Assembly: GCF_001647715.1 (NCBI RefSeq)
Contig: NZ_CP015600.1
Location: 1,240,001-1,304,000 of the forward strand
From: Pseudomonas antarctica
GTDB lineage: Bacteria > Pseudomonadota > Gammaproteobacteria > Pseudomonadales > Pseudomonadaceae
Direction of reading: 5' to 3'
Length of the DNA: 64,000 nucleotides
The translations under genes and the position numbers were made by a program. Shown here one piece after another: positions 1-64,000 of this stretch (position 1 is the stretch's first letter; every line of letters begins with the position of its first letter). Below the pieces are notes generated by a model. The model was not told the origin of the DNA, searched no databases, and saw nothing but the letters and a program-made list of their open reading frames with translations.

Positions 1-1
1 C

Positions 2-610
2 TCCATTGAAGACATGCGCGAGCCGATCGTGCGGGCCAATATCCTGGTCCCGCAGGAACACCTGGGCAACGTCATTACCCTGTGTATCGAAAAACGTGGC
101 GTACAACACGACATGTTGTTCCTCGGTACCCAAGTGCAAGTGACCTACGATTTGCCGATGAACGAAGTGGTCCTGGACTTCTTCGACCGTCTCAAATCCA
201 CCAGTCGCGGCTATGCTTCGCTGGATTACCATTTCGATCGTTACCAATCGGCTAATCTGGTGAAACTGGATGTGCTGATCAACGGCGATAAGGTTGATGC
301 TCTTGCGCTGATCGTGCACAAGGACAACGCGCACTACAAAGGTCGCCAGCTGACCGAGAAGATGAAAGAACTGATTCCGCGCCAGATGTTCGACGTCGCG
401 ATCCAGGCCGCCATTGGCGGGCAGATCATTGCGCGAACCTCCGTCAAGGCTCTCAGAAAGAACGTACTGGCCAAATGCTACGGTGGTGACGTAAGCCGTA
501 AGCGCAAACTGCTTGAGAAGCAAAAGGCCGGTAAAAAACGCATGAAGCAAGTGGGCAACGTGGAAATTCCACAAGAAGCCTTCCTTGCGGTGCTCAGGTT
601 GGATAGTTAG
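2..610 (+). CDS. lepA: Elongation factor 4 (LepA), C-terminal part
   Basis: Partial gene: the reading frame is open from base 2 and the start lies left of the window. The roughly 200 residues seen are the LepA-specific C-terminal end, including the stretch [13 protein letters not shown] and the basic tail [26 protein letters not shown] split by no gap, which in this family contacts the ribosome. LepA is a ribosome-bound GTPase acting on stalled or mis-translocated ribosomes; its GTPase domain is outside the window. It ends 5 bases before lepB, so the two are very probably one operon, as in most gammaproteobacteria. Confidence 0.97.
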
Positions 611-615
611 GTCCT

Positions 616-1470
616 ATGTCACTAAATTTCCCGCTGTTGCTGGTCATCGCCGTTGCCGTTTGCGGTCTCCTGGCGTTGCTCGATCTGGTGTTCTTCGCCC
701 CGCGTCGGCGGGCGGCTATCGCGTCCTATCAGGGCAGCGTCAGCCAGCCCGATGTCGTGGTGATCGAGAAGCTGAACAAAGAGCCTCTGCTGGTTGAATA
801 CGGCAAATCGTTCTTTCCCGTGTTGTTCATCGTACTGGTGCTGCGGTCGTTTCTGGTGGAGCCGTTTCAGATCCCTTCGGGGTCGATGAAACCTACCCTG
901 GACGTCGGTGACTTCATCCTGGTGAACAAGTTTTCCTACGGGATCCGCCTGCCGGTCATCGACAAGAAAGTCATCCCGGTCGGTGATCCGCAGCGCGGCG
1001 ATGTGATGGTGTTCCGCTACCCTAGCGACCCGAACGTCAATTACATCAAGCGCGTAGTAGGCCTGCCGGGCGACGTGATTCGCTACACCAGCGACAAGCG
1101 TCTGTTCGTCAACGGGGAATCGGTGGCCGAGAAGTTGATCGGTGCCGAGCCGAACACCCTGGGCAGTGCCGAGTTGTACCAGGAAAAACTCGGGGCTGTA
1201 GAGCACCAGATCCGCAAGGAAATGAGCCGCTACCGTTCGCCGCCTGACACCGAATGGAAAGTGCCGGCCGGGCACTACTTCATGATGGGCGACAACCGCG
1301 ACAACTCCAATGACAGCCGCTACTGGGATGACCCCAACATTCCCAAGGACCTGCTGGGCATGGTTCCCGACGAGAACATTGTCGGCAAGGCCTTTGCCGT
1401 ATGGATGAGCTGGCCGGAACCCAAACTCAGCCACCTGCCGAACTTCTCGCGGGTCGGGCTGATCAAGTAA
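616..1470 (+). CDS. lepB: Signal peptidase I
   Basis: Inner-membrane serine protease that removes signal peptides from Sec and Tat exported proteins. The 284-residue protein has two N-terminal membrane segments (about residues 5-27 and 64-82), then the catalytic motif PSGSMKPT with the nucleophile Ser90 and the general base Lys145 in YIKRVVGLPGD; the box GDNRDNSNDSR lies near residue 225. Numbering of the dyad matches the E. coli enzyme. The gene follows lepA by 5 bases and is followed by a hairpin and then rnc. Confidence 0.97.
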   Translation: MSLNFPLLLVIAVAVCGLLALLDLVFFAPRRRAAIASYQGSVSQPDVVVIEKLNKEPLLVEYGKSFFPVLFIVLVLRSFLVEPFQIPSGSMKPTLDVGDFILVNKFSYGIRLPVIDKKVIPVGDPQRGDVMVFRYPSDPNVNYIKRVVGLPGDVIRYTSDKRLFVNGESVAEKLIGAEPNTLGSAELYQEKLGAVEHQIRKEMSRYRSPPDTEWKVPAGHYFMMGDNRDNSNDSRYWDDPNIPKDLLGMVPDENIVGKAFAVWMSWPEPKLSHLPNFSRVGLIK

Positions 1471-1476
1471 TACAGG

Positions 1477-1498
1477 CGGCGCTGTGAACACAGCGCCG
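1477..1498 (+). terminator. Hairpin downstream of lepB
   Basis: A perfect 10-bp inverted repeat (CGGCGCTGTG / CACAGCGCCG, two-base centre) lies 6 bases after the lepB stop and is followed by a short T-rich run (GCTTTT). It could be a weak terminator or a stabilising 3' hairpin separating lepA-lepB from rnc-era-recO. Confidence 0.55.
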
Positions 1499-1622
1499 AA
1501 TGCTTTTCTGGGGTTGGGACAATTCATGGCCCGGCCCCATGCGACACCAATCGGGATTTAAATTTGAACACTGCGTCAATCGTCGATGGCCGCCGGTGCC
1601 ACCAAACAGATATGGGTAAACC

Positions 1623-2312
1623 GTGAGCGTTTCTCTAAGCCGTCTCGAGCGTCAGCTCGGCTACACCTTCAAGGACCAGGAATTGATGGTCCTTGCCCTC
1701 ACACACCGCAGTTTTGCCGGGCGTAATAACGAACGCCTGGAGTTTCTCGGTGATGCCATCCTTAACTTTGCCGCCGGTGAGGCGCTGTTCGAGCGTTTCC
1801 CTCAAGCGCGCGAAGGTCAGCTGTCACGCCTGCGCGCGCGCCTGGTCAAAGGCGAGACCCTGGCCGTGCTGGCCCGTGGTTTCGGCCTGGGCGAGTACCT
1901 GCGCCTGGGCTCGGGTGAGCTGAAAAGCGGTGGCTTCCGTCGCGAGTCGATCCTGGCCGATGCCCTTGAAGCGTTGATCGGTGCGATCTACCTCGATGCG
2001 GGTATGGAGACGGCCAAGGAGCGCGTGGTTGCCTGGCTGGCTTCGGAGATCGAAAGCCTGACGCTGGTCGACACCAATAAAGATCCCAAGACCCGCCTGC
2101 AGGAATACCTGCAGTCGCGCGGTTGCGAACTGCCACGCTACGAAGTGGTGGATATCCAGGGTGAGCCGCATTGCCGCGTATTTTTCGTGGAATGTGAGAT
2201 CACCTTATTGAATGAAAAAAGCCGAGGTCAGGGTGTGAGCCGTCGTATTGCCGAACAGGTAGCGGCCGCTGCAGCACTGATTGCCCTGGGCGTGGAGAAT
2301 GGCCATGACTGA
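1623..2312 (+). CDS. rnc: Ribonuclease III
   Basis: Double-strand-specific endoribonuclease that processes rRNA precursors and mRNA leaders. The 229-residue protein has the catalytic signature NERLEFLGD at residues 36-44, whose acidic residues bind Mg2+, and a C-terminal double-stranded-RNA-binding domain from about residue 155. The start is a GTG. The end overlaps the era start by 8 bases (GAATGGCCATGACTGA), so the two genes are translationally coupled, the usual rnc-era arrangement. Only 152 bases separate it from lepB. Confidence 0.97.
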
Positions 2313-3207
2313 TTCAACCGCAACACGCTGTGGCTATGTTGCCATCGTCGGCCGCCCGAACGTGGGCAAGTCCACGCTGCTGAACCACATCCTGGGCCAA
2401 AAGCTGGCGATCACCTCGCGCAAGCCGCAGACCACCCGCCACAACATGCTGGGCATCAAGACCGAAGGCACCGTGCAAGCGGTGTATGTCGATACCCCGG
2501 GCATGCACAAAGGCGGCGAAAAGGCCCTCAACCGTTACATGAACAAGACCGCTTCGGCGGCGTTGAAAGACGTCGACGTGGTGATATTCGTGGTCGACCG
2601 CACCAAGTGGACCGACGAAGACCAGATGGTTCTGGAACGTGTGCAGTACGTCACCGGCCCCTTGATCGTCGCGCTGAACAAGACCGACCGTATCGAGGAC
2701 AAAGCCGAGCTGATGCCGCACCTGAGCTGGCTGCAGGAACAACTGCCGAACGCCCAGATCATGCCGATCTCGGCCCAGCACGGCCACAACCTCGACGCCC
2801 TGGAACGTGTGATCGCCGAGCACCTGCCGGAGAACGAGCACTTCTTCCCGGAAGACCAGATCACCGACCGCAGCAGCCGTTTCCTCGCCGCCGAACTGGT
2901 ACGCGAGAAAATCATGCGCCAGATGGGCGCCGAGCTGCCGTACCAGATCACCGTTGAAATCGAAGAGTTCAAGCAGCAGGGCAAAACCCTGCATATCCAC
3001 GCGCTGATCCTCGTCGAACGTGACGGCCAGAAAAAAATCATCATTGGCGACAAGGGCGAGCGCATCAAGCGCATCGGCACCGAAGCGCGCAAGGACATGG
3101 AATTGCTGTTCGATTCCAAGATCATGCTTAACCTGTGGGTGAAGGTTAAAGGTGGTTGGTCTGATGATGAGCGCGCGTTGCGTTCGTTGGGCTACGGCGA
3201 CCTGTAA
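2305..3207 (+). CDS. era: GTPase Era
   Basis: Essential GTPase that binds 16S rRNA and assists 30S subunit maturation. Visible motifs are the P-loop GRPNVGKST near residue 16, DTPG (G3), NKTD (G4) and a C-terminal KH domain with [13 protein letters not shown]. The chosen ATG at 2305 gives 300 residues beginning [19 protein letters not shown], the family length; upstream in-frame ATGs at 2281 and 2299 lie inside rnc and add only non-homologous residues. It overlaps the 3' end of rnc. Confidence 0.96.
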
Positions 3208-3225
3208 GGACACCGCAGGGCAAAA

Positions 3226-3318
3226 AATGTGGGAGGGGGCTTGCCCCCGATAGCGGTGGGTCAGTTAATAAATAAGTGACTGACACACTGCCATCGGGGG
3301 CAAGCCCCCTCCCACATT
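3226..3318. repeat. Paired REP palindromes (GGGGGC type)
   Basis: Two REP units in opposite orientation (AATGTGGGAGGGGGCTTG ... CAAGCCCCCTCCCACATT) form a long near-perfect inverted repeat between era and recO. The central part also pairs in part (CGATAGCGGTG/CACTGCCATCG). It can form a stable hairpin and may act as an mRNA 3' boundary. Confidence 0.9.
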
Positions 3319-3362
3319 AGGTTTGTGTAGTTTTCAAAAATGCATTCCAGCAGTGAGAACCC

Positions 3363-4052
3363 ATGTCCCAATCCCCACCCCCCAGCCAACCCGCCTACGT
3401 CCTGCATAGCCGCGCCTACCGCGAGACCAGCGCCCTGGTGGACTTCATCACGCCCCAAGGTCGCCTGCGCGCGGTATTACGCAGCGCACGGGGCAAGACG
3501 GGTACGCTGGCTCGGCCGTTCGTGGCCCTGGACGTGGAGTTTCGTGGCAAGGGCGAGCTGAAAAACGTTGGCCGGCTGGAAAGCGTCGGCAACTCCGCCT
3601 GGCTCAATGGCGAGGCGCTGTTCAGTGGCCTCTACCTCAACGAGCTGCTGATCCGCCTGCTGCCCGCCGAAGACCCGCATCCGGCGGTCTTCGATCACTA
3701 CGCCGCCACCCTGATAGCCCTGGCCGAAGGCCGCCCCCTCGAACCGCTGCTGCGCGCCTTCGAATGGCGCCTGCTTGACGACCTCGGCTACGGCTTTGAA
3801 CTGAGCAACGACCTGCACGGCGACCCCATCGCCGCCGACGGCATGTACCGCCTGCAAGTCGATGCCGGCCTTGAACGCGTCTACCTGCTGCAACCGGGCC
3901 TGTTCCAGGGCACCGAGCTGTTGGCCATGAGCGAAGCTGACTGGACCGCGCCAGGTGCCTTGTCCGCCGCCAAGCGTTTGATGCGCCAGGCGCTGGCCGT
4001 GCATTTGGGTGGACGGCCGCTGGTCAGTCGCGAGTTGTTTCGAAAGCCCTGA
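3363..4052 (+). CDS. recO: DNA repair protein RecO
   Basis: Recombination mediator of the RecFOR pathway that helps RecA displace SSB on gapped DNA. The 229-residue protein has the N-terminal OB fold ([18 protein letters not shown] at about residues 10-27) and the helical RecO C-terminal domain ([15 protein letters not shown] near residue 122). It lies between era and pdxJ, the standard pseudomonad order, though a REP pair separates it from era and may give it separate mRNA ends. Confidence 0.95.
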
Positions 4053-4103
4053 CATCCCCGTGTATGCTGTGCACCGTTTCTTTCCCTTTTCAGGAGCGCT
4101 TCC

Positions 4104-4847
4104 GTGACCACCAGCAATCGCATTCTTCTTGGCGTCAACATCGACCACGTCGCTACCCTGCGCCAGGCCCGGGGCACCCGTTACCCTGACCCGGTCAAGG
4201 CTGCGCTGGACGCCGAAGAAGCGGGCGCCGATGGCATCACCGTGCACCTGCGCGAAGACCGCCGCCACATCCAGGAGCGCGACGTGCTGCTGCTCAAGGA
4301 CGTGCTGCAAACCCGCATGAACTTCGAGATGGGCGTGACCGAAGAAATGATGGCGTTCGCCGAGCGCATTCGCCCGGCGCATATCTGCCTGGTACCGGAA
4401 ACCCGCCAGGAACTGACCACCGAAGGCGGCCTCGATGTGGCCGGCCAGGAAGCGCGGATCAAGGCTGCGGTGGAGCGCCTGTCGAAGATCGGCAGCGAAG
4501 TGTCGCTGTTCATCGACGCCGACGAGCGCCAGATAGAAGCCTCGCGTCGTGTCGGCGCGCCGGCCATTGAACTGCACACCGGCCGTTACGCCGATGCCAC
4601 CACGCCGACCGAAGTCGCTGACGAGCTGCAGCGCATCATCGAGGGCGTAAAGTGCGGCCTGAATGAGGGTCTGATCGTCAATGCGGGCCATGGCCTGCAC
4701 TACCACAACGTGGAAGCGGTGGCCGCGATCAAGGGCATCAACGAACTGAACATCGGCCACGCCTTGGTGGCCCATGCACTGTTCGTCGGTTTCAAAGGCG
4801 CGGTCGCCGAGATGAAAGCCCTGATCCTTGCCGCCGCCAAGCATTAA
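4104..4847 (+). CDS. pdxJ: Pyridoxine 5'-phosphate synthase
   Basis: Condenses 1-deoxyxylulose 5-phosphate with 3-amino-2-oxopropyl phosphate to pyridoxine 5'-phosphate, the last ring-forming step of vitamin B6 synthesis. The 247-residue TIM barrel shows the family N-terminus [17 protein letters not shown] and the conserved HLREDRRHI and [10 protein letters not shown] motifs. The start is a GTG preceded by CAGGAG at 4091-4096, seven bases upstream. It lies 51 bases after recO. Confidence 0.97.
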
Positions 4848-4866
4848 AAACATCACATGACCCCGG

Positions 4867-4953
4867 TTGGAGCTGGCTTGCCCGCGATGGCGTTATGTCA
4901 GTCAGTGCAGTATTAACTGGCACACCGCTATCGCAGGCAAGCCAGCTCCCACA
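4867..4953. repeat. Paired REP palindromes (AGCTGGCTTGC type)
   Basis: Two facing REP units (TTGGAGCTGGCTTGC and GCAAGCCAGCTCCCACA) follow pdxJ by 19 bases. The inner sequences CGCGATGGCG and CGCTATCGCAG also pair partly. Confidence 0.88.
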
Positions 4954-5071
4954 GTTGATCATGGGTGGTTTCTGCAGTGCGGCAATGCGAAGCCTTACTG
5001 TTTAGCCGGGTCAGGTGTATCGTATCTGCCCTTTGCGGGCCTCTGGCCTGCGGCAGATACGTGAGGTTGTT

Positions 5072-6448
5072 GTGTCCCGATCCTTTTCCCGTCGACAAAT
5101 CCTGGGTGGCCTTGCAGGCCTGGCCGTAGTGGGCGTCGGTGCCGGTGGCGCCTATCGCTACTGGCTGGGGAAGGTTGCCGAGGCTGAAGCGGGGCACGAT
5201 TACGAGCTGATCGCGGCGCCGCTGGACGTGGAACTGGTGCCAGGGCACACAACCCAGGCCTGGGCATTCGGCCCCTCCGCGCCAGGCACCGAGTTGCGCG
5301 TGCGCCAGGGCGAATGGCTGCGGGTGCGCTTTATCAACCACCTGCCGGTTGCCACCACCATCCACTGGCATGGCATCCGCCTGCCGCTGGAAATGGACGG
5401 CGTGCCTTACGTCTCGCAGTTGCCGGTGTTGCCTGGCGAATACTTCGACTACAAATTCCGCGTGCCGGACGCCGGCAGCTACTGGTATCACCCCCACGTG
5501 AACAGCAGCGAAGAGCTCGGCCGTGGCCTGGTTGGCCCGCTGATCATCGAAGAGCGCGAGCCGACCGGTTTCAAGCACGAACGCACCCTGAGCCTGAAAA
5601 GCTGGCACGTGGACGAAGAGGGCGCTTTCGTCGCCTTCAGCGTGCCTCGCGAGGCAGCACGTGGCGGCACGGCCGGGCGGCTGTCGACGATCAATGGCGT
5701 GTCCCAGGCGGTGATTGATTTGCCGGCGGGGCAGATCACCCGCGTGCGGTTGCTCAACCTCGACAACACCCTGACCTACCGCCTCAACATTCCTGATGTC
5801 GAAGCACAAATCTACGCGCTGGACGGCAACCCTATCGAACCACGCCCATTGGGCAAGGAATATTGGCTGGGCCCGGGCATGCGCATCTGCCTGGCGATCA
5901 AGGCACCGCCTGCGGGTGAGGAGTTGTCGATCCGCAACGGCCCCGTGCGTCTGGGCACCTTTCGCTCGGTGGCCAATACCGACGCGCCCACCGAATGGCC
6001 ACCGGCGTTGCCCGCCAACCCGATTGCCGAGCCGGACCTGGCCAACGCCGAGAAACTCAACTTCAATTTCGAGTGGGTCGGCACGGTGTCGGTGGATGAC
6101 GGCAAGCCGCCAAGCCTGTGGCAGATCAACGGCAAGGCCTGGGACATCACCGACAAGACCTGCGCCGACCGCCCGATCGCCAAACTGGAGAAGGGCAAGA
6201 GCTACATTTTCGAATTGAAGAACATGACCCAATACCAACACCCGATCCACCTGCATGGCATGAGCTTCAAAGTGATCGCGTCGAACCGCCACAAGGTGAT
6301 TCCGTACTTCACCGACACCTACCTGCTGGGCAAGAATGAACGTGCCCGCGTGGCGTTGGTGGCCGATAATCCGGGGGTGTGGATGTTCCATTGCCACGTA
6401 ATCGACCACATGGAAACCGGCCTGATGGCCGCCATCGAGGTGGCGTGA
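5072..6448 (+). CDS. Multicopper oxidase, Tat-exported
   Basis: Periplasmic copper oxidase that would oxidise a metal ion or phenolic substrate with O2 as acceptor; the substrate is not readable from sequence. A GTG at 5072 behind GTGAGG (5061-5066) gives 458 residues beginning with a twin-arginine signal (SRRQILGG at about 6-13, then a hydrophobic stretch). Copper ligand motifs are all present: HWHG at 98-101, WYHPH at 138-142, HPIHLHG and HCHVIDHMETG near the C-terminus. The stop overlaps the tadA start (GTGATG), so both are co-translated. A longer frame from 5015 would mask the Tat signal and is less likely. Confidence 0.9.
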   Translation: MSRSFSRRQILGGLAGLAVVGVGAGGAYRYWLGKVAEAEAGHDYELIAAPLDVELVPGHTTQAWAFGPSAPGTELRVRQGEWLRVRFINHLPVATTIHWHGIRLPLEMDGVPYVSQLPVLPGEYFDYKFRVPDAGSYWYHPHVNSSEELGRGLVGPLIIEEREPTGFKHERTLSLKSWHVDEEGAFVAFSVPREAARGGTAGRLSTINGVSQAVIDLPAGQITRVRLLNLDNTLTYRLNIPDVEAQIYALDGNPIEPRPLGKEYWLGPGMRICLAIKAPPAGEELSIRNGPVRLGTFRSVANTDAPTEWPPALPANPIAEPDLANAEKLNFNFEWVGTVSVDDGKPPSLWQINGKAWDITDKTCADRPIAKLEKGKSYIFELKNMTQYQHPIHLHGMSFKVIASNRHKVIPYFTDTYLLGKNERARVALVADNPGVWMFHCHVIDHMETGLMAAIEVA

Positions 6449-6945
6449 TGCGCCAGATTCGCCCCGCCGCGATTATCGACCGCAGCCGCGACCAGGACTT
6501 TATGCGCGAAGCCCTGGCCCTTGCGGCCCAAGGCGCGGCACTTGGCGAAGTGCCGGTGGGTGCCGTGCTGGTGCAGGACGGTGAAATCATCGGCCGAGGC
6601 TTCAACTGCCCGATCAGCGGCAACGACCCCAGCGCCCACGCCGAGATGGTCGCCATTCGCGCCGCTGCGCAAGCGATCAGCAACTATCGGCTGGTGGGCA
6701 GTACGCTGTATGTGACCCTGGAGCCGTGCAGCATGTGCGCGGGCCTGATCGTACATTCACGCATCGCGCGAGTGGTGTACGGCGCGCTGGAGCCCAAGGC
6801 CGGCATCGTGCAAAGCCAGGGCCAGTTTTTTACCCAGGGGTTTCTCAACCATCGGGTGTTGTTTGAAGGCGGGGTGTTGGCTGAGGAGTGCGGGACGGTG
6901 TTGAGTGAGTTCTTCAAGGCTCGTCGAGCCAAACCCACGCTCTAA
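6448..6945 (+). CDS. tadA: tRNA(Arg) adenosine-34 deaminase
   Basis: Converts wobble adenosine 34 of tRNA-Arg(ACG) to inosine. The 165-residue protein carries the zinc deaminase motifs HAE (His64, catalytic Glu66) and PCSMC (Cys94, Cys97). The start ATG at 6448 overlaps the multicopper oxidase stop. The N-terminus has about ten extra residues relative to short TadA proteins. Pairing of an essential tRNA enzyme with an upstream copper oxidase is an arrangement of convenience rather than pathway. Confidence 0.95.
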   Translation: MRQIRPAAIIDRSRDQDFMREALALAAQGAALGEVPVGAVLVQDGEIIGRGFNCPISGNDPSAHAEMVAIRAAAQAISNYRLVGSTLYVTLEPCSMCAGLIVHSRIARVVYGALEPKAGIVQSQGQFFTQGFLNHRVLFEGGVLAEECGTVLSEFFKARRAKPTL

Positions 6946-6960
6946 AGAACACTGAACACC

Positions 6961-7053
6961 AATGTGGGAGCTGGCTTGCCTGCGATAGCTATCTTTCAGT
7001 CAATTCATCAGTGACTGATACACCGCTATCGCCGGCAAGCCAGCTCCCACATT
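6961..7053. repeat. Paired REP palindromes between convergent genes
   Basis: Facing REP units (AATGTGGGAGCTGGCTTGCC ... GGCAAGCCAGCTCCCACATT) lie between the convergent ends of tadA and cmoB, a position where a bidirectional transcription barrier would be useful. Confidence 0.9.
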
Positions 7054-7083
7054 TGAATCTCCATTTTTTCAGGGAGATTGGGG

Positions 7084-8040
7084 TTACTTCCTGGCGATAA
7101 TCACCGCGCGCATCGGCGCCGGCAGCCCTTCAATCGTCTTGCTGTGATCATCCGGATCCAGGAAATCACTCAGCGACTGAAATTTCATCCATTCAGTCCC
7201 ACGCTGCTCCTCGACCGTGGTTACGCTCACGTCCACGCAGCGCACATCACTGAAACCCGCCCGCCGCAGCCACAGCATCAGCGCCGGCACCGACGGCAGG
7301 AACCACACGTTGCGCATTTGCGCATAACGGTCTTCCGGCACCAGCACCTGCTGCTGATCGCCTTCGACTACCAAGGTTTCCAGGACCAACTCGCCGCCTT
7401 TGACCAAGGTGTCCTTGAGCGCCAGCAAGTGCTCAATGGGCGAACGACGATGGTAGAACACGCCCATGGAAAACACCGTGTCGAAGCCTTCCAGGTTCGA
7501 CGGCAGGTCTTCAAACGGGAACGGCAAGTGCCAGGCCTTTGGCGCGTTCAGGTAGCGCTGCACGGCCTGGAACTGGCAGAAAAACAGCCAGTTCGGGTCG
7601 ACGCCTATCACACTGTCGGCCCCGGCGCCGAGCATGCGCCACATGTAGTAGCCGTTGCCGCAGCCCACATCGAGGATGCGCTTGCCCTTCAAATCCAGGT
7701 GCGGTGCAACCCGCGACCACTTCCAGTCCGAACGCCATTCGGTGTCCACATGCACGCCGAACAGGTTGAACGGGCCTTTGCGCCACGGGCTCAGGCCCAT
7801 CAGCGCGGTGTGCATTTGCGCGCGAGTGGCGTCGTCGCAATCGGTATCAAGGGTCAGGCCATTGAGCAAATCGACTTGGCTGGGCTGGATCTGCGGTAGC
7901 GCATCCAACGCACTCTGCCAGCGTTCGAGGTCGCCATGACCCTTTTCCATTTTGCTATCGAGTTGCGCTTGCAGGCCCTGGGCCCACACGGCCAGGGGAG
8001 TGCCGACCAAATGGCGGGCGAGAGGGGACAGATCAATCAT
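7084..8040 (-). CDS. cmoB: tRNA U34 carboxymethyltransferase
   Basis: Transfers the carboxymethyl group of carboxy-SAM to 5-hydroxyuridine at position 34 of several tRNAs, giving cmo5U. The 318-residue protein has the SAM-binding motif [17 protein letters not shown] near residue 125, the core VIGVDP and [12 protein letters not shown]. It is the second gene of a cmoA-cmoB pair: its ATG overlaps the cmoA stop by four bases (ATGA), so supply of carboxy-SAM and its use are co-translated. Confidence 0.96.
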
Positions 8041-8780
8041 GGCAAGGCAATCAACGAGGCAAAGTTAAGACACTGGAACCACGGCACGACTTTCGAGAAC
8101 CCGGCCGCCAGCAGGCGTTCACGGTGTTCTTCGAGGCTGTCGGGCTTCATGACGTTTTCGATGGCGCTGCGCTTCTGGGCAATTTCCAGTTCGCTGTAGC
8201 CGTTGGCGCGTTTGAACGCGATGTGCAGGTCGGTGAGCAGCGTGTGTTCTTCAGGGTCATTGAAGCGCAGCTTTTCCGAGAGGATCAACGCTCCGCCTGG
8301 CAGTAGCGACTGGCGGATACGACCGAGCAAGGCCAGGCGTTCATCGGGGGCAATAAATTGCAGGGTGAAGTTCAGCGCCACCACCGAGGCCGGCTGGAAC
8401 TGCAGCGCGAGGATATCGCCCTCGACCACCTCGACCGGCAGCAACTCCTGGAACATCGAGTCCTGGCCATTGAGGTATTCGCGGCAGCGCTCGACCATCG
8501 CCGCCGAGTTATCCACTGCGATGACCCGGCAGCCGTCGGTGCGCACATGGCGGCGCAAGGCTTGGGTCACCGCGCCGAGCGACGAGCCCAGGTCGTAGAG
8601 CACGCTGTTGGGTTGGGCAAATTGCGCCGCGAGCACGCCGAGGTTCTCGACGATGGTCGGGTAACCCGGCACCGAACGCTTGATCATGTCCGGGAACACC
8701 CGTACCACGTCCTCGTTAAAGGCGAAGTCCGGCACCTGGGGCAGGGGCTGGGCGAATAGGCGATCGGGTTCTTTGCTCAC
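8037..8780 (-). CDS. cmoA: Carboxy-SAM synthase
   Basis: Makes carboxy-S-adenosylmethionine from SAM and prephenate, the cofactor used by CmoB. The 247-residue methyltransferase-fold protein shows [11 protein letters not shown] (SAM loop), [15 protein letters not shown] and the substrate-binding stretch [16 protein letters not shown]. It overlaps cmoB by four bases. It sits 37 bases from the YhhN-type gene in the same direction. Confidence 0.96.
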
Positions 8781-8816
8781 GGTTGGTCCGGCGACGAGGG
8801 GGGAAAGGCCGGCATT

Positions 8817-9473
8817 TTAGCCAAGTTGGCCCTCGTGTGCGCGGGTTGTCTGATGGAAAGCAGAAGCGGTGATGCCCCACTGGCCCAGCCAATACGTGAT
8901 GATCAACAAATACGGTGCCGCTTCGAACGCCAGCACAAACCGATTGATGCCGATCAGCGTGTCGGAAAACACGAACGACACCGCGCCCGCTGCCGCCAGC
9001 AGCGCCGAACGTTTTGGCACGTCACTGCCCAGCCGCGCCAGCGCACGCCAGAGCATGGCGCTGATCACCAAGGCATACACCACGACTGGAATCAGCAAGT
9101 CGCCAAGGCCATGGGAAATCAGGATGCCCAGCAGGATCGCGCCCACGCCCAGCGCCAACACCAAGGGCAACACCGCCAGGCGACGGCAATCGCTGAAATA
9201 GGCTTTCAAATACGCCAGGTGTGCGAACAGGAAGGCACCAAGGCCGAAGATAAACAGGTCACCCGGCCAGGCCAGCAAGACATCGCCCACCAGGGAAAAA
9301 ATCAGCCCCAGGCTGATCCAGCGACGATAGTCGGTGGGCGGCGCATCATGCAGCCAACCCAGCAGCGCGAGTACCGGCAGGGGTTTGACCAGCAGGCACA
9401 GCAACGCCGCATGGGTGGTCAGCCCGTAGATAAAGGTACCGGCGCCCATCAACGCAAGAATCAGCCATGGCAT
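8817..9473 (-). CDS. YhhN-family membrane protein (lysoplasmalogenase family)
   Basis: A 218-residue, almost wholly hydrophobic protein with seven or eight predicted membrane segments. The conserved acidic residues of the YhhN/TMEM86 family are visible in LIFSLVGDVLL (near residue 60) and FVFSDTLIGINRF (near residue 170). Family members cleave the vinyl-ether bond of lysoplasmalogens in animals; the bacterial role is not established. It starts 2 bases after the preceding lipoprotein gene, suggesting co-translation. Confidence 0.85.
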   Translation of the reverse strand: MPWLILALMGAGTFIYGLTTHAALLCLLVKPLPVLALLGWLHDAPPTDYRRWISLGLIFSLVGDVLLAWPGDLFIFGLGAFLFAHLAYLKAYFSDCRRLAVLPLVLALGVGAILLGILISHGLGDLLIPVVVYALVISAMLWRALARLGSDVPKRSALLAAAGAVSFVFSDTLIGINRFVLAFEAAPYLLIITYWLGQWGITASAFHQTTRAHEGQLG

Positions 9474-9474
9474 A

Positions 9475-9864
9475 TCAGTTCACCGTGATGGCGCAGTCGA
9501 AGGTTTCGGCAGGCTCGGCTTCCGGCTCCCATGGTTGCTGGGAGGTCAGGCGCAAACGGCCCTGGCCGGCCGCGAAGGCCTGGAAGCGCCAGGTGGAATG
9601 GCCGCCGCCGCCTATCACGCCGGATTCCGTGCTGCTGTAGACCTCCGGGCTCAAGGCGCGCAGCACACCGCCGGCGGAATCCTGGATGGCCCAGCGGTAG
9701 CCGGTGGTAGGGTTGCTCGGCAAGGTGAGGATCAGGTTTTGCCCGGTTTTAAGCTGGAGCGGGCAGGCGCTCTGGTTGTCCACTGTGACGTTTTGCTTGG
9801 GGGCACTGGCGCAGGCGCCCAGCAGGGCAAGGCTCAAGGGGAGAAGCAGGCGGGCAGCGGTCAT
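9475..9864 (-). CDS. Chagasin-like (I42) protease inhibitor lipoprotein
   Basis: A 129-residue lipoprotein precursor: signal sequence with lipobox LLGAC at about residues 14-18, then a small beta-sandwich domain. The I42 inhibitor loop NPTTGYRW (about residues 52-59), a GGGG-containing loop and a C-terminal R(L)T-type loop are all visible. Family members inhibit papain-like cysteine proteases; the target here, whether own or host protease, is unknown. It is followed directly by the YhhN gene. Confidence 0.87.
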   Translation of the reverse strand: MTAARLLLPLSLALLGACASAPKQNVTVDNQSACPLQLKTGQNLILTLPSNPTTGYRWAIQDSAGGVLRALSPEVYSSTESGVIGGGGHSTWRFQAFAAGQGRLRLTSQQPWEPEAEPAETFDCAITVN

Positions 9865-9957
9865 GGAGGCTCCGTTGTTTGGCGACGAAGGGCGAGCATA
9901 ACCGAAGATGAGACAAGGTGTGACAAGCGGGGATTTTGTGGCGAATGGGCTGGCCCT

Positions 9958-10040
9958 TTCGCGAGCAAGCCCGCTCCCACATGTTGACCGTGTTCCAAAG
10001 GATGTACTCGGTCAAGTGTGGGAGCGGGCTTGCTCGCGAA
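9958..10040. repeat. Paired REP palindromes (GCGGGCTTGCTCGCGAA type)
   Basis: A perfect 24-bp inverted repeat, arms at 9958-9981 and 10017-10040 (TTCGCGAGCAAGCCCGCTCC... and its complement), lies between lon2 and the chagasin-like gene. Confidence 0.92.
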
Positions 10041-10067
10041 GAGGCCGGCTCAGGCGCTAGAGATCTA

Positions 10068-12491
10068 TCAGAACAACACCTTCGCCACATCGGCAAAGCG
10101 CTTGGCAAAGTGCACCGTCATGCCTTCCTTCAGATACTCCGGCAACTCCTCAAAGCTGCCGCGATTCGGCTCCGGCAAGATCAACTCGTGAATCTTCTGG
10201 CGGCGCGCCGCAATCACCTTCTCACGCACCCCGCCAATCGGCAGTACATGCCCGGTCAGCGTCAGCTCGCCGGTCATGGCCACGCCTTTTTTCGGCGGTT
10301 GGTTACGCGCCAGCGACAGCAGCGCACTGGCCATGGTCACGCCGGCGCTCGGGCCGTCTTTGGGCGTGGCACCTTCCGGCACGTGCAAGTGCACGAAGGC
10401 TTCGTCGAAGAACTTCGGATCGCCGCCAAACGACTTCAGATTGGCGCTGATGTAGCTGTAGGCAATCTCGGCGGACTCCTTCATTACTTCACCCAATTGC
10501 CCGGTGAGTTTGAAACCGCGATTGAGCGTATGGATACGCGTCGCCTCGATCGGCAAGGTCGCGCCGCCCATGCTGGTCCAGGCCAGGCCGGTAATCACGC
10601 CGGTGCCGGACAGCACTTGCTCGTTGCGGAACACCGGCATGCCCAGTGAGCTTTCCAGGTCCTTGTTACCGATCTTGATCACCGCGTCCGGCTCATCCAG
10701 CAGCTTGACCACCGCCTTGCGCACCAGTTTGCCCAGCTGTTTCTCCAGCTGGCGTACCCCGGCTTCCCGTGCATACCCGTCGATCAACGCGCGCAAGGCG
10801 CCGTCGCTGATGGTCAGGGTGTTTTTCGACACGCCGGCTTTTTCCAGCTGCTTTGGCCACAGGTGGCGCTTGGCGATGGCGACTTTTTCTTCGGTGATGT
10901 AGCCCGACAGGCGAATCACTTCCATACGGTCCAGCAACGGACCCGGGATCGAGTCCAGGGTGTTGGCGGTACACACGAACAGCACTTTGGACAGGTCCAG
11001 GCGCAGGTCCAGGTAGTGGTCGAGGAATTCAACGTTCTGCTCCGGGTCCAGGGTTTCCAGGAGCGCCGAAGCCGGGTCGCCCTGGTAGCTCTGGCCCATT
11101 TTGTCGATCTCGTCGAGCATGATCACCGGGTTCATCACCTCTACATCCTTGAGCGCCTGCACCAGCTTGCCTGGCATGGCGCCGATGTAGGTGCGGCGAT
11201 GCCCCTTGATCTCTGCTTCGTCGCGCATGCCGCCGACGCTGAACCGATAGAACGGCCTGCCCAGGGATTCAGCGATGGATTTACCCACGCTGGTCTTGCC
11301 CACGCCCGGCGGGCCGACCAGCAGCACGATGGAGCCGGCGACTTCGCCTTTGTAAGCACCGACCGCGAGGAATTCGAGGATGCGACTTTTGATGTCATCC
11401 AGGCCCGCGTGGTGTTTATCCAGCACCTTGCGCGCGTGTTTGAGGTCGAGTTTGTCCTCGCCATACACGCCCCATGGCACTGAGGTCGCCCAATCCAGAT
11501 AGTTGCGCGTGACGGCGTATTCCGGCGAGCCCGTTTCCAGGATCGACAGTTTGTTCATCTCTTCGCTGATGCGCTTTTGCGCCTGGGTCGGCAGCACTTT
11601 GCCCACCAGGCGTTGCTCGAACTGCTCGACGTCCGCGCTGCGGTCATCCTTGGTCAGGCCCAGCTCTTGCTGGATGACCTTGAGTTGTTCCTTGAGGAAG
11701 AATTCGCGCTGGTGCTCACCGATCTTGCGGTTCACCTCGGCGGAGATTTCCTTCTGCAGGCGCGCCACTTCGACTTCCTTGCGCAGCATCGGCAGCACTT
11801 TTTCCATGCGCTTGAGCATCGGCACGCAGTCCAGTACTTCCTGCAACTCGTTACCGGTGGCCGAAGTCAACGCGGCGGCGAAGTCGGTGAGCGGCGACGG
11901 GTCGTTGGGGCTGAAGCGGTTGAGGTAGTTCTTCAACTCTTCGCTGTACAGCGGGTTGAGCGGCAGCAGTTCCTTGATCGCATTGATCAGCGCCATGCCG
12001 TAGGCCTTGACCTCGTCGGTCGGCTGGGTGGGCTGGTGCGGGTATTCGACTTCCACCAGGTACGGTGGGCGGTGGTGCTTGAGCCAGGTTTTGATTCGCA
12101 CGCGGGTCAGGCCCTGGGCGACGAATTGCAGCTTGCCGTTCTCGCGGCTGGCGTGGTGCACCTTCACCAGCGTGCCGTACAGCGGCAGGGCTGAGGTGTC
12201 GAAGTGGCGCGGGTCTTCCGGCGGCGTCTCCATGAAAAACAGGGCGAGGGAGTGGTGGTCGGATTTGCTCACCAGTTCCAGGGTTTCGGCCCACGGCTCT
12301 TCATTGACGATCACCGGCAACACTTGCGCCGGGAAGAACGGGCGATTGTGGATCGGGATGATGTAGACCTTGTCCGGCAGGTTTTGCCCCGGCAGGGCCA
12401 GGCCGGTGTTGGAAGAGGTTTCGTGTTCAGCGTTTTCGGGATCGGCGTAGTCGTTGAGGTCGATATCGGGGAATTCTTGCTGGTCGCTCAT
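10068..12491 (-). CDS. ATP-dependent Lon protease, second copy (Lon2/AsrA type)
   Basis: Cytoplasmic AAA+ serine protease of 807 residues. Order: N-terminal substrate domain (IPIHNRPFFPAQVLPV near residue 45), AAA+ module with Walker A GPPGVGKT (Lys399), Walker B VIMLDEIDK, and the protease domain with Ser715 (KDGPSAG) and Lys758 (GGVREKV), 43 residues apart as in E. coli Lon. The acidic N-terminal extension SDQQEFPDIDLNDYADPE and the neighbourhood (ZnuD-type gene nearby) match the P. aeruginosa PA0779 protein AsrA rather than the clpX-linked Lon; this assignment is from memory of that family. A sigma-32-like promoter and a hairpin over the ribosome binding site lie upstream. Confidence 0.93.
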   Translation of the reverse strand: MSDQQEFPDIDLNDYADPENAEHETSSNTGLALPGQNLPDKVYIIPIHNRPFFPAQVLPVIVNEEPWAETLELVSKSDHHSLALFFMETPPEDPRHFDTSALPLYGTLVKVHHASRENGKLQFVAQGLTRVRIKTWLKHHRPPYLVEVEYPHQPTQPTDEVKAYGMALINAIKELLPLNPLYSEELKNYLNRFSPNDPSPLTDFAAALTSATGNELQEVLDCVPMLKRMEKVLPMLRKEVEVARLQKEISAEVNRKIGEHQREFFLKEQLKVIQQELGLTKDDRSADVEQFEQRLVGKVLPTQAQKRISEEMNKLSILETGSPEYAVTRNYLDWATSVPWGVYGEDKLDLKHARKVLDKHHAGLDDIKSRILEFLAVGAYKGEVAGSIVLLVGPPGVGKTSVGKSIAESLGRPFYRFSVGGMRDEAEIKGHRRTYIGAMPGKLVQALKDVEVMNPVIMLDEIDKMGQSYQGDPASALLETLDPEQNVEFLDHYLDLRLDLSKVLFVCTANTLDSIPGPLLDRMEVIRLSGYITEEKVAIAKRHLWPKQLEKAGVSKNTLTISDGALRALIDGYAREAGVRQLEKQLGKLVRKAVVKLLDEPDAVIKIGNKDLESSLGMPVFRNEQVLSGTGVITGLAWTSMGGATLPIEATRIHTLNRGFKLTGQLGEVMKESAEIAYSYISANLKSFGGDPKFFDEAFVHLHVPEGATPKDGPSAGVTMASALLSLARNQPPKKGVAMTGELTLTGHVLPIGGVREKVIAARRQKIHELILPEPNRGSFEELPEYLKEGMTVHFAKRFADVAKVLF

Positions 12492-12496
12492 GGGGC

Positions 12497-12520
12497 ACCT
12501 GCATAAGGAAGTATGCAGGT
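12497..12520 (-). promoter_or_regulatory. 5' leader hairpin covering the lon2 ribosome binding site
   Basis: A perfect 9-bp inverted repeat (ACCTGCATA / TATGCAGGT, six-base loop CTTCCT on the mRNA) ends 5 bases before the lon2 ATG. The 3' arm contains the AGG that serves as Shine-Dalgarno sequence, so pairing would hide it. This is the geometry of a simple RNA thermometer, though function is inferred only. Confidence 0.5.
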
Positions 12521-12523
12521 TAG

Positions 12524-12549
12524 ATGGGGCGGGGCAGCGGTGGTTTCAA
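12524..12549 (-). promoter_or_regulatory. Sigma-32 (heat-shock) type promoter for lon2
   Basis: On the minus strand TTGAAA (12549-12544), a 14-base spacer and CCCCATCTA (from 12529) closely match the E. coli RpoH consensus TTGAAA / CCCCAT-T. It lies 33 bases from the lon2 ATG. Lon genes are classic RpoH targets. Confidence 0.75.
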
Positions 12550-12605
12550 TGGCGGGGGTGAGATAGCAACATATTGCATAATATTTTCGAAACGCCGCTT
12601 GACCC

Positions 12606-12636
12606 TGTGAGAGCTGGCTTGCCTGCGATGGCGGTG
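12606..12636 (+). repeat. Single REP unit (half element)
   Basis: TGTGAGAGCTGGCTTGCC followed by TGCGATGGCGG is a lone, slightly degraded REP unit between the lon2 promoter region and the gntR stop; the facing partner is missing. Confidence 0.6.
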
Positions 12637-12688
12637 CATCAGCCACTGATGAGTGGGCTGGCAGACCCACCTGCTTAACCGCGCGCGC

Positions 12689-13678
12689 TCAGCTGATTTT
12701 GTGCAGATAGGCGGGCAGGGGCTGTTCCGGTAATACCGACAGAACCTTCAGGCGCTGCAACATGCGCTGTCGTGCTCGCTGCAAATGCTCGCGCAAATTC
12801 AGTGCCGCAGCATCAAACGCACCGTGCAGCAACAGCTCCAGAATCAAGCGATGTTCGGCGAGCATGGCTGGATCGGCGCCGATCCCCAGCAAACGGTAGA
12901 AAATCCGGCTGATGATCATCGGGCTCTGGCCCTGGCGGATCAGCGCGGCGATCTTGCGGTTTTGCAGGCCGGCCAGGCAACGCTGGTGCAAGTCATCTTC
13001 GATCTGCTCGATGGCGTGCAGGCTGCATTGCGGGCTTTGCTGGGCATCCACCACGCGCTGCAGCATGGCTTCGAGCATCTCGCGGTCGAGGTTCGGTGCG
13101 CTCTGGCGCAGGGCTTCGGGTTCCAGGCAGGCGCGCAGTTCGTAGTCTTCGGTGACTTCCCGTGCGGTCAGCGGCCCGGCGAGCCACTGCGAGTAGGGTT
13201 CTTTTTCCACCAGGCCGCGATCGCGCAGGCGCATCAGCGCTTCACGCACCACCGCGCGGCTGACGCCATAGTGGTCGGCGGCGGCTTGTTCATCCAGGCG
13301 GTAATGGCCGAAAGCGATACACGTGGACAGCGCCGCGCCGATTTCCTCGACGATCCGCTCGCCCAGCGGCCGCGTATCCACCAGTTCGTCGTCGCCATTG
13401 AGGCCCAGGTGCGCATGGCTCAAGGGCAGGCGCAGCGGCTCCATTTCCAGGCCTTCGGGGTTGATCAGGTAACCGCGACCGTTGAAGCGGCAGATCAAAC
13501 CTTCGGCATGCAGCAGGTCGAGCGCCTTGCGTACCGGGACGCGGCTGGTGCCGAACAGTTCGGCCAGCGGCGCTTCGAGCAAGACCAGCCCGTGGCGGGC
13601 GGTGCCGTTGACGATCGCATCACGCAATACCTGGTGAATCATCGCGTAACGGGAGGCCGAGGCGGACACTGCTTTCAT
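12689..13678 (-). CDS. GntR-family regulator with two winged-helix heads
   Basis: A 329-residue transcriptional regulator. It carries a first GntR winged helix at about residues 12-75 (LAELFGTSRVPVRKALDLLHAEGLI), a second at about 105-170 (AAADHYGVSRAVVREALMRLRDRGLV), and an FCD-type ligand domain at about 175-310. Normal FadR/FCD regulators have one head and 220-250 residues. The start at 13678 follows AAAGAGAA on the minus strand; a longer frame to 13759 lacks homology. It is divergent from the amidase operon, with two related palindromes in the gap, and probably controls that operon; the effector is unknown. Confidence 0.88.
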   Translation of the reverse strand: MKAVSASASRYAMIHQVLRDAIVNGTARHGLVLLEAPLAELFGTSRVPVRKALDLLHAEGLICRFNGRGYLINPEGLEMEPLRLPLSHAHLGLNGDDELVDTRPLGERIVEEIGAALSTCIAFGHYRLDEQAAADHYGVSRAVVREALMRLRDRGLVEKEPYSQWLAGPLTAREVTEDYELRACLEPEALRQSAPNLDREMLEAMLQRVVDAQQSPQCSLHAIEQIEDDLHQRCLAGLQNRKIAALIRQGQSPMIISRIFYRLLGIGADPAMLAEHRLILELLLHGAFDAAALNLREHLQRARQRMLQRLKVLSVLPEQPLPAYLHKIS

Positions 13679-13806
13679 CGCGTTCTCTTTGGCGTGTAGG
13701 ACGGTGGCCGGGGATTCTCTCATAGTTGCGCCTGTCACTCCGCGCCACGTCGGTGGCACTTTTTTGGGGCCTTGCGGATAGAAATGTTACTTTTCTGCAC
13801 CAAAAT

Positions 13807-13827
13807 GTACTTATTAATAAAAGATAC
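13807..13827. promoter_or_regulatory. Operator-like site 2 of the gntR/amidase gap
   Basis: GTACTT-ATTAATAAA-AGATAC aligns with the reverse complement of site 1 (GTACAT-ATTAATAAA-ATGTAC), differing at three positions in the flanks while the nine-base centre is identical. It lies 129 bases upstream of the gntR start. Confidence 0.6.
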
Positions 13828-13968
13828 ATTATTTCAATCGCGACCTGTTCAGACGCTTTTGCTGACTATTTTGGCTGACTACAACTCTATCTATCCCGTA
13901 CCTCTTGGCGATTAAGCTAAATCGCACAAACGGCAGTGATAGCAGACTGGCACGAAAGCTGCCTTTAT

Positions 13969-13999
13969 AAAACGTACATTTTATTAATATGTACGTTTT
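13969..13999. promoter_or_regulatory. Operator-like site 1 upstream of the amidase
   Basis: A perfect 11-bp inverted repeat AAAACGTACAT / ATGTACGTTTT with a nine-base AT centre ends one base before the amidase Shine-Dalgarno sequence. Binding here would block transcription or translation initiation of the operon. The GTAC core is typical of GntR-type operators. Confidence 0.7.
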
Positions 14000-14014
14000 G
14001 TGAGGTTCATCCTG

Positions 14015-15346
14015 ATGTCAGACGCCACTTCCATGGCCGAGGCTTTCGCCAGCGGTCGCAGCGACCCGGTGCAGGCACTCGAACAGGTACTCCTGCACGC
14101 GAGCATGGCCCCCACGGTATTTATCTCACTGACTGCCGAGCGTGCCCGGCGCGAGGCCGAAGCGTCCGCTGCGCGCTGGCGTGACGGCCAGCCTTTGAGT
14201 GTGTTCGACGGTGTACCGCTGGCCTGGAAAGACCTGTTCGACGTCGCCGGCAGCATTACTACGGCCGGCGCCGCCTATCGTCGCGCGGCGCCGGCCGCTT
14301 TGCTCGACGCGCCGAGCGTGGGGCTGTTGTGCCGCGCCGGGATGGTCAGCGTGGGCAAGACCAACCTCAGCGAGCTGGCGTATTCGGGCTTGGGCTTGAA
14401 CCCGCATTTCGGCACGCCCTACAACCCGAACGGCAGCGATCAACCGCGCATCCCAGGCGGTTCATCATCGGGTTCAGCCGTCGCCGTGGCCGCCGGGATC
14501 GTGCCGATCGCCATGGGCACCGACACCGCAGGCTCGATCCGCATTCCCGCGGCACTCAATGGTGTGGTGGGTTACCGCAGCAGCAGCCGACGCTACAGCC
14601 GCGACGGCGTATTTCCATTGGCGCACACCCTCGACAGCCTCGGCCCACTGACCCGCAGCGTGCGCGATGCACTGGCGATCGACGACCTGCTCAACGGCCG
14701 CAGGCAAACCCATATCGCCCGCAGCCTCAAGGGCCAGCGCTTCGTGCTTGAGCAAGGCGCGCTGGAAGACGTTGAACCTGCTGTGCGCAATAACCTGCTG
14801 CGCGCGGTGGACCAATTGAGGGCCGCCGGTGCACTGATCGAGGTGCGCCCGTCAGCGACTTTTCAGGCCGCCCTGGACCTGATCAAGCACCACGGCTGGC
14901 TCGGCGCCTTCGAAGCCTTCGCCCTGCATCAAACCCTGCTCGACAGCCGCGACGCCGAACAACTCGACCCACGTGTGCGCCGTCGCTTAGAAGCCGCACG
15001 TTCATTGCCGGCCAGCCAATTAATCCACCTGATCGATGCGCGCCGGCACCTGCAACAACAGCTGATCGACGACCTCGACGGCGCCCTCCTGATAACCCCG
15101 ACCGTTGCCCATGTCGCGCCGGCGTTGGCACCGCTTGAGGCCGACGACGAGCTGTTCGTGCGCACCAACCTCGCCACCCTGCGCCTGACCATGCCCGGCA
15201 GTTTGCTGGACATGCCCGGCGTTACCTTGCCCAGCGGCCGTGATGCCCTGGGCCTGCCCACCGGGCTGCTGCTCAGCGCCCCGATGGGGGAAGACGCACG
15301 CCTGCTGCGCGCTGCGTTGTCCGTCGAATCCGTACTGACAATTTAA
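14015..15346 (+). CDS. Amidase (amidase-signature family)
   Basis: Hydrolyses a carboxamide to acid and ammonia in the cytoplasm. The 443-residue protein carries the full Ser-cisSer-Lys triad of the family: Lys72 in [10 protein letters not shown], cis-Ser150 in the GGSSSGS loop and nucleophile Ser174 in TDTAGSIR. The start at 14015 follows TGAGG (14001-14005) by nine bases. First gene of the operon controlled by the divergent gntR; the next gene, an imidase/deacetylase, begins 11 bases later. In an imide pathway it would cleave the half-amide product of imide hydrolysis; that is inference. Confidence 0.9.
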
Positions 15347-15357
15347 GGAGACATACC

Positions 15358-16236
15358 ATGGCTAAAGACATTCTCTGTGCATTTGGCGTCGACGTTGATG
15401 CCGTCGCCGGCTGGCTCGGTTCCTACGGCGGTGAAGACTCGCCGGACGACATTTCCCGCGGCCTGTTCGCCGGCGAAATCGGTGCGCCGCGTTTACTGAA
15501 ACTGTTCGAACGTTACGGTTTGCGCACCACCTGGTTTATCCCCGGCCACTCGATGGAAACTTTCCCGGAGCAGATGAAGGCGGTGGCTGACGCCGGTCAC
15601 GAAATCGGCGTGCATGGCTACAGCCACGAAAACCCGATTGCGATGACCGCCGAGCAGGAAGAAATCGTCCTCGATAAGTCCATCGAACTGATCACCCAGG
15701 TCACCGGCAAACGCCCCACCGGCTACGTCGCCCCGTGGTGGGAATTCAGCAAGGTCACCAACGAACTGCTGCTGAAAAAAGGCATCAAGTACGACCACAG
15801 CCTGATGCACAACGACTTCCACCCCTACTACGTGCGCAAGGGCGACAGCTGGACCAAGATCGACTACAGCCAGCACCCCGACACCTGGATGAAACCTTTG
15901 GTGCGCGGCGAAGAAACCGACCTGGTGGAGATCCCGGCCAACTGGTACCTCGACGACCTGCCGCCGATGATGTTCATCAAAAAAGCCCCCAACAGCCACG
16001 GCTTCGTCAACCCGCGCCATCTCGAAGAAATGTGGCGCGACCAGTTCGACTGGGTCTACCGCGAACACGAACATGCCGTGTTCACCATGACCATCCACCC
16101 CGACGTGTCCGGTCGCCCGCAAGTGCTGTTGATGCTCGAGCGCTTGATCGAACACATCCAGAGCCATGCCGGCGTGCGCTTCGTCACGTTCGACGAAATC
16201 GCCGACGACTTTATCCGCCGTCAACCCCGTTCCTGA
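15358..16236 (+). CDS. Polysaccharide-deacetylase-fold hydrolase, probable cyclic imide hydrolase
   Basis: The 292-residue protein is very close over its whole length, as far as I recall the sequence, to Helicobacter pylori HP0310 (PgdA) and has the size of the 293-residue Pseudomonas putida imidase of the same family. Metal ligands are Asp14, His86 and His90 ([14 protein letters not shown]). Signal peptide and membrane anchor are absent, so it is cytoplasmic and unlikely to act on peptidoglycan. Next to an amidase and an importer, hydrolysis of a small cyclic imide or ureide to a half-amide fits better. SD AAGGAG at 15345-15350. The exact substrate is not readable. Confidence 0.8.
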
Positions 16237-16275
16237 CCCCTACTGAAGCGGCCACCCACCCTCGAGGCGCGATTT

Positions 16276-17616
16276 ATGTCCATCTATAACAAGCTTGACC
16301 TGACTGGCTGGAAACCCCGGCAATTGACGTCCCGGGAAGTGCGCTTCGCCACCTGGATCGCGTTTTTCGCCTGGGTGTTTGCGGTGTATGACTTCATCCT
16401 GTTCGGCACCTTGCTGCCGGAAATCGGCCGGCACTTTGGCTGGGGTGAAGTGGAGCAAGCTGAAATCGCGACCTGGGTGGCGGTGGGCACGGCGGTGGTC
16501 GCCTTTGCCATTGGCCCCGTCGTCGATAAGTTGGGGCGGCGCAAAGGAATTATTTTCACCGTGGCCGGTTCTGCGCTGTGCTCGGCACTGACCGCGATTG
16601 GCGGGGCGTGGGGCAAGTCGCCGCTGATTCTGATCCGCTCGTTGGGTGGCCTGGGGTATGCCGAGGAAACCGTCAACGCCACGTATCTGAGCGAGCTGTA
16701 TGGCGCCTCGGAAGATCCGCGACTGACCAAGCGCCGTGGCTTTATCTACAGCCTGGTGCAGGGCGGCTGGCCGGTTGGTGCGTTGATCGCTGCCGGTTTG
16801 ACTGCGCTGTTGCTGCCGATCATCGGCTGGCAGGGTTGCTTCATCTTTGCCGCGATCCCGGCCATCGTGATTGCGATCATGGCGCGCAAGCTCAAGGAGA
16901 GCCCCCAGTTCCAGATTCACCAACGCATCAGCGAGCTGCGTAAAAGCGGCGCGGTGACCGAAGCGCAAAACGTCGCCGTGACCTACGGTGTGGACTATGA
17001 CGAGCACAGTAAAGCCGGCCTCAAAGCTGCGTTCCGTGGCCCGGCTCGCCGCGCAACCCTGGTAATCGGCGCTGCGCTGTTGCTCAACTGGGCGGCGATC
17101 CAGGTGTTCAGCGTGCTCGGCACATCGGTAATCGTCAGCGTGCACCACGTCTCGTTCGAGAACTCGCTGATCATCCTCGTGCTCTCCAACCTGGTGGGTT
17201 ATTGCGGCTACCTGACTCACGGCTGGATGGGCGACAAGATCGGCCGTCGCAACGTGATCGGCCTGGGTTGGATGCTCGGCGGCCTGGCCTTTGCCGGGAT
17301 GCTGTTTGGCCCAAGCAATATGCCGACGGTGGTCGGGCTGTACAGCCTGGGCCTGTTCTTTCTGATCGGGCCGTACTCGGCGGCGCTGTTTTTCATCAGC
17401 GAAAGTTTCCCCACCAGCATCCGCGCCACCGGTGGCGCGATCATCCATGCCATGGGCCCGATTGGCGCGGTCGTCGCAGGCTTTGGCGCCACCCAGGTGT
17501 TGTCCGCCGGCAGTGATTGGCAGACTGCCGCGCTGTGGTTCGGTGCGCTGCCGTGCTTCTTGTCCGGCGCCCTGATGTTTGCCGCACGCCATGTGCGTCC
17601 GGAAACCGTTCAGTAA
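16276..17616 (+). CDS. MFS transporter
   Basis: A 446-residue inner-membrane transporter with about 12 membrane segments. MFS signature loops are seen twice: [12 protein letters not shown] after segment 2 and [11 protein letters not shown] after segment 8. A long central cytoplasmic loop (about 215-250) follows segment 6. It lies 39 bases after the imidase-like gene and its stop shares the Shine-Dalgarno sequence of the next gene (CAGTAAGGAG). I infer uptake of the substrate handled by the two hydrolases upstream, probably a small organic acid, amide or imide. Confidence 0.88.
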
Positions 17617-17626
17617 GGAGTTTCAG

Positions 17627-18388
17627 ATGAGCCGTAAAGTTGCCCTGATTACCGGTGCCGCCAGCGGCATCGGCCAAGCCCTGGCCGTGGCCTATGCACG
17701 TAACGGCGTAGCGGTGGTGGGCGGGTATTACCCGGCCGACCCGCATGACCCGCACACCACCGTAGCGCTGGTGCAACAGGCTGGCGGCGAGTGCCTGATG
17801 CTGGCGCTGGACGTGGGCGATACCGCCTCGGTGGACGCCCTGGCCGAGCAAGCCGTGCAGCATTTTGGGCGTCTGGATTACGCGGTGGCCAATGCCGGCC
17901 TGCTGCGCCGCGCGCCCTTGCTGGAGATGACCGACGCGTTGTGGAACGAGATGCTCAATGTCGACCTGACGGGGGTGATGCGCACCTTCCGTGCGGCGAG
18001 CCGGCACATGACAGAAGGCGGTGCGCTGGTGGCGATTTCGTCGATTGCCGGTGGCGTATATGGTTGGCAGGAGCACAGCCATTACGCGGCGGCGAAGGCG
18101 GGCGTGCCGGGGTTGTGCCGTTCGCTGGCTGTGGAGTTGGCGCCGCTGGGGATTCGTTGCAACGCGGTGATACCCGGGTTGATCGAGACGCCGCAGTCGT
18201 TGGACGCGAAGAACTCGTTGGGGCCTGAGGGGTTGGCCAAGGCCGCGCGGGCTATTCCGTTGGGTCGGGTAGGGCGGGCAGATGAAGTGGCGTCATTGGT
18301 GCAATTTTTGACCAGTGAGGCATCGAGTTATTTGACCGGGCAGAGCATCGTGATCGACGGCGGCCTGACCGTGCGCTGGCCCGACTGA
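17627..18388 (+). CDS. Short-chain dehydrogenase/reductase (first copy)
   Basis: A 253-residue NAD(P)-dependent oxidoreductase. Cofactor motif TGAASGIG at residues 9-16, NAG near 89-91, catalytic Ser138/139, Tyr153 and Lys157 (YAAAK). It begins 10 bases after the MFS stop with AAGGAG as ribosome binding site. The C-terminus (GQSIVIDGG) is the classical FabG-like end. Substrate unknown; in this operon it could oxidise a hydroxy group of the degraded compound. A REP pair separates it from the second SDR. Confidence 0.9.
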
Positions 18389-18404
18389 CTGGACTGGGTC
18401 TGAA

Positions 18405-18497
18405 AATGTGGGAGCGGGCTTGCTCGCGAAGACGGTGGGTCAGTAACAGATGCATCGACTGACACGACGCATTCGCGAGCAAGCCCGCTCCCACATT
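18405..18497. repeat. Paired REP palindromes inside the catabolic operon
   Basis: Facing units AATGTGGGAGCGGGCTTGC ... GCAAGCCCGCTCCCACATT lie between the two SDR genes. They may lower read-through or stabilise the upstream mRNA, dividing the operon into two expression units. Confidence 0.92.
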
Positions 18498-18527
18498 GGA
18501 TCTATATTGACCTAAGGAGATTTGTGT

Positions 18528-19277
18528 ATGTCCCAACTCATCCACCGACGCGCCGTGATTACCGGCGCCGGCAGTGGCATCGGTGCCGCCATCGCCCGTG
18601 CCTACGCCGCCGAAGGCGCGCGGCTGCTGTTGGCCGACCGCAACGCCGCCAGCCTCGCCGAAACCGCCATTACCTGCCGCAACCTCGGCGCCGAGGTCTT
18701 CGAATGCCTGGCTGACGTCGGCACCGTCGAAGGTGCCCAGGCCAGTGTCGACCGCTGCGTCGAACACTTCGGCGGCATCGATATCCTGGTCAACAACGCC
18801 GGCATGCTGACCCAGGCGCGCTGCGTCGACCTGTCCATCGAAATGTGGAACGACATGCTGCGCGTCGACCTCACCAGCGTGTTCGTCGCCAGCCAGCGCG
18901 CATTGCCGCACATGCTTGCGCAGCGCTGGGGCCGCATCATCAATGTCGCCTCGCAACTGGGTATCAAGGGCGGTGCCGAACTGACCCACTATGCCGCCGC
19001 CAAGGCCGGGGTAATTGGTTTCACCAAGTCCCTCGCGCTGGAAGTGGCCAAGGACAATGTGCTGGTCAACGCTATCGCGCCCGGCCCGATTGAAACGCCG
19101 CTGGTGGGCGGCATCAGCGACGACTGGAAACGCGCCAAGGCCGCCGAGTTGCCCTTGGGCCGCTTCGGCCTGGCGGACGAAGTCGCGCCCACCGCCGTGC
19201 TGCTGGCCAGTGAGCCTGGCGGCAATCTGTTCGTCGGCCAGACCCTGGGCCCGAACTCCGGCGATGTCATGCCATGA
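18528..19277 (+). CDS. Short-chain dehydrogenase/reductase (second copy)
   Basis: A 249-residue SDR with TGAGSGIG at 13-20, NNAG at 89-92, Ser142, Tyr155 and Lys159. The ATG at 18528 follows AAGGAGA (18514-18520). It is only moderately similar to the SDR just upstream, so the two probably act on different substrates or steps. It leads into the small CxxC protein, 13 bases later. Confidence 0.9.
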   Translation: MSQLIHRRAVITGAGSGIGAAIARAYAAEGARLLLADRNAASLAETAITCRNLGAEVFECLADVGTVEGAQASVDRCVEHFGGIDILVNNAGMLTQARCVDLSIEMWNDMLRVDLTSVFVASQRALPHMLAQRWGRIINVASQLGIKGGAELTHYAAAKAGVIGFTKSLALEVAKDNVLVNAIAPGPIETPLVGGISDDWKRAKAAELPLGRFGLADEVAPTAVLLASEPGGNLFVGQTLGPNSGDVMP

Positions 19278-19290
19278 GTGAGGTGTAGCC

Positions 19291-19587
19291 ATGTGCGGAC
19301 TTTGTGGATTGCTCGGTGAAGACCTGCACTGGAGCGACCCTTTGGGCGATGAGCTGCCAAGACGCCGTGAACGCCTGCGCCGCATCGCGGCGATCAACCA
19401 GGTGCTGGCGGTGTTCCGGCTCAAGGTCGAAGACTTTCAGGGCGCTTCTTACCTGCTGATGGGCGCCACTGGCAAGCAAGCGTTGGCGAGTGGTCTGGAC
19501 CCACTCTGGCAGGCGGCAGAAAGCATGCTTGGCCGCCCGCTGGACCCGCTTGACCCACGCTTGCTTGATCACCTGGAGTCGTCATGA
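19291..19587 (+). CDS. 98-residue protein of unknown function with N-terminal CxxC
   Basis: Not recognised. The protein starts MCGLCGLLGEDLHW, so a CxxC pair is at residues 2-5, followed by an Arg-rich helix (PRRRERLRRIAAINQVLAVF) and a mixed C-terminal part. The start superficially recalls the MCGI N-terminus of class II glutamine amidotransferases, but the protein is far too short for one. The ATG of the CobW-type GTPase overlaps its stop (ATGA), so both are co-translated. A metal-carrying or chaperone-partner role is possible but only guessed. Confidence 0.75.
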   Translation: MCGLCGLLGEDLHWSDPLGDELPRRRERLRRIAAINQVLAVFRLKVEDFQGASYLLMGATGKQALASGLDPLWQAAESMLGRPLDPLDPRLLDHLESS

Positions 19588-20558
19588 GCATTGCCCTCAA
19601 CGTCATCACCGGCTTCCTCGGCAGTGGCAAAACCACGTTGCTCACGCGACTGTTACAAGGCGAAAGCCTCGGCGACACGGCGCTGTTGATCAACGAGTTC
19701 GGCGATGTCGGCATTGACCATCTGCTGGTGGAGGAGGTCGCACCGGACACGGTGTTGCTGCCCAGCGGCTGCGTGTGCTGCTCGATTCGTGGCGAGTTGA
19801 AAGACGCGCTGCTGGGCTTATTGCAACGTCGTGAGCGCGGTGAAATCCCGGCGTTCAAACGCGTGATCCTGGAAACCACGGGCCTTGCCGACCCGGCGCC
19901 GATCCTCGCCACCGTGAACAACGATGTGCAACTGCGCGGACGCTTTCACATTGGCCTGGTGATTACCCTGGTCGACGCCAGCCACGCCGAGCTACAGGAG
20001 CGCCTGCACCCGGAATGGCTGGCGCAGGTCGCTGCGGCCGATCGGCTGTTGCTCAGCAAGACGGACCTCGCCGGCGACTGTGATTCACTGCGCACGCATT
20101 TGCAGGCGCTGAATGCCGGCACACCGATCCTCAATACCCAGGATATTCACAGCGGCGACCAACTGCTGCTTGGCGAAGGTTTGCGCAGCGCCGAGCCTGC
20201 CGTTGAAGTCAGCCGCTGGCAATTGCATCAAACCACCACAGCGACCCACGGCGCCGCGCAGGTGTGCTGCCTGACTTTCGAACAGCCGCTGGACTGGGTT
20301 GGCTTCGGGGTCTGGTTGTCGATGCTGCTAAGATGCCACGGCGAACGAATCCTTCGCGTCAAAGGACTGCTTAACGTGAACGCAGGCTCGGCCCCCATCG
20401 TCATTCATGGCGTGCAGCACTGCCTGCATGCCCCGGTCCACTTGCCAGCGTGGCCAGGCACCGACCGCCAATCACGGCTGGTATTTATCCTGCGCGGCCT
20501 CGACCCGGCGCTGCTACGCCGCTCCTTTGACGTGTTCTCGCGGCGGTTCGCAGCATGA
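19584..20558 (+). CDS. CobW/COG0523-family GTPase
   Basis: A 324-residue G3E P-loop GTPase. Walker A is GFLGSGKTT at 10-18, the family metal-binding motif CVCC is at 63-66, a switch-like NEFGDVG at 37-43, SKTDL in place of NKxD, and a C-terminal CobW_C domain ends in LVFILRGLDPALLRRSF. COG0523 proteins load metals into specific enzymes; a candidate client here is the metal-dependent imidase upstream. It overlaps both neighbours by four bases (ATGA at 19584 and at 20555), forming a tightly coupled trio. Confidence 0.9.
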   Translation: MSIALNVITGFLGSGKTTLLTRLLQGESLGDTALLINEFGDVGIDHLLVEEVAPDTVLLPSGCVCCSIRGELKDALLGLLQRRERGEIPAFKRVILETTGLADPAPILATVNNDVQLRGRFHIGLVITLVDASHAELQERLHPEWLAQVAAADRLLLSKTDLAGDCDSLRTHLQALNAGTPILNTQDIHSGDQLLLGEGLRSAEPAVEVSRWQLHQTTTATHGAAQVCCLTFEQPLDWVGFGVWLSMLLRCHGERILRVKGLLNVNAGSAPIVIHGVQHCLHAPVHLPAWPGTDRQSRLVFILRGLDPALLRRSFDVFSRRFAA

Positions 20559-21730
20559 TCACCTTGCGTGTCCTCGGTACGTCCGTGACCTTGCTCGAAT
20601 GCCTGCGCGTGCGCGCCGAACAGGAACTGGGCATTCGCCTGGTCTACCAGGTGCACGATGTGGCGCAGGCCCAACGCATCGCGGTGATGCAGCCCGAGAG
20701 CTACGACCTGTACGACCAATGGTTTCACAACGTTGACTTTGTGTGGCCGGCGCGGGCGATCCAGCCAATCGACACGCGGCGTATCGCGCTGTGGCACGAG
20801 ATCAATGACTTGCCCAAGCGCGGTCGGTTGTCGGCCAATGATCGCCTGGGCAGCGGCAGCGTGCCCAGTGAACGCCTGTTCGTGCAGCACGACGGCAGCC
20901 TCGGCAGCACTGTGACCGAGCGCATCAGCATGCTGCCGCTGACCCACAATGCTGACAGCTTTGCCTATCGTCCCGAGCGTTTGCCTGAAGGCTTCAGCCA
21001 CGGCAATGAAAGCTGGGGCTGGCTGCTCGACCCGGCCTGGCGCGCGCGCACCGCGCTGCAAAGTGACGCGGCCATCGGCGCGCTGGATGCCGCATTGGCG
21101 GTGCAGGGCGCGGGGCTGGCGCAGTTCAAGGACGTCGGCAATATGAGCATCGAGGAGATCGATGTGCTGGCCGATATTCTGGTGCGCAAGCAGAAGGAAG
21201 GGCACTTTGCGGCGTTCTGGTCGGACGATGAGGAGGCGGCGCAGTTGATGCTCAGCCCGAGCATCGATATCCAGAGCCTGTGGTCGCCGACCTTGATGCG
21301 CCTGCACCGGGCCGGTGTGAAGTATCGGCTGGCGGTGCCTCGCGAAGGCTATCGCGCCTGGTTTGGTGGCTTGTCGTTGTCGCGCCATGCCCAGGGGCCG
21401 GTGCTGGACGCGGCGTATGCCTACCTGAATTGGTGGTTGTCCGGCTGGCCAGGGGCGGTAATGGCGCGCCAGGGTTACTACATCGGCAACCCCGCGCGCA
21501 CGCGCGATCATTTGAGCCGTGCCGAGTGGGATTACTGGTACGCCGGCAAGCCCGCGCGCGAAGAGTTACCGGGCAGCGATGGCTTGCCGTTGATCGACAT
21601 CGGTGAAGTACGGGATGGCGGCTCGTATGAGCAACGCATGGGGCACATCGCGGTGTGGAACTCGGTGATGGATGAGCATAACTATCTGGTGCGCCGGTGG
21701 GGGGACTTCATGCGCGCCCGCAGCGCTTAG
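20555..21730 (+). CDS. PotD-like solute-binding fold protein without signal peptide
   Basis: The 391-residue protein resembles extracellular solute-binding proteins of spermidine/putrescine ABC systems (RVLGTSVTLLECLRVRAEQELGIRL near the N-terminus, MLPLTHNADSFAYRPE, SWGWLLDPAWRARTAL and a YLNWWLSGW helix). It has no signal sequence: it begins directly with the first strand, and its ATG overlaps the GTPase stop, so no upstream start could supply one. No ABC permease or ATPase is nearby. It may therefore act in the cytoplasm, for example as a ligand sensor or enzyme; that is open. Last gene of the operon. Confidence 0.75.
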   Translation: MITLRVLGTSVTLLECLRVRAEQELGIRLVYQVHDVAQAQRIAVMQPESYDLYDQWFHNVDFVWPARAIQPIDTRRIALWHEINDLPKRGRLSANDRLGSGSVPSERLFVQHDGSLGSTVTERISMLPLTHNADSFAYRPERLPEGFSHGNESWGWLLDPAWRARTALQSDAAIGALDAALAVQGAGLAQFKDVGNMSIEEIDVLADILVRKQKEGHFAAFWSDDEEAAQLMLSPSIDIQSLWSPTLMRLHRAGVKYRLAVPREGYRAWFGGLSLSRHAQGPVLDAAYAYLNWWLSGWPGAVMARQGYYIGNPARTRDHLSRAEWDYWYAGKPAREELPGSDGLPLIDIGEVRDGGSYEQRMGHIAVWNSVMDEHNYLVRRWGDFMRARSA

Positions 21731-21937
21731 TTCAGCTAATGCCTGGCTGTCAATAATGTGACGCAACAGTTCCAGTGTTTGTTAGGTGTACTTATCCCAA
21801 GTCCCAGCTAATCTGCTTAAACCAAATATTCAATAAAAATGGATATTTTTTTGACGCCGAACCAGCCGCCGCCAGGGATGCGTATGACAAATGAACGCAG
21901 TGGCACAGAGAGGCGAATGCTGCCGGAGGGCACGGCA

Positions 21938-24274
21938 ATGCAGTGGCGCCACACATTCCAGACCCGCATTGCCGGGGTGTTGGCGCTATTGCTACTGGTG
22001 GTCGTGGCCGCTACTTACTTCGCGGTCAAGGTCGCCACCACCCGTGCGGTGGAAAACCAGGCCCAAGTGCAACTCACTGCCGGCATCCAGGTGTTCGAGC
22101 GCTTGCTGGACCTGCGCGGGCGCCGCCTGCAATACGGGCTGGACTGGCTCACCGTCGATGGCCCGTTCAAGCAAGCGGTGATTGAAGGCAAGGCCGAATC
22201 GATTCGGGCTGCGCTGCGTCGGCATGGCCCCGGCATTCACTCAACGGAAGTGTTTGTGTTGGGCCTGGATGGCACGGTGATGGTCAGCACCTTGCCTGAA
22301 CTGACGGGCGGCCAGCCGTTTCCTTATGTCGAGGCATTGCGTCATGCGCGACGCAGTGGCTTGCAAATGCTCATCGTTGCCATGGACGGCCAGCCCTATT
22401 TGCTGGTGCAGGACGAAGTGCTCGACCCGCTGCCGATTGCCCGCGTGGTCATGGGCTTTCCCATGGACAAGCTGTTCGCCAACGAACTGCGTTCCATGAG
22501 CAACCTAGAGCTGTCGTTCCTCGGCGTGCAGGACGGCCGCGTCGGCCAGTTGTTCAGTACCCAGCCTGAGGCCTACCAGGCTGCGATCATCCATACACTG
22601 CACGAGGCGCCCCTGACCCCTGAAGCCCGGATCAATCTGTTTTATGGGCAACGGGTGCTCAGCCAGGTACTGCCGCTGGCCAATACCGGCGATGGCGACG
22701 AGGTGCGCGTATTGCTGCAAAGCCCGCTGGACCATGCGCTGGAATCCTTTGCGCCGCTGGACCAGCAGTTTATGGGGATCGCCCTGGCGGTGTTGCTCGT
22801 GTCGCTGGCGGGCGCGTTGTTCCTGGCGCGACGTGTGTCACGCCCGCTCAACGCCCTGGTGCAAGCGGCGGAACGGATTGGTGCCGGTGACTACCACACG
22901 CCGGTGCAGGTGCGCAGCCACGACGAGTTCGGCGTGTTGGCCCGTGCATTCAACGCCATGCAAAGCGGAATCGCCGTGCGCGAGCGCCAATTGGCCCACA
23001 ACGCCCTGCATGACCCGCTCACTGGATTGCCCAATCGCGCCCTGGCCATGGAGCGCCTGGGCAGCGCGATCAGTGCACGGCGGCCGGTGGTGTTGGTGTA
23101 CCTGGGGATTGAAAACTACCGGGTGATCAACGAAGGCTTCGGCCCGCAGGGCGTCGAAGAAATGCTGCGCGAAGCCAGCCGATGCCTGTCCATGAGCCTG
23201 CTGCCCAGCGACACCGCGGCGCGCATCGCCGGCAGTGAATTTTTGCTGTTGCTGGAAAACACTGAGATCGACTGCGCCGTGGCGCGTGCCGACCGCCTTT
23301 ATGGGCTGCTCACCGAGCCCCAGCGTATCGGCAATGATGAAGTGCGCCATGAAGTGAGCATCGGCATCGCGGCTTACCCCGCCGACGGCCAGCAGGTGGA
23401 AGAACTGATCAGCCGCGCGGCCATTGCCCGGCATGATGCGGCGAGCTTGCCCGGGTACTTGCAGGTCTACCAACTGGACCGCGACCTGGCTCATCTGCGC
23501 CAGATCACGCTGATTCGCGACTTGCGCCGCGCAGTGGTCGAGGGCGAGTTGTTCCTCTGTTATCAGCCCAAACTCGATCTGGTTGATGGTCATGTGCGTC
23601 AGGCGGAAGCCCTGCTGCGCTGGCAGCATCCGACCCTCGGCCAGGTGTCACCCACCGAATTCATTCCCCTGGCCGAGCGCACCGGCAGCATGGGGGCCTT
23701 GACCCTGTGGGCGATCGAGGAGGCTATTCGTCAAATGGCCGAATGGGCGCAACGTGGTTTGCACCTGCAGCTGTCGGTGAATATTTCGGTGGATGACCTG
23801 GCGGATGATGACCTGGCTATTCGCGTCACCGCCTTGTTGATGCACTACAACGTATCGGCCGAGCACTTGATTTTCGAAATCACTGAAAGCGCGATCATGC
23901 ACAACCCGCAACAGGCCCTCAGCGTACTGGAGCAACTGCGCGGCTGCGGCATCAGCCTGTCGGTGGATGACTTCGGCACGGGCTATTCGTCGCTGGCGCA
24001 ATTGCAGCGCTTGCCGGTGCAGGAGTTGAAGATCGACCAATCCTTCATCCGCAACCTCGACAGCACCAGCGGTGATGGCGTGATCGTGCGATCGACCATC
24101 GAAATGAGCCACAACCTGGGGCTCAAGGTGGTGGCGGAAGGGGTGGAGTTCGAGCCCAGCCTGAAGCTGCTCAAACAGTGGAAGTGCGACACCGCACAGG
24201 GTTACCTGATCAGCCGGCCGTTGAATGCCATGGCATTTGAAATGTGGATGCTGCGTGAGCGTGTTGCCTTGTAA
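21938..24274 (+). CDS. Membrane sensor with HAMP, degenerate GGDEF and intact EAL domain
   Basis: Probable c-di-GMP phosphodiesterase of 778 residues. Two membrane segments (about 11-33 and 275-296) flank a periplasmic sensing domain of Cache type; a HAMP linker (RRVSRPLNALVQAAERIGAGDY) follows. The GGDEF site reads AGSEF at 431-435, so cyclase activity is unlikely. The EAL domain keeps EALLRW (557 onward), NISVDDL, ITESAI, DDFGTGYSSL and KIDQSFI. The start at 21938 is chosen for GGAGGG at 21925-21930; an in-frame ATG at 21839 lacks a good site. Stands alone after the catabolic operon. Confidence 0.88.
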   Translation: MQWRHTFQTRIAGVLALLLLVVVAATYFAVKVATTRAVENQAQVQLTAGIQVFERLLDLRGRRLQYGLDWLTVDGPFKQAVIEGKAESIRAALRRHGPGIHSTEVFVLGLDGTVMVSTLPELTGGQPFPYVEALRHARRSGLQMLIVAMDGQPYLLVQDEVLDPLPIARVVMGFPMDKLFANELRSMSNLELSFLGVQDGRVGQLFSTQPEAYQAAIIHTLHEAPLTPEARINLFYGQRVLSQVLPLANTGDGDEVRVLLQSPLDHALESFAPLDQQFMGIALAVLLVSLAGALFLARRVSRPLNALVQAAERIGAGDYHTPVQVRSHDEFGVLARAFNAMQSGIAVRERQLAHNALHDPLTGLPNRALAMERLGSAISARRPVVLVYLGIENYRVINEGFGPQGVEEMLREASRCLSMSLLPSDTAARIAGSEFLLLLENTEIDCAVARADRLYGLLTEPQRIGNDEVRHEVSIGIAAYPADGQQVEELISRAAIARHDAASLPGYLQVYQLDRDLAHLRQITLIRDLRRAVVEGELFLCYQPKLDLVDGHVRQAEALLRWQHPTLGQVSPTEFIPLAERTGSMGALTLWAIEEAIRQMAEWAQRGLHLQLSVNISVDDLADDDLAIRVTALLMHYNVSAEHLIFEITESAIMHNPQQALSVLEQLRGCGISLSVDDFGTGYSSLAQLQRLPVQELKIDQSFIRNLDSTSGDGVIVRSTIEMSHNLGLKVVAEGVEFEPSLKLLKQWKCDTAQGYLISRPLNAMAFEMWMLRERVAL

Positions 24275-24301
24275 ACCCGATCTTCTGAACACCACCTGAA
24301 C

Positions 24302-24394
24302 CCTGTGGGAGGGGGCTTGCTCCCGAAAGCGGTGTGTCAGTGGAAGCATCGACAACGGGTACACCGCCATCGGGAACAAGCCCCCTCCCACAGG
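24302..24394. repeat. Paired REP palindromes (GGGGGC type)
   Basis: Facing units CCTGTGGGAGGGGGCTTGC ... ACAAGCCCCCTCCCACAGG follow the EAL gene; a terminator hairpin comes next. Confidence 0.9.
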
Positions 24395-24415
24395 TCGCTC
24401 GCGACAGGCACAAAA

Positions 24416-24444
24416 AAGGCGGCTACCCATCAGGTAGCCGCCTT
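24416..24444. terminator. Bidirectional terminator between EAL gene and gcd
   Basis: A perfect 12-bp stem AAGGCGGCTACC / GGTAGCCGCCTT with a five-base loop is flanked by AAAA on the left and TTGGTTTT on the right, so it can end transcription of both convergent genes, gcd in particular (20 bases after its stop). Confidence 0.88.
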
Positions 24445-24464
24445 GGTTTTACCACCGGTAATGC

Positions 24465-26882
24465 TTAATCCGGCAGTTTGAACGCCATCACATAGTCACC
24501 CTGCTTGGTGCCCAGCGAGCCGTGACCGCCAGCCATGACCAGCACGTACTGCTTGCCGTCCTTGCCGGTGTAGGTCATCGGTGTGGTTTGCGCGCCTGCA
24601 GGCAGGCGGCCTTCCCACAGTTGCTTGCCGTTTTTCACGTCATAGGCACGCAGGTACTGGTCGAGGGTGCCGCTGAGGAAGGACACGCCACCGGCGGTGG
24701 TGAATGTACCGCCCAGGCTAGGCACGCCCATGGTCAGCGGGATTGGAACCGGCGAGCTGTCGCGCACGGTGCCGTTCTTGTGCATCCAGATGGTTTTGTG
24801 GGTGGTCAGGTCGACCGCTGCCACATAACCCCACGCCGGTGCCTGGCACGGCAGGCCCAGAGGCGACAGCAGTGCTTCGAGGATCACGCCGTACGGCGCG
24901 CCTTTGTTTGGCTGTACACCTTGGGTTTCGCTGACGCGAGGGCCTTGCTTGGCGATGTCGGCAGCCGGGATCAGTTTCGATTTGAACGCCATGTAGCTCG
25001 GGTTCACGAAAGCAATCTGACGTACCGGGTCAACCGAAATGCCGCCCCAGTCGAACACGCCGAAGTTACCCGGGTAAACGATCGAACCTTGCAGCGATGG
25101 CGGCGTGAACGGGCCGTCGTAGCGCATGGATTTGAAATCGATCCGGCACAGCATCTGGTCAAACGGGGTCACGCCCCACATGTCGCGTTCTTTCAACGGC
25201 GGCGGCATGAAGTTCAGGTCGGACTTCGGTTGGGTCGGGGAGGTGTGATCGCCGGCCACTGCGCCTTGCGGTACAGGGACTTCATTGATCGGCACCACGG
25301 GTTTGCCGTTGCTGCGGTCCAGCACGTAGATGCTGCCTTGCTTGGTCGAAGCCATGACTGCTTGCTTGACGCCGTCAGCGGTCTTGATGTCGATCAGGCT
25401 AGGCTGGCCGCCCACGTCCATGTCCCACAGGTCGTGGTGAGTGAACTGGAAGGTCCACTTCACATGGCCGCTGTCGATGTCCAGAGCGGTCAGGCCAGCG
25501 CTGTATTTCTCGGAGTCCGCAGTACGGTCGCCGCCATATTGGTCGGGCATCTGGTTGCCCATCGGCAGGTACAGCATGCCGAGTTTTTCATCGACGCTGA
25601 ACATGGACCACATGTTCGGCGAGTTGCGCGTGTAGGTCTTGCCCTCGGCCAACGGGGTGGTGTCGTCCGGGTTGCCGCTGTCCCAGTTCCACACCAGCTT
25701 GCCGGTGTGTACGTCGAACGCGCGGATTACGCCGCTAGGCTCGTCGGTGGAAACGTTGTCGGTCACGTGACCGCCGATCACGACCAGGTTCTTGGTCACG
25801 GCCGGTGGCGAAGTGGAGTAGTAACCGCCTGGAGCGAAGCTGCCGATATTGGCACGCAGGTCGACCTGGCCTTTGTCACCGAAGTCTTCGCACATCTTGC
25901 CGGTGTCGGCGTTCAGGGCGATCAGACGAGTATCGGCAGTCGGTACGAAAATGCGTTTCGGGCAGACGGCGCTGACAGGCGCGGCGCTGGCGCTGCCGGT
26001 AGGGCTCTGCTCGGAGGCGTAGACAGCGTCATCGTGATACGACACGCCACGGCAGGTCATGTGCGCCCAACCTTTGAAGTTCGCGGCACCTTCGGTGCTG
26101 ATCTTCGGGTCGAAACGCCAGATTTCCTTGCCGGTGTCCGGGTCCAGGGCAATCACCTGGCTGTGCGGCGTACACACGTAGAGCATGCCGTTGACTTTCA
26201 GCGGGGTGTTTTCTGCGGTGGTTTCACCGGGATCGCCTGGGCCAGGGATGTCGCCGGTGCGATAGGTCCACGCCGGTACGAGCTTGTGGGCGTTTTCCGG
26301 GGTGATCTGCGCCAGGGGCGAGTAGCGATCACCGAAAGCGGAACGGCCATAGGAGTTCCAGTCGCCATCGGCCTGGGTCGGTGCGGCGCTGGCCATGCCA
26401 GGCACGGCGTCACGGTCCAGTTGACCGGTCTTGACCATTTCACCCGGGTTGGTGAATTGGCTGGCGAGGGCGGCAGCGCCGGCCAGCACCACGGCCACGC
26501 TCAGTGCGCCAGTGCCCAGTGGCGCGGGTTGACCACGCAGCAACGGACGGCGAAACCACGGCAGCAGCAAGACGATGCCCAGCGCGAACAGCAGGGCCAG
26601 ACGCGGCACCAGCTGCCACCAATCCAGGCCGACTTCCCACAGTGCCCACACGGTACTGGCGAACAGCACCAGTGCGTACAGGCCCAGCGCAGCGCGGCGG
26701 GTAGCCAGCAGCAAAACGCCGGTGAGGGCGATGCCGATACCGGCCAGCAGGTAGTACAGCGACCCGCCGAGCATGCTCAGCTTGACGCCGCCGGCCAGCA
26801 AGGCCAGCCCCATGATCAGCAGCAAGACGCCTAGCAACCTGGGCAGCAGGCGGCTTGGGCTTGAAGCACCATCAGTGCTCAT
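24465..26882 (-). CDS. gcd: Membrane-bound PQQ-dependent glucose dehydrogenase
   Basis: Oxidises glucose to gluconolactone in the periplasm and passes electrons to ubiquinone; the basis of gluconate production and phosphate solubilisation in fluorescent pseudomonads. The 805-residue protein has five N-terminal membrane segments (about residues 10-145), then the eight-bladed PQQ propeller beginning at DGDWNSYGRSAFGDRYSPL, with LNADTGKMCEDFG, GNQMPDQYGGDRT and the C-terminal VMAGGHGSLGTKQGDYVMAF. No PQQ synthesis genes are in the window. Confidence 0.96.
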   Translation of the reverse strand: MSTDGASSPSRLLPRLLGVLLLIMGLALLAGGVKLSMLGGSLYYLLAGIGIALTGVLLLATRRAALGLYALVLFASTVWALWEVGLDWWQLVPRLALLFALGIVLLLPWFRRPLLRGQPAPLGTGALSVAVVLAGAAALASQFTNPGEMVKTGQLDRDAVPGMASAAPTQADGDWNSYGRSAFGDRYSPLAQITPENAHKLVPAWTYRTGDIPGPGDPGETTAENTPLKVNGMLYVCTPHSQVIALDPDTGKEIWRFDPKISTEGAANFKGWAHMTCRGVSYHDDAVYASEQSPTGSASAAPVSAVCPKRIFVPTADTRLIALNADTGKMCEDFGDKGQVDLRANIGSFAPGGYYSTSPPAVTKNLVVIGGHVTDNVSTDEPSGVIRAFDVHTGKLVWNWDSGNPDDTTPLAEGKTYTRNSPNMWSMFSVDEKLGMLYLPMGNQMPDQYGGDRTADSEKYSAGLTALDIDSGHVKWTFQFTHHDLWDMDVGGQPSLIDIKTADGVKQAVMASTKQGSIYVLDRSNGKPVVPINEVPVPQGAVAGDHTSPTQPKSDLNFMPPPLKERDMWGVTPFDQMLCRIDFKSMRYDGPFTPPSLQGSIVYPGNFGVFDWGGISVDPVRQIAFVNPSYMAFKSKLIPAADIAKQGPRVSETQGVQPNKGAPYGVILEALLSPLGLPCQAPAWGYVAAVDLTTHKTIWMHKNGTVRDSSPVPIPLTMGVPSLGGTFTTAGGVSFLSGTLDQYLRAYDVKNGKQLWEGRLPAGAQTTPMTYTGKDGKQYVLVMAGGHGSLGTKQGDYVMAFKLPD

Positions 26883-27214
26883 AGTGTGTTTCTCCGTGAC
26901 GTTGGAATTATGTAACCCCGTGCTTCACTGTAGATGACGATTCGGCGCGGGCTTGGTTCAGCGTTATTTTTGGTATTTCTGGGGACAGGGGGCTTATCCA
27001 CAGGCGGACGATTTATCCCCAGGCGCAGGTCGGTTTAAGACAGCGCTGTCTTGGAAGAAGGAAGATTTCGGCAAGATGGGGTCGACCGCAGAAGTGAAAC
27101 GTTTCAGTTTATTGTCGACAAGGATAAAGCGCGGATGCGCCAAGAGAAAGCGCAAAACGCAAGATGCATCATTTCAGATTTGGTAACAGTGACTAAGTGT
27201 CGCTGCAAAACAAA
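26883..27214. other. Intergenic region upstream of gcd
   Basis: Non-coding as far as I can tell: upstream leader of gcd on the minus strand and sequence beyond it. A 77-codon open frame on the plus strand (26953-27186) has no recognisable protein character. A TTATCCACA nonamer (26994-27002) is present but isolated. No promoter could be assigned confidently. Confidence 0.5.
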
Positions 27215-27303
27215 TGTGGGAAGGGGCTTGCTCCCGATAGCAGTGGGTCAGCCATGAATAGGTCGACTGACACACTGTCATCGGGAGCAAGCCCCCTCCC
27301 ACA
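27215..27303. repeat. Paired REP palindromes downstream of the TonB receptor
   Basis: Facing units TGTGGGAAGGGGCTTGCTCC ... GGAGCAAGCCCCCTCCCACA lie 18 bases beyond the receptor stop and may serve as its transcription boundary. Confidence 0.9.
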
Positions 27304-27321
27304 GGGGATTTTCGGTGTTTT

Positions 27322-29340
27322 TTAGAAGGTGGTGCGTATACCAAACTGCACACTGCGTCCCGGCGCCGGCGCGATATCGCGCAGGATCGAGCTGGCGTAG
27401 CGCACGGTCTGGTTGGTCAGGTTTTCGCCATTGACGAACGCCAGCCACTGGCTGTCACCGACATTGAAGCGATAACCCGCGCTTGCGCCCAGCGTGGTGT
27501 AGCCATCGGTGCCGCTTTCGTTATTCGGCACACGCCCTTGGCCCGCCGCGTGTTCCACGTCGATCCGCGCTTGCCAGCGGTCCAGTTCCCACAGCAAACC
27601 GCTGTTCAAGCGCAGGGGCGCGATGCGTGGCAAGGCTTCACCCGTATCGAGGTTGGTGGCGCGGGTGTAATCCCCCGACAGCTCCAAGGCGAATTTGCCG
27701 TAGACACCTTCGCCAAGTTTCCAGTGATCCTGGGCCTCGAAGCCGGCGAAACGTGCCCGTACGCCGGAGTATGTGTACTCAGGAATACCACCTGCGTCTT
27801 CTTCACCTTCATCGTTGAGCGTACGACCTGTGCCCAACAAACCGATGTAATTGGAGAAGCGGCTATAAAACACGCCAAAGCTGCCCTTGTGGGTGCCGTT
27901 GTCAAAGCGCAGCGCGAGGTCGCTGGACACGGCTTTTTCTTTCTTCAGGTTGGCGTCGCCCAACTCGTAAGTGCCGGTAGCGACGTGGGCGCCGTTGGCA
28001 TACAGCTCGTAGAAGGTCGGCGCGCGTTCGGTGTAGCCCAAGGTTGCGGCCAGCGACCAGATCGGCGTGAGGGTGTAGACCGCGCCGGAGGACAGGCTGC
28101 CGGCGGTGAAGTCCTTGGATTTGTCGGCGCCTGCAAAGCGCGCATTGCCCTTGGCGTTCGGGTCGATGTTCGTATGTTCCAGGCGCCCGCCGAGGCTGAG
28201 TTTGAGGCGCTCGGTGGCCTGCATTTCTTCGAGGATAAACAACGCGCCGGCGTTGGTATCGGTCTGTGGCACAAAGGCTTCTTCGCCGAGTGCCGAAAAC
28301 TCGTTACGGGTCACTTGTGCGCCCACCACGCCATCGAATGGGCCCAGCGGTTGGTGGCGGGCTTCAACGCGCGCCTCATAACCCTTGTTCTTGAAGATCG
28401 TGCCGGTTTCGCCGCCTTCGATTTCGCGGTGCTCGTAGTCGGTGTAGCCCGCGTCGAGTTTTACCGAGGTAAACGGACCTTGCAGGTTGCGGATCTCGGA
28501 CGCAAAGGCGTAGTGATCCTGCTTCATGCGGATGCGCACGTCCTGTTCGGCGGGTGAGCCGTAGTTGGCGTCGTAGTTGCTGTAGGACAGCCCGGCATAA
28601 CCGTCGTCCCAGGTGTAGGAACCGCCCACGGCGCCGCCGTCCTGGCGCCCGTCGCTGTTGCCCAGGCGGCCATTCTTGCCGGGGCCGGCTTCGGTTTCCG
28701 GGGCATGGCGGCTGCGGGCAAAACCTGGGATCTTGAGGTCGTTGAATGCCCGCGCATTGGCGTCCAGATGCAGGGCGAAGGTGCCGTTGCCGGCTTCCAG
28801 TTTGCCGGCGCTGCTGCGGGTAGTGTCGGCGCCGCCATAGCGCAATTCACCCGCACCGTGAATGCCTTCGATGGCTTCGGTGGGGATGCGGTTATCGAAC
28901 GTGTTGACCACGCCGCCAATCGCGCTGCCGCCATACAACAGCGCGGCCGGGCCACGCACGATTTCAATACGCTCGACGTTGACCGGGTCCAACGGCACCG
29001 CATGGTCGTAGGACAGCGACGACGCATCCAACGCGCCCACGCCGTTGCGCAGAATGCGAATGCGGTCGCCATCCTGGCCTCGAATGATCGGCCGGCTGGC
29101 ACCTGGGCCAAAGTACGACGACGACACACCCGGCTGCTTGTTCAGGGTCTCGCCGAGGCTGCCTTTTTGTTGCAGTGTCAGGTCATCGCCTTCCAGCACG
29201 GTGGTGGGCGAGGCGAGTTGTTCGCTGCCCAGCGGGTTGCCGGTAATGACTTGGGGTTGCAGCTCAAGGGCGTGGGCTTCAGAGCAGATCAGCAGGGCGG
29301 CGGCAAGCGGGGTCAAGCGCCAGAGAGAGGAGAGGGACAT
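27322..29340 (-). CDS. znuD: TonB-dependent outer-membrane receptor, ZnuD-like (zinc)
   Basis: A 672-residue outer-membrane receptor. Signal peptide (cleavage near SEAHA/LELQP), plug domain (LGETLNKQPGVSSSYFGPGASRPIIRGQDGDRIRIL, split here by function only, and ERIEIVRGPAALLYGGSAIGGVVN), then a 22-strand barrel ending in GRSVQFGIRTTF with terminal Phe. The start at 29340 follows AAGGAA; an upstream ATG at 29367 adds non-signal residues. A Zur-like box 73 bases upstream and resemblance to the PA0781/ZnuD group support zinc as substrate; haem or another metal is the alternative. Confidence 0.82.
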   Translation of the reverse strand: MSLSSLWRLTPLAAALLICSEAHALELQPQVITGNPLGSEQLASPTTVLEGDDLTLQQKGSLGETLNKQPGVSSSYFGPGASRPIIRGQDGDRIRILRNGVGALDASSLSYDHAVPLDPVNVERIEIVRGPAALLYGGSAIGGVVNTFDNRIPTEAIEGIHGAGELRYGGADTTRSSAGKLEAGNGTFALHLDANARAFNDLKIPGFARSRHAPETEAGPGKNGRLGNSDGRQDGGAVGGSYTWDDGYAGLSYSNYDANYGSPAEQDVRIRMKQDHYAFASEIRNLQGPFTSVKLDAGYTDYEHREIEGGETGTIFKNKGYEARVEARHQPLGPFDGVVGAQVTRNEFSALGEEAFVPQTDTNAGALFILEEMQATERLKLSLGGRLEHTNIDPNAKGNARFAGADKSKDFTAGSLSSGAVYTLTPIWSLAATLGYTERAPTFYELYANGAHVATGTYELGDANLKKEKAVSSDLALRFDNGTHKGSFGVFYSRFSNYIGLLGTGRTLNDEGEEDAGGIPEYTYSGVRARFAGFEAQDHWKLGEGVYGKFALELSGDYTRATNLDTGEALPRIAPLRLNSGLLWELDRWQARIDVEHAAGQGRVPNNESGTDGYTTLGASAGYRFNVGDSQWLAFVNGENLTNQTVRYASSILRDIAPAPGRSVQFGIRTTF

Positions 29341-29412
29341 CGAACATTCCTTGGTAAAACGGCACAAAAAAGAGAAGGCTTAAAACGGTATCGAAAGCGT
29401 TACTTTTGATAA

Positions 29413-29435
29413 CTATGGTTACAATATAACATCTC
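29413..29435. promoter_or_regulatory. Zur-like box upstream of znuD
   Basis: On the minus strand GAGATGTTATATTGTAACCATAG matches most positions of the E. coli Zur consensus GAAATGTTATANTATAACATTTC, including the ATGTTATA and TAAC cores. It lies 73 bases upstream of the receptor ATG and resembles the box before the L31 paralogue at 54344. Confidence 0.72.
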
Positions 29436-29554
29436 TTTTTTGGCTGAAAAGGGGAACTTTTCCTCAGGGTCTATATTCAATGCGGTGCTTCCACCTGTAC
29501 GCCCCGTCGGCTAAGGTGCGCGGCTGTGTTTCCTCTTTTTGCAAAAGGCCCGGC

Positions 29555-29788
29555 ATGACCGCGACAAGCAACGACCCGCTCCACGGCGTGACTCTGCAGC
29601 ACGTCCTCACCACCCTGGTGGAACATTACGAATGGAGCGGCCTGGCCGAACGTATTGATATCCGCTGCTTCAAGAGCGACCCGAGCATCAAGTCGAGCCT
29701 GACGTTCCTGCGCAAAACTCCGTGGGCGCGGGAGAAAGTCGAAAGCTTGTACGTCAAGCTGATGCGCACCAAACGCCCGCTGGACTGA
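29555..29788 (+). CDS. VF530-family (DUF2132) small protein
   Basis: A 77-residue protein with the complete VF530 domain: [33 protein letters not shown], then the basic [20 protein letters not shown] that gives the family its putative DNA-binding character. No experimental role is established. The ATG at 29555 is preferred over an in-frame one at 29480 because homology begins here. It is 4 bases upstream of the next gene, in the same direction. Confidence 0.85.
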
Positions 29789-29792
29789 GCCG

Positions 29793-30419
29793 ATGAAGCG
29801 CTTTGCCGCGGTTGCGGCGCTGGCTGGTTGGGCGGGGCTGGCGATTCAGCAATACCTTATTTTCTATTCACGCTGGGACGCCGGCGCCAGCCTGTTGGGC
29901 GGGCTGATCAACTTTTTCAGTTTCTTCACCGTGCTCACCAACACCTTGGTCGTGGTGGTGTTGAGCTATGCGCTGGTCAGTCGGGATTCAGCCGCGAAGC
30001 GGTTTTTCCTGGCACCCAACGTCAGTAGTGGGATTGCTGCGAGCATCGTCGTGGTGAGCCTGGCGTACAACCTGCTGCTGCGGCATTTGTGGAGCCCCGC
30101 AGGCTTTCAATTTATCGCCGACGAATTGCTGCACGACGTGATGCCGGTGCTGTTTTTAATCTACTGGTGGCGATATGTGCCCAAGGGCACGTTGCGCCTC
30201 AAACACATTGCCGGGTGGGTGATCTACCCGCTGGTGTACTTCGCTTATGTGCTATTGCGCGGGCATCTGCTCGGGCAATATCAGTACCCGTTCATTGATG
30301 TGGACAGCCTCGGTTATCCACAAGTGTTTGCGAATGCCGGGGGGATTCTGGCGGGGTTCATCGTGATTGCAGTGGCGGTGGTGGGGTTGGATAAATGCCT
30401 GAAGTCGCCGACGAACTAA
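29793..30419 (+). CDS. Pr6Pr-family integral membrane protein
   Basis: A 208-residue protein with about six membrane segments, matching the Pr6Pr (FAR-17a/AIG1-related) family. Characteristic stretches are GGLINFFSFFTVLTNTLVVVV, ELLHDVMPVLFLIYWW and GWVIYPLVYFAYVLLRG. Its activity in bacteria is unknown. It begins 4 bases after the VF530 gene, so both are probably one transcript. Confidence 0.83.
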   Translation: MKRFAAVAALAGWAGLAIQQYLIFYSRWDAGASLLGGLINFFSFFTVLTNTLVVVVLSYALVSRDSAAKRFFLAPNVSSGIAASIVVVSLAYNLLLRHLWSPAGFQFIADELLHDVMPVLFLIYWWRYVPKGTLRLKHIAGWVIYPLVYFAYVLLRGHLLGQYQYPFIDVDSLGYPQVFANAGGILAGFIVIAVAVVGLDKCLKSPTN

Positions 30420-30556
30420 TGTGGGAGCAACTGTCTTCACCCACCATCCGTCACCGCCATTCATTGCCGTCGCGCAGCATAGGTATCTACGCAACTCTTT
30501 GTGTCGCTTTAAGTCTGTGGGGGGGTAGATTGAGTACATATCCGTTGCTGCGGTAA

Positions 30557-30797
30557 CGGCTGCTTAGGGTTCCGCCCTTACGGCGGGTCACTTTTTTACA
30601 AAACGTCTAAAAAAGTAACCAAAAAACGCTTTGCCCCACCACTCGGTGCCTCGCCCAGGCTCGGCATGCCCGCACTCCGGCTTGAATCCGTGGGCCGCCG
30701 CAATGGGCCATCCCTGGCCCAGTGCGGCTAACCCGGCGTCCTGCCGGGTTACCCACGGATTCAAGCCTGCGTTCGGCCATCGTGGTTAACGGGGCCT
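30557..30797. repeat. Structured intergenic repeat with nested hairpins
   Basis: Non-coding stretch with an outer 16-bp perfect inverted repeat (GGCTTGAATCCGTGGG at 30679-30694, complement at 30752-30767) enclosing smaller hairpins (GGGCCATCCCTGGCCC; AACCCGGC/GCCGGGTT), and a leading CCGCCCTTACGGCGGG hairpin. I recall sequences of this kind as dispersed intergenic repeats in pseudomonads; copy number cannot be judged from one window. The rest of the 30420-31036 gap contains no gene that I can support. Confidence 0.65.
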
Positions 30798-30909
30798 GTC
30801 AGATCAAGATCAACAGCAGATCAAGAGCAGAGCACGGCGGCCTGGTAGCCGACCTGAGTGGTTGAAGCAAAAGCAGGGCAAAAACAGATCAGGAGCAGAA
30901 CTGCTTTTC

Positions 30910-31011
30910 TGTGGGAGCTGGCTTGCCTGCGATGCAGGCACCTCGGTACATCAGGCATACCCAGCTGATGCCATCGCAGCGGTTCGGCGGTCCGACAAGC
31001 CAGCTCCCACA
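30910..31011. repeat. Paired REP palindromes (AGCTGGCTTGC type), expanded
   Basis: Outer facing units TGTGGGAGCTGGCTTG / CAAGCCAGCTCCCACA, with a longer, less regular centre than other copies (includes GCGGTTCGGCGGTCCGA), downstream of the siderophore-interacting gene. Confidence 0.85.
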
Positions 31012-31036
31012 TTGAGTCTTCAGCGTGCTTGAGGTT

Positions 31037-31804
31037 CTAGTCTTCTTCGCTGCCTTCGGCGCGCCAGTAACCCACGGCCTTGAGGAACTCTTCATTGACC
31101 TTGTGCGTGTCCAGCAGCACGCGCCGCACCTGGCGCGACAGCTTGGTTTCAGTCGCGACGAAGCTGTATAGCGCGCCGCTCGGCAGCGTCAGTGTGCGTA
31201 CGGTGTCGAGCAGGTCATCCTGGCCGCGCACCACCCACATCACGTCCACATCGGCGGCACTTTGCAGGGCTTGCTGTTCCGCCACATTGGCGATTTCAAT
31301 CACGGCCAGTACCTTGCGGCCCGCCGGCAATTCTTCCAGGCGGCGCGCGATGGCGGGCAGTGCGGTTTCATCGCCGATCAGCAGGTAGCTGTCGAAGATA
31401 TCCGGCACGATCATCGAACCGCGTGGCCCGCCGATGTACAGGTGTTGGCCTACCTGCACTTGCTCGGCCCATGTGGAGGCAGGGCCGTCGCCGTGCAGCA
31501 CGAAGTCGATATCCAGCTCGCCGATGCTCAGGTCAAAGCGACGCGGCGTGTAGTCACGCATGGCCGGTTGCGGTCCTTCACCCTTGATGTTGAAGGTCGG
31601 GCTTTCGAGTGCGGCCTGTTCGGCGGCGTTCTGCGGGAACAGCAGTTTGATGTGGTCGTCGCTGCCCAGGCTGATAAACCCCGCCAGTTCCGGCCCGCCG
31701 AAGGTGACGCGGCGCATGCGTGGGGTGATATCGACTACCCGCAGCACTTGCAGGCGACGACGTTTGATTTCGTGGGTGACGCGGTGGATAGCTTGCGTAT
31801 TCAT
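31037..31804 (-). CDS. NADPH-dependent ferric-chelate reductase (SIP family, YqjH-like)
   Basis: A 255-residue cytoplasmic flavoprotein that reduces iron from ferric siderophores. The FAD-binding motif RDYTPRR is near residue 85, followed by the SIP domain (GPRGSMIVPDIFDSYLLIGDETALPAIARRLEELPAG). Its ATG overlaps the stop of the PadR gene by four bases. In E. coli yqjH (reductase) and yqjI (PadR regulator) are neighbours, so this pair is read as the same module, here co-transcribed instead of divergent. Confidence 0.9.
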   Translation of the reverse strand: MNTQAIHRVTHEIKRRRLQVLRVVDITPRMRRVTFGGPELAGFISLGSDDHIKLLFPQNAAEQAALESPTFNIKGEGPQPAMRDYTPRRFDLSIGELDIDFVLHGDGPASTWAEQVQVGQHLYIGGPRGSMIVPDIFDSYLLIGDETALPAIARRLEELPAGRKVLAVIEIANVAEQQALQSAADVDVMWVVRGQDDLLDTVRTLTLPSGALYSFVATETKLSRQVRRVLLDTHKVNEEFLKAVGYWRAEGSEED

Positions 31805-32322
31805 TGGTCTTTCCCGTCGGCAATGGCTTGAGCGGTGCGATTGAGCAGCGCCGCGACACGAACGATTTCTTCCGGGCTCCAGCGCCCGTGGTGCGAATGC
31901 AAGGCGTGACGCAGGTTGTGTACCGCCTCGTGAATTTCCGGTGGGCGGTCGTGGCCGCGTAATGAGCGTTTGCTGACGTCGATGCGCATGCGCACACCCT
32001 CCAGCGCAACGGCTTGTTCGCTTAGGAAGAGACGACCGGCATCGGTAATTGTGTAGCGTTTTTTTCCGCCGTCGGCGTCGCCCTGGATCAGATCGCTCTC
32101 TTCAAGAAAGGTCAGGGTGGGGTAAATCACGCCGGGACTTGGGGTATAGGCGCCGTCGAACAGGCTTTCGATCTGGCGGATCAGGTCGTAGCCATGGCAG
32201 GGCTGTTCGGCGATCAGGGCCGGCAGCAACAGTTTCAAATCACCGGGTGCAAACACCCGGGGGCCGCGACCGCGACCTGCGCGGGGGTCAAAGCCGTCGC
32301 GCTGGTGAGGATGGTCTCGCAT
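31801..32322 (-). CDS. PadR-family regulator (YqjI-like)
   Basis: A 173-residue regulator. The N-terminal 20 residues are rich in His, Arg and Gly, as in the metal-responsive N-terminus of E. coli YqjI. The PadR winged helix (HGYDLIRQIESLFDGAYTPSPGVIYPTLTFLEESDLI) spans about 40-115, and a C-terminal helical part follows. It overlaps the reductase and probably represses the pair when metal is replete; the triple repeat 24 bases upstream of its ATG is the likely operator. Confidence 0.88.
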   Translation of the reverse strand: MRDHPHQRDGFDPRAGRGRGPRVFAPGDLKLLLPALIAEQPCHGYDLIRQIESLFDGAYTPSPGVIYPTLTFLEESDLIQGDADGGKKRYTITDAGRLFLSEQAVALEGVRMRIDVSKRSLRGHDRPPEIHEAVHNLRHALHSHHGRWSPEEIVRVAALLNRTAQAIADGKDQ

Positions 32323-32345
32323 GGTAGGAGCCTCTGTGTGTGTCT

Positions 32346-32381
32346 AGATATAACTTAAGATATAACTTAAGATATATCTTA
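32346..32381. promoter_or_regulatory. Triple 12-bp tandem operator of the yqjI/yqjH pair
   Basis: Three head-to-tail copies of AGATATAACTTA; the first two are identical and the third differs by one base (AGATATATCTTA). Each unit is itself nearly palindromic around TTAAGATAT. The array starts 24 bases upstream of the PadR start codon, a position for autoregulation. Confidence 0.75.
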
Positions 32382-32863
32382 CAGGCTGTGCAATGGCTCC
32401 CGACAGACGGTCCTCCACGCCTCGTGGCACTCTCCAATTCGCTAGTTGCTTTACTTGAGTAAGTACATTGTTTTTTAAACTATGTAATCCTGTTCTTACA
32501 TACCTATCCGACAATAAAATATTCTCATTAACCTCCTCGTAGTCTACTTCCTACGGCTGTTTTGAAAGTTTTGGCAAATAGCCATAACTTTCCTATGTGT
32601 ATTGATGTGTCAAGGCTACGTCATTAAGCGAATCTCCCGGCTTACATTTTCAAGTCTGAAATAGAAACTTACCTGGCTTCGAACGGGTCATGATTTGCAA
32701 TGCAAATAGTTGGAAAAACTTTTCACACGGCACAGTGTGATTCGAACTTTTTGCCGAGCTTTAATCAGGCGTTACACCCTCTTCGTTGCGTGCTTAACCA
32801 GCCTTGCGCACCACTGCGACAGGGTTTTTCTATGACACTTAATGACTGTGTGAGTACTTGCAA
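32382..32863. other. AT-rich non-coding region before the fimbrial cluster
   Basis: About 480 bases clearly richer in A and T than the neighbouring backbone, without a recognisable gene. It should hold the promoter of the fimbrial operon and could be a target of MvaT/H-NS-type silencing, as AT-rich accessory DNA often is in Pseudomonas. No invertible-element repeats were noticed. Confidence 0.55.
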
Positions 32864-33385
32864 ATGAAAACCAAAATGAAAACTGCACTGTTGTCTATCG
32901 GGCTGCTGCTGGGGTCGATGTCCGTGGCTCAAGCGGCGGATGGAACGGTTACATTTTTGGGGTCTGTCCACTCGGGTGCCTGCTCTATTAAACCTGACTC
33001 TGTAGATCAGACCGTTCGCCTGGGGGCTATCGCGAAGCATCAGCTGCAAGCAGGCGGCAAGTCTGAAGCCCGCAGTGTGCGGATCGAGCTTGAAGGCTGC
33101 GACCTGACGGGCCTCACCGACAACACCGTCACCACCACTTTCACCGCGTCACCGTCGAGCGCTGTACCGGGTGCGATCGGCACCGTCGGGGGGGCCGGCA
33201 ACATCGGCATCATGATGACCCATGGCGGCCAAGTGATTGACCTGGGCACCCCTACCACCCCGCAGGCCATCACCACCGGCGACAACACGTTGGAGTTCGG
33301 TGCCTATGTGCAAGGCGCCGCTACCGGCGACATCGTCCCGGGTGATTTCAGCGCGGTCACCAACTTCACCTTGGCTTATCAGTAA
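32864..33385 (+). CDS. Fimbrial major subunit (FimA-like pilin)
   Basis: A 173-residue secreted pilin of the chaperone-usher class. Signal peptide ends at AQAA/DGTV; mature domain starts with the donor-strand region DGTVTFLGSV and has the two disulphide Cys (SGACSI and EGCDL), and ends in FTLAYQ with the penultimate-Tyr beta zipper used by the chaperone. First gene of the cluster and followed by a strong hairpin, so it is the best candidate for the shaft subunit. A TTG at 32858 is an alternative start. Confidence 0.87.
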   Translation: MKTKMKTALLSIGLLLGSMSVAQAADGTVTFLGSVHSGACSIKPDSVDQTVRLGAIAKHQLQAGGKSEARSVRIELEGCDLTGLTDNTVTTTFTASPSSAVPGAIGTVGGAGNIGIMMTHGGQVIDLGTPTTPQAITTGDNTLEFGAYVQGAATGDIVPGDFSAVTNFTLAYQ

Positions 33386-33390
33386 GTTTC

Positions 33391-33418
33391 CCCCCCGTCA
33401 CCCAACGGTGACGGGGGG
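33391..33418 (+). terminator. Hairpin after the major pilin gene (attenuator or mRNA stabiliser)
   Basis: Perfect 12-bp GC-rich stem CCCCCCGTCACC / GGTGACGGGGGG with loop CAAC, five bases after the pilin stop and without a T run. It can act as a partial terminator or protect the pilin mRNA 3' end, giving more shaft subunit than usher and chaperone. Confidence 0.75.
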
Positions 33419-33439
33419 ACGCTGACGGGAGATAGATAG

Positions 33440-34000
33440 GTGAGGACATTCATAAGTTTCGCTATTGCCTCTTCATTGATGATGCTTATCGCCCCCGATG
33501 TTTGCGCGCAGGACACTGCGCAAGGCGATGGGATTGTCACGCTGGGAGGAGAGATCGTTGACTCCGCCTGCGGGCTGGAAGCAGTCAGTGCCGATCAAAC
33601 CATCGAGATGCCTCCTGAACCGATAGGCCGGCTGTTGCGCAATGCGACGGGCGTACGACAGCCCTTCCAGTTGCGCCTGGTCAATTGCTCATTGACTCGT
33701 CCCGACCCATCGCGGCCCGGTGTAAACCTTCCCGATTGGGAGCATCTGCGCGTGACCTTTGACGGTCCTCACGACAGAGCAGGGCGTTCCTTTGCCGTCT
33801 TTGGCGGCTCGCAAGGGGTCGCGCTGCACATTGAGGACGCTGCGGGTCAGGAGAGTGTTCCGGGTGAGCCGATGGCTTTGGTGCCGTTGGTCAATGGCGA
33901 CATGACACTTCACTACACCCTTCGCTTGGTCGGCAATGGACTGCCGCTGGTGACAGGTGCTCACACGGCCGCAGTGCGGTTCAAGCTGGAATACTTTTGA
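33440..34000 (+). CDS. Fimbrial subunit protein
   Basis: A 186-residue pilin-like protein with GTG start after GGAGATAG, a signal peptide ending near CAQDT, disulphide Cys in DSACGLEAV and VNCSLTR, and C-terminal RFKLEYF. It is longer than the major subunit and shares the pattern of the gene at 37412 (both carry an insertion before the second half). It may be a pilus base or terminating subunit, given its position next to the usher. Confidence 0.83.
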   Translation: MRTFISFAIASSLMMLIAPDVCAQDTAQGDGIVTLGGEIVDSACGLEAVSADQTIEMPPEPIGRLLRNATGVRQPFQLRLVNCSLTRPDPSRPGVNLPDWEHLRVTFDGPHDRAGRSFAVFGGSQGVALHIEDAAGQESVPGEPMALVPLVNGDMTLHYTLRLVGNGLPLVTGAHTAAVRFKLEYF

Positions 34001-34019
34001 ACATTGACGGGTTGTTTTA

Positions 34020-36632
34020 ATGTTGAATACGTCCAAGGTCAAAACTACGCTCCGTCCCACTATATTTGGCGGGTTAATGTCACTGGCAGGCACTGCACTG
34101 GGTGCCGGGGATATCGAGTTTAATACCGATGTTCTTGATCTAATTGATCGCACTAATATCGACTTGTCTCGTTTTGCGCGCAGCGGCTTTATTCTGCCGG
34201 GCACTTACGCGATGGTTGTACAGATCAATAACCAAGTGATGGCTGAGCAGTCGGTGGCGTTCTACCCTCCCGATAATGATCCCAAAGGCAGTCAGGCCTG
34301 TTTGTCACCGGCGCTGGTGGAACAATTGGGCTTGAAAGAGTCCGGCGCCGCCACACGTGCGTGGTGGAAAGGCGGGCAGTGCCTGGATACTCAAAGTTTG
34401 CCAGGTATGGAGGTCAGTGGTGATTTGGCCACCGCCACACTGAACATTAACGTCCCACAGGCCTACCTTGAGTACAGCGCTATTAACTGGGACCCGCCCT
34501 CCCGTTGGGATGATGGGGTGCCCGGGTTGTTGGTTGACTACAACCTGACGGCGCAATCGAACTACCAAAGGAATGAGCGGGCCCGCAATAACCTCAGTGG
34601 TAACGGAACCGTGGGGGCCAATGCCGGGGCCTGGCGCCTGAGGGCGGATTGGCAGGGGCGTGTCGAAAAAGGCCGTGAAGGGCCGGCCGGGAATCGCCAA
34701 CTGGAGTGGAGCCGTTACTACGCGTATCGCGCAATTCCTGCGTTGAAGGCGCGCTTGGTGGTGGGCGAGAACTACCTGTATTCCGACCTGTTCGACAGCT
34801 TCCGCTTCACGGGTGCTGCGCTCAATTCGGATGAAAGCCAGCTGCCACCCAACTTGCGTGGTTACGCCCCGGAAGTCGTCGGGGTGGCCAAGACCAATGC
34901 GAAAGTCGTTATCAGCCAACAGGGGCGTGTGCTGCATGAAACCCTGGTCGCGGCGGGGCCTTTTCGCATTCAGGACCTTAATGACGCTGTGACCGGCAAG
35001 CTGGATGTGCGGGTGGAAGAGCAGGACGGCTCGGTGCACTCTTTCCAGATGGACACGGCAGGCGTTCCCTACCTGACGCGACCGGGGCAAGTTCGTTACA
35101 AGGTGGCGACCGGTCGACCGACCAATCTTCAGTACGGCGCCGAAGGTGACGTTTTTGGCACCGGCGAGTTCTCTTGGGGGATCAGCAACGGCTGGTCGCT
35201 GTTTGGCGGCGGTATGTCGGACAACAACTACCGTGCGCTGTCTGTCGGGGCGGGGCGTGACCTGCTGGCATTCGGGGCGGTCTCGGTGGATGTCACGCAA
35301 TCCCACGCAAGCGTGTGGAACGAGTCGCTCTCGGGTAAATCCTATCGGCTTCAATATTCCAAGAACTTTGAACAGTACGACAGCCAGGTGACCTTCGCCG
35401 GTTACCGGTTTTCCGATAAGAACTTTTTGAGTATGGCCGAATACCTGGATGCCCGTCATTACGGGTTGAACGGCGAACTCGGCGGGCGCGGGCGCTACAA
35501 CGAGAACGGTGAATACAGCGAGGACTGGAGGCCGATAGGTGGCAGCAAGGCCCTTTATACGGTGACGGTGAATAAACAATTTCGTGACCTGGGCGCCACC
35601 GTTTACGCCAGTTACAACAAGCAAACGTATTGGGACCGGCCGGACACCCAGCGTTGGAACCTGTCGTTGTCCCGCTACTTTAATGTGGGCTCGGTCAAAA
35701 ACATGAGCCTGTCGCTGAACGCGTACCGCACGCTGGAATACAACTACAAAGACAACGGCATGTCGCTGACGGTGAGTTTGCCGTTGGGGCCCACCGGCAC
35801 ACTGTCGCTGGATGCCAATCGGTCCGCAGGCGACAACACGTTTTCAACGCGCTACAGCGATCGCCTCAATGAGCGTAATAGTTACCAGCTCAGTGCAAGC
35901 AACAACTCCGCCGGTGGTTATCTGAGTCATATCGGTGACCAGGCCGACATTGATGTAAGCGCCAGCACGCAAAAAGGCAGTTACAGCAGCCTCGGTGTAT
36001 CCGCTCGCGGCGGTGGCACGCTCACACCTTACGGCGCGGCGCTGCACCGTACCAATAGCACCGGCGGTACCCGTCTGATGGTCGATACCGCAGGTGTCGC
36101 CGATGTGCCTGTGCGCGGTTATGGCACACCGACCCGCAGCAACGCTTTCGGCAAGGCGGTTATTTCCGACATCAGCAGCTACCAGCGTACGGCGGCCAGT
36201 GTTGATCTGGAGAAGTTGCCGAGCAATGTCGAAGCCACTCAATCAATGACGCAACTGACGCTCACCGAAGGCGCTATCGGTTATCGATCGCTGGACGTGA
36301 TCGCCGGTGAGAAAGCCATGGCTGTTCTGCGCCTGCCGGACGGCAGTTCGCCGCCCTTCGGTGCGACGGTGAAAAACCTCAAACAGCAGGACACCGGGAT
36401 TATGAATGACGGCGGCAACGTCTACCTGAGTGGCATTCAGCCTGGGGAGCAGATGAGCGTCAGTTGGGGAGGGGATGCGCGATGCATCTTCACGCTGCCT
36501 GTCATTTTGCCAACCGATGGTTTGACCCATGCCCTGCAACTGCGCTGCCAACTGGTAGCCAATGACCCTTCCTTGCCCGAGCCCGCAGCGCTGACCGGCA
36601 AGCGTACCGATATGGAGAACCCATCCTCATGA
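34020..36632 (+). CDS. Outer-membrane fimbrial usher (FimD/PapC family)
   Basis: Outer-membrane assembly pore of 870 residues. N-terminal periplasmic domain after the signal sequence (GDIEFNTDVLDLIDRTNIDLSRFARSGFILPGTY, quoted by its opening residues), a 24-strand barrel with plug, and C-terminal domains with the last Cys pair (CIFTLP / LRCQL). It recruits chaperone-subunit complexes and secretes the pilus. The chaperone ATG overlaps its stop by four bases, so both are produced together. Confidence 0.95.
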   Translation: MLNTSKVKTTLRPTIFGGLMSLAGTALGAGDIEFNTDVLDLIDRTNIDLSRFARSGFILPGTYAMVVQINNQVMAEQSVAFYPPDNDPKGSQACLSPALVEQLGLKESGAATRAWWKGGQCLDTQSLPGMEVSGDLATATLNINVPQAYLEYSAINWDPPSRWDDGVPGLLVDYNLTAQSNYQRNERARNNLSGNGTVGANAGAWRLRADWQGRVEKGREGPAGNRQLEWSRYYAYRAIPALKARLVVGENYLYSDLFDSFRFTGAALNSDESQLPPNLRGYAPEVVGVAKTNAKVVISQQGRVLHETLVAAGPFRIQDLNDAVTGKLDVRVEEQDGSVHSFQMDTAGVPYLTRPGQVRYKVATGRPTNLQYGAEGDVFGTGEFSWGISNGWSLFGGGMSDNNYRALSVGAGRDLLAFGAVSVDVTQSHASVWNESLSGKSYRLQYSKNFEQYDSQVTFAGYRFSDKNFLSMAEYLDARHYGLNGELGGRGRYNENGEYSEDWRPIGGSKALYTVTVNKQFRDLGATVYASYNKQTYWDRPDTQRWNLSLSRYFNVGSVKNMSLSLNAYRTLEYNYKDNGMSLTVSLPLGPTGTLSLDANRSAGDNTFSTRYSDRLNERNSYQLSASNNSAGGYLSHIGDQADIDVSASTQKGSYSSLGVSARGGGTLTPYGAALHRTNSTGGTRLMVDTAGVADVPVRGYGTPTRSNAFGKAVISDISSYQRTAASVDLEKLPSNVEATQSMTQLTLTEGAIGYRSLDVIAGEKAMAVLRLPDGSSPPFGATVKNLKQQDTGIMNDGGNVYLSGIQPGEQMSVSWGGDARCIFTLPVILPTDGLTHALQLRCQLVANDPSLPEPAALTGKRTDMENPSS

Positions 36633-37390
36633 TGCTAACTACACGTTTCACACCTCAGGCTCTTGTGCTGCTGGCGCTGGGCTTGAGCCAGAGTGCTAAC
36701 GCAGCTGTCGGCCTGGACCGTACCCGCGTGATTTTTGATGGTGGCAAAGATGCCACCAGCGTGAATATCACCAATAACAATACCCAATTGCCGTATTTGG
36801 CCCAGGGCTGGATCGAGGATGAAGAGGGCAAAAAAATCACCACGCCCCTGATCGTGCTACCGCCGGTTCAACGCTTGGAGCCTGGGAAGCAAAGCCAGGT
36901 GAAAGTTCAGGCGCTGCCGGCGGCGAAATCGTTACCGCAGGACCGGGAGACGGTCTACTACTTCAACTTGAGGGAAATCCCGCCGCGCAGTGACAAGTCC
37001 AACACCCTGCAAATTGCGCTGCAAACCCGGATCAAATTGTTCTACCGGCCGCAAGCGATTACGCCAAGCCAGCAAGACCTGTCCAACCCTTGGCAGGAAA
37101 AACTGACCCTGACCCGCGAAGGCGACCACTACCAGGTAAGCAACCCTACGCCTTACTACGTGACCCTGGTGGATGCGCGCGACAGCAAGGACGGCAAAAC
37201 CGTGCCGGGGTTTGTGCCAGTGATGGTCCCGCCCAAAGGCACGCTTCAACTGGGCCCGACTGCCACGGCCCTCGGCACAGCGCCCTATTTGGCCTACGTG
37301 AATGATTACGGCGGCCGTCCGCTGCTGGCGTTCACCTGCAGCGGCCAAACGTGCAAGGTCAATGTGCAAGCCTCAGCGCCTAACAAGTAA
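36629..37390 (+). CDS. Periplasmic fimbrial chaperone (PapD family)
   Basis: Donates a beta strand to fimbrial subunits and delivers them to the usher. The 253-residue precursor has a signal peptide (cleavage near SANA/AVGL), a first Ig domain starting VGLDRTRVIFDGGKDATSVNITNN, the family block YYFNLREIPPRSD, and RIKLFYRP linking to the second domain. A C-terminal Cys pair (FTCSGQTCK) is present. Overlaps the usher gene by four bases. Confidence 0.95.
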   Translation: MMLTTRFTPQALVLLALGLSQSANAAVGLDRTRVIFDGGKDATSVNITNNNTQLPYLAQGWIEDEEGKKITTPLIVLPPVQRLEPGKQSQVKVQALPAAKSLPQDRETVYYFNLREIPPRSDKSNTLQIALQTRIKLFYRPQAITPSQQDLSNPWQEKLTLTREGDHYQVSNPTPYYVTLVDARDSKDGKTVPGFVPVMVPPKGTLQLGPTATALGTAPYLAYVNDYGGRPLLAFTCSGQTCKVNVQASAPNK

Positions 37391-37411
37391 TGCCAGCGGC
37401 CGGAGAAAGTC

Positions 37412-37996
37412 ATGAATTCGCACAATGTGATGGTCCTGGGCGGCCTGTTGCTGGCCTTTATGGGGAGTGCATGCGCCGTCGAGGACGGCGAGGATATCGA
37501 GGGCATGAGCGGCATGCTGAATGTTCTCGGGACCATGCATGAGTCCCCTTGCAGCCTGGAGATGACGTCGGTTCATCAGACGATTGACCTGGGCGCCGTG
37601 TCCACCAGCCAATTGCAGCGGCCGGGTGATCAGGCGACATCGGTGGCCTTTCAGTTGCGCTTCAGCGATTGCCACCGCACCGCAGGCAGCATCCGCAGTG
37701 AGCGAACGGGGAACCTGGCATGGAGTGCTTTTCAACCCGTGCTGTCGGTAGCGTTCATGGCGCCCGCCGATGCCGATGATCCACGGTTGGTCAAAGTGCA
37801 AGGCATCACCGGGATGGGCCTGTATTTGACCGACGCCATGGGACGCAATGTACAGCTCGGCTCAAGAGGCGAACCTTTGTTTTTGACCTTGGGCAGCGAT
37901 ACCCAGACCTGGAATGTTCAACCCACGCGCACCTCTGCACCGTTAAGCAGCGGGGCATTCAAGGCTGTGGTGGATTTCAGGCTCAATTATGAGTGA
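37412..37996 (+). CDS. Fimbrial minor subunit
   Basis: A 194-residue pilin-like protein with signal peptide ending at GSACA/VEDG, Cys pair in SPCSLEM and SDCHRT, and C-terminal VVDFRLNYE. It resembles the subunit at 33440 in layout (DQTIDLGAVSTSQL / PVKRL-like halves). SD CGGAGAAA precedes the ATG. Likely an adaptor or base component. Confidence 0.83.
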   Translation: MNSHNVMVLGGLLLAFMGSACAVEDGEDIEGMSGMLNVLGTMHESPCSLEMTSVHQTIDLGAVSTSQLQRPGDQATSVAFQLRFSDCHRTAGSIRSERTGNLAWSAFQPVLSVAFMAPADADDPRLVKVQGITGMGLYLTDAMGRNVQLGSRGEPLFLTLGSDTQTWNVQPTRTSAPLSSGAFKAVVDFRLNYE

Positions 37997-38006
37997 GGGC
38001 AGAACA

Positions 38007-38501
38007 ATGGCTAAGTCAAGCGGCTCGCGGGCCCTTCTTATCGGTGGCGGCCTGCTTTTGGCCGTCAGCCAAAGCGCGCAGGCCGATACGAGTCTGACCA
38101 TCCGCGCGGTGATCATCGCGCCCCCGCCGTGTGTGATTAACAGCGGCGGTACGCTGGATGTGCCGTTCGGCAATGATCTTCTGACGTCACGGGTTGACGG
38201 GGTCAATTACCGTCGGGACGTGCCTTATACCGTCACCTGTGATTCCCCCTTCAACAACGCGATGAAGCTGGAACTCAAGGGCACAGGCGCTTCGTTCGAC
38301 AGTCGCGTGCTCTTGACCCGCAAGACAGACCTTGGGGTAAAGCTGTTCGTCAATGGCGCTGACTGGCCATTGAATACGGCCGTGAATTTTACCCATCCAA
38401 ACTTTCCGGTCGTGCAGGCGGTGCCTGTCAAGCGCGCGGGCAGCAGCCTCACGGGAGGCGCATTTGATGCCGCCGCCACCCTCGTGGTCGATTACCAATG
38501 A
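38007..38501 (+). CDS. Fimbrial minor subunit (tip adaptor type)
   Basis: A 164-residue pilin with signal peptide to AQA/DTSL and the PPPCVINSG start typical of PapE/PapF-like adaptor subunits, and a C-terminal TLVVDYQ. The ATG at 38007 follows TGAGGG. It is paralogous to the next gene: both contain PPPC(V/T)I, VDG-x-Y-R and VPVKR at matching places. Confidence 0.85.
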   Translation: MAKSSGSRALLIGGGLLLAVSQSAQADTSLTIRAVIIAPPPCVINSGGTLDVPFGNDLLTSRVDGVNYRRDVPYTVTCDSPFNNAMKLELKGTGASFDSRVLLTRKTDLGVKLFVNGADWPLNTAVNFTHPNFPVVQAVPVKRAGSSLTGGAFDAAATLVVDYQ

Positions 38502-38530
38502 AATCGATTACCCATCAAGAGAAACGACCC

Positions 38531-39010
38531 ATGACATTTTGGCAGCAGCGAGCGTTGCTCGCCTTGTGTTCCATCGGCCTTTGCAATGGTGCGTCGGCCA
38601 ACCTGACGTTCAGCGGAACACTGAACGAGCCTCCGCCCTGCACGATTGATGCTGGAAACACCATTGAAGTCGACTTTGGGGACGTCGGTGTAAAGCGCGT
38701 CGATGGTGAGAAATACCGTAAGGGGGTCGGTTACATCATCAGTTGCGGCAACGACACGCTGCCGTGGGAGTTGAAGTTGAGTGTTAACGGCACAGCCACG
38801 GCGTTTGATGGCTCGGCGGTGCAGACCAGTGTGCCTGACCTGGGCATCCGGCTGTTTCAAAATAACGTGCCGTTTCTACTCAATACGCCACTGGACATCA
38901 GCCTGTCGTCCCCGCCGACATTGGAAGTTGTACCTGTCAAACGGCTAGGGGCCGTACTGACCCCCGCAAGGTTTACAGCGGTGGCCACGCTGTTGGCCGA
39001 ATACGAGTAG
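38531..39010 (+). CDS. Fimbrial minor subunit (tip adaptor type), paralogue
   Basis: A 159-residue pilin-like protein; signal peptide to ASA/NLTF, the block EPPPCTIDAGNTIEVDFGDV, VDGEKYRK and the C-terminal TAVATLLAEYE. It shares its architecture with the gene at 38007, so the two arose by duplication. The ATG at 38531 follows AAGAGAAACG. Confidence 0.85.
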   Translation: MTFWQQRALLALCSIGLCNGASANLTFSGTLNEPPPCTIDAGNTIEVDFGDVGVKRVDGEKYRKGVGYIISCGNDTLPWELKLSVNGTATAFDGSAVQTSVPDLGIRLFQNNVPFLLNTPLDISLSSPPTLEVVPVKRLGAVLTPARFTAVATLLAEYE

Positions 39011-39021
39011 GAGTCGAGTCT

Positions 39022-39570
39022 ATGCGACATGAAAGGGTTTATAAGGGTTGGTCATGTGGCGGTCTGGCATTACTGCTTACCGTGGGCCTCGCCTCCAACG
39101 GCCATGCGGCCGACAACTTGAGTTTCAAGGGCAACCTGGTTGAAGAGGCCTGCACTATTCGGCCGGGCGACGAGGCCATCACGCTGGAACTCTGGGACAT
39201 CACCAGCAAGCACCTCTATATCAACACGCGTTCACAGGGTCGCGGTTTCAAGCTGCACCTGGAGGACTGTGACACTACGGTTGGCAAGACGGTCACCATC
39301 ACGTTCGGCGGTACAGAAAACCCGGCGCTGCCCGGGTTACTCGCACTGGATGGAGGCAGCGGCGCCTCAGGCATTGGGGTTGGTATCGAGACCCTGAGCG
39401 ACAAGCCGTTGCCCTTGAATGCCGTCAGCGACGAACAGGTGTTGAGTGATGGCAGCAACAGTATTGAGCTCAAAGCCTATGTGCAGGGCGAGCCGAATGC
39501 CATCAGGGATCAGACTATAGAGCATGGTGCGTACACCGTGAGTTCTACGTTTACGTTGGACTACCCATAG
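39022..39570 (+). CDS. Fimbrial subunit protein
   Basis: A 182-residue pilin-like protein, signal peptide to GHA/ADNL, mature start NLSFKGNLVEEACTIRPGDE, second Cys in LEDCDTT and C-terminal YTVSSTFTLDYP. It resembles the major subunit at 32864 in length and in the ELKAYVQG block, so it may be an alternative shaft or linker subunit. SD AGGAGTCGAG. Confidence 0.85.
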   Translation: MRHERVYKGWSCGGLALLLTVGLASNGHAADNLSFKGNLVEEACTIRPGDEAITLELWDITSKHLYINTRSQGRGFKLHLEDCDTTVGKTVTITFGGTENPALPGLLALDGGSGASGIGVGIETLSDKPLPLNAVSDEQVLSDGSNSIELKAYVQGEPNAIRDQTIEHGAYTVSSTFTLDYP

Positions 39571-39695
39571 GTGTGAAACATCATTCATAGGCTGAAAACA
39601 GCCTCACGCAAACCTCAATTCTCTTCTGGGCTGCCTTAAGTCACGGACTGCATGTTCGTTGTGGGGGCTGGGTAGATAAACAACGAGAGATCAAA

Positions 39696-40658
39696 ATGAA
39701 ACGACTCGATGGAGCCATTGTGCTTCTCGTCTTGACAGGGTTTACCACCACCGCAAGAGCCGTTGATTGCCGTGTCAATGGAGGCGTGTGGACAATTGTC
39801 GGCGGGGGCAATATAAACTTGCGGGTCCCCGTAAACGTCCGACTGGACACGGCACAAAACCGTATCCTACTCGAAGGGGCGAGGCTCGAATGCCGATACA
39901 CAATCGGCCCTCAGACCCCATCTAGAGCGGAGGACTACTGGGCAACCGGCAACGGTACACCCTGGGCTCCCGGCCCGAAGTTCGCTCAAGAAGGCACCGG
40001 CTTACGAATAAACGGAACGTACCGAAATACCCCGGTTCCCGTTGGAATTCGGGCGGCCACCATGCCGGATAACACGGTCGCATACCCGATTGATATAACG
40101 CCTTATATACTGATGCGTAATAGTCCGGGGAGCCCGATCGACATTCGAATCGGGGATACCCTCGGGGTATTACGTATGGTCCAGACAAACAGTGATAATA
40201 GCGGTTCAGTGCAACTGACCGTTACTTACACCGCCAACAACAACTTCACCGTCTCCCCCTCAACGTGCTCGATCAATAATAACAACCCGATCGAGATAAA
40301 CTTCGGCGACGTACATCAACGGGCCATAGGCACCGATCCTTTAACCACCTCCATTCGCAGCGACCGCAGACTTTCCTACGCATGCCCGGATGCCGGGATT
40401 ACCACGCCGATCACCATCACCTACCAAGGTAGCCCATCGTCGTTCGACACGCGTCTCTTGAGGATGAGCAACTCCGACGTAGGCGCGGCCCTTGTTCGTG
40501 CGGGTTCTGCGGTTCAAGTCAACGGTTCGTTCCTGACTCGGATTACCAACAGCGTGGGAGGCGACGATGTCACGTTTACGCTGGTTCGACGAACGGGCTC
40601 ACTCCCTGCCACCGGTGCCATAAGCGGCAGCGGTGTGCTGGTGATGGGGGTGCCATGA
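39696..40658 (+). CDS. Two-domain fimbrial tip protein (copy 1 of 3)
   Basis: A 320-residue protein: signal peptide to ARA/VDCR, an N-terminal domain of about 180 residues (VDCRVNGGVW, GTGLRINGTYRNTPVPVGIRAATMP, ITPYILMRNSPG) and a C-terminal pilin domain beginning NNFTVSPSTCSINNNNPIEINFGD and ending in SGSGVLVMGVP. Two domains with one pilin fold suggest a FimH-like tip adhesin; the ligand is unknown. First of three tandem copies. Its 125-base upstream gap shares motifs (GGCTGAAAACAG, GGGTAGAT) with the gap before copy 2. Confidence 0.83.
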   Translation: MKRLDGAIVLLVLTGFTTTARAVDCRVNGGVWTIVGGGNINLRVPVNVRLDTAQNRILLEGARLECRYTIGPQTPSRAEDYWATGNGTPWAPGPKFAQEGTGLRINGTYRNTPVPVGIRAATMPDNTVAYPIDITPYILMRNSPGSPIDIRIGDTLGVLRMVQTNSDNSGSVQLTVTYTANNNFTVSPSTCSINNNNPIEINFGDVHQRAIGTDPLTTSIRSDRRLSYACPDAGITTPITITYQGSPSSFDTRLLRMSNSDVGAALVRAGSAVQVNGSFLTRITNSVGGDDVTFTLVRRTGSLPATGAISGSGVLVMGVP

Positions 40659-40846
40659 AATATTCACAAGGCAAAGGACGACGCCACGTGGCGTGGTAGA
40701 TCGCTGGACTGTTTGTAGTGCTGTGAACCGTCATCCATAGACTGAAAACGACCGTGACTAACTTCAACTATCCCCTGGGCGGCCATTAGGCACGCACCGC
40801 AGGTTGGTTGGGTTGTGCCTGGGTAGATTTGAAATGAGAGATCAAT

Positions 40847-41818
40847 ATGAAACGACTCTACGGCGCCATGGCGCTTCTCGTCTTGCTGAGTGTGACGACG
40901 ACTGCGAAAGCAGTTGATTGTCGTATTAATGGCGGCGGGTGGATTACGGTCGGAGGAGGCCAGAATATAAACCTGCAGGTTCCCGTGACTGTCCGACTGG
41001 ATACAAGCCAAAACCGCATTTTTCTTGAAGGGGCGAGGCTCGAATGCCGATATACGCCTGCCTGGTGGTCGCCATCACCGGCCGAGGACTACTGGGCAAC
41101 GGGCAGTCTCGCAGGGTCCCCTTGGACCCCCGGCCCCAAATTCGCTTCGGAAGGCACCGGCCTGCGAATAAATGGGACGAACCGCAACACCCCGGTCCCC
41201 GTTGGAATCCGGGTGGCCACCATGCCTGATAACAGTACAGGGTACCCGATCGATGTAACGCCTTATATTTTGATGCGTAATGCTCCGGGCAACCCTATCG
41301 ACATTCGTGTTGGGGACAACCTGGGGCTATTACGCATGACCCAGACAAACAATGGGAATACGGGCTCTTCGCAGCTCATCGTGACGTACCTTGCCGCGAA
41401 TAACTTCACCGTCTCCCCGTCAACCTGCACGATCAACAATAACAACCCGATCGAGATCAACTTCGGTGAAGTCCACCAGAGGGCCATAGGCACCGATCCG
41501 TTGACAACGACCGTGCGCAGCGATCGCACACTCACCTACTCCTGCCCGGACGCCGGTATCACCACACCAATAACTATCACCTACAAAGGCAGCCCATCGT
41601 CGTTCGATACACGCCTGCTGGTGATGACCAATCCTGACCTGGGTACGGCCCTTGTTCGTGCGGGTTCTGCGGTTCAAGTCAACGGTTCGTTCCTGACCCG
41701 GATTACCAACAGCGTGGGGGGCGACGATGTGACGTTTACGCTGGTTCGACGAACGGGCTCACTCCCTGCCACCGGTGCCATAACCGGCAGCGGTGTACTC
41801 GTGATGGGAGTGCCATAA
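40847..41818 (+). CDS. Two-domain fimbrial tip protein (copy 2 of 3)
   Basis: A 323-residue paralogue of the preceding gene with the same order of domains. The last 160 bases (41659-41818) are nearly identical to those of copy 1 (40499-40658), while the N-terminal domain is more diverged, especially around residues 70-90 (PAWWSPSPAEDYWATGSLAG). The 5' leader of about 110 bases is also duplicated. Tandem duplication with later conversion at the 3' end is the likely history. Confidence 0.83.
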   Translation: MKRLYGAMALLVLLSVTTTAKAVDCRINGGGWITVGGGQNINLQVPVTVRLDTSQNRIFLEGARLECRYTPAWWSPSPAEDYWATGSLAGSPWTPGPKFASEGTGLRINGTNRNTPVPVGIRVATMPDNSTGYPIDVTPYILMRNAPGNPIDIRVGDNLGLLRMTQTNNGNTGSSQLIVTYLAANNFTVSPSTCTINNNNPIEINFGEVHQRAIGTDPLTTTVRSDRTLTYSCPDAGITTPITITYKGSPSSFDTRLLVMTNPDLGTALVRAGSAVQVNGSFLTRITNSVGGDDVTFTLVRRTGSLPATGAITGSGVLVMGVP

Positions 41819-42769
41819 ATGAAACGACTCATTGCAACTGTTTTGCTTCTCGGCGCTGCTACCACCGCGCAGGCTGTCGACTGTCGGGTTAATGGCGGAG
41901 CCTGGCAAACGGGCAATCCCAATTTAAGTGTGCCCGTTACCGTTCGCTTGACCGAAGATCGTACGAGGATCTTGATGGAGGGTGCACAGCTTGAATGTAA
42001 ATTCTCCCCGGGTTCACAAAGTCCGTCTTCCCGGCAGGACTACTGGTCTACGGGGAACTCGGCGGGCACCCCCTGGACGCCTGGCCCCAAATTCACCAGC
42101 GAAGGGACTGGTTTGCGAATAAATGGAACGTACCGCAATACGCCTGTTCCGGTTGGCATACGCGCAGCCACGATGCCTGACAACTTTGTGGGTTACCCGA
42201 TCGATATCACGCCCTACATTCTGATGCGTAACAACCCGTCCAATCCGATTGATGTACGAATAGGCGATTCACTCGGGCTCCTGCGCCTTACTTCCACGAA
42301 CAACTACGGCGCAGCCACGGCGAGTCTCACCGTCACTTACCGCGCCGCCAACAACTTCACCGTCTCCCCATCAACCTGCACGATCAACAATAACAACGCG
42401 ATCGAGATCAACTTCGGTGAAGTGCACCAGAGAGCAATTGGCACCGATCCGCTGACAACCACCATCCGCAGCGACCGTAGGCTCACCTACACCTGCCCGG
42501 ACCCTGGGATTACCACGCCGATCACCATTACTTACAAAGGCAGCCCCTCGTCGTTCAATACGCGCCTGCTGATGATGACCAATCCGGACTTGGGCACAGC
42601 CCTTGTCCATGGGGGGGCAGCGGTGCAAGTCGGCAGTTCGTTCCTGACCCGCATTACCAACAGCGTGGGGGGGGACGATGTGACGTTTTCGCTCGTTCGG
42701 CGAGCAGGGTCCCTACCGATTACGGGTGCCACAAGTGGAAGTGGTGTTCTCGTGATGGGGGTGCCATGA
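41819..42769 (+). CDS. Two-domain fimbrial tip protein (copy 3 of 3)
   Basis: A 316-residue paralogue of the two genes before it. The start codon follows the stop of copy 2 directly (TAA then ATG), so it is read without a leader. It is the most diverged copy at the N-terminus (VDCRVNGGAWQTGNPNLSVPVTVRLTEDRTRILMEG) but keeps the C-terminal pilin domain and the GSGVLVMGVP end. Last gene of the fimbrial cluster. Confidence 0.83.
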   Translation: MKRLIATVLLLGAATTAQAVDCRVNGGAWQTGNPNLSVPVTVRLTEDRTRILMEGAQLECKFSPGSQSPSSRQDYWSTGNSAGTPWTPGPKFTSEGTGLRINGTYRNTPVPVGIRAATMPDNFVGYPIDITPYILMRNNPSNPIDVRIGDSLGLLRLTSTNNYGAATASLTVTYRAANNFTVSPSTCTINNNNAIEINFGEVHQRAIGTDPLTTTIRSDRRLTYTCPDPGITTPITITYKGSPSSFNTRLLMMTNPDLGTALVHGGAAVQVGSSFLTRITNSVGGDDVTFSLVRRAGSLPITGATSGSGVLVMGVP

Positions 42770-42890
42770 CGCGGGCAGGTTGAGGCACAGGCGTTTGCGC
42801 GTATTCGCACCGGCCAGACCGGGCGAGTGCGCCCGACCCTGGAAATCGACCGGGCGAAGATTACCCGGCCGTTTGCCAGGCGGCTGTTTT

Positions 42891-45800
42891 TCAGTGCTGA
42901 CCCGCTACCGACAGACACAGGGTCTGCTCACCTGGCTTCAAGTACGGCATAAGAATCGGCGCCATGCCCTTGAGCACCTGCACGGGCAGCGCCGAGGTGA
43001 ACTTGAAACCTTGCGCTGAACTGCCGGGCACAAACGCGGTGAGGGTGCCGAAGTGGCGGTCGCCGATATAGAACACAAAGGTGGCGGTGCGGTTGATCGA
43101 CTTGGAACTGAGCACCCGCCCGCCGGCGCCGATGGCTTCAATGCGGTTGTCGCCGGTGCCGGTCTTGCCGCCCATGGCCAGCGGCGTGCCGTCGTCCAAC
43201 TTGAAACTGCCGGCCACACGCTTGGCGGTGCCGGCGTCTACTACTTGGGACAAGGCCCCGCGCAACGCCCGCGCCACCTCCACCGGCATCACCCGTTTGC
43301 CGGTGGCGGGGTCGTTGATCACCTGGGTTTCATAGGGCGTACCGGCAGCAAAGTGCAGGCTGTCGATGCGCACCACCCTCGCGCGCACACCCTCGTTAAG
43401 GATGATCCCCATCAGTTCTGCCAGCGCCGCCGGGCGATCGCCGGAGCTGCCAATCGCGGTGGCCAGTGACGGCACCAGGTGGTCGAACGGATAACCGACC
43501 GCCTGCCAGCGCTGGTGAATATCGAGGAAGGCTTCCACCTCGAGCATGGTACGGATGCGACTGTCGCGTGCGCTCTGATGGCGGCTTTTGAACAACCAGC
43601 TATAGACCTCCTGGCGTTCGAATCGACTGGCCTTGACCACTTCGCTGAAGGTCGCCTCGGGATGGTTGAGCAAGTAGCCGATCAACCACAGGTCCAGTGG
43701 GTGGACCTTGGCGATATAGCCCTGGTCGGGCAGGTCATAGGTGCCGGGGCCATAGGCCTTGTAGAGTTTTTGCAGGCGCTCGTCGGTGAGCTTCTCACTG
43801 GTTTTAACGCCGGTCAGGTGCGCGCGCACGAACAGGTTGAAACTGTCCTGGTTGGCATTGGGCAGCAGGTAGCGGTGTACGGCGGCCAGGCGAATCGGCG
43901 TGGGGCGCAGGCCGTCGAGAAAGGTATCGAGGCGCGCCTGGGTGTCTTTCTTCTGGTACTTCTTCCAGAACTTGCGCAGGAAGGTCGTACCCTCGCGGTC
44001 GGCAAAATCGGCGAGGTATTCCTGGCGGCGCGGGTCATTGTCGTCCTTGAGCAACTCGGCGCTGTTGTTGGCGCCGGAATAGGTGGTGTAGCGCACCACA
44101 TCACGCATCAGACGAATGAACGGCAGGTTGATCGACTCGCGCAGGGCGTCGCGCAAGGTCGGGCTGCGGCCGTTGTCTTCGTTGCGAAAATTATGGAAGT
44201 GATGCAGGCCGCCGCCGGTGAAAAAGCCTTCGTTGGGGCTGGCCGAGTAGGTGCGATCAAGGGCGCTGTCGAGCATTTTGGCCAGGGATTTGTCCGGTGT
44301 CTGGATCAGGTAGTCGAGGGCCCAGCGGCTCAGGCGGTCCTGGTCGTCGACGGCGACTTTTTTCAGCGCGGCGGGGGCTTGGGCGGCGTACTTGTCGTGC
44401 AGCTCGGTGATGATTTGCAGGTAAGTGGTCAGCACCCGCAACTTGGCGGTGGAGCCCAGTTCCAGTTTGCTGCCTTCGTTGATATCGAAAGGCTGGTCGG
44501 TGTTGTCAGTTTGTACGCGTACCCGTGAGCCATCTGGCGTCAGCTCGAACAACGTGAAGCTGTAGCGCACTTGCGCGGTGTTGGCCGGGGTCAGGAGGCG
44601 CTCGCCAAGCAGGCCGATCTGGCGCGCAAAGTCGGGATCGGCGAGGTGCTTGAGGTAATCGCTGACCTGGCCCTGCAATGGGGCTTGCAGGGTGGTGGTG
44701 GCCGAGAGGTCGAGGCGGTCGAGGTCGTACAGCGGTCGGTCGAGCAGGGCAGCCAGGCGTGCACGGGCCATGCTGATGCCTTTGTTGGTCTCCACGGGCT
44801 GCACCGTCGGTTGTTGTAACCAGTCGCGGTAGCTGACGTTGGTCGCCAGTGCGGCTTGCAGCAGTGCCGGAGTAATCACGCTGTTCTGCGCCAGCAGCCG
44901 TAGATGGCTGTCGGTGAGTTGGGCCAGTTCTTCGCGGCCTTTGGCCAGATAGTGCGAAGGACGGCGCTGGGCGATGATCAACGACAGCACTTCACGCAAG
45001 GCCAGGCCTTGCTCGGCGCTCACCGGGCCGACCAGCGCCTGGTTGACCTGGTTGAAATCGGCGCCGTACCACACCCGCAAACCCTCGGCCAGGCCATGCA
45101 CTTCGCCGTGGCCGGGCACCGCCGACAGCGGCACGCTGTTGAGGTAGTCACGCAGGATATTCTGCCGTGCCGGTAAGGTGTCCGGCCCATCGCGATAGGC
45201 GCGCACGGCGGCGGAAAACATCTGCCGCAGTTTTTCCTCGCCCGATACGGTCAGGCCATCCGGGGAATGACGGTACTTTTCCAGCTGGGTCGCCAAGGTA
45301 CTGCCGCCGGCACTCTGGCCCGGCAGGTGCAGCACCTTGGCGACTTGTGACCAGGCGGCCTTGGCAAAGCGCGGCCAGTCCACGGCAGGGTTGGCCTGGG
45401 GCTGGGTGGGGTCGAGCAGGTCGCGGTTTTCGATAAAGAGCAGGCTGTTGACCACCACGGGCGGGATCGCCGCGAAGCTTTGGTACAGCTGTTGCGGGTA
45501 GTTGTACTGGTACAGCGGCACGGCGCGGCAGTCGGTAATGGACAGCCCGGCCTGGATCTTTTCCGCATAGGGCACAAACAGGCCCTTGGCGCTGTAGTCC
45601 ATCAGTGCGGGTGAAAAGCGTGCCTGGGCCTCAATCACATAACCGCGCTTGAGCAGGCGCGGCAGGAACGTGCCGAGGTCGCTGTAACCCAGGCGTCGGT
45701 CGAAGGGACCGGCTCCCGGATAGGTAATGGCCTGACTGGGGCCGGGCTTCACCTGATAGGTGAGGTCGCGCGCCAGGCGGCTGAGTTCCTGGGCCTGCAG

Positions 45801-45983
45801 ACGGGAGGTGCGCATCTCTTTGGCGGCGGCAAACCCCAGGGCAATCAGCGCCATCAACACAATCAACCCGAAGAGGCGCCGTACATAGCAGGGCCTGGGT
45901 TTATTTTTAGGTAAAGGCGCTGGGTCCGAACTGCCTTGTAGTTTCGCAGCTTTGCTCGATTCGGTTTGCCACAGTGCGCCCAT
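42891..45983 (-). CDS. Large bifunctional penicillin-binding protein (GT51 plus transpeptidase)
   Basis: A 1030-residue inner-membrane peptidoglycan synthase. One membrane segment at about 37-55; GT51 glycosyltransferase with Glu185 in LLFIENRDLLDP and the GGSTLATQ motif; transpeptidase with Ser511 in GSTAK and the KTG triad at 940-942 (MGGKTGTGD). The 430 residues between STAK and KTG exceed the usual distance and include an extra helical segment. The GT motif 1 reads ENRD-LLD instead of EDRxF. The start at 45983 follows AAGGAT. Class A PBPs are usually 750-850 residues, so this is a distinct, long type. Confidence 0.85.
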   Translation of the reverse strand: MGALWQTESSKAAKLQGSSDPAPLPKNKPRPCYVRRLFGLIVLMALIALGFAAAKEMRTSRLQAQELSRLARDLTYQVKPGPSQAITYPGAGPFDRRLGYSDLGTFLPRLLKRGYVIEAQARFSPALMDYSAKGLFVPYAEKIQAGLSITDCRAVPLYQYNYPQQLYQSFAAIPPVVVNSLLFIENRDLLDPTQPQANPAVDWPRFAKAAWSQVAKVLHLPGQSAGGSTLATQLEKYRHSPDGLTVSGEEKLRQMFSAAVRAYRDGPDTLPARQNILRDYLNSVPLSAVPGHGEVHGLAEGLRVWYGADFNQVNQALVGPVSAEQGLALREVLSLIIAQRRPSHYLAKGREELAQLTDSHLRLLAQNSVITPALLQAALATNVSYRDWLQQPTVQPVETNKGISMARARLAALLDRPLYDLDRLDLSATTTLQAPLQGQVSDYLKHLADPDFARQIGLLGERLLTPANTAQVRYSFTLFELTPDGSRVRVQTDNTDQPFDINEGSKLELGSTAKLRVLTTYLQIITELHDKYAAQAPAALKKVAVDDQDRLSRWALDYLIQTPDKSLAKMLDSALDRTYSASPNEGFFTGGGLHHFHNFRNEDNGRSPTLRDALRESINLPFIRLMRDVVRYTTYSGANNSAELLKDDNDPRRQEYLADFADREGTTFLRKFWKKYQKKDTQARLDTFLDGLRPTPIRLAAVHRYLLPNANQDSFNLFVRAHLTGVKTSEKLTDERLQKLYKAYGPGTYDLPDQGYIAKVHPLDLWLIGYLLNHPEATFSEVVKASRFERQEVYSWLFKSRHQSARDSRIRTMLEVEAFLDIHQRWQAVGYPFDHLVPSLATAIGSSGDRPAALAELMGIILNEGVRARVVRIDSLHFAAGTPYETQVINDPATGKRVMPVEVARALRGALSQVVDAGTAKRVAGSFKLDDGTPLAMGGKTGTGDNRIEAIGAGGRVLSSKSINRTATFVFYIGDRHFGTLTAFVPGSSAQGFKFTSALPVQVLKGMAPILMPYLKPGEQTLCLSVAGQH

Positions 45984-46408
45984 AGTCGATTGATCCTTAA
46001 CGCAGATTGATCGGACTTGCCTGAAGCTTAGTCGCTGAGGGCGGGGTGTGAGGGATTTGTGTGTCAGGCATATCGCGGTGGCAGGTTTTAGGGCGGCTTC
46101 GCCACCCAACGCGGGGCAAGCTCGCCACAGAAAGCCATTTTTCAGGGGCGCGCACCGCGACGTTTTGTCGCCCTATCCAGGTTAAATGCTCCTGTAAAAT
46201 GGCATTTTGGCCGACGCATCCCCTAAGTTGGATCGTTTTTATAGTGAAAGAACCTGCTCTCAGCTTTTTATACTGCATGCCCCGCTGATCTTGCCCGGCA
46301 AGAAGGGCCCGTCCATGAGGCGGCCCGGTTTCGACAAGGGCGCAGGCTTACCGGCCGGCCCCTGGAAACTCGACGGACACTCCAATAACAAAATGAGGTT
46401 GTACCCTT
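45984..46408. other. Intergenic region between the PBP and permease genes
   Basis: About 425 bases between divergent genes. Contains a degraded REP-like segment (46091-46130) and, on the permease side, a long leader with alternating pairing segments (GGGCCCGTCC, GGCCGGCCCC). No gene supported; promoters are presumably here but could not be assigned with confidence. Confidence 0.45.
46091..46130 (+). repeat. Degraded REP-like palindrome
   Basis: GGGCGGCTTCGCCACCC followed by GCGGGGCAAGCTCGCCACA resembles the REP subclass with TGGCGAGC; only partly palindromic. Confidence 0.45.
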
Positions 46409-47821
46409 ATGCCAGTCGGCAACCCACTGCCCCATGGCGAGACCGCTCAAGGCGGCCCGCTCAAACGTGAACTCGGTGAACGGCATATTCGCCTGATGGC
46501 CCTTGGCGCCTGTATCGGTGTCGGCCTGTTCCTGGGCTCGGCCAAGGCCATTGAAATGGCTGGCCCGGCGATCATGCTGTCTTACATCATTGGCGGCCTG
46601 GCGATCCTGGTGATCATGCGCGCGCTCGGCGAAATGGCGGTGCACAACCCCGTCGCCGGCTCGTTCAGCCGCTATGCCCAGGATTACCTCGGCCCGTTGG
46701 CGGGTTTCCTCACCGGCTGGAACTACTGGTTCCTGTGGCTGGTAACCTGCGTGGCGGAAATTACCGCCGTCGCCGTGTACATGGGCGTGTGGTTCCCCGA
46801 CACCCCGCGCTGGATCTGGGCCCTGGCGGCGCTGATCAGCATGGGCACGATCAACCTGATTGCGGTCAAGGCGTTCGGTGAGTTCGAATTCTGGTTCGCG
46901 CTGATCAAGATCGTCACGATCATTGCCATGGTCATCGGTGGCATCGGCATCATCGCGTTCGGCTTCGGCAATGACGGCGTGGCACTGGGTATCTCCAACC
47001 TGTGGGCCCACGGCGGCTTTATGCCCAACGGCGTGCAAGGCGTGTTGATGTCGCTGCAAATGGTGATGTTCGCCTATCTCGGCGTGGAAATGATCGGCCT
47101 CACCGCCGGTGAAGCGAAGAACCCGCAGAAGACCATCCCCAGTGCCATCGGCTCGGTGTTCTGGCGCATCCTGCTGTTCTATGTGGGCGCGCTGTTCGTA
47201 ATTCTGTCGATCTACCCGTGGAACGAAATCGGCACCCAGGGCAGCCCGTTCGTGATGACCTTCGAGCGCCTGGGCATCAAGACCGCCGCCGGCATCATCA
47301 ACTTCGTGGTGATTACGGCGGCACTGTCGTCGTGCAACGGCGGTATTTTCAGCACTGGGCGCATGCTCTACAGCCTGGCGCAGAACGGCCAGGCCCCGGC
47401 CACCTTCGGCACCACCTCAAGCAACGGCGTACCCCGCAAGGCGCTGCTGTTGTCGATCTTCGTGCTGTTGCTGGGCGTGCTGCTCAACTACATGGTTCCG
47501 GAAAAAGTCTTTGTGTGGGTGACCTCCATCGCCACCTTCGGCGCGATCTGGACCTGGCTGATGATCCTGCTGGCCCAGCTCAAATTCCGTAAGAGCCTGA
47601 GCCCCGCCGAACAGAAGGCGCTGAAATATCGCATGTGGCTGTACCCGGTCAGTTCGTATCTGGCGCTGGCATTCCTGGTGCTGGTGGTGGGGCTGATGGC
47701 GTACTTCCCGGACACGCGTATCGCGCTGTACGTGGGCCCGGTATTCCTGGTGCTGCTGACGGTGCTGTTCTACGTGTTCAAGTTGCAGCCGAGCAATGCC
47801 GGGGTGCGTGCTCAAGCCTGA
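46409..47821 (+). CDS. Amino-acid permease (AAT family, ProY-like)
   Basis: A 470-residue inner-membrane transporter with about 12 segments. The conserved AAT start RHIRLMALGACIGVGLFLGSAKAIEMAGPAI and the block GVEMIGLTAGEAKNPQKTIPSAIGSVFWRI place it in the amino-acid transporter family with ProY, AroP and HutT proteins. Proline or histidine is the likeliest substrate by resemblance, without direct proof. It is a single gene: a clear terminator follows 30 bases after its stop. Confidence 0.88.
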   Translation: MPVGNPLPHGETAQGGPLKRELGERHIRLMALGACIGVGLFLGSAKAIEMAGPAIMLSYIIGGLAILVIMRALGEMAVHNPVAGSFSRYAQDYLGPLAGFLTGWNYWFLWLVTCVAEITAVAVYMGVWFPDTPRWIWALAALISMGTINLIAVKAFGEFEFWFALIKIVTIIAMVIGGIGIIAFGFGNDGVALGISNLWAHGGFMPNGVQGVLMSLQMVMFAYLGVEMIGLTAGEAKNPQKTIPSAIGSVFWRILLFYVGALFVILSIYPWNEIGTQGSPFVMTFERLGIKTAAGIINFVVITAALSSCNGGIFSTGRMLYSLAQNGQAPATFGTTSSNGVPRKALLLSIFVLLLGVLLNYMVPEKVFVWVTSIATFGAIWTWLMILLAQLKFRKSLSPAEQKALKYRMWLYPVSSYLALAFLVLVVGLMAYFPDTRIALYVGPVFLVLLTVLFYVFKLQPSNAGVRAQA

Positions 47822-47851
47822 CCTCTCAGCACTCAACAAATAGCCACTTAG

Positions 47852-47879
47852 CAAAAAGCCCCTTGATCGGGGCTTTTTG
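47852..47879. terminator. Bidirectional terminator between permease and opgC-like gene
   Basis: Stem CAAAAAGCCCC / GGGGCTTTTTG with six-base loop, with the T-rich side reading TTTTTGTTTTTC in the permease direction; the A run serves the convergent gene. Confidence 0.93.
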
Positions 47880-47883
47880 TTTT

Positions 47884-49008
47884 TCAGGCGGTAGCCACGT
47901 GGGGCGATTGGCTCAGGCGTTTGTTGAACTCCAGCCAGGCCCCCAGCGCGGCCATCAGTGCAGCCCCCACCAGCGCGGTGAAAATCTGCACGGCAAAGGC
48001 ATCGCCAGCCAGGGCGTTGATCATGTCCGCCAACGGTGCCAACAGCACGCCCAGGCAGAACACTTCCAGCGAGTAACGCCCCATCCGGCAGGTCTGCTGT
48101 GCCAGCCAGTTTTGCGTCCAGGCACGCCCCGGCAACAGTTTGGCGGTGACGTAGGCCAGGGCCAGGAAGTGCAGCAGACGCACGGGCGACAGGTCGGTCT
48201 TGCTGATCGGATACAGCAGGTCGCTCAAGGCTGACGGCATCAGCGCGTCGTGTATGTCGGGCCAGCGCCAGCCGATCGTGATGACACCCGCGACCAGCAC
48301 ATAGGCCGCCGCCGTCACAAACAACGGCTGCCGCAGCAGCGGCCGATTGTCCTGTGGCCTTGGGCGTTGCCCGTGAATCGCCGCCGCCCCGCCCAGTACA
48401 AACAGCAACTGCCAGGTGACGGGGTTGAAGTACCACACACCGTCGGCAATCGCTGCCAGGTTCCAGCCCAGATGCGGCGCCAGCAGATAGACCGCCAGCG
48501 ACACCGCGACCACCGCCCAGGTGTGACGCAAGAGCGACGGCAGCACCAGCGGCAGGCCGGCGAGCAACACGATATACAGCGGCAACGGGTCCATCAGGTT
48601 CGGCTTGAAGCGCAGCAGCAATTCATCCACCAACGCTTGCTGCGGGTGCGTAACGAAGTGCGTCAGGCCCATCTCCTCGACCAGGTCGCGGGTTTCCACA
48701 TGGCTGTTGGCGAAGAACACAATGCCCATCAACATCGCCAACAGGAAGATATGCACCACGTACAACACCCATGTGCGCCGCAGGATCTTCAGGCAGGCCA
48801 TCCCGTAACCTTCGCGCTGCAGAACCTTGCCGTAGGCCAGCACCGAGGCGTAGCCGGCAAGAAACACGAACACTTCGGCAGCATCACTGAAGCCGATATT
48901 GCGCAGGGTAATCTGGCCGAGGGGATTGTGGGGGACGTGATCCCAGAAAATGAAGATCAACGCCAGGCCCCGAAAAAAATCGATGCGCGGGTCGCGTCCG
49001 TTCAGCAT
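47884..49008 (-). CDS. OpgC-domain acyltransferase-like membrane protein
   Basis: A 374-residue protein with ten or so membrane segments and the OpgC domain start DPRIDFFRGLALIFIFWDHVPHNPLGQITLRNIGFSDAAEVFVFLAGYAS (described by its first residues). Family members transfer succinyl or similar groups to periplasmic glucans; the conserved His and Asp of the N-terminal segment are present. No opgG/opgH is adjacent, so the acceptor glycan is uncertain. Confidence 0.87.
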   Translation of the reverse strand: MLNGRDPRIDFFRGLALIFIFWDHVPHNPLGQITLRNIGFSDAAEVFVFLAGYASVLAYGKVLQREGYGMACLKILRRTWVLYVVHIFLLAMLMGIVFFANSHVETRDLVEEMGLTHFVTHPQQALVDELLLRFKPNLMDPLPLYIVLLAGLPLVLPSLLRHTWAVVAVSLAVYLLAPHLGWNLAAIADGVWYFNPVTWQLLFVLGGAAAIHGQRPRPQDNRPLLRQPLFVTAAAYVLVAGVITIGWRWPDIHDALMPSALSDLLYPISKTDLSPVRLLHFLALAYVTAKLLPGRAWTQNWLAQQTCRMGRYSLEVFCLGVLLAPLADMINALAGDAFAVQIFTALVGAALMAALGAWLEFNKRLSQSPHVATA

Positions 49009-49141
49009 GGCAGCGGGCTCTTGAACAAATAAGTTTAGTAATGACAGGCGAATGCGCGTGTTGTCGTACGCCGCACGTCGGGCGGGCGCAGGTTGGCGGT
49101 ATTTGTAAGCAATTGCAAAGGCGGGGTATTACTGAATGTCT

Positions 49142-49438
49142 CTAGACATCAATGATCACCAAGGTGCCGTGGCTACCGGCAAGTACGGCATGCGCGGTGC
49201 CGGCTTCCACCAGGTACATCTGGCCGGCACCCACGCGTATTTCGTGATTGCCGATGCTCAGGCGCAACTGGCCGCTGACCACCAGCAGCCCTTCGTTGTA
49301 AGTGTGGGTTTCTTCTTCGTAGGCCTGTTCATCCATTCGCAACACTTTGATCCGCGCCGGGCCTACCTGGCCGAGGCGGGTGGATTTCCAGCTGTCAGGC
49401 AGTTGCTCGGCGATGGCGGCGAAGTCCAATAACGGCAT
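49142..49438 (-). CDS. Small cupin-domain protein
   Basis: A 98-residue single-domain cupin. The first motif (ETHTYNEGLLVVSG, with the metal-ligand His and Glu) and second (GQMYLVEAGTAHAVLAG) are recognisable. Such proteins bind metals or small ligands; the specific function is unknown. It stands 67 bases downstream of the glutamate-synthase-like gene and in the same direction. Confidence 0.82.
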   Translation of the reverse strand: MPLLDFAAIAEQLPDSWKSTRLGQVGPARIKVLRMDEQAYEEETHTYNEGLLVVSGQLRLSIGNHEIRVGAGQMYLVEAGTAHAVLAGSHGTLVIIDV

Positions 49439-49505
49439 GATGAATCTCCTTGTTTCAACGATGCCGTCGGTGGTCCGGTTCAGCGGGCAGGTGTTTGTTT
49501 AGCTA

Positions 49506-51125
49506 TCAGGCAGCAGCGATTTCATTGGGCTCAAAACTGTCCGCCCGCGCCATCTGCCACATGCGCGAATAGAACTCGCCGTTCACCTCGCCCGTGAGCA
49601 ATTCACCGGGCTTGAGGAACACATGCAACTGCGAGAACAGCTTGATTTCAGTTGCGGACATACGCCGCACCAAATGCTTGGCCGACAGCTGCGCTGGATG
49701 ATCCAGGCCGGCTGCCGCAAGCATTTCCGCCAACGCCTTGAGGGTGTTGCGGTGGAAGTTGAATACGCGCTGGGCCTTGTCCGGCACCACCAGGGCCCGC
49801 TGGCGCAACGGGTCCTGGGTGGCGACGCCGGTCGGGCATTTGTTGGTGTGGCAGCTTTGTGACTGGATACAGCCGATGGCGAACATGAAACCGCGTGCCG
49901 AGTTGGCCCAGTCGGCGCCGATGGCCAGGACGCTGGCGATATCGAACGCACTGACGATCTTGCCGCTGGCGCCGAGTTTGATCTTGTCGCGCAGGTTCAG
50001 GCCGACCAGGGTGTTGTGCACAAACAGCAGGCCTTCACGCAGCGGCACGCCGATATGGTCGGTGAACTCCACGGGCGCGGCGCCGGTGCCGCCTTCCTTG
50101 CCGTCGACCACGATAAAGTCCGGGAGAATGCCGGTTTCCAGCATGGCCTTGGCAATGCCCATGAACTCCCACGGGTGGCCCAGGCAGAACTTGAAACCCA
50201 CCGGCTTGCCGCCGGACAGTTCGCGCAATTGGGCGATGAACTGCATCATTTCAATCGGCGTGGAGAAGGCACTGTGGCGCGACGGCGAGACGCAGTCTTC
50301 ACCCATCATGATGCCGCGGGTGTCGGCGATTTCCTGGGTGACCTTGTGCTTGGGCAGGATCCCGCCATGGCCGGGTTTGGCGCCCTGGCTCATCTTGATT
50401 TCGATCATGCGCACTTGCGGGTTTTGCGCTTGCACGGCGAAGCGTTCCGGGTCGAAACGGCCGTCGCTGGTGCGGCAGCCGAAGTAGCCGCTGCCCAGTT
50501 CCCAGGTCAGGTCGCCGCCGTTTTCACGGTGGTAGGGGCTGATGCTGCCTTCGCCGGTGTCATGGGCAAAGTTGCCGAGCTTGGCACCTTGGTTCAACGC
50601 GCGAATGGCGTTGGCGCTCAGGGACCCGAAGCTCATGGCCGAGATGTTGAACACCGACGCCGAGTACGGCTGCTTGCATTGCGGGCCGCCGACCATCACG
50701 CGAAAGGCGCTCGGGTCACTCAACGGCGCGGGGCGCATGGAGTGGCCGATAAATTCGAAACCCGACTGGTATACGTCGATCAAGGTGCCGAAGGGTTTAT
50801 CGGCCGTTTCGTTCTTGGCGCGCGAGTAAACCAGCGAGCGCTGGGCCCGGGAGAAGGGCAGGGCGTCGCTGTCGGATTCCAACAGGTACTGGCGGATTTC
50901 CGGGCGGATGGCTTCTACCAGGTAACGGATATTGCCCAGGATCGGGTAGTTGCGACGCACCGCGTGGGGGCTTTGCAGCAGGTCGAAAATCCCGATCAGG
51001 CTGAGAATGCCGGTGACTACGGTGATCGGCCACAGCCATTCATGTTCGATAAAGGGGAGGCTGGCGAGGGTGAAAATGACGCACACGGCAAAGAAGGCGT
51101 AACGGCTTAGTAACGACAGGCTCAT
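49506..51125 (-). CDS. FMN-binding glutamate-synthase-like protein
   Basis: A 539-residue protein with two N-terminal membrane segments (residues 8-45), then the FMN-binding domain of glutamate synthase (MSFGSLSANAIRALNQGAKLGNFAHDTGEGSIS, KMSQGAKPGHGGILP, VVDGKEGGTGAAPVEF) and the iron-sulphur cysteines in AIGCIQSQSCHTNKCPTGVA. It lacks the glutamine amidotransferase part, as archaeal-type and orphan family members do. Reaction not established; membrane anchoring is unusual for true glutamate synthase. Confidence 0.87.
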   Translation of the reverse strand: MSLSLLSRYAFFAVCVIFTLASLPFIEHEWLWPITVVTGILSLIGIFDLLQSPHAVRRNYPILGNIRYLVEAIRPEIRQYLLESDSDALPFSRAQRSLVYSRAKNETADKPFGTLIDVYQSGFEFIGHSMRPAPLSDPSAFRVMVGGPQCKQPYSASVFNISAMSFGSLSANAIRALNQGAKLGNFAHDTGEGSISPYHRENGGDLTWELGSGYFGCRTSDGRFDPERFAVQAQNPQVRMIEIKMSQGAKPGHGGILPKHKVTQEIADTRGIMMGEDCVSPSRHSAFSTPIEMMQFIAQLRELSGGKPVGFKFCLGHPWEFMGIAKAMLETGILPDFIVVDGKEGGTGAAPVEFTDHIGVPLREGLLFVHNTLVGLNLRDKIKLGASGKIVSAFDIASVLAIGADWANSARGFMFAIGCIQSQSCHTNKCPTGVATQDPLRQRALVVPDKAQRVFNFHRNTLKALAEMLAAAGLDHPAQLSAKHLVRRMSATEIKLFSQLHVFLKPGELLTGEVNGEFYSRMWQMARADSFEPNEIAAA

Positions 51126-51153
51126 ACGGTTTTCCTTGGTTCGGACTCATCGG

Positions 51154-51918
51154 CTAGGCGTTTTGCGCCTGAAGAAAGATCGAGAACAGCTCTGACTGGG
51201 ATTTGATCCCTAGCTTGCTGTACATGTGTTTCTTATGGACTTTCACGGTTTCAACAGAGATTTCCAGCTTACGGGCGATTTCCTTGCTGGAGCAACCGCT
51301 GAGCATCAAGCGGCCCACATCCAGCTCACGGGCAGTCAATTGCGCGCCCCACTCATCATTCTGGACGGGCGGCTGCGGTGTGCTGACCTGGTTAAGCTCG
51401 AAGGGCAGGCGTTGGCGCAGCAAACTCAACACCCAGGGTTGGATCAACGACAGCAAGGCGATTTGCTGCGGGTCAAAACGCTGCTTTGAGCCCAGTGACA
51501 GGCACAGGGTACGCCCGTCCGCCAGTTGGCAATTGAACTGGATTTCATCGGCCACCACGTTCAGGCGAAAGTAACGCTGGTAATACTCGGTGAGCTCGAA
51601 ATGCTCCGGCGCCACTTCAGCGAGGCGAAACAGGCCGGTGCGCGAATGCTCGCGGCTGGCGATGTAGAAGGGGTCGAGCAGGTACAGGCCGTTCAGGTAG
51701 TCCTGGAACAGATGGTCCGGCGTGCCATCGGCGCCTGGGCATTCGGCGAACACCAACGGGCGATGCGCGCTGCTGAACAGCAACACCACCCAACTGTCGA
51801 ACGGCACGTAGGCATCGAGCAACCGGACCAGTTGGGTCCAGAAGTTGGCCTGATCCAGGGCGTCTATCATTTGCCCCACCGAACGGTGCCAGGCGATGTC
51901 TTGCAGCGACATGGTCAT
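51154..51918 (-). CDS. LuxR-family transcriptional regulator
   Basis: A 254-residue regulator with the LuxR-type helix-turn-helix at about 190-250 (LTARELDVGRLMLSGCSSKEIARKLEISVETVKVHKKHMYSKLGIKSQSELF). The N-terminal 180 residues have no acyl-homoserine-lactone-binding signature that I could recognise. It is divergent, 93 bases, from the nitrilase-family gene, and so probably controls the nitrilase-permease pair. Confidence 0.88.
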   Translation of the reverse strand: MTMSLQDIAWHRSVGQMIDALDQANFWTQLVRLLDAYVPFDSWVVLLFSSAHRPLVFAECPGADGTPDHLFQDYLNGLYLLDPFYIASREHSRTGLFRLAEVAPEHFELTEYYQRYFRLNVVADEIQFNCQLADGRTLCLSLGSKQRFDPQQIALLSLIQPWVLSLLRQRLPFELNQVSTPQPPVQNDEWGAQLTARELDVGRLMLSGCSSKEIARKLEISVETVKVHKKHMYSKLGIKSQSELFSIFLQAQNA

Positions 51919-52011
51919 TGATCTACCCCTATCGGGTTACCCCTGCCGCGTAATTCCCTGACGGGGTGTGGCTGCGCATACTGCGGCACAGATTGAGAAC
52001 AAGGAATACCC

Positions 52012-52833
52012 ATGAAGGTCGAATTTGCCCAGTTGGCAGGTCGTGATAACGGCACAGCTTACAACCTTGAGCGCGCCTTGGCGGCAATTGCTGCCTGCGC
52101 CGCCGATACGCAACTGATCGTATTCCCGGAAACCCATCTGATGGGCTTCCCGTCGGCCGAGACCGTTGCCGACATCGCCGAACCGGTGGATGGCCCTACC
52201 GTGCAGGCTGTTATCCAGGCTGCCCGTGCACGCAATATCGGCGTGGTCGTCGGCATGGCCGAGCACGACGGCGGCCAATTCTACAACACCACGTTGCTGA
52301 TCACGCCCGAAGGCATCGCCCTGCGTTATCGCAAGACCCACTTGTGGGCCTCGGATCGCGGCGTGTTCACCCCGGGTGATCGCTACGCGACCTGCCTGTG
52401 GAACGGCGTGCGCGTCGGCCTGTTGATCTGCTACGACATCGAGTTCCCGGAAACCGCCCGCGCCCTGGCGCAGTTGGGCGCCGAGTTGCTGATCGTCACC
52501 AACGGCAACATGGACCCGTATGGCCCCACGCACCGCACCGCGATCATGGCCCGTGCCCAGGAAAACCAGGCGTTTGCGCTGATGGTCAACCGGGTGGAAG
52601 AGGGCGATGGCGGCCTGTTGTTTGCCGGTGGCAGTGCGCTGGTCGACCCGCTGGGCACCTTGTTGTTCGAGGCTGGGCGCGAGGAAGGGCAATTTACCGT
52701 CGAGCTGGATCTCGACCAACTGGTGGCGGCTCGCAAGGACTACCGCTACCTGGATGACCAGCGCTTGAAATTGCCGGGTGAGGTGATAGAGCGCAGCGAT
52801 GGGACCCGCGAGTTGTTGATTCCTAAAGCCTGA
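52012..52833 (+). CDS. Carbon-nitrogen hydrolase (nitrilase superfamily)
   Basis: A 273-residue cytoplasmic amidase/carbamoylase-type enzyme. The catalytic triad is Glu40 (FPETHL), Lys108 (RYRKTHLW) and Cys140 (LLICYDIEFPE). The substrate cannot be read; family members cleave omega-amides, N-carbamoyl amino acids or nitriles. It is followed by an APC permease on the same strand and faces a LuxR regulator, pointing to uptake and hydrolysis of an amine- or amide-type compound. Confidence 0.9.
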   Translation: MKVEFAQLAGRDNGTAYNLERALAAIAACAADTQLIVFPETHLMGFPSAETVADIAEPVDGPTVQAVIQAARARNIGVVVGMAEHDGGQFYNTTLLITPEGIALRYRKTHLWASDRGVFTPGDRYATCLWNGVRVGLLICYDIEFPETARALAQLGAELLIVTNGNMDPYGPTHRTAIMARAQENQAFALMVNRVEEGDGGLLFAGGSALVDPLGTLLFEAGREEGQFTVELDLDQLVAARKDYRYLDDQRLKLPGEVIERSDGTRELLIPKA

Positions 52834-52857
52834 TCGTCTTCGACGAGTGAGGTTGCG

Positions 52858-52877
52858 GTGGCGAGCCCGCTCGCCAC
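52858..52877. repeat. Short palindrome GTGGCGAG-CCCG-CTCGCCAC
   Basis: An 8-bp perfect stem with four-base loop, 24 bases after the nitrilase stop. It resembles a shortened REP unit and may be a weak hairpin between nitrilase and permease. Confidence 0.55.
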
Positions 52878-52964
52878 AAACGCTGTTTGAACATAAGAAA
52901 AATGACACCCGAGTCACCCACTTCAGTTCTGCCATAAATCTAATAAATCAGCGGAGAATCGCTC

Positions 52965-54290
52965 ATGGCTCGTTTGCAACGCACCCTGTCGTTAGGGTCG
53001 GTGGTGCTGTTCGGCATCGCCTATATGACGCCGATCATTGTGCTCGGCACCTTCGGCATCCTCGCACAATCCACCGCCGGCATGGTCCCCGCGGCCTACC
53101 TGGCCGCCCTGGTGGCGATGTTCTTTACCGCCATGAGTTACGGGCGTATGGCCCAGGCATTTCCGGTCGCCGGTTCTGCCTACAGCTATGTGCGCAAGGC
53201 GATCAGCCCCAAGCTGGGTTTTATCGCCGGTTGGGCGGTGTTGCTCGACTACCTGTTTTTGCCCATGGCCATCTGGCTGATCGGTGCGGCCTACCTCAAT
53301 TCGGCGTTTCCTTCGGTGCCGCAGTGGGTCTGGGTACTGGCGTTTATCGGCATCACCAGCGCGATCAATATTGTCGGCCTCAAGCTCGCCAACGGCATCA
53401 ACGCCTTGCTGATGCTGGTGCAGTTTTTAGTGTTGATTGCGTTTGTTGCGCTGTGCATTCACTACATCGGCGGCAACCCCAGCCAACCCCTGTGGACCCT
53501 CACGCCGTTCTTCAACGGACAGATGCAAATGCCGCTGATCATGAGCGGCGCGGCCATCGCCTGCTATTCATTCCTGGGCTTTGACGCGGTCAGTACCCTC
53601 ACCGAAGAAACCCGCGACCCACGCCGCACTATCCCACGGGCGATCATGTTGATTACCTTGATCGGCGGGCTGATTTTTGTGGCGGTGTCCTACTTTGTGC
53701 AGATCGCTCATCCGTCGTTTGAATTCGCCAATGTGGATTCGGCCGCGTATGAAATTGCGCGCAATATCGTCGGTGATGTGTTTGTGTCGATTTTCCTGAT
53801 CGGTCTGATCGTCGGCCAGTTCGCCTCGGGGCTGTCGGCCCAGGCCAGTGGTTCGCGCTTGTTGTATGCCATGGGCCGTGACGGTGTGTTGCCCAAGTCA
53901 TTCTTCGGCACATTGCATGCGCGCTTCGGCACGCCGGTCAACAGCATCTTGTTGTGTGCGGTTGTGGCGTTGCTGGCGCTGAAGCTGGATGTGACCACCT
54001 CCACGTCGTTCATCAACTTTGGTGCCTTCCTGGCGTTCAGCCTGGTGAACCTGTCGGTGATCTTTCACTACTGGATCGGCGCGAAAGCGCGTGGAGTACG
54101 AGCGTTGATCCTGTTCCTGCTGTTCCCGGCCATCGGCCTGGTTGCGGATGTGTGGCTGATGGTCAGCCTCGACCACCTGGCGATTTACCTGGGCCTGGTG
54201 TGGTTGGCGATCGGCCTGGTTTACCTGGGTTTTCTCACCCGGGGCTTCTCGCGACAGCCGCCGGAAATGGACTTCCAGGAAACCGCATAG
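52965..54290 (+). CDS. APC-family permease
   Basis: A 441-residue transporter with about 12 membrane segments. It carries the APC start [23 protein letters not shown], the [24 protein letters not shown] block of the PuuP-like (putrescine/amino acid) branch, and [16 protein letters not shown]. Likely importer of an amine or amino acid for the nitrilase-family enzyme upstream; the pair is 131 bases apart with a weak hairpin between. Confidence 0.88.
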
Positions 54291-54343
54291 AAGCTTGCGG
54301 TCTATTCTTATTGCAATCGGTTCTCGTTTGGGTGCGTATTTTA

Positions 54344-54358
54344 TGTTATTGTATAACA
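54344..54358. promoter_or_regulatory. Zur-like box upstream of the L31 paralogue
   Basis: TGTTAT-TGT-ATAACA, a perfect 6-bp inverted repeat, embedded in ATGTTATTGTATAACAC, matches the core of the E. coli Zur consensus. It lies 32 bases upstream of the ATG at 54391. Confidence 0.82.
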
Positions 54359-54390
54359 CATCAAATGCACCCAAACGCCCCGGAGGCCTT

Positions 54391-54663
54391 ATGAAAGCTG
54401 GTATCCATCCCGACTACCGCACCGTGCTGTTCCACGACACCGCCGCCGACGCGTTCTTCCTGATCGGCTCCACTGCCGACAGTGATCGCACCCATAAACA
54501 CAGCGACGGCCACACTTACCCTTACATCCCGCTGGACGTGTCCAGCGCCTCGCACCCGATCTACACCGGCCAACAGCGCAAGACCCAGGCCGAAGGCCGG
54601 ATTGCCGGGTTCAACAAGCGTTTCGCTTCGTTTGGGTCGAGCCCGAAAAAAGCCGAGGCATGA
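54391..54663 (+). CDS. rpmE2: 50S ribosomal protein L31 type B (zinc-independent paralogue)
   Basis: A 90-residue L31 of the C-minus type: begins [20 protein letters not shown] and lacks the CxxC pair of zinc-binding L31; a C-terminal basic tail follows the block [10 protein letters not shown]. Such paralogues replace the zinc form during zinc shortage and are Zur-repressed, in agreement with the box upstream. SD CGGAGG at 54381-54386. In many bacteria it is paired with an L36 paralogue (rpmJ2); none is seen here. Confidence 0.92.
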
Positions 54664-54669
54664 GGTCGT

Positions 54670-56055
54670 TTAAGCCGTTTGCCGAATGGGCAGCACCACT
54701 TTAAAGGTGGTGCCTTTGCCCAATTCGCTACGGACGGTGATAGCGCCACGGTGTTTTTTGACGATGCCGTAGGAGAGTGACAAGCCCAACCCGGTCCCTT
54801 CGCCTACCGGCTTGGTAGTGAAGAATGGATCGAAGATTTTCTGCACGCTGTCCGGGGCAATCCCGCAGCCGTTGTCTGCGACTTCCAACCAAATGTTCTC
54901 GCCATCCACCCCATTGCTGATGGTAATAGTGCCGCGCTCCGGCCCCATGGCTTGCGCCGCATTGATGACCAGGTTCATCACCACTTGGTTGAGCTGCGAC
55001 GCCAGGCATTCGATTTCCGGCAGCGGCGTGTACTGCTTGACCACGTCGGCCTTGTACTTGAGTTCGCTGGCGACAATGTTCAAGGTCGAGTCGATGCCCT
55101 GTTGCAGGTTCGCCCACTGCCAGTTCTGATCGTTATCCACCCGGGAAAAGTCCTTCAAATCCTTGACGATCTGTACCACGCGGCCAATACCCTCTTTCGA
55201 TTCGCGAAGCAGCGTGGGAATGTCTTCCTTGAGGAAATCCAGGTCCAGACGCCGGCGCAGGGCTTCGAACTGCTCACTGTCTGTGGCGGTTTCGGCCTGT
55301 CGATAGGCATCGAGCATCTCTTGGAGCTGGTCAAAGTAACCCCCCAGAGTGCCGAGATTGGACGAAATAAACCCCACCGGGTTATTGATTTCGTGGGCCA
55401 CGCCGGCCGCCAGTTGGCCCAGGGAGGCGAGTTTTTCCGACTGCACCAGCTGGCTTTCCAGCTGTTTACGCTCGTCGATCTCCAGTTGCAGTGCCTGGCT
55501 TGCCTGGGTCAGTGCCTGGGTGCGTTGCTCAACCAGGTGTTCCAGGTGGCTGGTTTGCAAAGACGCGCGCCGCGCCATGCTCCATTTTGCGGCCAGGGTA
55601 TTGGCCATCTGCTGTACTTCAATGTTGTCGAAGGGTTTTTTAAGGATCAGCAGGCGGTCATGGGCTTGCAGGCGAAACAGCAGCTCTTCCCAGGAGTAAT
55701 CCGAGTAGGCCGTACACACCACCACTTGCAGGTCCGGGTCAACTTTCCAGAGTTCTTCAATGGTCTGCGCACCGTCCCAGCCTTGGGGCATGCGCATGTC
55801 GACAAAGGCCAGGGCATAGGGTTTTTGCTCGGCCATGGCGACCTCAAGCAACTTCAGCCCCTCTTGGCCACCGTAGGCCGAGTCCAGTTCGAACACGGGG
55901 CCATGCGGCGTGTCGCTGGCACCGAATAGCGCAGCTTCCATGTCGTCCAGCGCCTGGTTCTGTTCCATGGGCGGCATGAGGATTTTGCGGAAGTCTTCGT
56001 GAATCGATGGTGTGTCGTCGATCAGCAGAATGCGCCGGTTCGAAGGTTCGTTCAT
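54670..56055 (-). CDS. REC-histidine kinase hybrid (N-terminal receiver)
   Basis: A 461-residue soluble signalling protein. Receiver at about 8-155 with phospho-acceptor Asp86 ([11 protein letters not shown]) and the Lys of LILKKPF; an additional stretch before the third strand ([15 protein letters not shown]) is shared with the receiver at 58874. A coiled coil (165-210) leads to HisKA with His221 ([11 protein letters not shown]) and HATPase_c ([35 protein letters not shown]). Its ATG overlaps the stop of the upstream kinase gene by four bases. Output kinase of a phosphorelay. Confidence 0.9.
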
Positions 56056-57863
56056 GCTTGGCCTGCTGCATCGTTAAGTGGGATTTGCAACGTGAACACG
56101 GCGCCTTTGCCTGGCCCGTCGCTATGGGCGGTGAGGTGGCCGTTCATTTCAATGGCCGCCAGGGCGCAGCTGTGCAGGCCGAAACCATGACCCTCTTTGC
56201 GTGTGGTGAAGCCGTGGGTAAAGATCCGCGTCATGTTTTCGGCGGGGATGCCTTCGCCTTCGTCCTTGACGCTGATCTGCAAGAGGCTGTCCTCCAGTGT
56301 CGTGATCGACAAGGTGATCTGCCGTGGGCGGTCGGTCAGGTTCGACATGGCGTACTTGGCGTTGCTGATCAGGTTGACCATGATCAGCAGCAACCGGTGT
56401 TTGTCCGCCATCAGTTGCGGCACCTCGGCATACTCCTTGACCACCGTCACATGGTGGCGATTCAGCGCCCCGGCGTTCATGCGCAGGGCGTCGTCCATCA
56501 AGGCACCGATCTCCACGGGCTCCAGCAGGCTGGAAGCGCCGGCGTAGGATTGCTGGGTGGAGACGATGTCCTTGATGTGGTCCACGCTCTTGCTCAACTG
56601 CGCCAGTTCATCGGTCAGGCCCTGTTGCTCGAGGGCGATGGCCTCCACCAGTTGGTTGAGGTAGCCGGGCAGCAATTTGCCTTTCTCGTCCTCGCGCAGG
56701 TAAGTACCCAGGTCGTCAGGGTGCTCGTTGATCAGTTGCATGGCCTTACCCAGCCCCAGTGCCTTGCTGGTGCGCAGCTTGCGTGCGACCAGTTCGGCGG
56801 AGATGTTTACGCTGTTGAGCACGTTGCCGACGTTGTGCAGCACATTGGTCGCGATTTCCGCCATGCCGGCCTGGCGGGCGCTGTCCAGCAGTTCGCTCTG
56901 GGCATCTCTGAGTTCCCGCGTGCGCGCCTCGACGCGCTGTTCAAGGCTTTCATTGACCCCGTGCAAGGCGCGGTTGACCCGGTTGATCTCGGCAAAGCTG
57001 CGCAACAAGCGAATGGCCAGGTACAACAAGAGCACGACCAGCAGCGTAGAAAATACCAGCAGGTAGCGGTGGTATTTCTGGTCAATCAGGTCGGCGGCGG
57101 CCTGGTCCTGGTTGAGTTGGGTGGTCAGGTCATCCAGTTGATCTGAAAGGGGAATCGCGGCGATACGACCGAGCAGGTCGTTGACGATGGGTTGCTCGCG
57201 CAAAATCAACGCGATGTGGTTACTGAGAATCTCCACCGGCACCTGGAATTCGGTTGGCAGGTTTTCTTTGTTCACCGCCAGTTTGTTCAGCCCCACGAGG
57301 ATGTCCGCGGCTTTGTCGTCGCTTGTCACCTGGGCGAACTCCAGGGCGCTGAGCAGCAAGTCGTAAGTGTCGGTGGCGATGCTTTGCTGTTCCAGCTTGT
57401 CGGTGTCTTTGAGTCGCAGGAAATGCGCCTGGATATCGTCTTCGGCGGTCGGCAAAAAGGCCAGGGAATTGCGCAGTACCGCATTGTGCGATTTGAACTG
57501 CTCCACTAATCGGGCCTTTTCCTGAATCGACTGGCGATAAGCATCCTGCGCGGCCAGCCAGTCGGCTGGGTGTTCGTGGTGGTGTTGCCCTTCGCGACTT
57601 TCCAGCAGGGTCCACAGTTGGCTCATTTCCTTGAGGGGGGCCACCAGCGGGTCATAGTTGTGGGTGAGGGCGATCCTGGCCTTGAGCACCTCGACGTCCC
57701 ACTGGGAATTGAGTTGCTTGATCTGGCGTATCAGGTCGCGCGACTCGGTGTAGGTGGTGGACTGGTCGCCGATCGATTTGAGGTACAGAAATATCAGCAC
57801 CGAGGCCAGTATCAGGGCGATGCCGCTGAGCGTGATCAGGCTGGCGAGGCGGGATGATTTCAT
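56052..57863 (-). CDS. Membrane sensor histidine kinase with periplasmic DAHL-like domain
   Basis: A 603-residue kinase. Membrane segments at about 8-30 and 262-282 flank a helical periplasmic domain of about 230 residues with the alpha-helical layout of DAHL domains. A coiled coil then leads to an H-box variant (AEIATNVLHNVGNVLNSVN, acceptor His) and HATPase_c (LLIMVNLISNAKYAM, DEGEGIP, FGLHSCALAAIEMNGHL). The ATG at 57863 overlaps the cytochrome c peroxidase stop (ATGA), so peroxidase and kinase are co-translated; this suggests the peroxidase feeds the signal sensed. Confidence 0.88.
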   Translation of the reverse strand: MKSSRLASLITLSGIALILASVLIFLYLKSIGDQSTTYTESRDLIRQIKQLNSQWDVEVLKARIALTHNYDPLVAPLKEMSQLWTLLESREGQHHHEHPADWLAAQDAYRQSIQEKARLVEQFKSHNAVLRNSLAFLPTAEDDIQAHFLRLKDTDKLEQQSIATDTYDLLLSALEFAQVTSDDKAADILVGLNKLAVNKENLPTEFQVPVEILSNHIALILREQPIVNDLLGRIAAIPLSDQLDDLTTQLNQDQAAADLIDQKYHRYLLVFSTLLVVLLLYLAIRLLRSFAEINRVNRALHGVNESLEQRVEARTRELRDAQSELLDSARQAGMAEIATNVLHNVGNVLNSVNISAELVARKLRTSKALGLGKAMQLINEHPDDLGTYLREDEKGKLLPGYLNQLVEAIALEQQGLTDELAQLSKSVDHIKDIVSTQQSYAGASSLLEPVEIGALMDDALRMNAGALNRHHVTVVKEYAEVPQLMADKHRLLLIMVNLISNAKYAMSNLTDRPRQITLSITTLEDSLLQISVKDEGEGIPAENMTRIFTHGFTTRKEGHGFGLHSCALAAIEMNGHLTAHSDGPGKGAVFTLQIPLNDAAGQA

Positions 57864-58849
57864 AGGGGCTTGCCTGCCCATTCGCCGGTCAGCGTCTTGA
57901 GGAATTTGATGATCAGCGTCTTGTCCTCCGCCGACGGAATTCGCCCGAGTTGGTACTTGAACATGATGTCGACGGCCTCCTCCAGAGTCTTGGCCGAGCC
58001 ATCGTGAAAGTACGGCGCGGTGACGGCAACGTTGCGCAGGCTCGGCACCTTGAACACGTTGCGGTCTTCCTCGTCCTTGGTCAGCAGGTAGCGGCCCAGG
58101 TCGGCTTCGGTCGGGTTGCCACGGGCCTTGAAGTAATCGCCCATCACCCCGAACTTCTGGTACATGTTGCCGCCGATATTGGCGCCCTGGTGGCAGGCGA
58201 TACAGCCATAGTCCTTGAAGCGTTGGTAGCCATATTTCTCATCGGTGGTGAGGATGTCGGTATTGCCTTGCAGGTACTGGTCGAAGCGCGAATTGGGTGT
58301 GAGCAACGTGCGCTCATAGGTGGCCAGGGCATCCTGCACGTTGGCTGCCGTCACCCCGTCGGGATACACCTGCTGGAACGCGGCCTGGTAAGTGGGCAGT
58401 GCCGATAGGGTCCGGACCACAGTCTGCCAGTCGTTGCCCATTTCCATAGGGCTGACGACCACCTGTTCAACCTGCGCTTGCAGGGTGTCGACTCTGGCGT
58501 TCCAGAATTGTTTGAAGTTCAGGCTGGCGTTGAACACCGTCGGGGTGTTGAGCTTGACCGGCTTGCCATCGAAACCCAGGGAAAATGCGCTGTTATCGTC
58601 ACCACCGGCTTCCAGATTATGGCAACTGGCACAGGACTTGGAGTTATTGACGGACAGTTGCGTCTCATTGAATAACTGGCGCCCCAACTCCACGGTGGCT
58701 GCATCCAGCATCGGCACCGGCGGCAATGGTTTGAGCGGTTCATCCAACGGCGCTGCCGAGACGGGCAGGCAGGTGCCATAGCCCAGGGCCAGGGTCATGC
58801 CCAGAACCCGTGGTGACAGGTGAAGAGTGCGTGGTGTGCTGCGGCTCAA
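57860..58849 (-). CDS. Di-haem cytochrome c peroxidase (MauG/CcpA family)
   Basis: A 329-residue periplasmic peroxidase with Sec signal peptide (to about residue 33) and two haem motifs CASCH (73-77) and CIACH (216-220); the conserved NTPTVFNASLNF, DTLQAQVEQVVVSPMEMG and APYFHDGSAKTLEEAV are family hallmarks. It reduces H2O2 with electrons from cytochrome c or acts as a redox sensor. Start is TTG with AAGGAG seven bases before it. It follows the REC-GGDEF-EAL gene by 24 bases and overlaps the kinase gene. Confidence 0.92.
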   Translation of the reverse strand: MSRSTPRTLHLSPRVLGMTLALGYGTCLPVSAAPLDEPLKPLPPVPMLDAATVELGRQLFNETQLSVNNSKSCASCHNLEAGGDDNSAFSLGFDGKPVKLNTPTVFNASLNFKQFWNARVDTLQAQVEQVVVSPMEMGNDWQTVVRTLSALPTYQAAFQQVYPDGVTAANVQDALATYERTLLTPNSRFDQYLQGNTDILTTDEKYGYQRFKDYGCIACHQGANIGGNMYQKFGVMGDYFKARGNPTEADLGRYLLTKDEEDRNVFKVPSLRNVAVTAPYFHDGSAKTLEEAVDIMFKYQLGRIPSAEDKTLIIKFLKTLTGEWAGKPL

Positions 58850-58873
58850 GCGGTCGCTCCTTGCGGCAAAAAA

Positions 58874-60748
58874 TCAGTGGGCAGGCAACAGGCTGGGGTG
58901 CCCGGTTTGCAGCAGTTGGGCGAATTCATCGGCGGCTACGGCCTTGCTGAACAGGAAACCCTGGCCCTCTTCACACTGGTGAGCTTTCAGAAATTGCAGC
59001 TGTGCAATGGTTTCCACGCCTTCGGCGACGATGTTCAAGTCCAGGCTTTTACCCAGGCTGATGATTGCGCTGATCAATTGCGCGTCCTGGCTGTTGTTGC
59101 TCAAACCGCGAATGAACGATTGATCGATTTTCAGCACATCAATCGGAAAGCGTCGCAGGTAGCTGAGGCTGGAATACCCGGTGCCGAAGTCGTCGACGGA
59201 CAGCCGCACGCCCAGTGTCTTGATCTCGCGCAAGGTGGTGAGCGTGTCGTCGACGTTTTGCATCAGCACGCTTTCCGTGATTTCCAACTCCAGCAACTGC
59301 GGCGTCAGGCCCGTTTGCTCAAGGATCGCCGCCAGGTTGACGACAAAGTTACGCTGGCGAAAATCAATCGCTGAAATATTCACCGAGATACAGGTCGGCG
59401 GCAGCCCGGCGGCCTGCCACGCGCGCGCTTGCTCACACGCCTGGCGCAATACCCATTGGCTCAACGGCACGATCAGGCCACTGTCTTCGGCCACGGGAAT
59501 GAAGGCGGACGGGTAGATCCAGCCATGATCGGGCTGATGCCAGCGAATCAAGGCTTCGGCGCCGACGATTTTCCCGCTGTGCAAGTCCAGTTTCGGCTGG
59601 TAGTGCAAGGTGAATTCATCGCGCTGCAGGGCCTGCCGGATGGCGCTTTCCAGGCTTTGCTGTTCCTGCGCGCGCAGGTTCATCTCGTCGATGAAAAAAC
59701 TGAAATCGTTGGGGCCTTGGTCTTTGATGGCGCGCATCGCGGTTTCGGCTTTTTTGATCAATTCCACGGCGCTGCTGCTGTCATCGGGGTAAACACTGAT
59801 GCCAAGGCTTGCGGTGACGCTCAGGTCGTGGCCGGCCACATAGTGGGTGGTGCTGACGGCGGCGAGGAGTTTTTCGGCAATGTACTGGGTTTGCTGGGGA
59901 TGCTTGATGTCGTTGAGGATCAGCACAAATTCGTCGGAGCCGTAGCGAAACACCGAATCCGACTCGCGCACCGTCGCCACCAGGCTTTGGCTGACAAGCT
60001 TGAGCATTTCATCGCCGACCGGATGGCCCAGGGCATTGTTGATGCGCTTGAAGCGGTCCAGGCCAATAAAGATCACGGCCAGTTGGGTGCCATGCCGTCT
60101 GCAGACGGCAGTGGCTTGGGTCAGGCGGTCGCCCAGCAGGGTGCTGTTGGGCAGTTCGGTCAGGGCGTCGTATTGCAACAGGTGCGAGACCTTGAGCAGT
60201 TCCTGGACCCTTTCCTCAATCGTGCGTTCGAGCCCGATCAGCTTGAATGCGGCGTCCTGCGCCAACTGCCATTTCCAAGTCAGGGCACTGGCCATCTGGC
60301 GAATTTCCAGGTCGTCGAAGGGCTTTTTCAGGATCAGCAACTGGTCGTCGTATTTGAGGCGCGCCTCAATGGCTTCGAAGGAGTAGTCGGAGTAGGCCGT
60401 GCAAAGGGCGATTTGCAGGTTGGGGTCAACGTTCCATAGCTGTTCGATAGTTTCCAGGCCATCCCAGCCCGGCGGCATGCGCATGTCGATGAAGACCAGG
60501 GCATACGGGGCGTTGTCGGCCAGGGCTTTGTTCACCAGGGCCAGCGCTTCCTGGCCCTGATAGGCGGAATCCAGTACAAAGGTCTGGCGCACGGCCGGGG
60601 CGCTGCCGAACAGGGTTTCTTCGATGCTGTCCAGGGTCTGGCCGCCGTTGGCGTCGGCGCACAGGATCTTGCGGAAGTCCGCGTGGATTGAGGCGGTATC
60701 ATCGACGATCAGAATGCGTCGATTGGCGCGTTCCGAGCGCGGACTCAT
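58874..60748 (-). CDS. Response regulator with REC, GGDEF and EAL domains
   Basis: A 624-residue soluble c-di-GMP regulator. Receiver at about 10-155 with Asp88 (LVFIDMRMPPG), a GGDEF-type domain whose active site reads GSDEF (270-274), and an EAL domain with EAL at 398-400, NISAIDF, EITESVL, DDFGTGYSSL and KIDQSFI, all expected for an active phosphodiesterase. The receiver resembles the one in the REC-kinase of the same locus, including the inserted segment. Promoter-proximal gene of the minus-strand operon. Confidence 0.9.
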   Translation of the reverse strand: MSPRSERANRRILIVDDTASIHADFRKILCADANGGQTLDSIEETLFGSAPAVRQTFVLDSAYQGQEALALVNKALADNAPYALVFIDMRMPPGWDGLETIEQLWNVDPNLQIALCTAYSDYSFEAIEARLKYDDQLLILKKPFDDLEIRQMASALTWKWQLAQDAAFKLIGLERTIEERVQELLKVSHLLQYDALTELPNSTLLGDRLTQATAVCRRHGTQLAVIFIGLDRFKRINNALGHPVGDEMLKLVSQSLVATVRESDSVFRYGSDEFVLILNDIKHPQQTQYIAEKLLAAVSTTHYVAGHDLSVTASLGISVYPDDSSSAVELIKKAETAMRAIKDQGPNDFSFFIDEMNLRAQEQQSLESAIRQALQRDEFTLHYQPKLDLHSGKIVGAEALIRWHQPDHGWIYPSAFIPVAEDSGLIVPLSQWVLRQACEQARAWQAAGLPPTCISVNISAIDFRQRNFVVNLAAILEQTGLTPQLLELEITESVLMQNVDDTLTTLREIKTLGVRLSVDDFGTGYSSLSYLRRFPIDVLKIDQSFIRGLSNNSQDAQLISAIISLGKSLDLNIVAEGVETIAQLQFLKAHQCEEGQGFLFSKAVAADEFAQLLQTGHPSLLPAH

Positions 60749-61005
60749 GATTGATACCCTGAGGCGTGCAACAACATGCTCTGGCGCATAGGGCTTCCTT
60801 ACCTCGAATGCTTCGGTACATGGGGACGGTCGCCAGCTTCATGCGACAAGCATAGTCGGCTCCCTTGAATAAGTCGGCCAGTTGGCGTCAAATCAAAGTC
60901 AGCTACCCCGACCGTCATCTAGCGCTCAATGCGTGAGCAAGTACAGCGGTGGATCACGTCGGGCCGCAATGAAGCAATTGTGTGTCATTGCCAGGAGGTG
61001 TCGCC
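60749..61005. other. Divergent promoter region of the signalling locus
   Basis: A 257-base gap between the REC-GGDEF-EAL gene and the HD-GYP-like gene. No regulator site could be assigned; AGGAGGTG at 60990-60997 is the ribosome binding site of the plus-strand gene. Confidence 0.5.
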
Positions 61006-62352
61006 ATGGATGAACAAACTGCTACGACTCCCCCCTACACCCCCACCATTTTGCTGGTCGACGACGAAGAATCGATCCTCAATAGCCTGCGCCGCCTGCT
61101 GCGTGGCCAACCCTATGATGTGCGGTTGGCTGGCAGTGGTGCCCAAGCCCTGGAAATCATGGCGGCCCAGCCCATCGACCTGGTGATGACCGACGCGCGC
61201 ATGCCGGCCATGGACGGGGCGATGCTGCTGGCCGAGACCCACCGCCTGTACCCGTCCACCACCCGCATCCTGCTGACCGGCTATGCCGACATGAGCATGA
61301 TGATCAAGGCGATCAACGAAGGTCAGATTCACCGCTACATCAGCAAGCCCTGGAACGACGAGGAAATGCTGCTGACCTTGCGTCAGTCCCTGGACCACCA
61401 GCATTCCGAGCGCGAACGGCTGCGTCTTGAACAGTTGACCCGCGAGCAGAACGACCAGTTGAAGGCCCTTAACGCGACCCTGGAAAAGCGCGTCGAAGCC
61501 CGCACCAGTGAGTTGCAGCAAACCGCCGATATGCTCGACCTGGCCTACGACGAACTCAAGCGCAGCTACGTGACCGGCACCGAAGTGTTTTCACTGTTGG
61601 CCAACTTGCGCCTGCCCAAGCAGAAGCAGACCAATCGCCAGCTGATCGAGCTGATTCGGGTGTATTGCAAGGCCCAGGCGATGGACGAAGCCAGTGCCCG
61701 CGACCTGACCATGGCCGCCGCGCTCTATAACATCGGCAAATTGAGCTGGAGCGACAGCATGATGGTCGCGCCCTCGGACATGCTGCACAGCACCGACCGT
61801 GAACGCTATCGGGCCTACCCGACCCAGAGCGAGTCGTTGTTGATGACTCTGGAGCCGATGAAGGACGCCGCGCGCTTGATTCGTCATCACCAGGAACGCT
61901 GGGACGGCAGCGGTTTTCCCGACCACCTCAAAGGCGAGTTGATCCCCTCGGGCGCCCGGTTATTGAAGCTTGCGGTCGATTTTATCGAGCTGCAAAAGGG
62001 CCTGATCCTCGAGCGCCACATGAACAGCGATGAAGCGCTGCTCTACATCCGTAAATACGCCGGCAAGCTCTATGACCCGGATATGGTCGAAGACTTCGTG
62101 CAGGCCTGCGCCGCGTTCCTCAGTGACGTGACGCTGGGGGATTCAAGCGTGAAGGTCTTGACCACCCGCGAACTCGCCGAGGGCATGGTGCTGGCGCGCA
62201 ATCTCAACGCCGATAACGGCATGCTGCTGCTCAACGCCGGCAAGGTGTTGAACCTGCCGCTGGTGGACAAGTTGATTGCGTTTGAGGCGATGGAAGGGGC
62301 CAAGTATTCGGTGTTTATCAAAGAACCGGATGTGGCTGCGCTTCCCGGTTAA
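61006..62352 (+). CDS. Response regulator with degenerate HD-GYP domain
   Basis: A 448-residue protein. Receiver with Asp63 (VMTDARMPAMDG), coiled-coil linker (130-190), then an HD-GYP fold. The catalytic HD of HDIGK is replaced by YN (YNIGKLSWSD at 241-250), while HHQERWDGSGFP (294-305) keeps the second part with F for Y. Loss of the HD pair makes phosphodiesterase activity unlikely; a role in protein interaction or c-di-GMP binding is possible. SD AGGAGG. Divergent from the operon that contains the peroxidase and kinases. Confidence 0.88.
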   Translation: MDEQTATTPPYTPTILLVDDEESILNSLRRLLRGQPYDVRLAGSGAQALEIMAAQPIDLVMTDARMPAMDGAMLLAETHRLYPSTTRILLTGYADMSMMIKAINEGQIHRYISKPWNDEEMLLTLRQSLDHQHSERERLRLEQLTREQNDQLKALNATLEKRVEARTSELQQTADMLDLAYDELKRSYVTGTEVFSLLANLRLPKQKQTNRQLIELIRVYCKAQAMDEASARDLTMAAALYNIGKLSWSDSMMVAPSDMLHSTDRERYRAYPTQSESLLMTLEPMKDAARLIRHHQERWDGSGFPDHLKGELIPSGARLLKLAVDFIELQKGLILERHMNSDEALLYIRKYAGKLYDPDMVEDFVQACAAFLSDVTLGDSSVKVLTTRELAEGMVLARNLNADNGMLLLNAGKVLNLPLVDKLIAFEAMEGAKYSVFIKEPDVAALPG

Positions 62353-62399
62353 GACGCTTTCTGTGATCCTTGCACCTTTGCATTCAAGGCATTTTTTAC

Positions 62400-62813
62400 A
62401 TGACATCGACTATTCGCATCGCCGCCGCGCTGTTGATCGGCAGCGACGGCCAAACGCTGCTGGTGCGCAAGCGCGGCACCCAGGCCTTCATGCAGCCAGG
62501 CGGCAAGATTGACGCGGGCGAACAGCCCGCCGAAGCCTTGGCCCGTGAGCTGTACGAGGAGCTCAACCTGCACATCGACCCTAGCGACGCCGTGTATTTG
62601 GGGCACTTCTCGGCGCCTGCCGCCAACGAGCCGGGTTTCATTGTGGAAGCTGAACTGTTCCAGGTGCACATCGACGTGGCGGTGACGCCCGCGGCTGAAA
62701 TCGAAGAAGTGCGCTGGATCGACCCGGCCGGTGATGGCGGCCTGCACTTGGCACCACTGACCCGCGACCTGATCCTGCCGTTTTATCGCGCCTCGCTGAC
62801 GGCTACCGCCTGA
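62400..62813 (+). CDS. Nudix hydrolase
   Basis: A 137-residue Nudix protein with an intact Nudix box at residues 35-57 (G-x5-E-x7-REL-x-EE-x-L). It would hydrolyse a nucleoside diphosphate derivative; substrate not readable. The ATG at 62400 is preferred over an in-frame one at 62370 because the domain begins with TSTIRIAAALLIGSDGQ. Lies 26 bases before the GNAT gene. Confidence 0.9.
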   Translation: MTSTIRIAAALLIGSDGQTLLVRKRGTQAFMQPGGKIDAGEQPAEALARELYEELNLHIDPSDAVYLGHFSAPAANEPGFIVEAELFQVHIDVAVTPAAEIEEVRWIDPAGDGGLHLAPLTRDLILPFYRASLTATA

Positions 62814-62839
62814 TTCACAGGCGCAAAGGACTGCAACGA

Positions 62840-63346
62840 ATGATGATTCGCACCCTGGATGCCCATGACGCCGAGGCTTATCGAACGTTGATGCTTGAGA
62901 CGTATGACGCCTACCCCCAGGCGTTCACGTCCAGCGTGGCCGAGCGATCGGCCATGCCGTTAAGTTGGTGGGAAAAACGCATTGAGAGCCCGCTGGATCA
63001 CTTGCTCGGCGCGTACCTCGGCGACGAACTGGTCGGAATTGTCGGCCTGGCCTTCGAGCCCCGTGAAAAGGCACGGCACAAGGTGACCTTGTTCGGCATG
63101 TACGTCACGCAGGCTTATCAAATGAAGGGCCTGGGTCGTCGGTTAGTGGAGGCGGCACTCGTCGAGGCGTGCAAGCATCCGCGCCTTAAGGTGATTCAAC
63201 TGACCGTCACCGCCGGCAACGACGCAGCCTTTGCGTTGTACCAGCGTTGCGGGTTTATTCAGTACGGCCTGGAGCCGCTGGCGGTGCGGGTGGGTGTCGA
63301 GTATTTCGACAAAATCCACATGTGGCGCGAACTCAACGTTGCCTGA
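62840..63346 (+). CDS. GNAT-family N-acetyltransferase
   Basis: A 168-residue acetyltransferase: acetyl-CoA motif QMKGLGRRLVEAAL near residues 95-108, preceded by the strand VTLFGMYVTQAY and followed by the GNDAAFALYQRCGF helix. Acceptor unknown. It follows the Nudix gene by 26 bases, so the two may be co-transcribed. Confidence 0.88.
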   Translation: MMIRTLDAHDAEAYRTLMLETYDAYPQAFTSSVAERSAMPLSWWEKRIESPLDHLLGAYLGDELVGIVGLAFEPREKARHKVTLFGMYVTQAYQMKGLGRRLVEAALVEACKHPRLKVIQLTVTAGNDAAFALYQRCGFIQYGLEPLAVRVGVEYFDKIHMWRELNVA

Positions 63347-63370
63347 AATCCCATGGGGACACTCGATCCA

Positions 63371-63453
63371 GTGTGGGAGCCCGCTTACCTGCGATGGTTT
63401 CGCCTCGGTGCTGCAGCCAGATCGGTCGTCTGCATCACAGGCAAGCCATCCCC
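63371..63453. repeat. Degenerate paired REP element
   Basis: GTGTGGGAGCCCGCTTACCTGCGATGG and the facing ATCACAGGCAAGCCATCCC are a decayed REP pair between the convergent GNAT and LysR genes. Confidence 0.55.
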
Positions 63454-63472
63454 GTATTTTGATCTGCGCCGT

Positions 63473-64000
63473 TCAGCGAACGGCGCTGACACCGTCCAGC
63501 GTGGAAAACGACGTGTCCTTGGCCGTGAGTAAAAAGTCGCGCATGTACGGCGCGTCCAACATGTCGGCGCGAATCCCTGCATACAGCGTGGCAAACAGCC
63601 CTTTCTCGCCCAAACGCTTGGCCTTCACGTAACCGCGCGAGCTGTATTCATGCAGCGCCCAATGCGGCATGCCGCACACGCCCCGGCCGCTGGCCACCAG
63701 TTGCATCATCATCACGGTCAGCTCCGAGGTGCGCACCTGGGCTGGCTCCACATCGGCCGGTTCCAGGAAGCGGGTGAAGATGTCCAGGCGATCGCGCTCC
63801 ACCGGGTAGGTGATCAGGGTTTCGGTCAGCAGGTCTTGGGGCACGATGTACGACTTGTTCGCCAGCGCGTGCTGGTTGGCCACGGCCAGCATGGCTTCGT
63901 AGGTGAACAGCGGCACATAGGTGATGCCCGGCAGCTCCAGCGGGTCGGAGGTCACCACCAGGTCCAGGTCACCACGGGCCAGGGCCGGTAAGGGCGCAAA
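63473..64000 (-). CDS. metR: LysR-family regulator, MetR-like (C-terminal part)
   Basis: Partial gene: the N-terminal DNA-binding half lies beyond the right edge. The 175 or so residues seen form the effector domain of a LysR regulator, with ALARGDLDLVVTSDPLELPGITYVPLFTYEAMLAV and VASGRGVCGMPHWALHEYSSRGYVKAKRLG matching MetR, the homocysteine-responsive activator of methionine genes. Assignment to MetR rests on this half only. Confidence 0.75.
   Translation of the reverse strand, partial: FAPLPALARGDLDLVVTSDPLELPGITYVPLFTYEAMLAVANQHALANKSYIVPQDLLTETLITYPVERDRLDIFTRFLEPADVEPAQVRTSELTVMMMQLVASGRGVCGMPHWALHEYSSRGYVKAKRLGEKGLFATLYAGIRADMLDAPYMRDFLLTAKDTSFSTLDGVSAVR

Follow-up and report, generated by a model that had tools for sequence, protein, structure and literature searches.

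A di-haem peroxidase relative as a candidate periplasmic co-receptor of DAHL-domain sensor proteins in Pseudomonas and other Pseudomonadota

Introduction

Why a haem protein of the peroxidase type should be encoded in one operon with a sensor kinase, and whether it is part of the sensing unit, is the question raised by a locus of Pseudomonas antarctica (assembly GCF_001647715.1, contig NZ_CP015600.1). The locus lies in the stretch of 64,000 nt analyzed here, termed the window (positions 1,240,001 to 1,304,000 of the contig), to which coordinates refer unless a locus is named. Its four genes, all on the minus strand, encode in order a REC-GGDEF-EAL protein, a di-haem protein of the CCP/MauG family, a membrane kinase and a REC-HisKA-HATPase protein. 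The initial annotation of this DNA proposed that the haem protein is part of the sensing unit and that the output changes c-di-GMP, and it listed a lack of conserved gene order among the outcomes that would refute this.

Results

The close packing of the four genes in the initial annotation was reproduced, with a gap of 24 nt between the REC-GGDEF-EAL and CCP genes and an ATGA overlap at both the CCP/kinase and the kinase/REC-kinase junctions. The first gene (58874..60748, minus strand) encodes a response regulator (Pfam EAL, E=2e-73; GGDEF, E=6e-43) with a degenerate GGDEF motif (GSDEF) and an intact EAL motif. The CCP gene (57860..58849, minus; PF03150, E=2e-55) has a TTG start preceded by GGAG. 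The membrane histidine kinase (56052..57863, minus) consists of a transmembrane helix, a DAHL domain (PF19443; 57072..57758, minus), a second transmembrane helix, a helix with the candidate phospho-acceptor His343, and a HATPase_c domain (PF02518); in the list of open reading frames the start is placed further upstream, at ATG 57881, but the one at 57863 is preferred because of the ATGA overlap with the CCP stop codon and the agreement with relatives. The last gene (54670..56055, minus) encodes the operon's second kinase, in which Pfam recognizes the REC, HisKA and HATPase domains. A divergent gene (60982..62352, plus), counted here as part of the operon's neighbourhood, encodes a REC-HD-GYP protein assigned by Pfam and the NCBI families to the NosR family (NF053512), and a gene at 54391-54663 (plus), whose product we take to resemble type B ribosomal protein L31, converges on the operon's 3′ end. 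The operon's CCP and membrane kinase are the only PF03150 and DAHL matches, respectively, in the genome. Alignment of 11 intergenic regions revealed a conserved block 5′ of the operon (60850..60900, minus), a possible promoter or operator, with GATTTGACGCCAA present in 10 and ACTTATTCAA in eight; a sigma-70 consensus was sought in this block and none was called. A promoter and terminator scan gave nothing exceeding shuffled sequences, and an Rfam scan of window positions 50000-64000 gave no match.

Conservation within the genus was assessed in two samples. The first comprised 80 named Pseudomonas loci found by alignment with the kinase, the nearest of which place the window genome in the P. 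fluorescens group; the top kinase identity among them is 90% (L049, P. haemolytica), and very near genomes may be missing. The CCP gene is directly upstream of the kinase gene in 79 of the 80, 78 of them identified by script and one (L077) added from the locus rows, its broken kinase frame having misled the script; the sole exception is L062, which has lost the CCP. A REC-GGDEF-EAL gene precedes the CCP gene in 74/80 loci (L038, L047, L048 and L094 are without it, and L099 is cut by its contig), the REC-kinase gene adjoins the DAHL kinase on its 3′ side in 77/80, an HD-GYP gene lies upstream on the opposite strand in 74/80, and the last base of the CCP reading frame together with its stop codon reads ATGA in all 78 frames checked. 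L059, L062 and L090 have the REC-GGDEF-EAL and DAHL kinase genes but neither the REC-kinase nor the HD-GYP gene in the stretch examined, which suggests that these two genes go together. The second sample comprised 119 genomes of the genus, 49 of which encode a DAHL protein over the family cut-off; at each of the 49 main DAHL kinases a CCP domain is encoded, 492-518 nt ahead of the DAHL domain. None of 13 weaker DAHL paralogues has a CCP alongside, and since all 13 genomes also hold the main CCP-DAHL pair, such a paralogue may share its CCP or else have another ligand. A second, CCP-less DAHL kinase also occurs at L017, L018, L019 and L185, always alongside a CCP-DAHL pair in the genome.

Beyond the genus, genome sets from the class (274) and the phylum (398) were searched at the Pfam cut-off with a profile of the DAHL domain only, a search that is blind to neighbouring genes. 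It gave 113 distinct matches (59 came with loci and 54 were fetched), and 100 of these are directly preceded by a same-strand CCP reading frame. The 100 pairs span 78 genomes, 49 genera and 39 families, and four of them are from Pseudomonas. The 13 matches without a CCP are L205, L209 and L214, where contig ends cut the upstream side, L207, where the profile used here did not re-find the DAHL domain, and L130, L172, L173, L185, L202, L203, L204, L211 and L213; at the last nine and at three Pseudomonas paralogue loci no replacement partner was recognized 5′ of the DAHL gene, and the reading frames inspected contained no CxxCH. Fusions of CCP and DAHL in a single reading frame were absent from the loci examined. 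A CCP_MauG match is present in 231 of the 398 phylum genomes, and among the 30 top CCP loci by score in the phylum, 24 are without DAHL in the flank examined. Because unlinked CCPs are common while 100/113 DAHL matches are linked, the rule is one-way: a DAHL domain nearly always implies an adjacent CCP, and not vice versa. The adjacency counts in Pseudomonas and in the phylum argue against chance clustering, and the gene order on which the original proposal depended is conserved in 79/80 Pseudomonas loci and at 100/113 DAHL matches in 39 families. CCP and DAHL distance matrices are correlated (r=0.56, against a maximum of 0.14 in 1000 permutations), and when partners were swapped within the 17 genomes with at least two pairs, none of 2000 trials attained the observed value. 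Hence the CCP and DAHL genes are co-inherited, as expected for linked genes and in itself no proof of contact.

The proteins that carry the DAHL domain are diverse in their outputs. Among 57 linked DAHL proteins with a stop-closed frame, HATPase_c was found in 41, HisKA in 31, PAS in 39, a receiver in 23, GGDEF in 11, EAL in seven and a nucleotide cyclase domain in one; when all 100 were scanned more crudely, 55 were classed as kinases, 15 as GGDEF proteins and 13 as GGDEF-EAL proteins, and 17 were left unassigned. Since the CCP is retained across these different outputs, it tracks the sensor domain and not the output domain, and this comparative evidence supports the view that the haem protein is part of the sensing unit. 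That the CCP is a fixed companion of c-di-GMP enzymes was rejected, given that 41 of the 57 proteins have a kinase ATPase domain. A c-di-GMP enzyme was detected by crude scan at 50 of the 100 loci (28 in the DAHL protein itself, else 22 in the flank), a count that is probably too low because the flanks scanned were short (no more than 1.5 kb in L102-L160 and 4 kb in L161-L214). By gene content, the proposed c-di-GMP output is supported in Pseudomonas and in roughly half of the 100 pairs.

Active diguanylate cyclases carry the motif GG(D/E)EF, and EAL-type c-di-GMP phosphodiesterases are marked by EAL together with other metal and substrate motifs. The window's REC-GGDEF-EAL protein has GSDEF at the first of these positions, which is not the cyclase motif, and at the second it has GAEAL, with further EAL-domain motifs identified by eye. 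Across 74 orthologous reading frames the GGDEF position reads GSDEF in 63, GADEF in seven, GSDQF in one and GSDTF in one, with no pattern match in two, and the EAL position reads GAEAL in 61 and GVEAL in four, with no pattern match in nine. Because GSDEF replaces GGDEF and the EAL motifs are intact, the protein is probably a phosphodiesterase that degrades c-di-GMP. The divergent REC-HD-GYP protein scores 579 bits with the NCBI NosR model (cut-off 400), the name of which includes the word 'nitric'. HD and GYP are the reference motifs for HD-GYP proteins, and phosphodiesterase activity is doubtful here because YN replaces HD and GFP replaces GYP. HD-GYP-type reading frames were also seen by crude scan near several CCP-DAHL loci of other families. 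A second GGDEF/EAL-type match lies upstream in 43 of the 80 Pseudomonas loci (L022-L101). At L051, the only one read, an extra REC-PAS-GGDEF-EAL gene (L051:4677-7124, plus) separates the operon from the HD-GYP gene; its GGDEF motif is intact (RLGGDEF) and its EAL motif looks degenerate (MEAQ), the opposite of the core protein, as if a cyclase and a phosphodiesterase stood side by side.

The periplasmic part of the window's membrane kinase is a DAHL domain (E=2e-53; 181.8 bits, cut-off 38) between two predicted transmembrane helices. Its AlphaFold2 model is all-helical, with eight helices and a pLDDT of 95, and the nearest folds are the sensor domains of TorS and McpS, which makes the fold TorS-like; a PDB sequence search with DAHL gave no credible match. 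Residues 20-349 of the kinase match the VirA-like model NF010411 (E=5e-41), far under the cut-off of that model. His343 is invariant in 10 aligned kinases, and in 95 DAHL sequences the near-invariant positions are D71, K124, N132 and L275, none of them Trp or Tyr. Among the best 120 of 5745 matches in a protein database search with the kinase, DAHL and HATPase_c are accompanied by no further Pfam domain and every named organism is a Pseudomonas. A plasmid search with DAHL gave seven weak rhizobial matches, and E. coli, one of 14 control genomes, has no DAHL match. No signal for DAHL, searched by name, is described among the literature matches listed.

The CCP belongs to the CCP/MauG superfamily by its PF03150 score (188 bits, cut-off 25.6) and its two CxxCH motifs, and with only two it lacks the third, N-terminal haem of the YhjA/QPO type. 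The first motif, CASCH (C73-H77; 58619..58633, minus), would bind the peroxidatic haem by homology, and the second, CIACH (C216-H220; 58190..58204, minus), followed by Gln221, the electron-transfer haem. In the DAHL-linked CCPs the first motif is complete in 99/100, the remaining one having Thr for Cys76, and the second is present in 100/100. A hydrophobic N-terminal stretch was found in 96/100 by a crude measure (threshold 1.8), and the window protein is among the other four (1.46), with an N terminus that still reads like a signal peptide; the CCP is predicted to be periplasmic. The residues of linked and unlinked CCPs were compared, with one CCP-like reading frame scoring <100 bits excluded, using 79 unlinked proteins, a set that was widened from 24 because those were top-scoring matches (40 were added from the phylum CCP matches listed and 15 from the Pseudomonas list) and that retains some bias. 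The linked CCPs group together on the CCP tree and have a signature in Gln221 (94/100, versus 4/79 unlinked). The distal His of the peroxidatic haem, whose column is occupied in the window protein by Phe93 (58571..58573, minus), is present in 1/100 linked and 57/79 unlinked CCPs. Loss of this His was rejected as a mark unique to sensor CCPs because YhjA-like and some other unlinked proteins (22/79) are also without it. By alignment the window protein retains the remaining catalytic, bridging and ligand residues of classical reductively activated CCPs (Glu136, Gln126, Trp116 and Met296). The catalytic Glu is absent from 24/100 linked and 0/79 unlinked CCPs, and all 24 Glu-less proteins retain both haem motifs while 10 of them are without the Gln as well; Glu and Gln are both kept in 74/100 and Met296 in 96/100.

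Discussion

We consider it likely, on balance, that the CCP acts as a periplasmic co-receptor of the DAHL kinase, and its input is probably H2O2 or redox state. In the sensor CCP the peroxidatic haem, having no distal His, would always be open, and H2O2 in the simplest case, or else a different small ligand or the periplasmic cytochrome pool through its redox state, would act at this site and change the conformation or redox state of the protein. The docking of the altered CCP on the helical sensor domain would then change, in the manner of TorT on TorS, and DAHL would drive the kinase, from which the phosphoryl signal could pass to the REC domains of the REC-kinase and the REC-GGDEF-EAL protein and perhaps of the REC-HD-GYP protein. 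With an intact EAL and a degenerate GGDEF, lowered c-di-GMP would be the likelier output. The analysis shows gene order, co-inheritance, residue patterns and predicted folds, from which the periplasmic location of the CCP, its contact with DAHL, the ligand and the direction of the output are inferred.

Because the catalytic Glu is absent from 24 of the 100 linked CCPs, peroxide turnover may not be the universal signal. A possible, less probable reading is that the CCP is a co-receptor whose signal is other than peroxide, and that it reports c-type cytochrome redox state or binds NO or some other haem ligand. The persistence of the haem motifs in Glu-less proteins, the conservation of the electron-transfer Met296 and the match of the divergent REC-HD-GYP protein to the 'nitric' model are in its favour, whereas the 74 linked CCPs that retain the peroxide-cleaving Glu and Gln, the window's included, argue against it. 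It is rather unlikely that the CCP is an ordinary periplasmic peroxidase that detoxifies H2O2, encoded beside the sensor that controls it and with no sensing role, while DAHL senses alone. The window protein could be active, judging by the residues it keeps, McpS, among the nearest folds to DAHL, binds its ligand directly, and the Pseudomonas paralogue kinases do without a neighbouring CCP; however, the CCP stays in place when the output switches from kinase to GGDEF-EAL, and a detoxifying enzyme would not be expected to lose Glu, and in 10 proteins Gln, with haem motifs intact in 24 of 24. That the CCP instead modifies DAHL or another periplasmic protein by side-chain oxidation, the product being the signal, is very improbable, for although MauG and MbnH are of the same superfamily and linked CCPs resemble MauG in having no distal ligand, the electron-transfer haem has Met296 and not the Tyr of MauG, 24/100 linked CCPs have no catalytic Glu, and DAHL has no near-invariant Trp or Tyr.

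If the co-receptor reading is correct, haem peroxidase relatives would join the short list of periplasmic co-receptors, CCP-family proteins that have lost catalytic residues and kept their haem motifs would be explained, and soil pseudomonads would be able to link peroxide or redox state in the periplasm to c-di-GMP, and so perhaps to biofilm control. The near-constant CCP partner gives a direct and testable hypothesis on DAHL at 100 loci in 39 families. A wider generalization, to which we give an even chance, is that a former peroxidase is the standard periplasmic co-receptor of the DAHL class across Pseudomonadota, with haem chemistry at an open site, and not turnover, feeding interchangeable outputs; DAHL would then be a domain that reads a haem protein on behalf of kinases, diguanylate cyclases and phosphodiesterases.

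The initial annotation knew of no described system with this content and order, and no title or abstract among the full-text matches listed describes a CCP-DAHL pair, bioRxiv and most subscription papers being outside the scope of the search. PMC2147049 proved a false lead. Clusters for CCPs, MauG and BthA are named in a network study of the CCP_MauG superfamily, whose main text does not use the word 'kinase' (PMC6405878). Classical CCPs (N. europaea, 1iqc; S. oneidensis, 3o5c; P. aeruginosa, 1eb7 and 2vhd) share with the window protein the fold, the two haem c motifs, the Trp bridge and the Glu/Gln pocket, whereas the linked CCPs are without the distal His (present in 1/100), are paired with a sensor and in part are without the catalytic Glu. 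The quinol peroxidase YhjA/QPO carries a third, N-terminal haem (PMC10301912) and as a tri-haem protein (PDB 9qdt) differs from the di-haem window CCP. MauG, BthA and MbnH are of the same superfamily, but their Tyr ligand of the six-coordinate haem is absent from the window CCP (Met296), which scores 126.6 bits with the NCBIfam MauG model (cut-off 443.85) and is thus not a MauG; no mau genes were recognized among ten neighbouring proteins scanned.

In VirA-ChvE of Agrobacterium, as in the arrangement proposed here, a sensor kinase works with a soluble periplasmic partner, which the periplasmic domain of VirA needs for sugar sensing (PMC9149312). ChvE, however, is a sugar-binding protein, and VirA has an additional GAF-like linker and a receiver domain. 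A co-receptor acting with a helical sensor is a known arrangement, and the element that did not appear among the matches listed is a di-haem peroxidase relative in the part of co-receptor, at such breadth. A close parallel in sensor fold is TorS-TorT, the TMAO sensor kinase and its periplasmic binding protein. The DAHL model has a fold like that of the TorS sensor domain, but its putative partner is a di-haem protein of the CCP family and not of the periplasmic-binding-protein fold, and c-di-GMP enzymes stand downstream.
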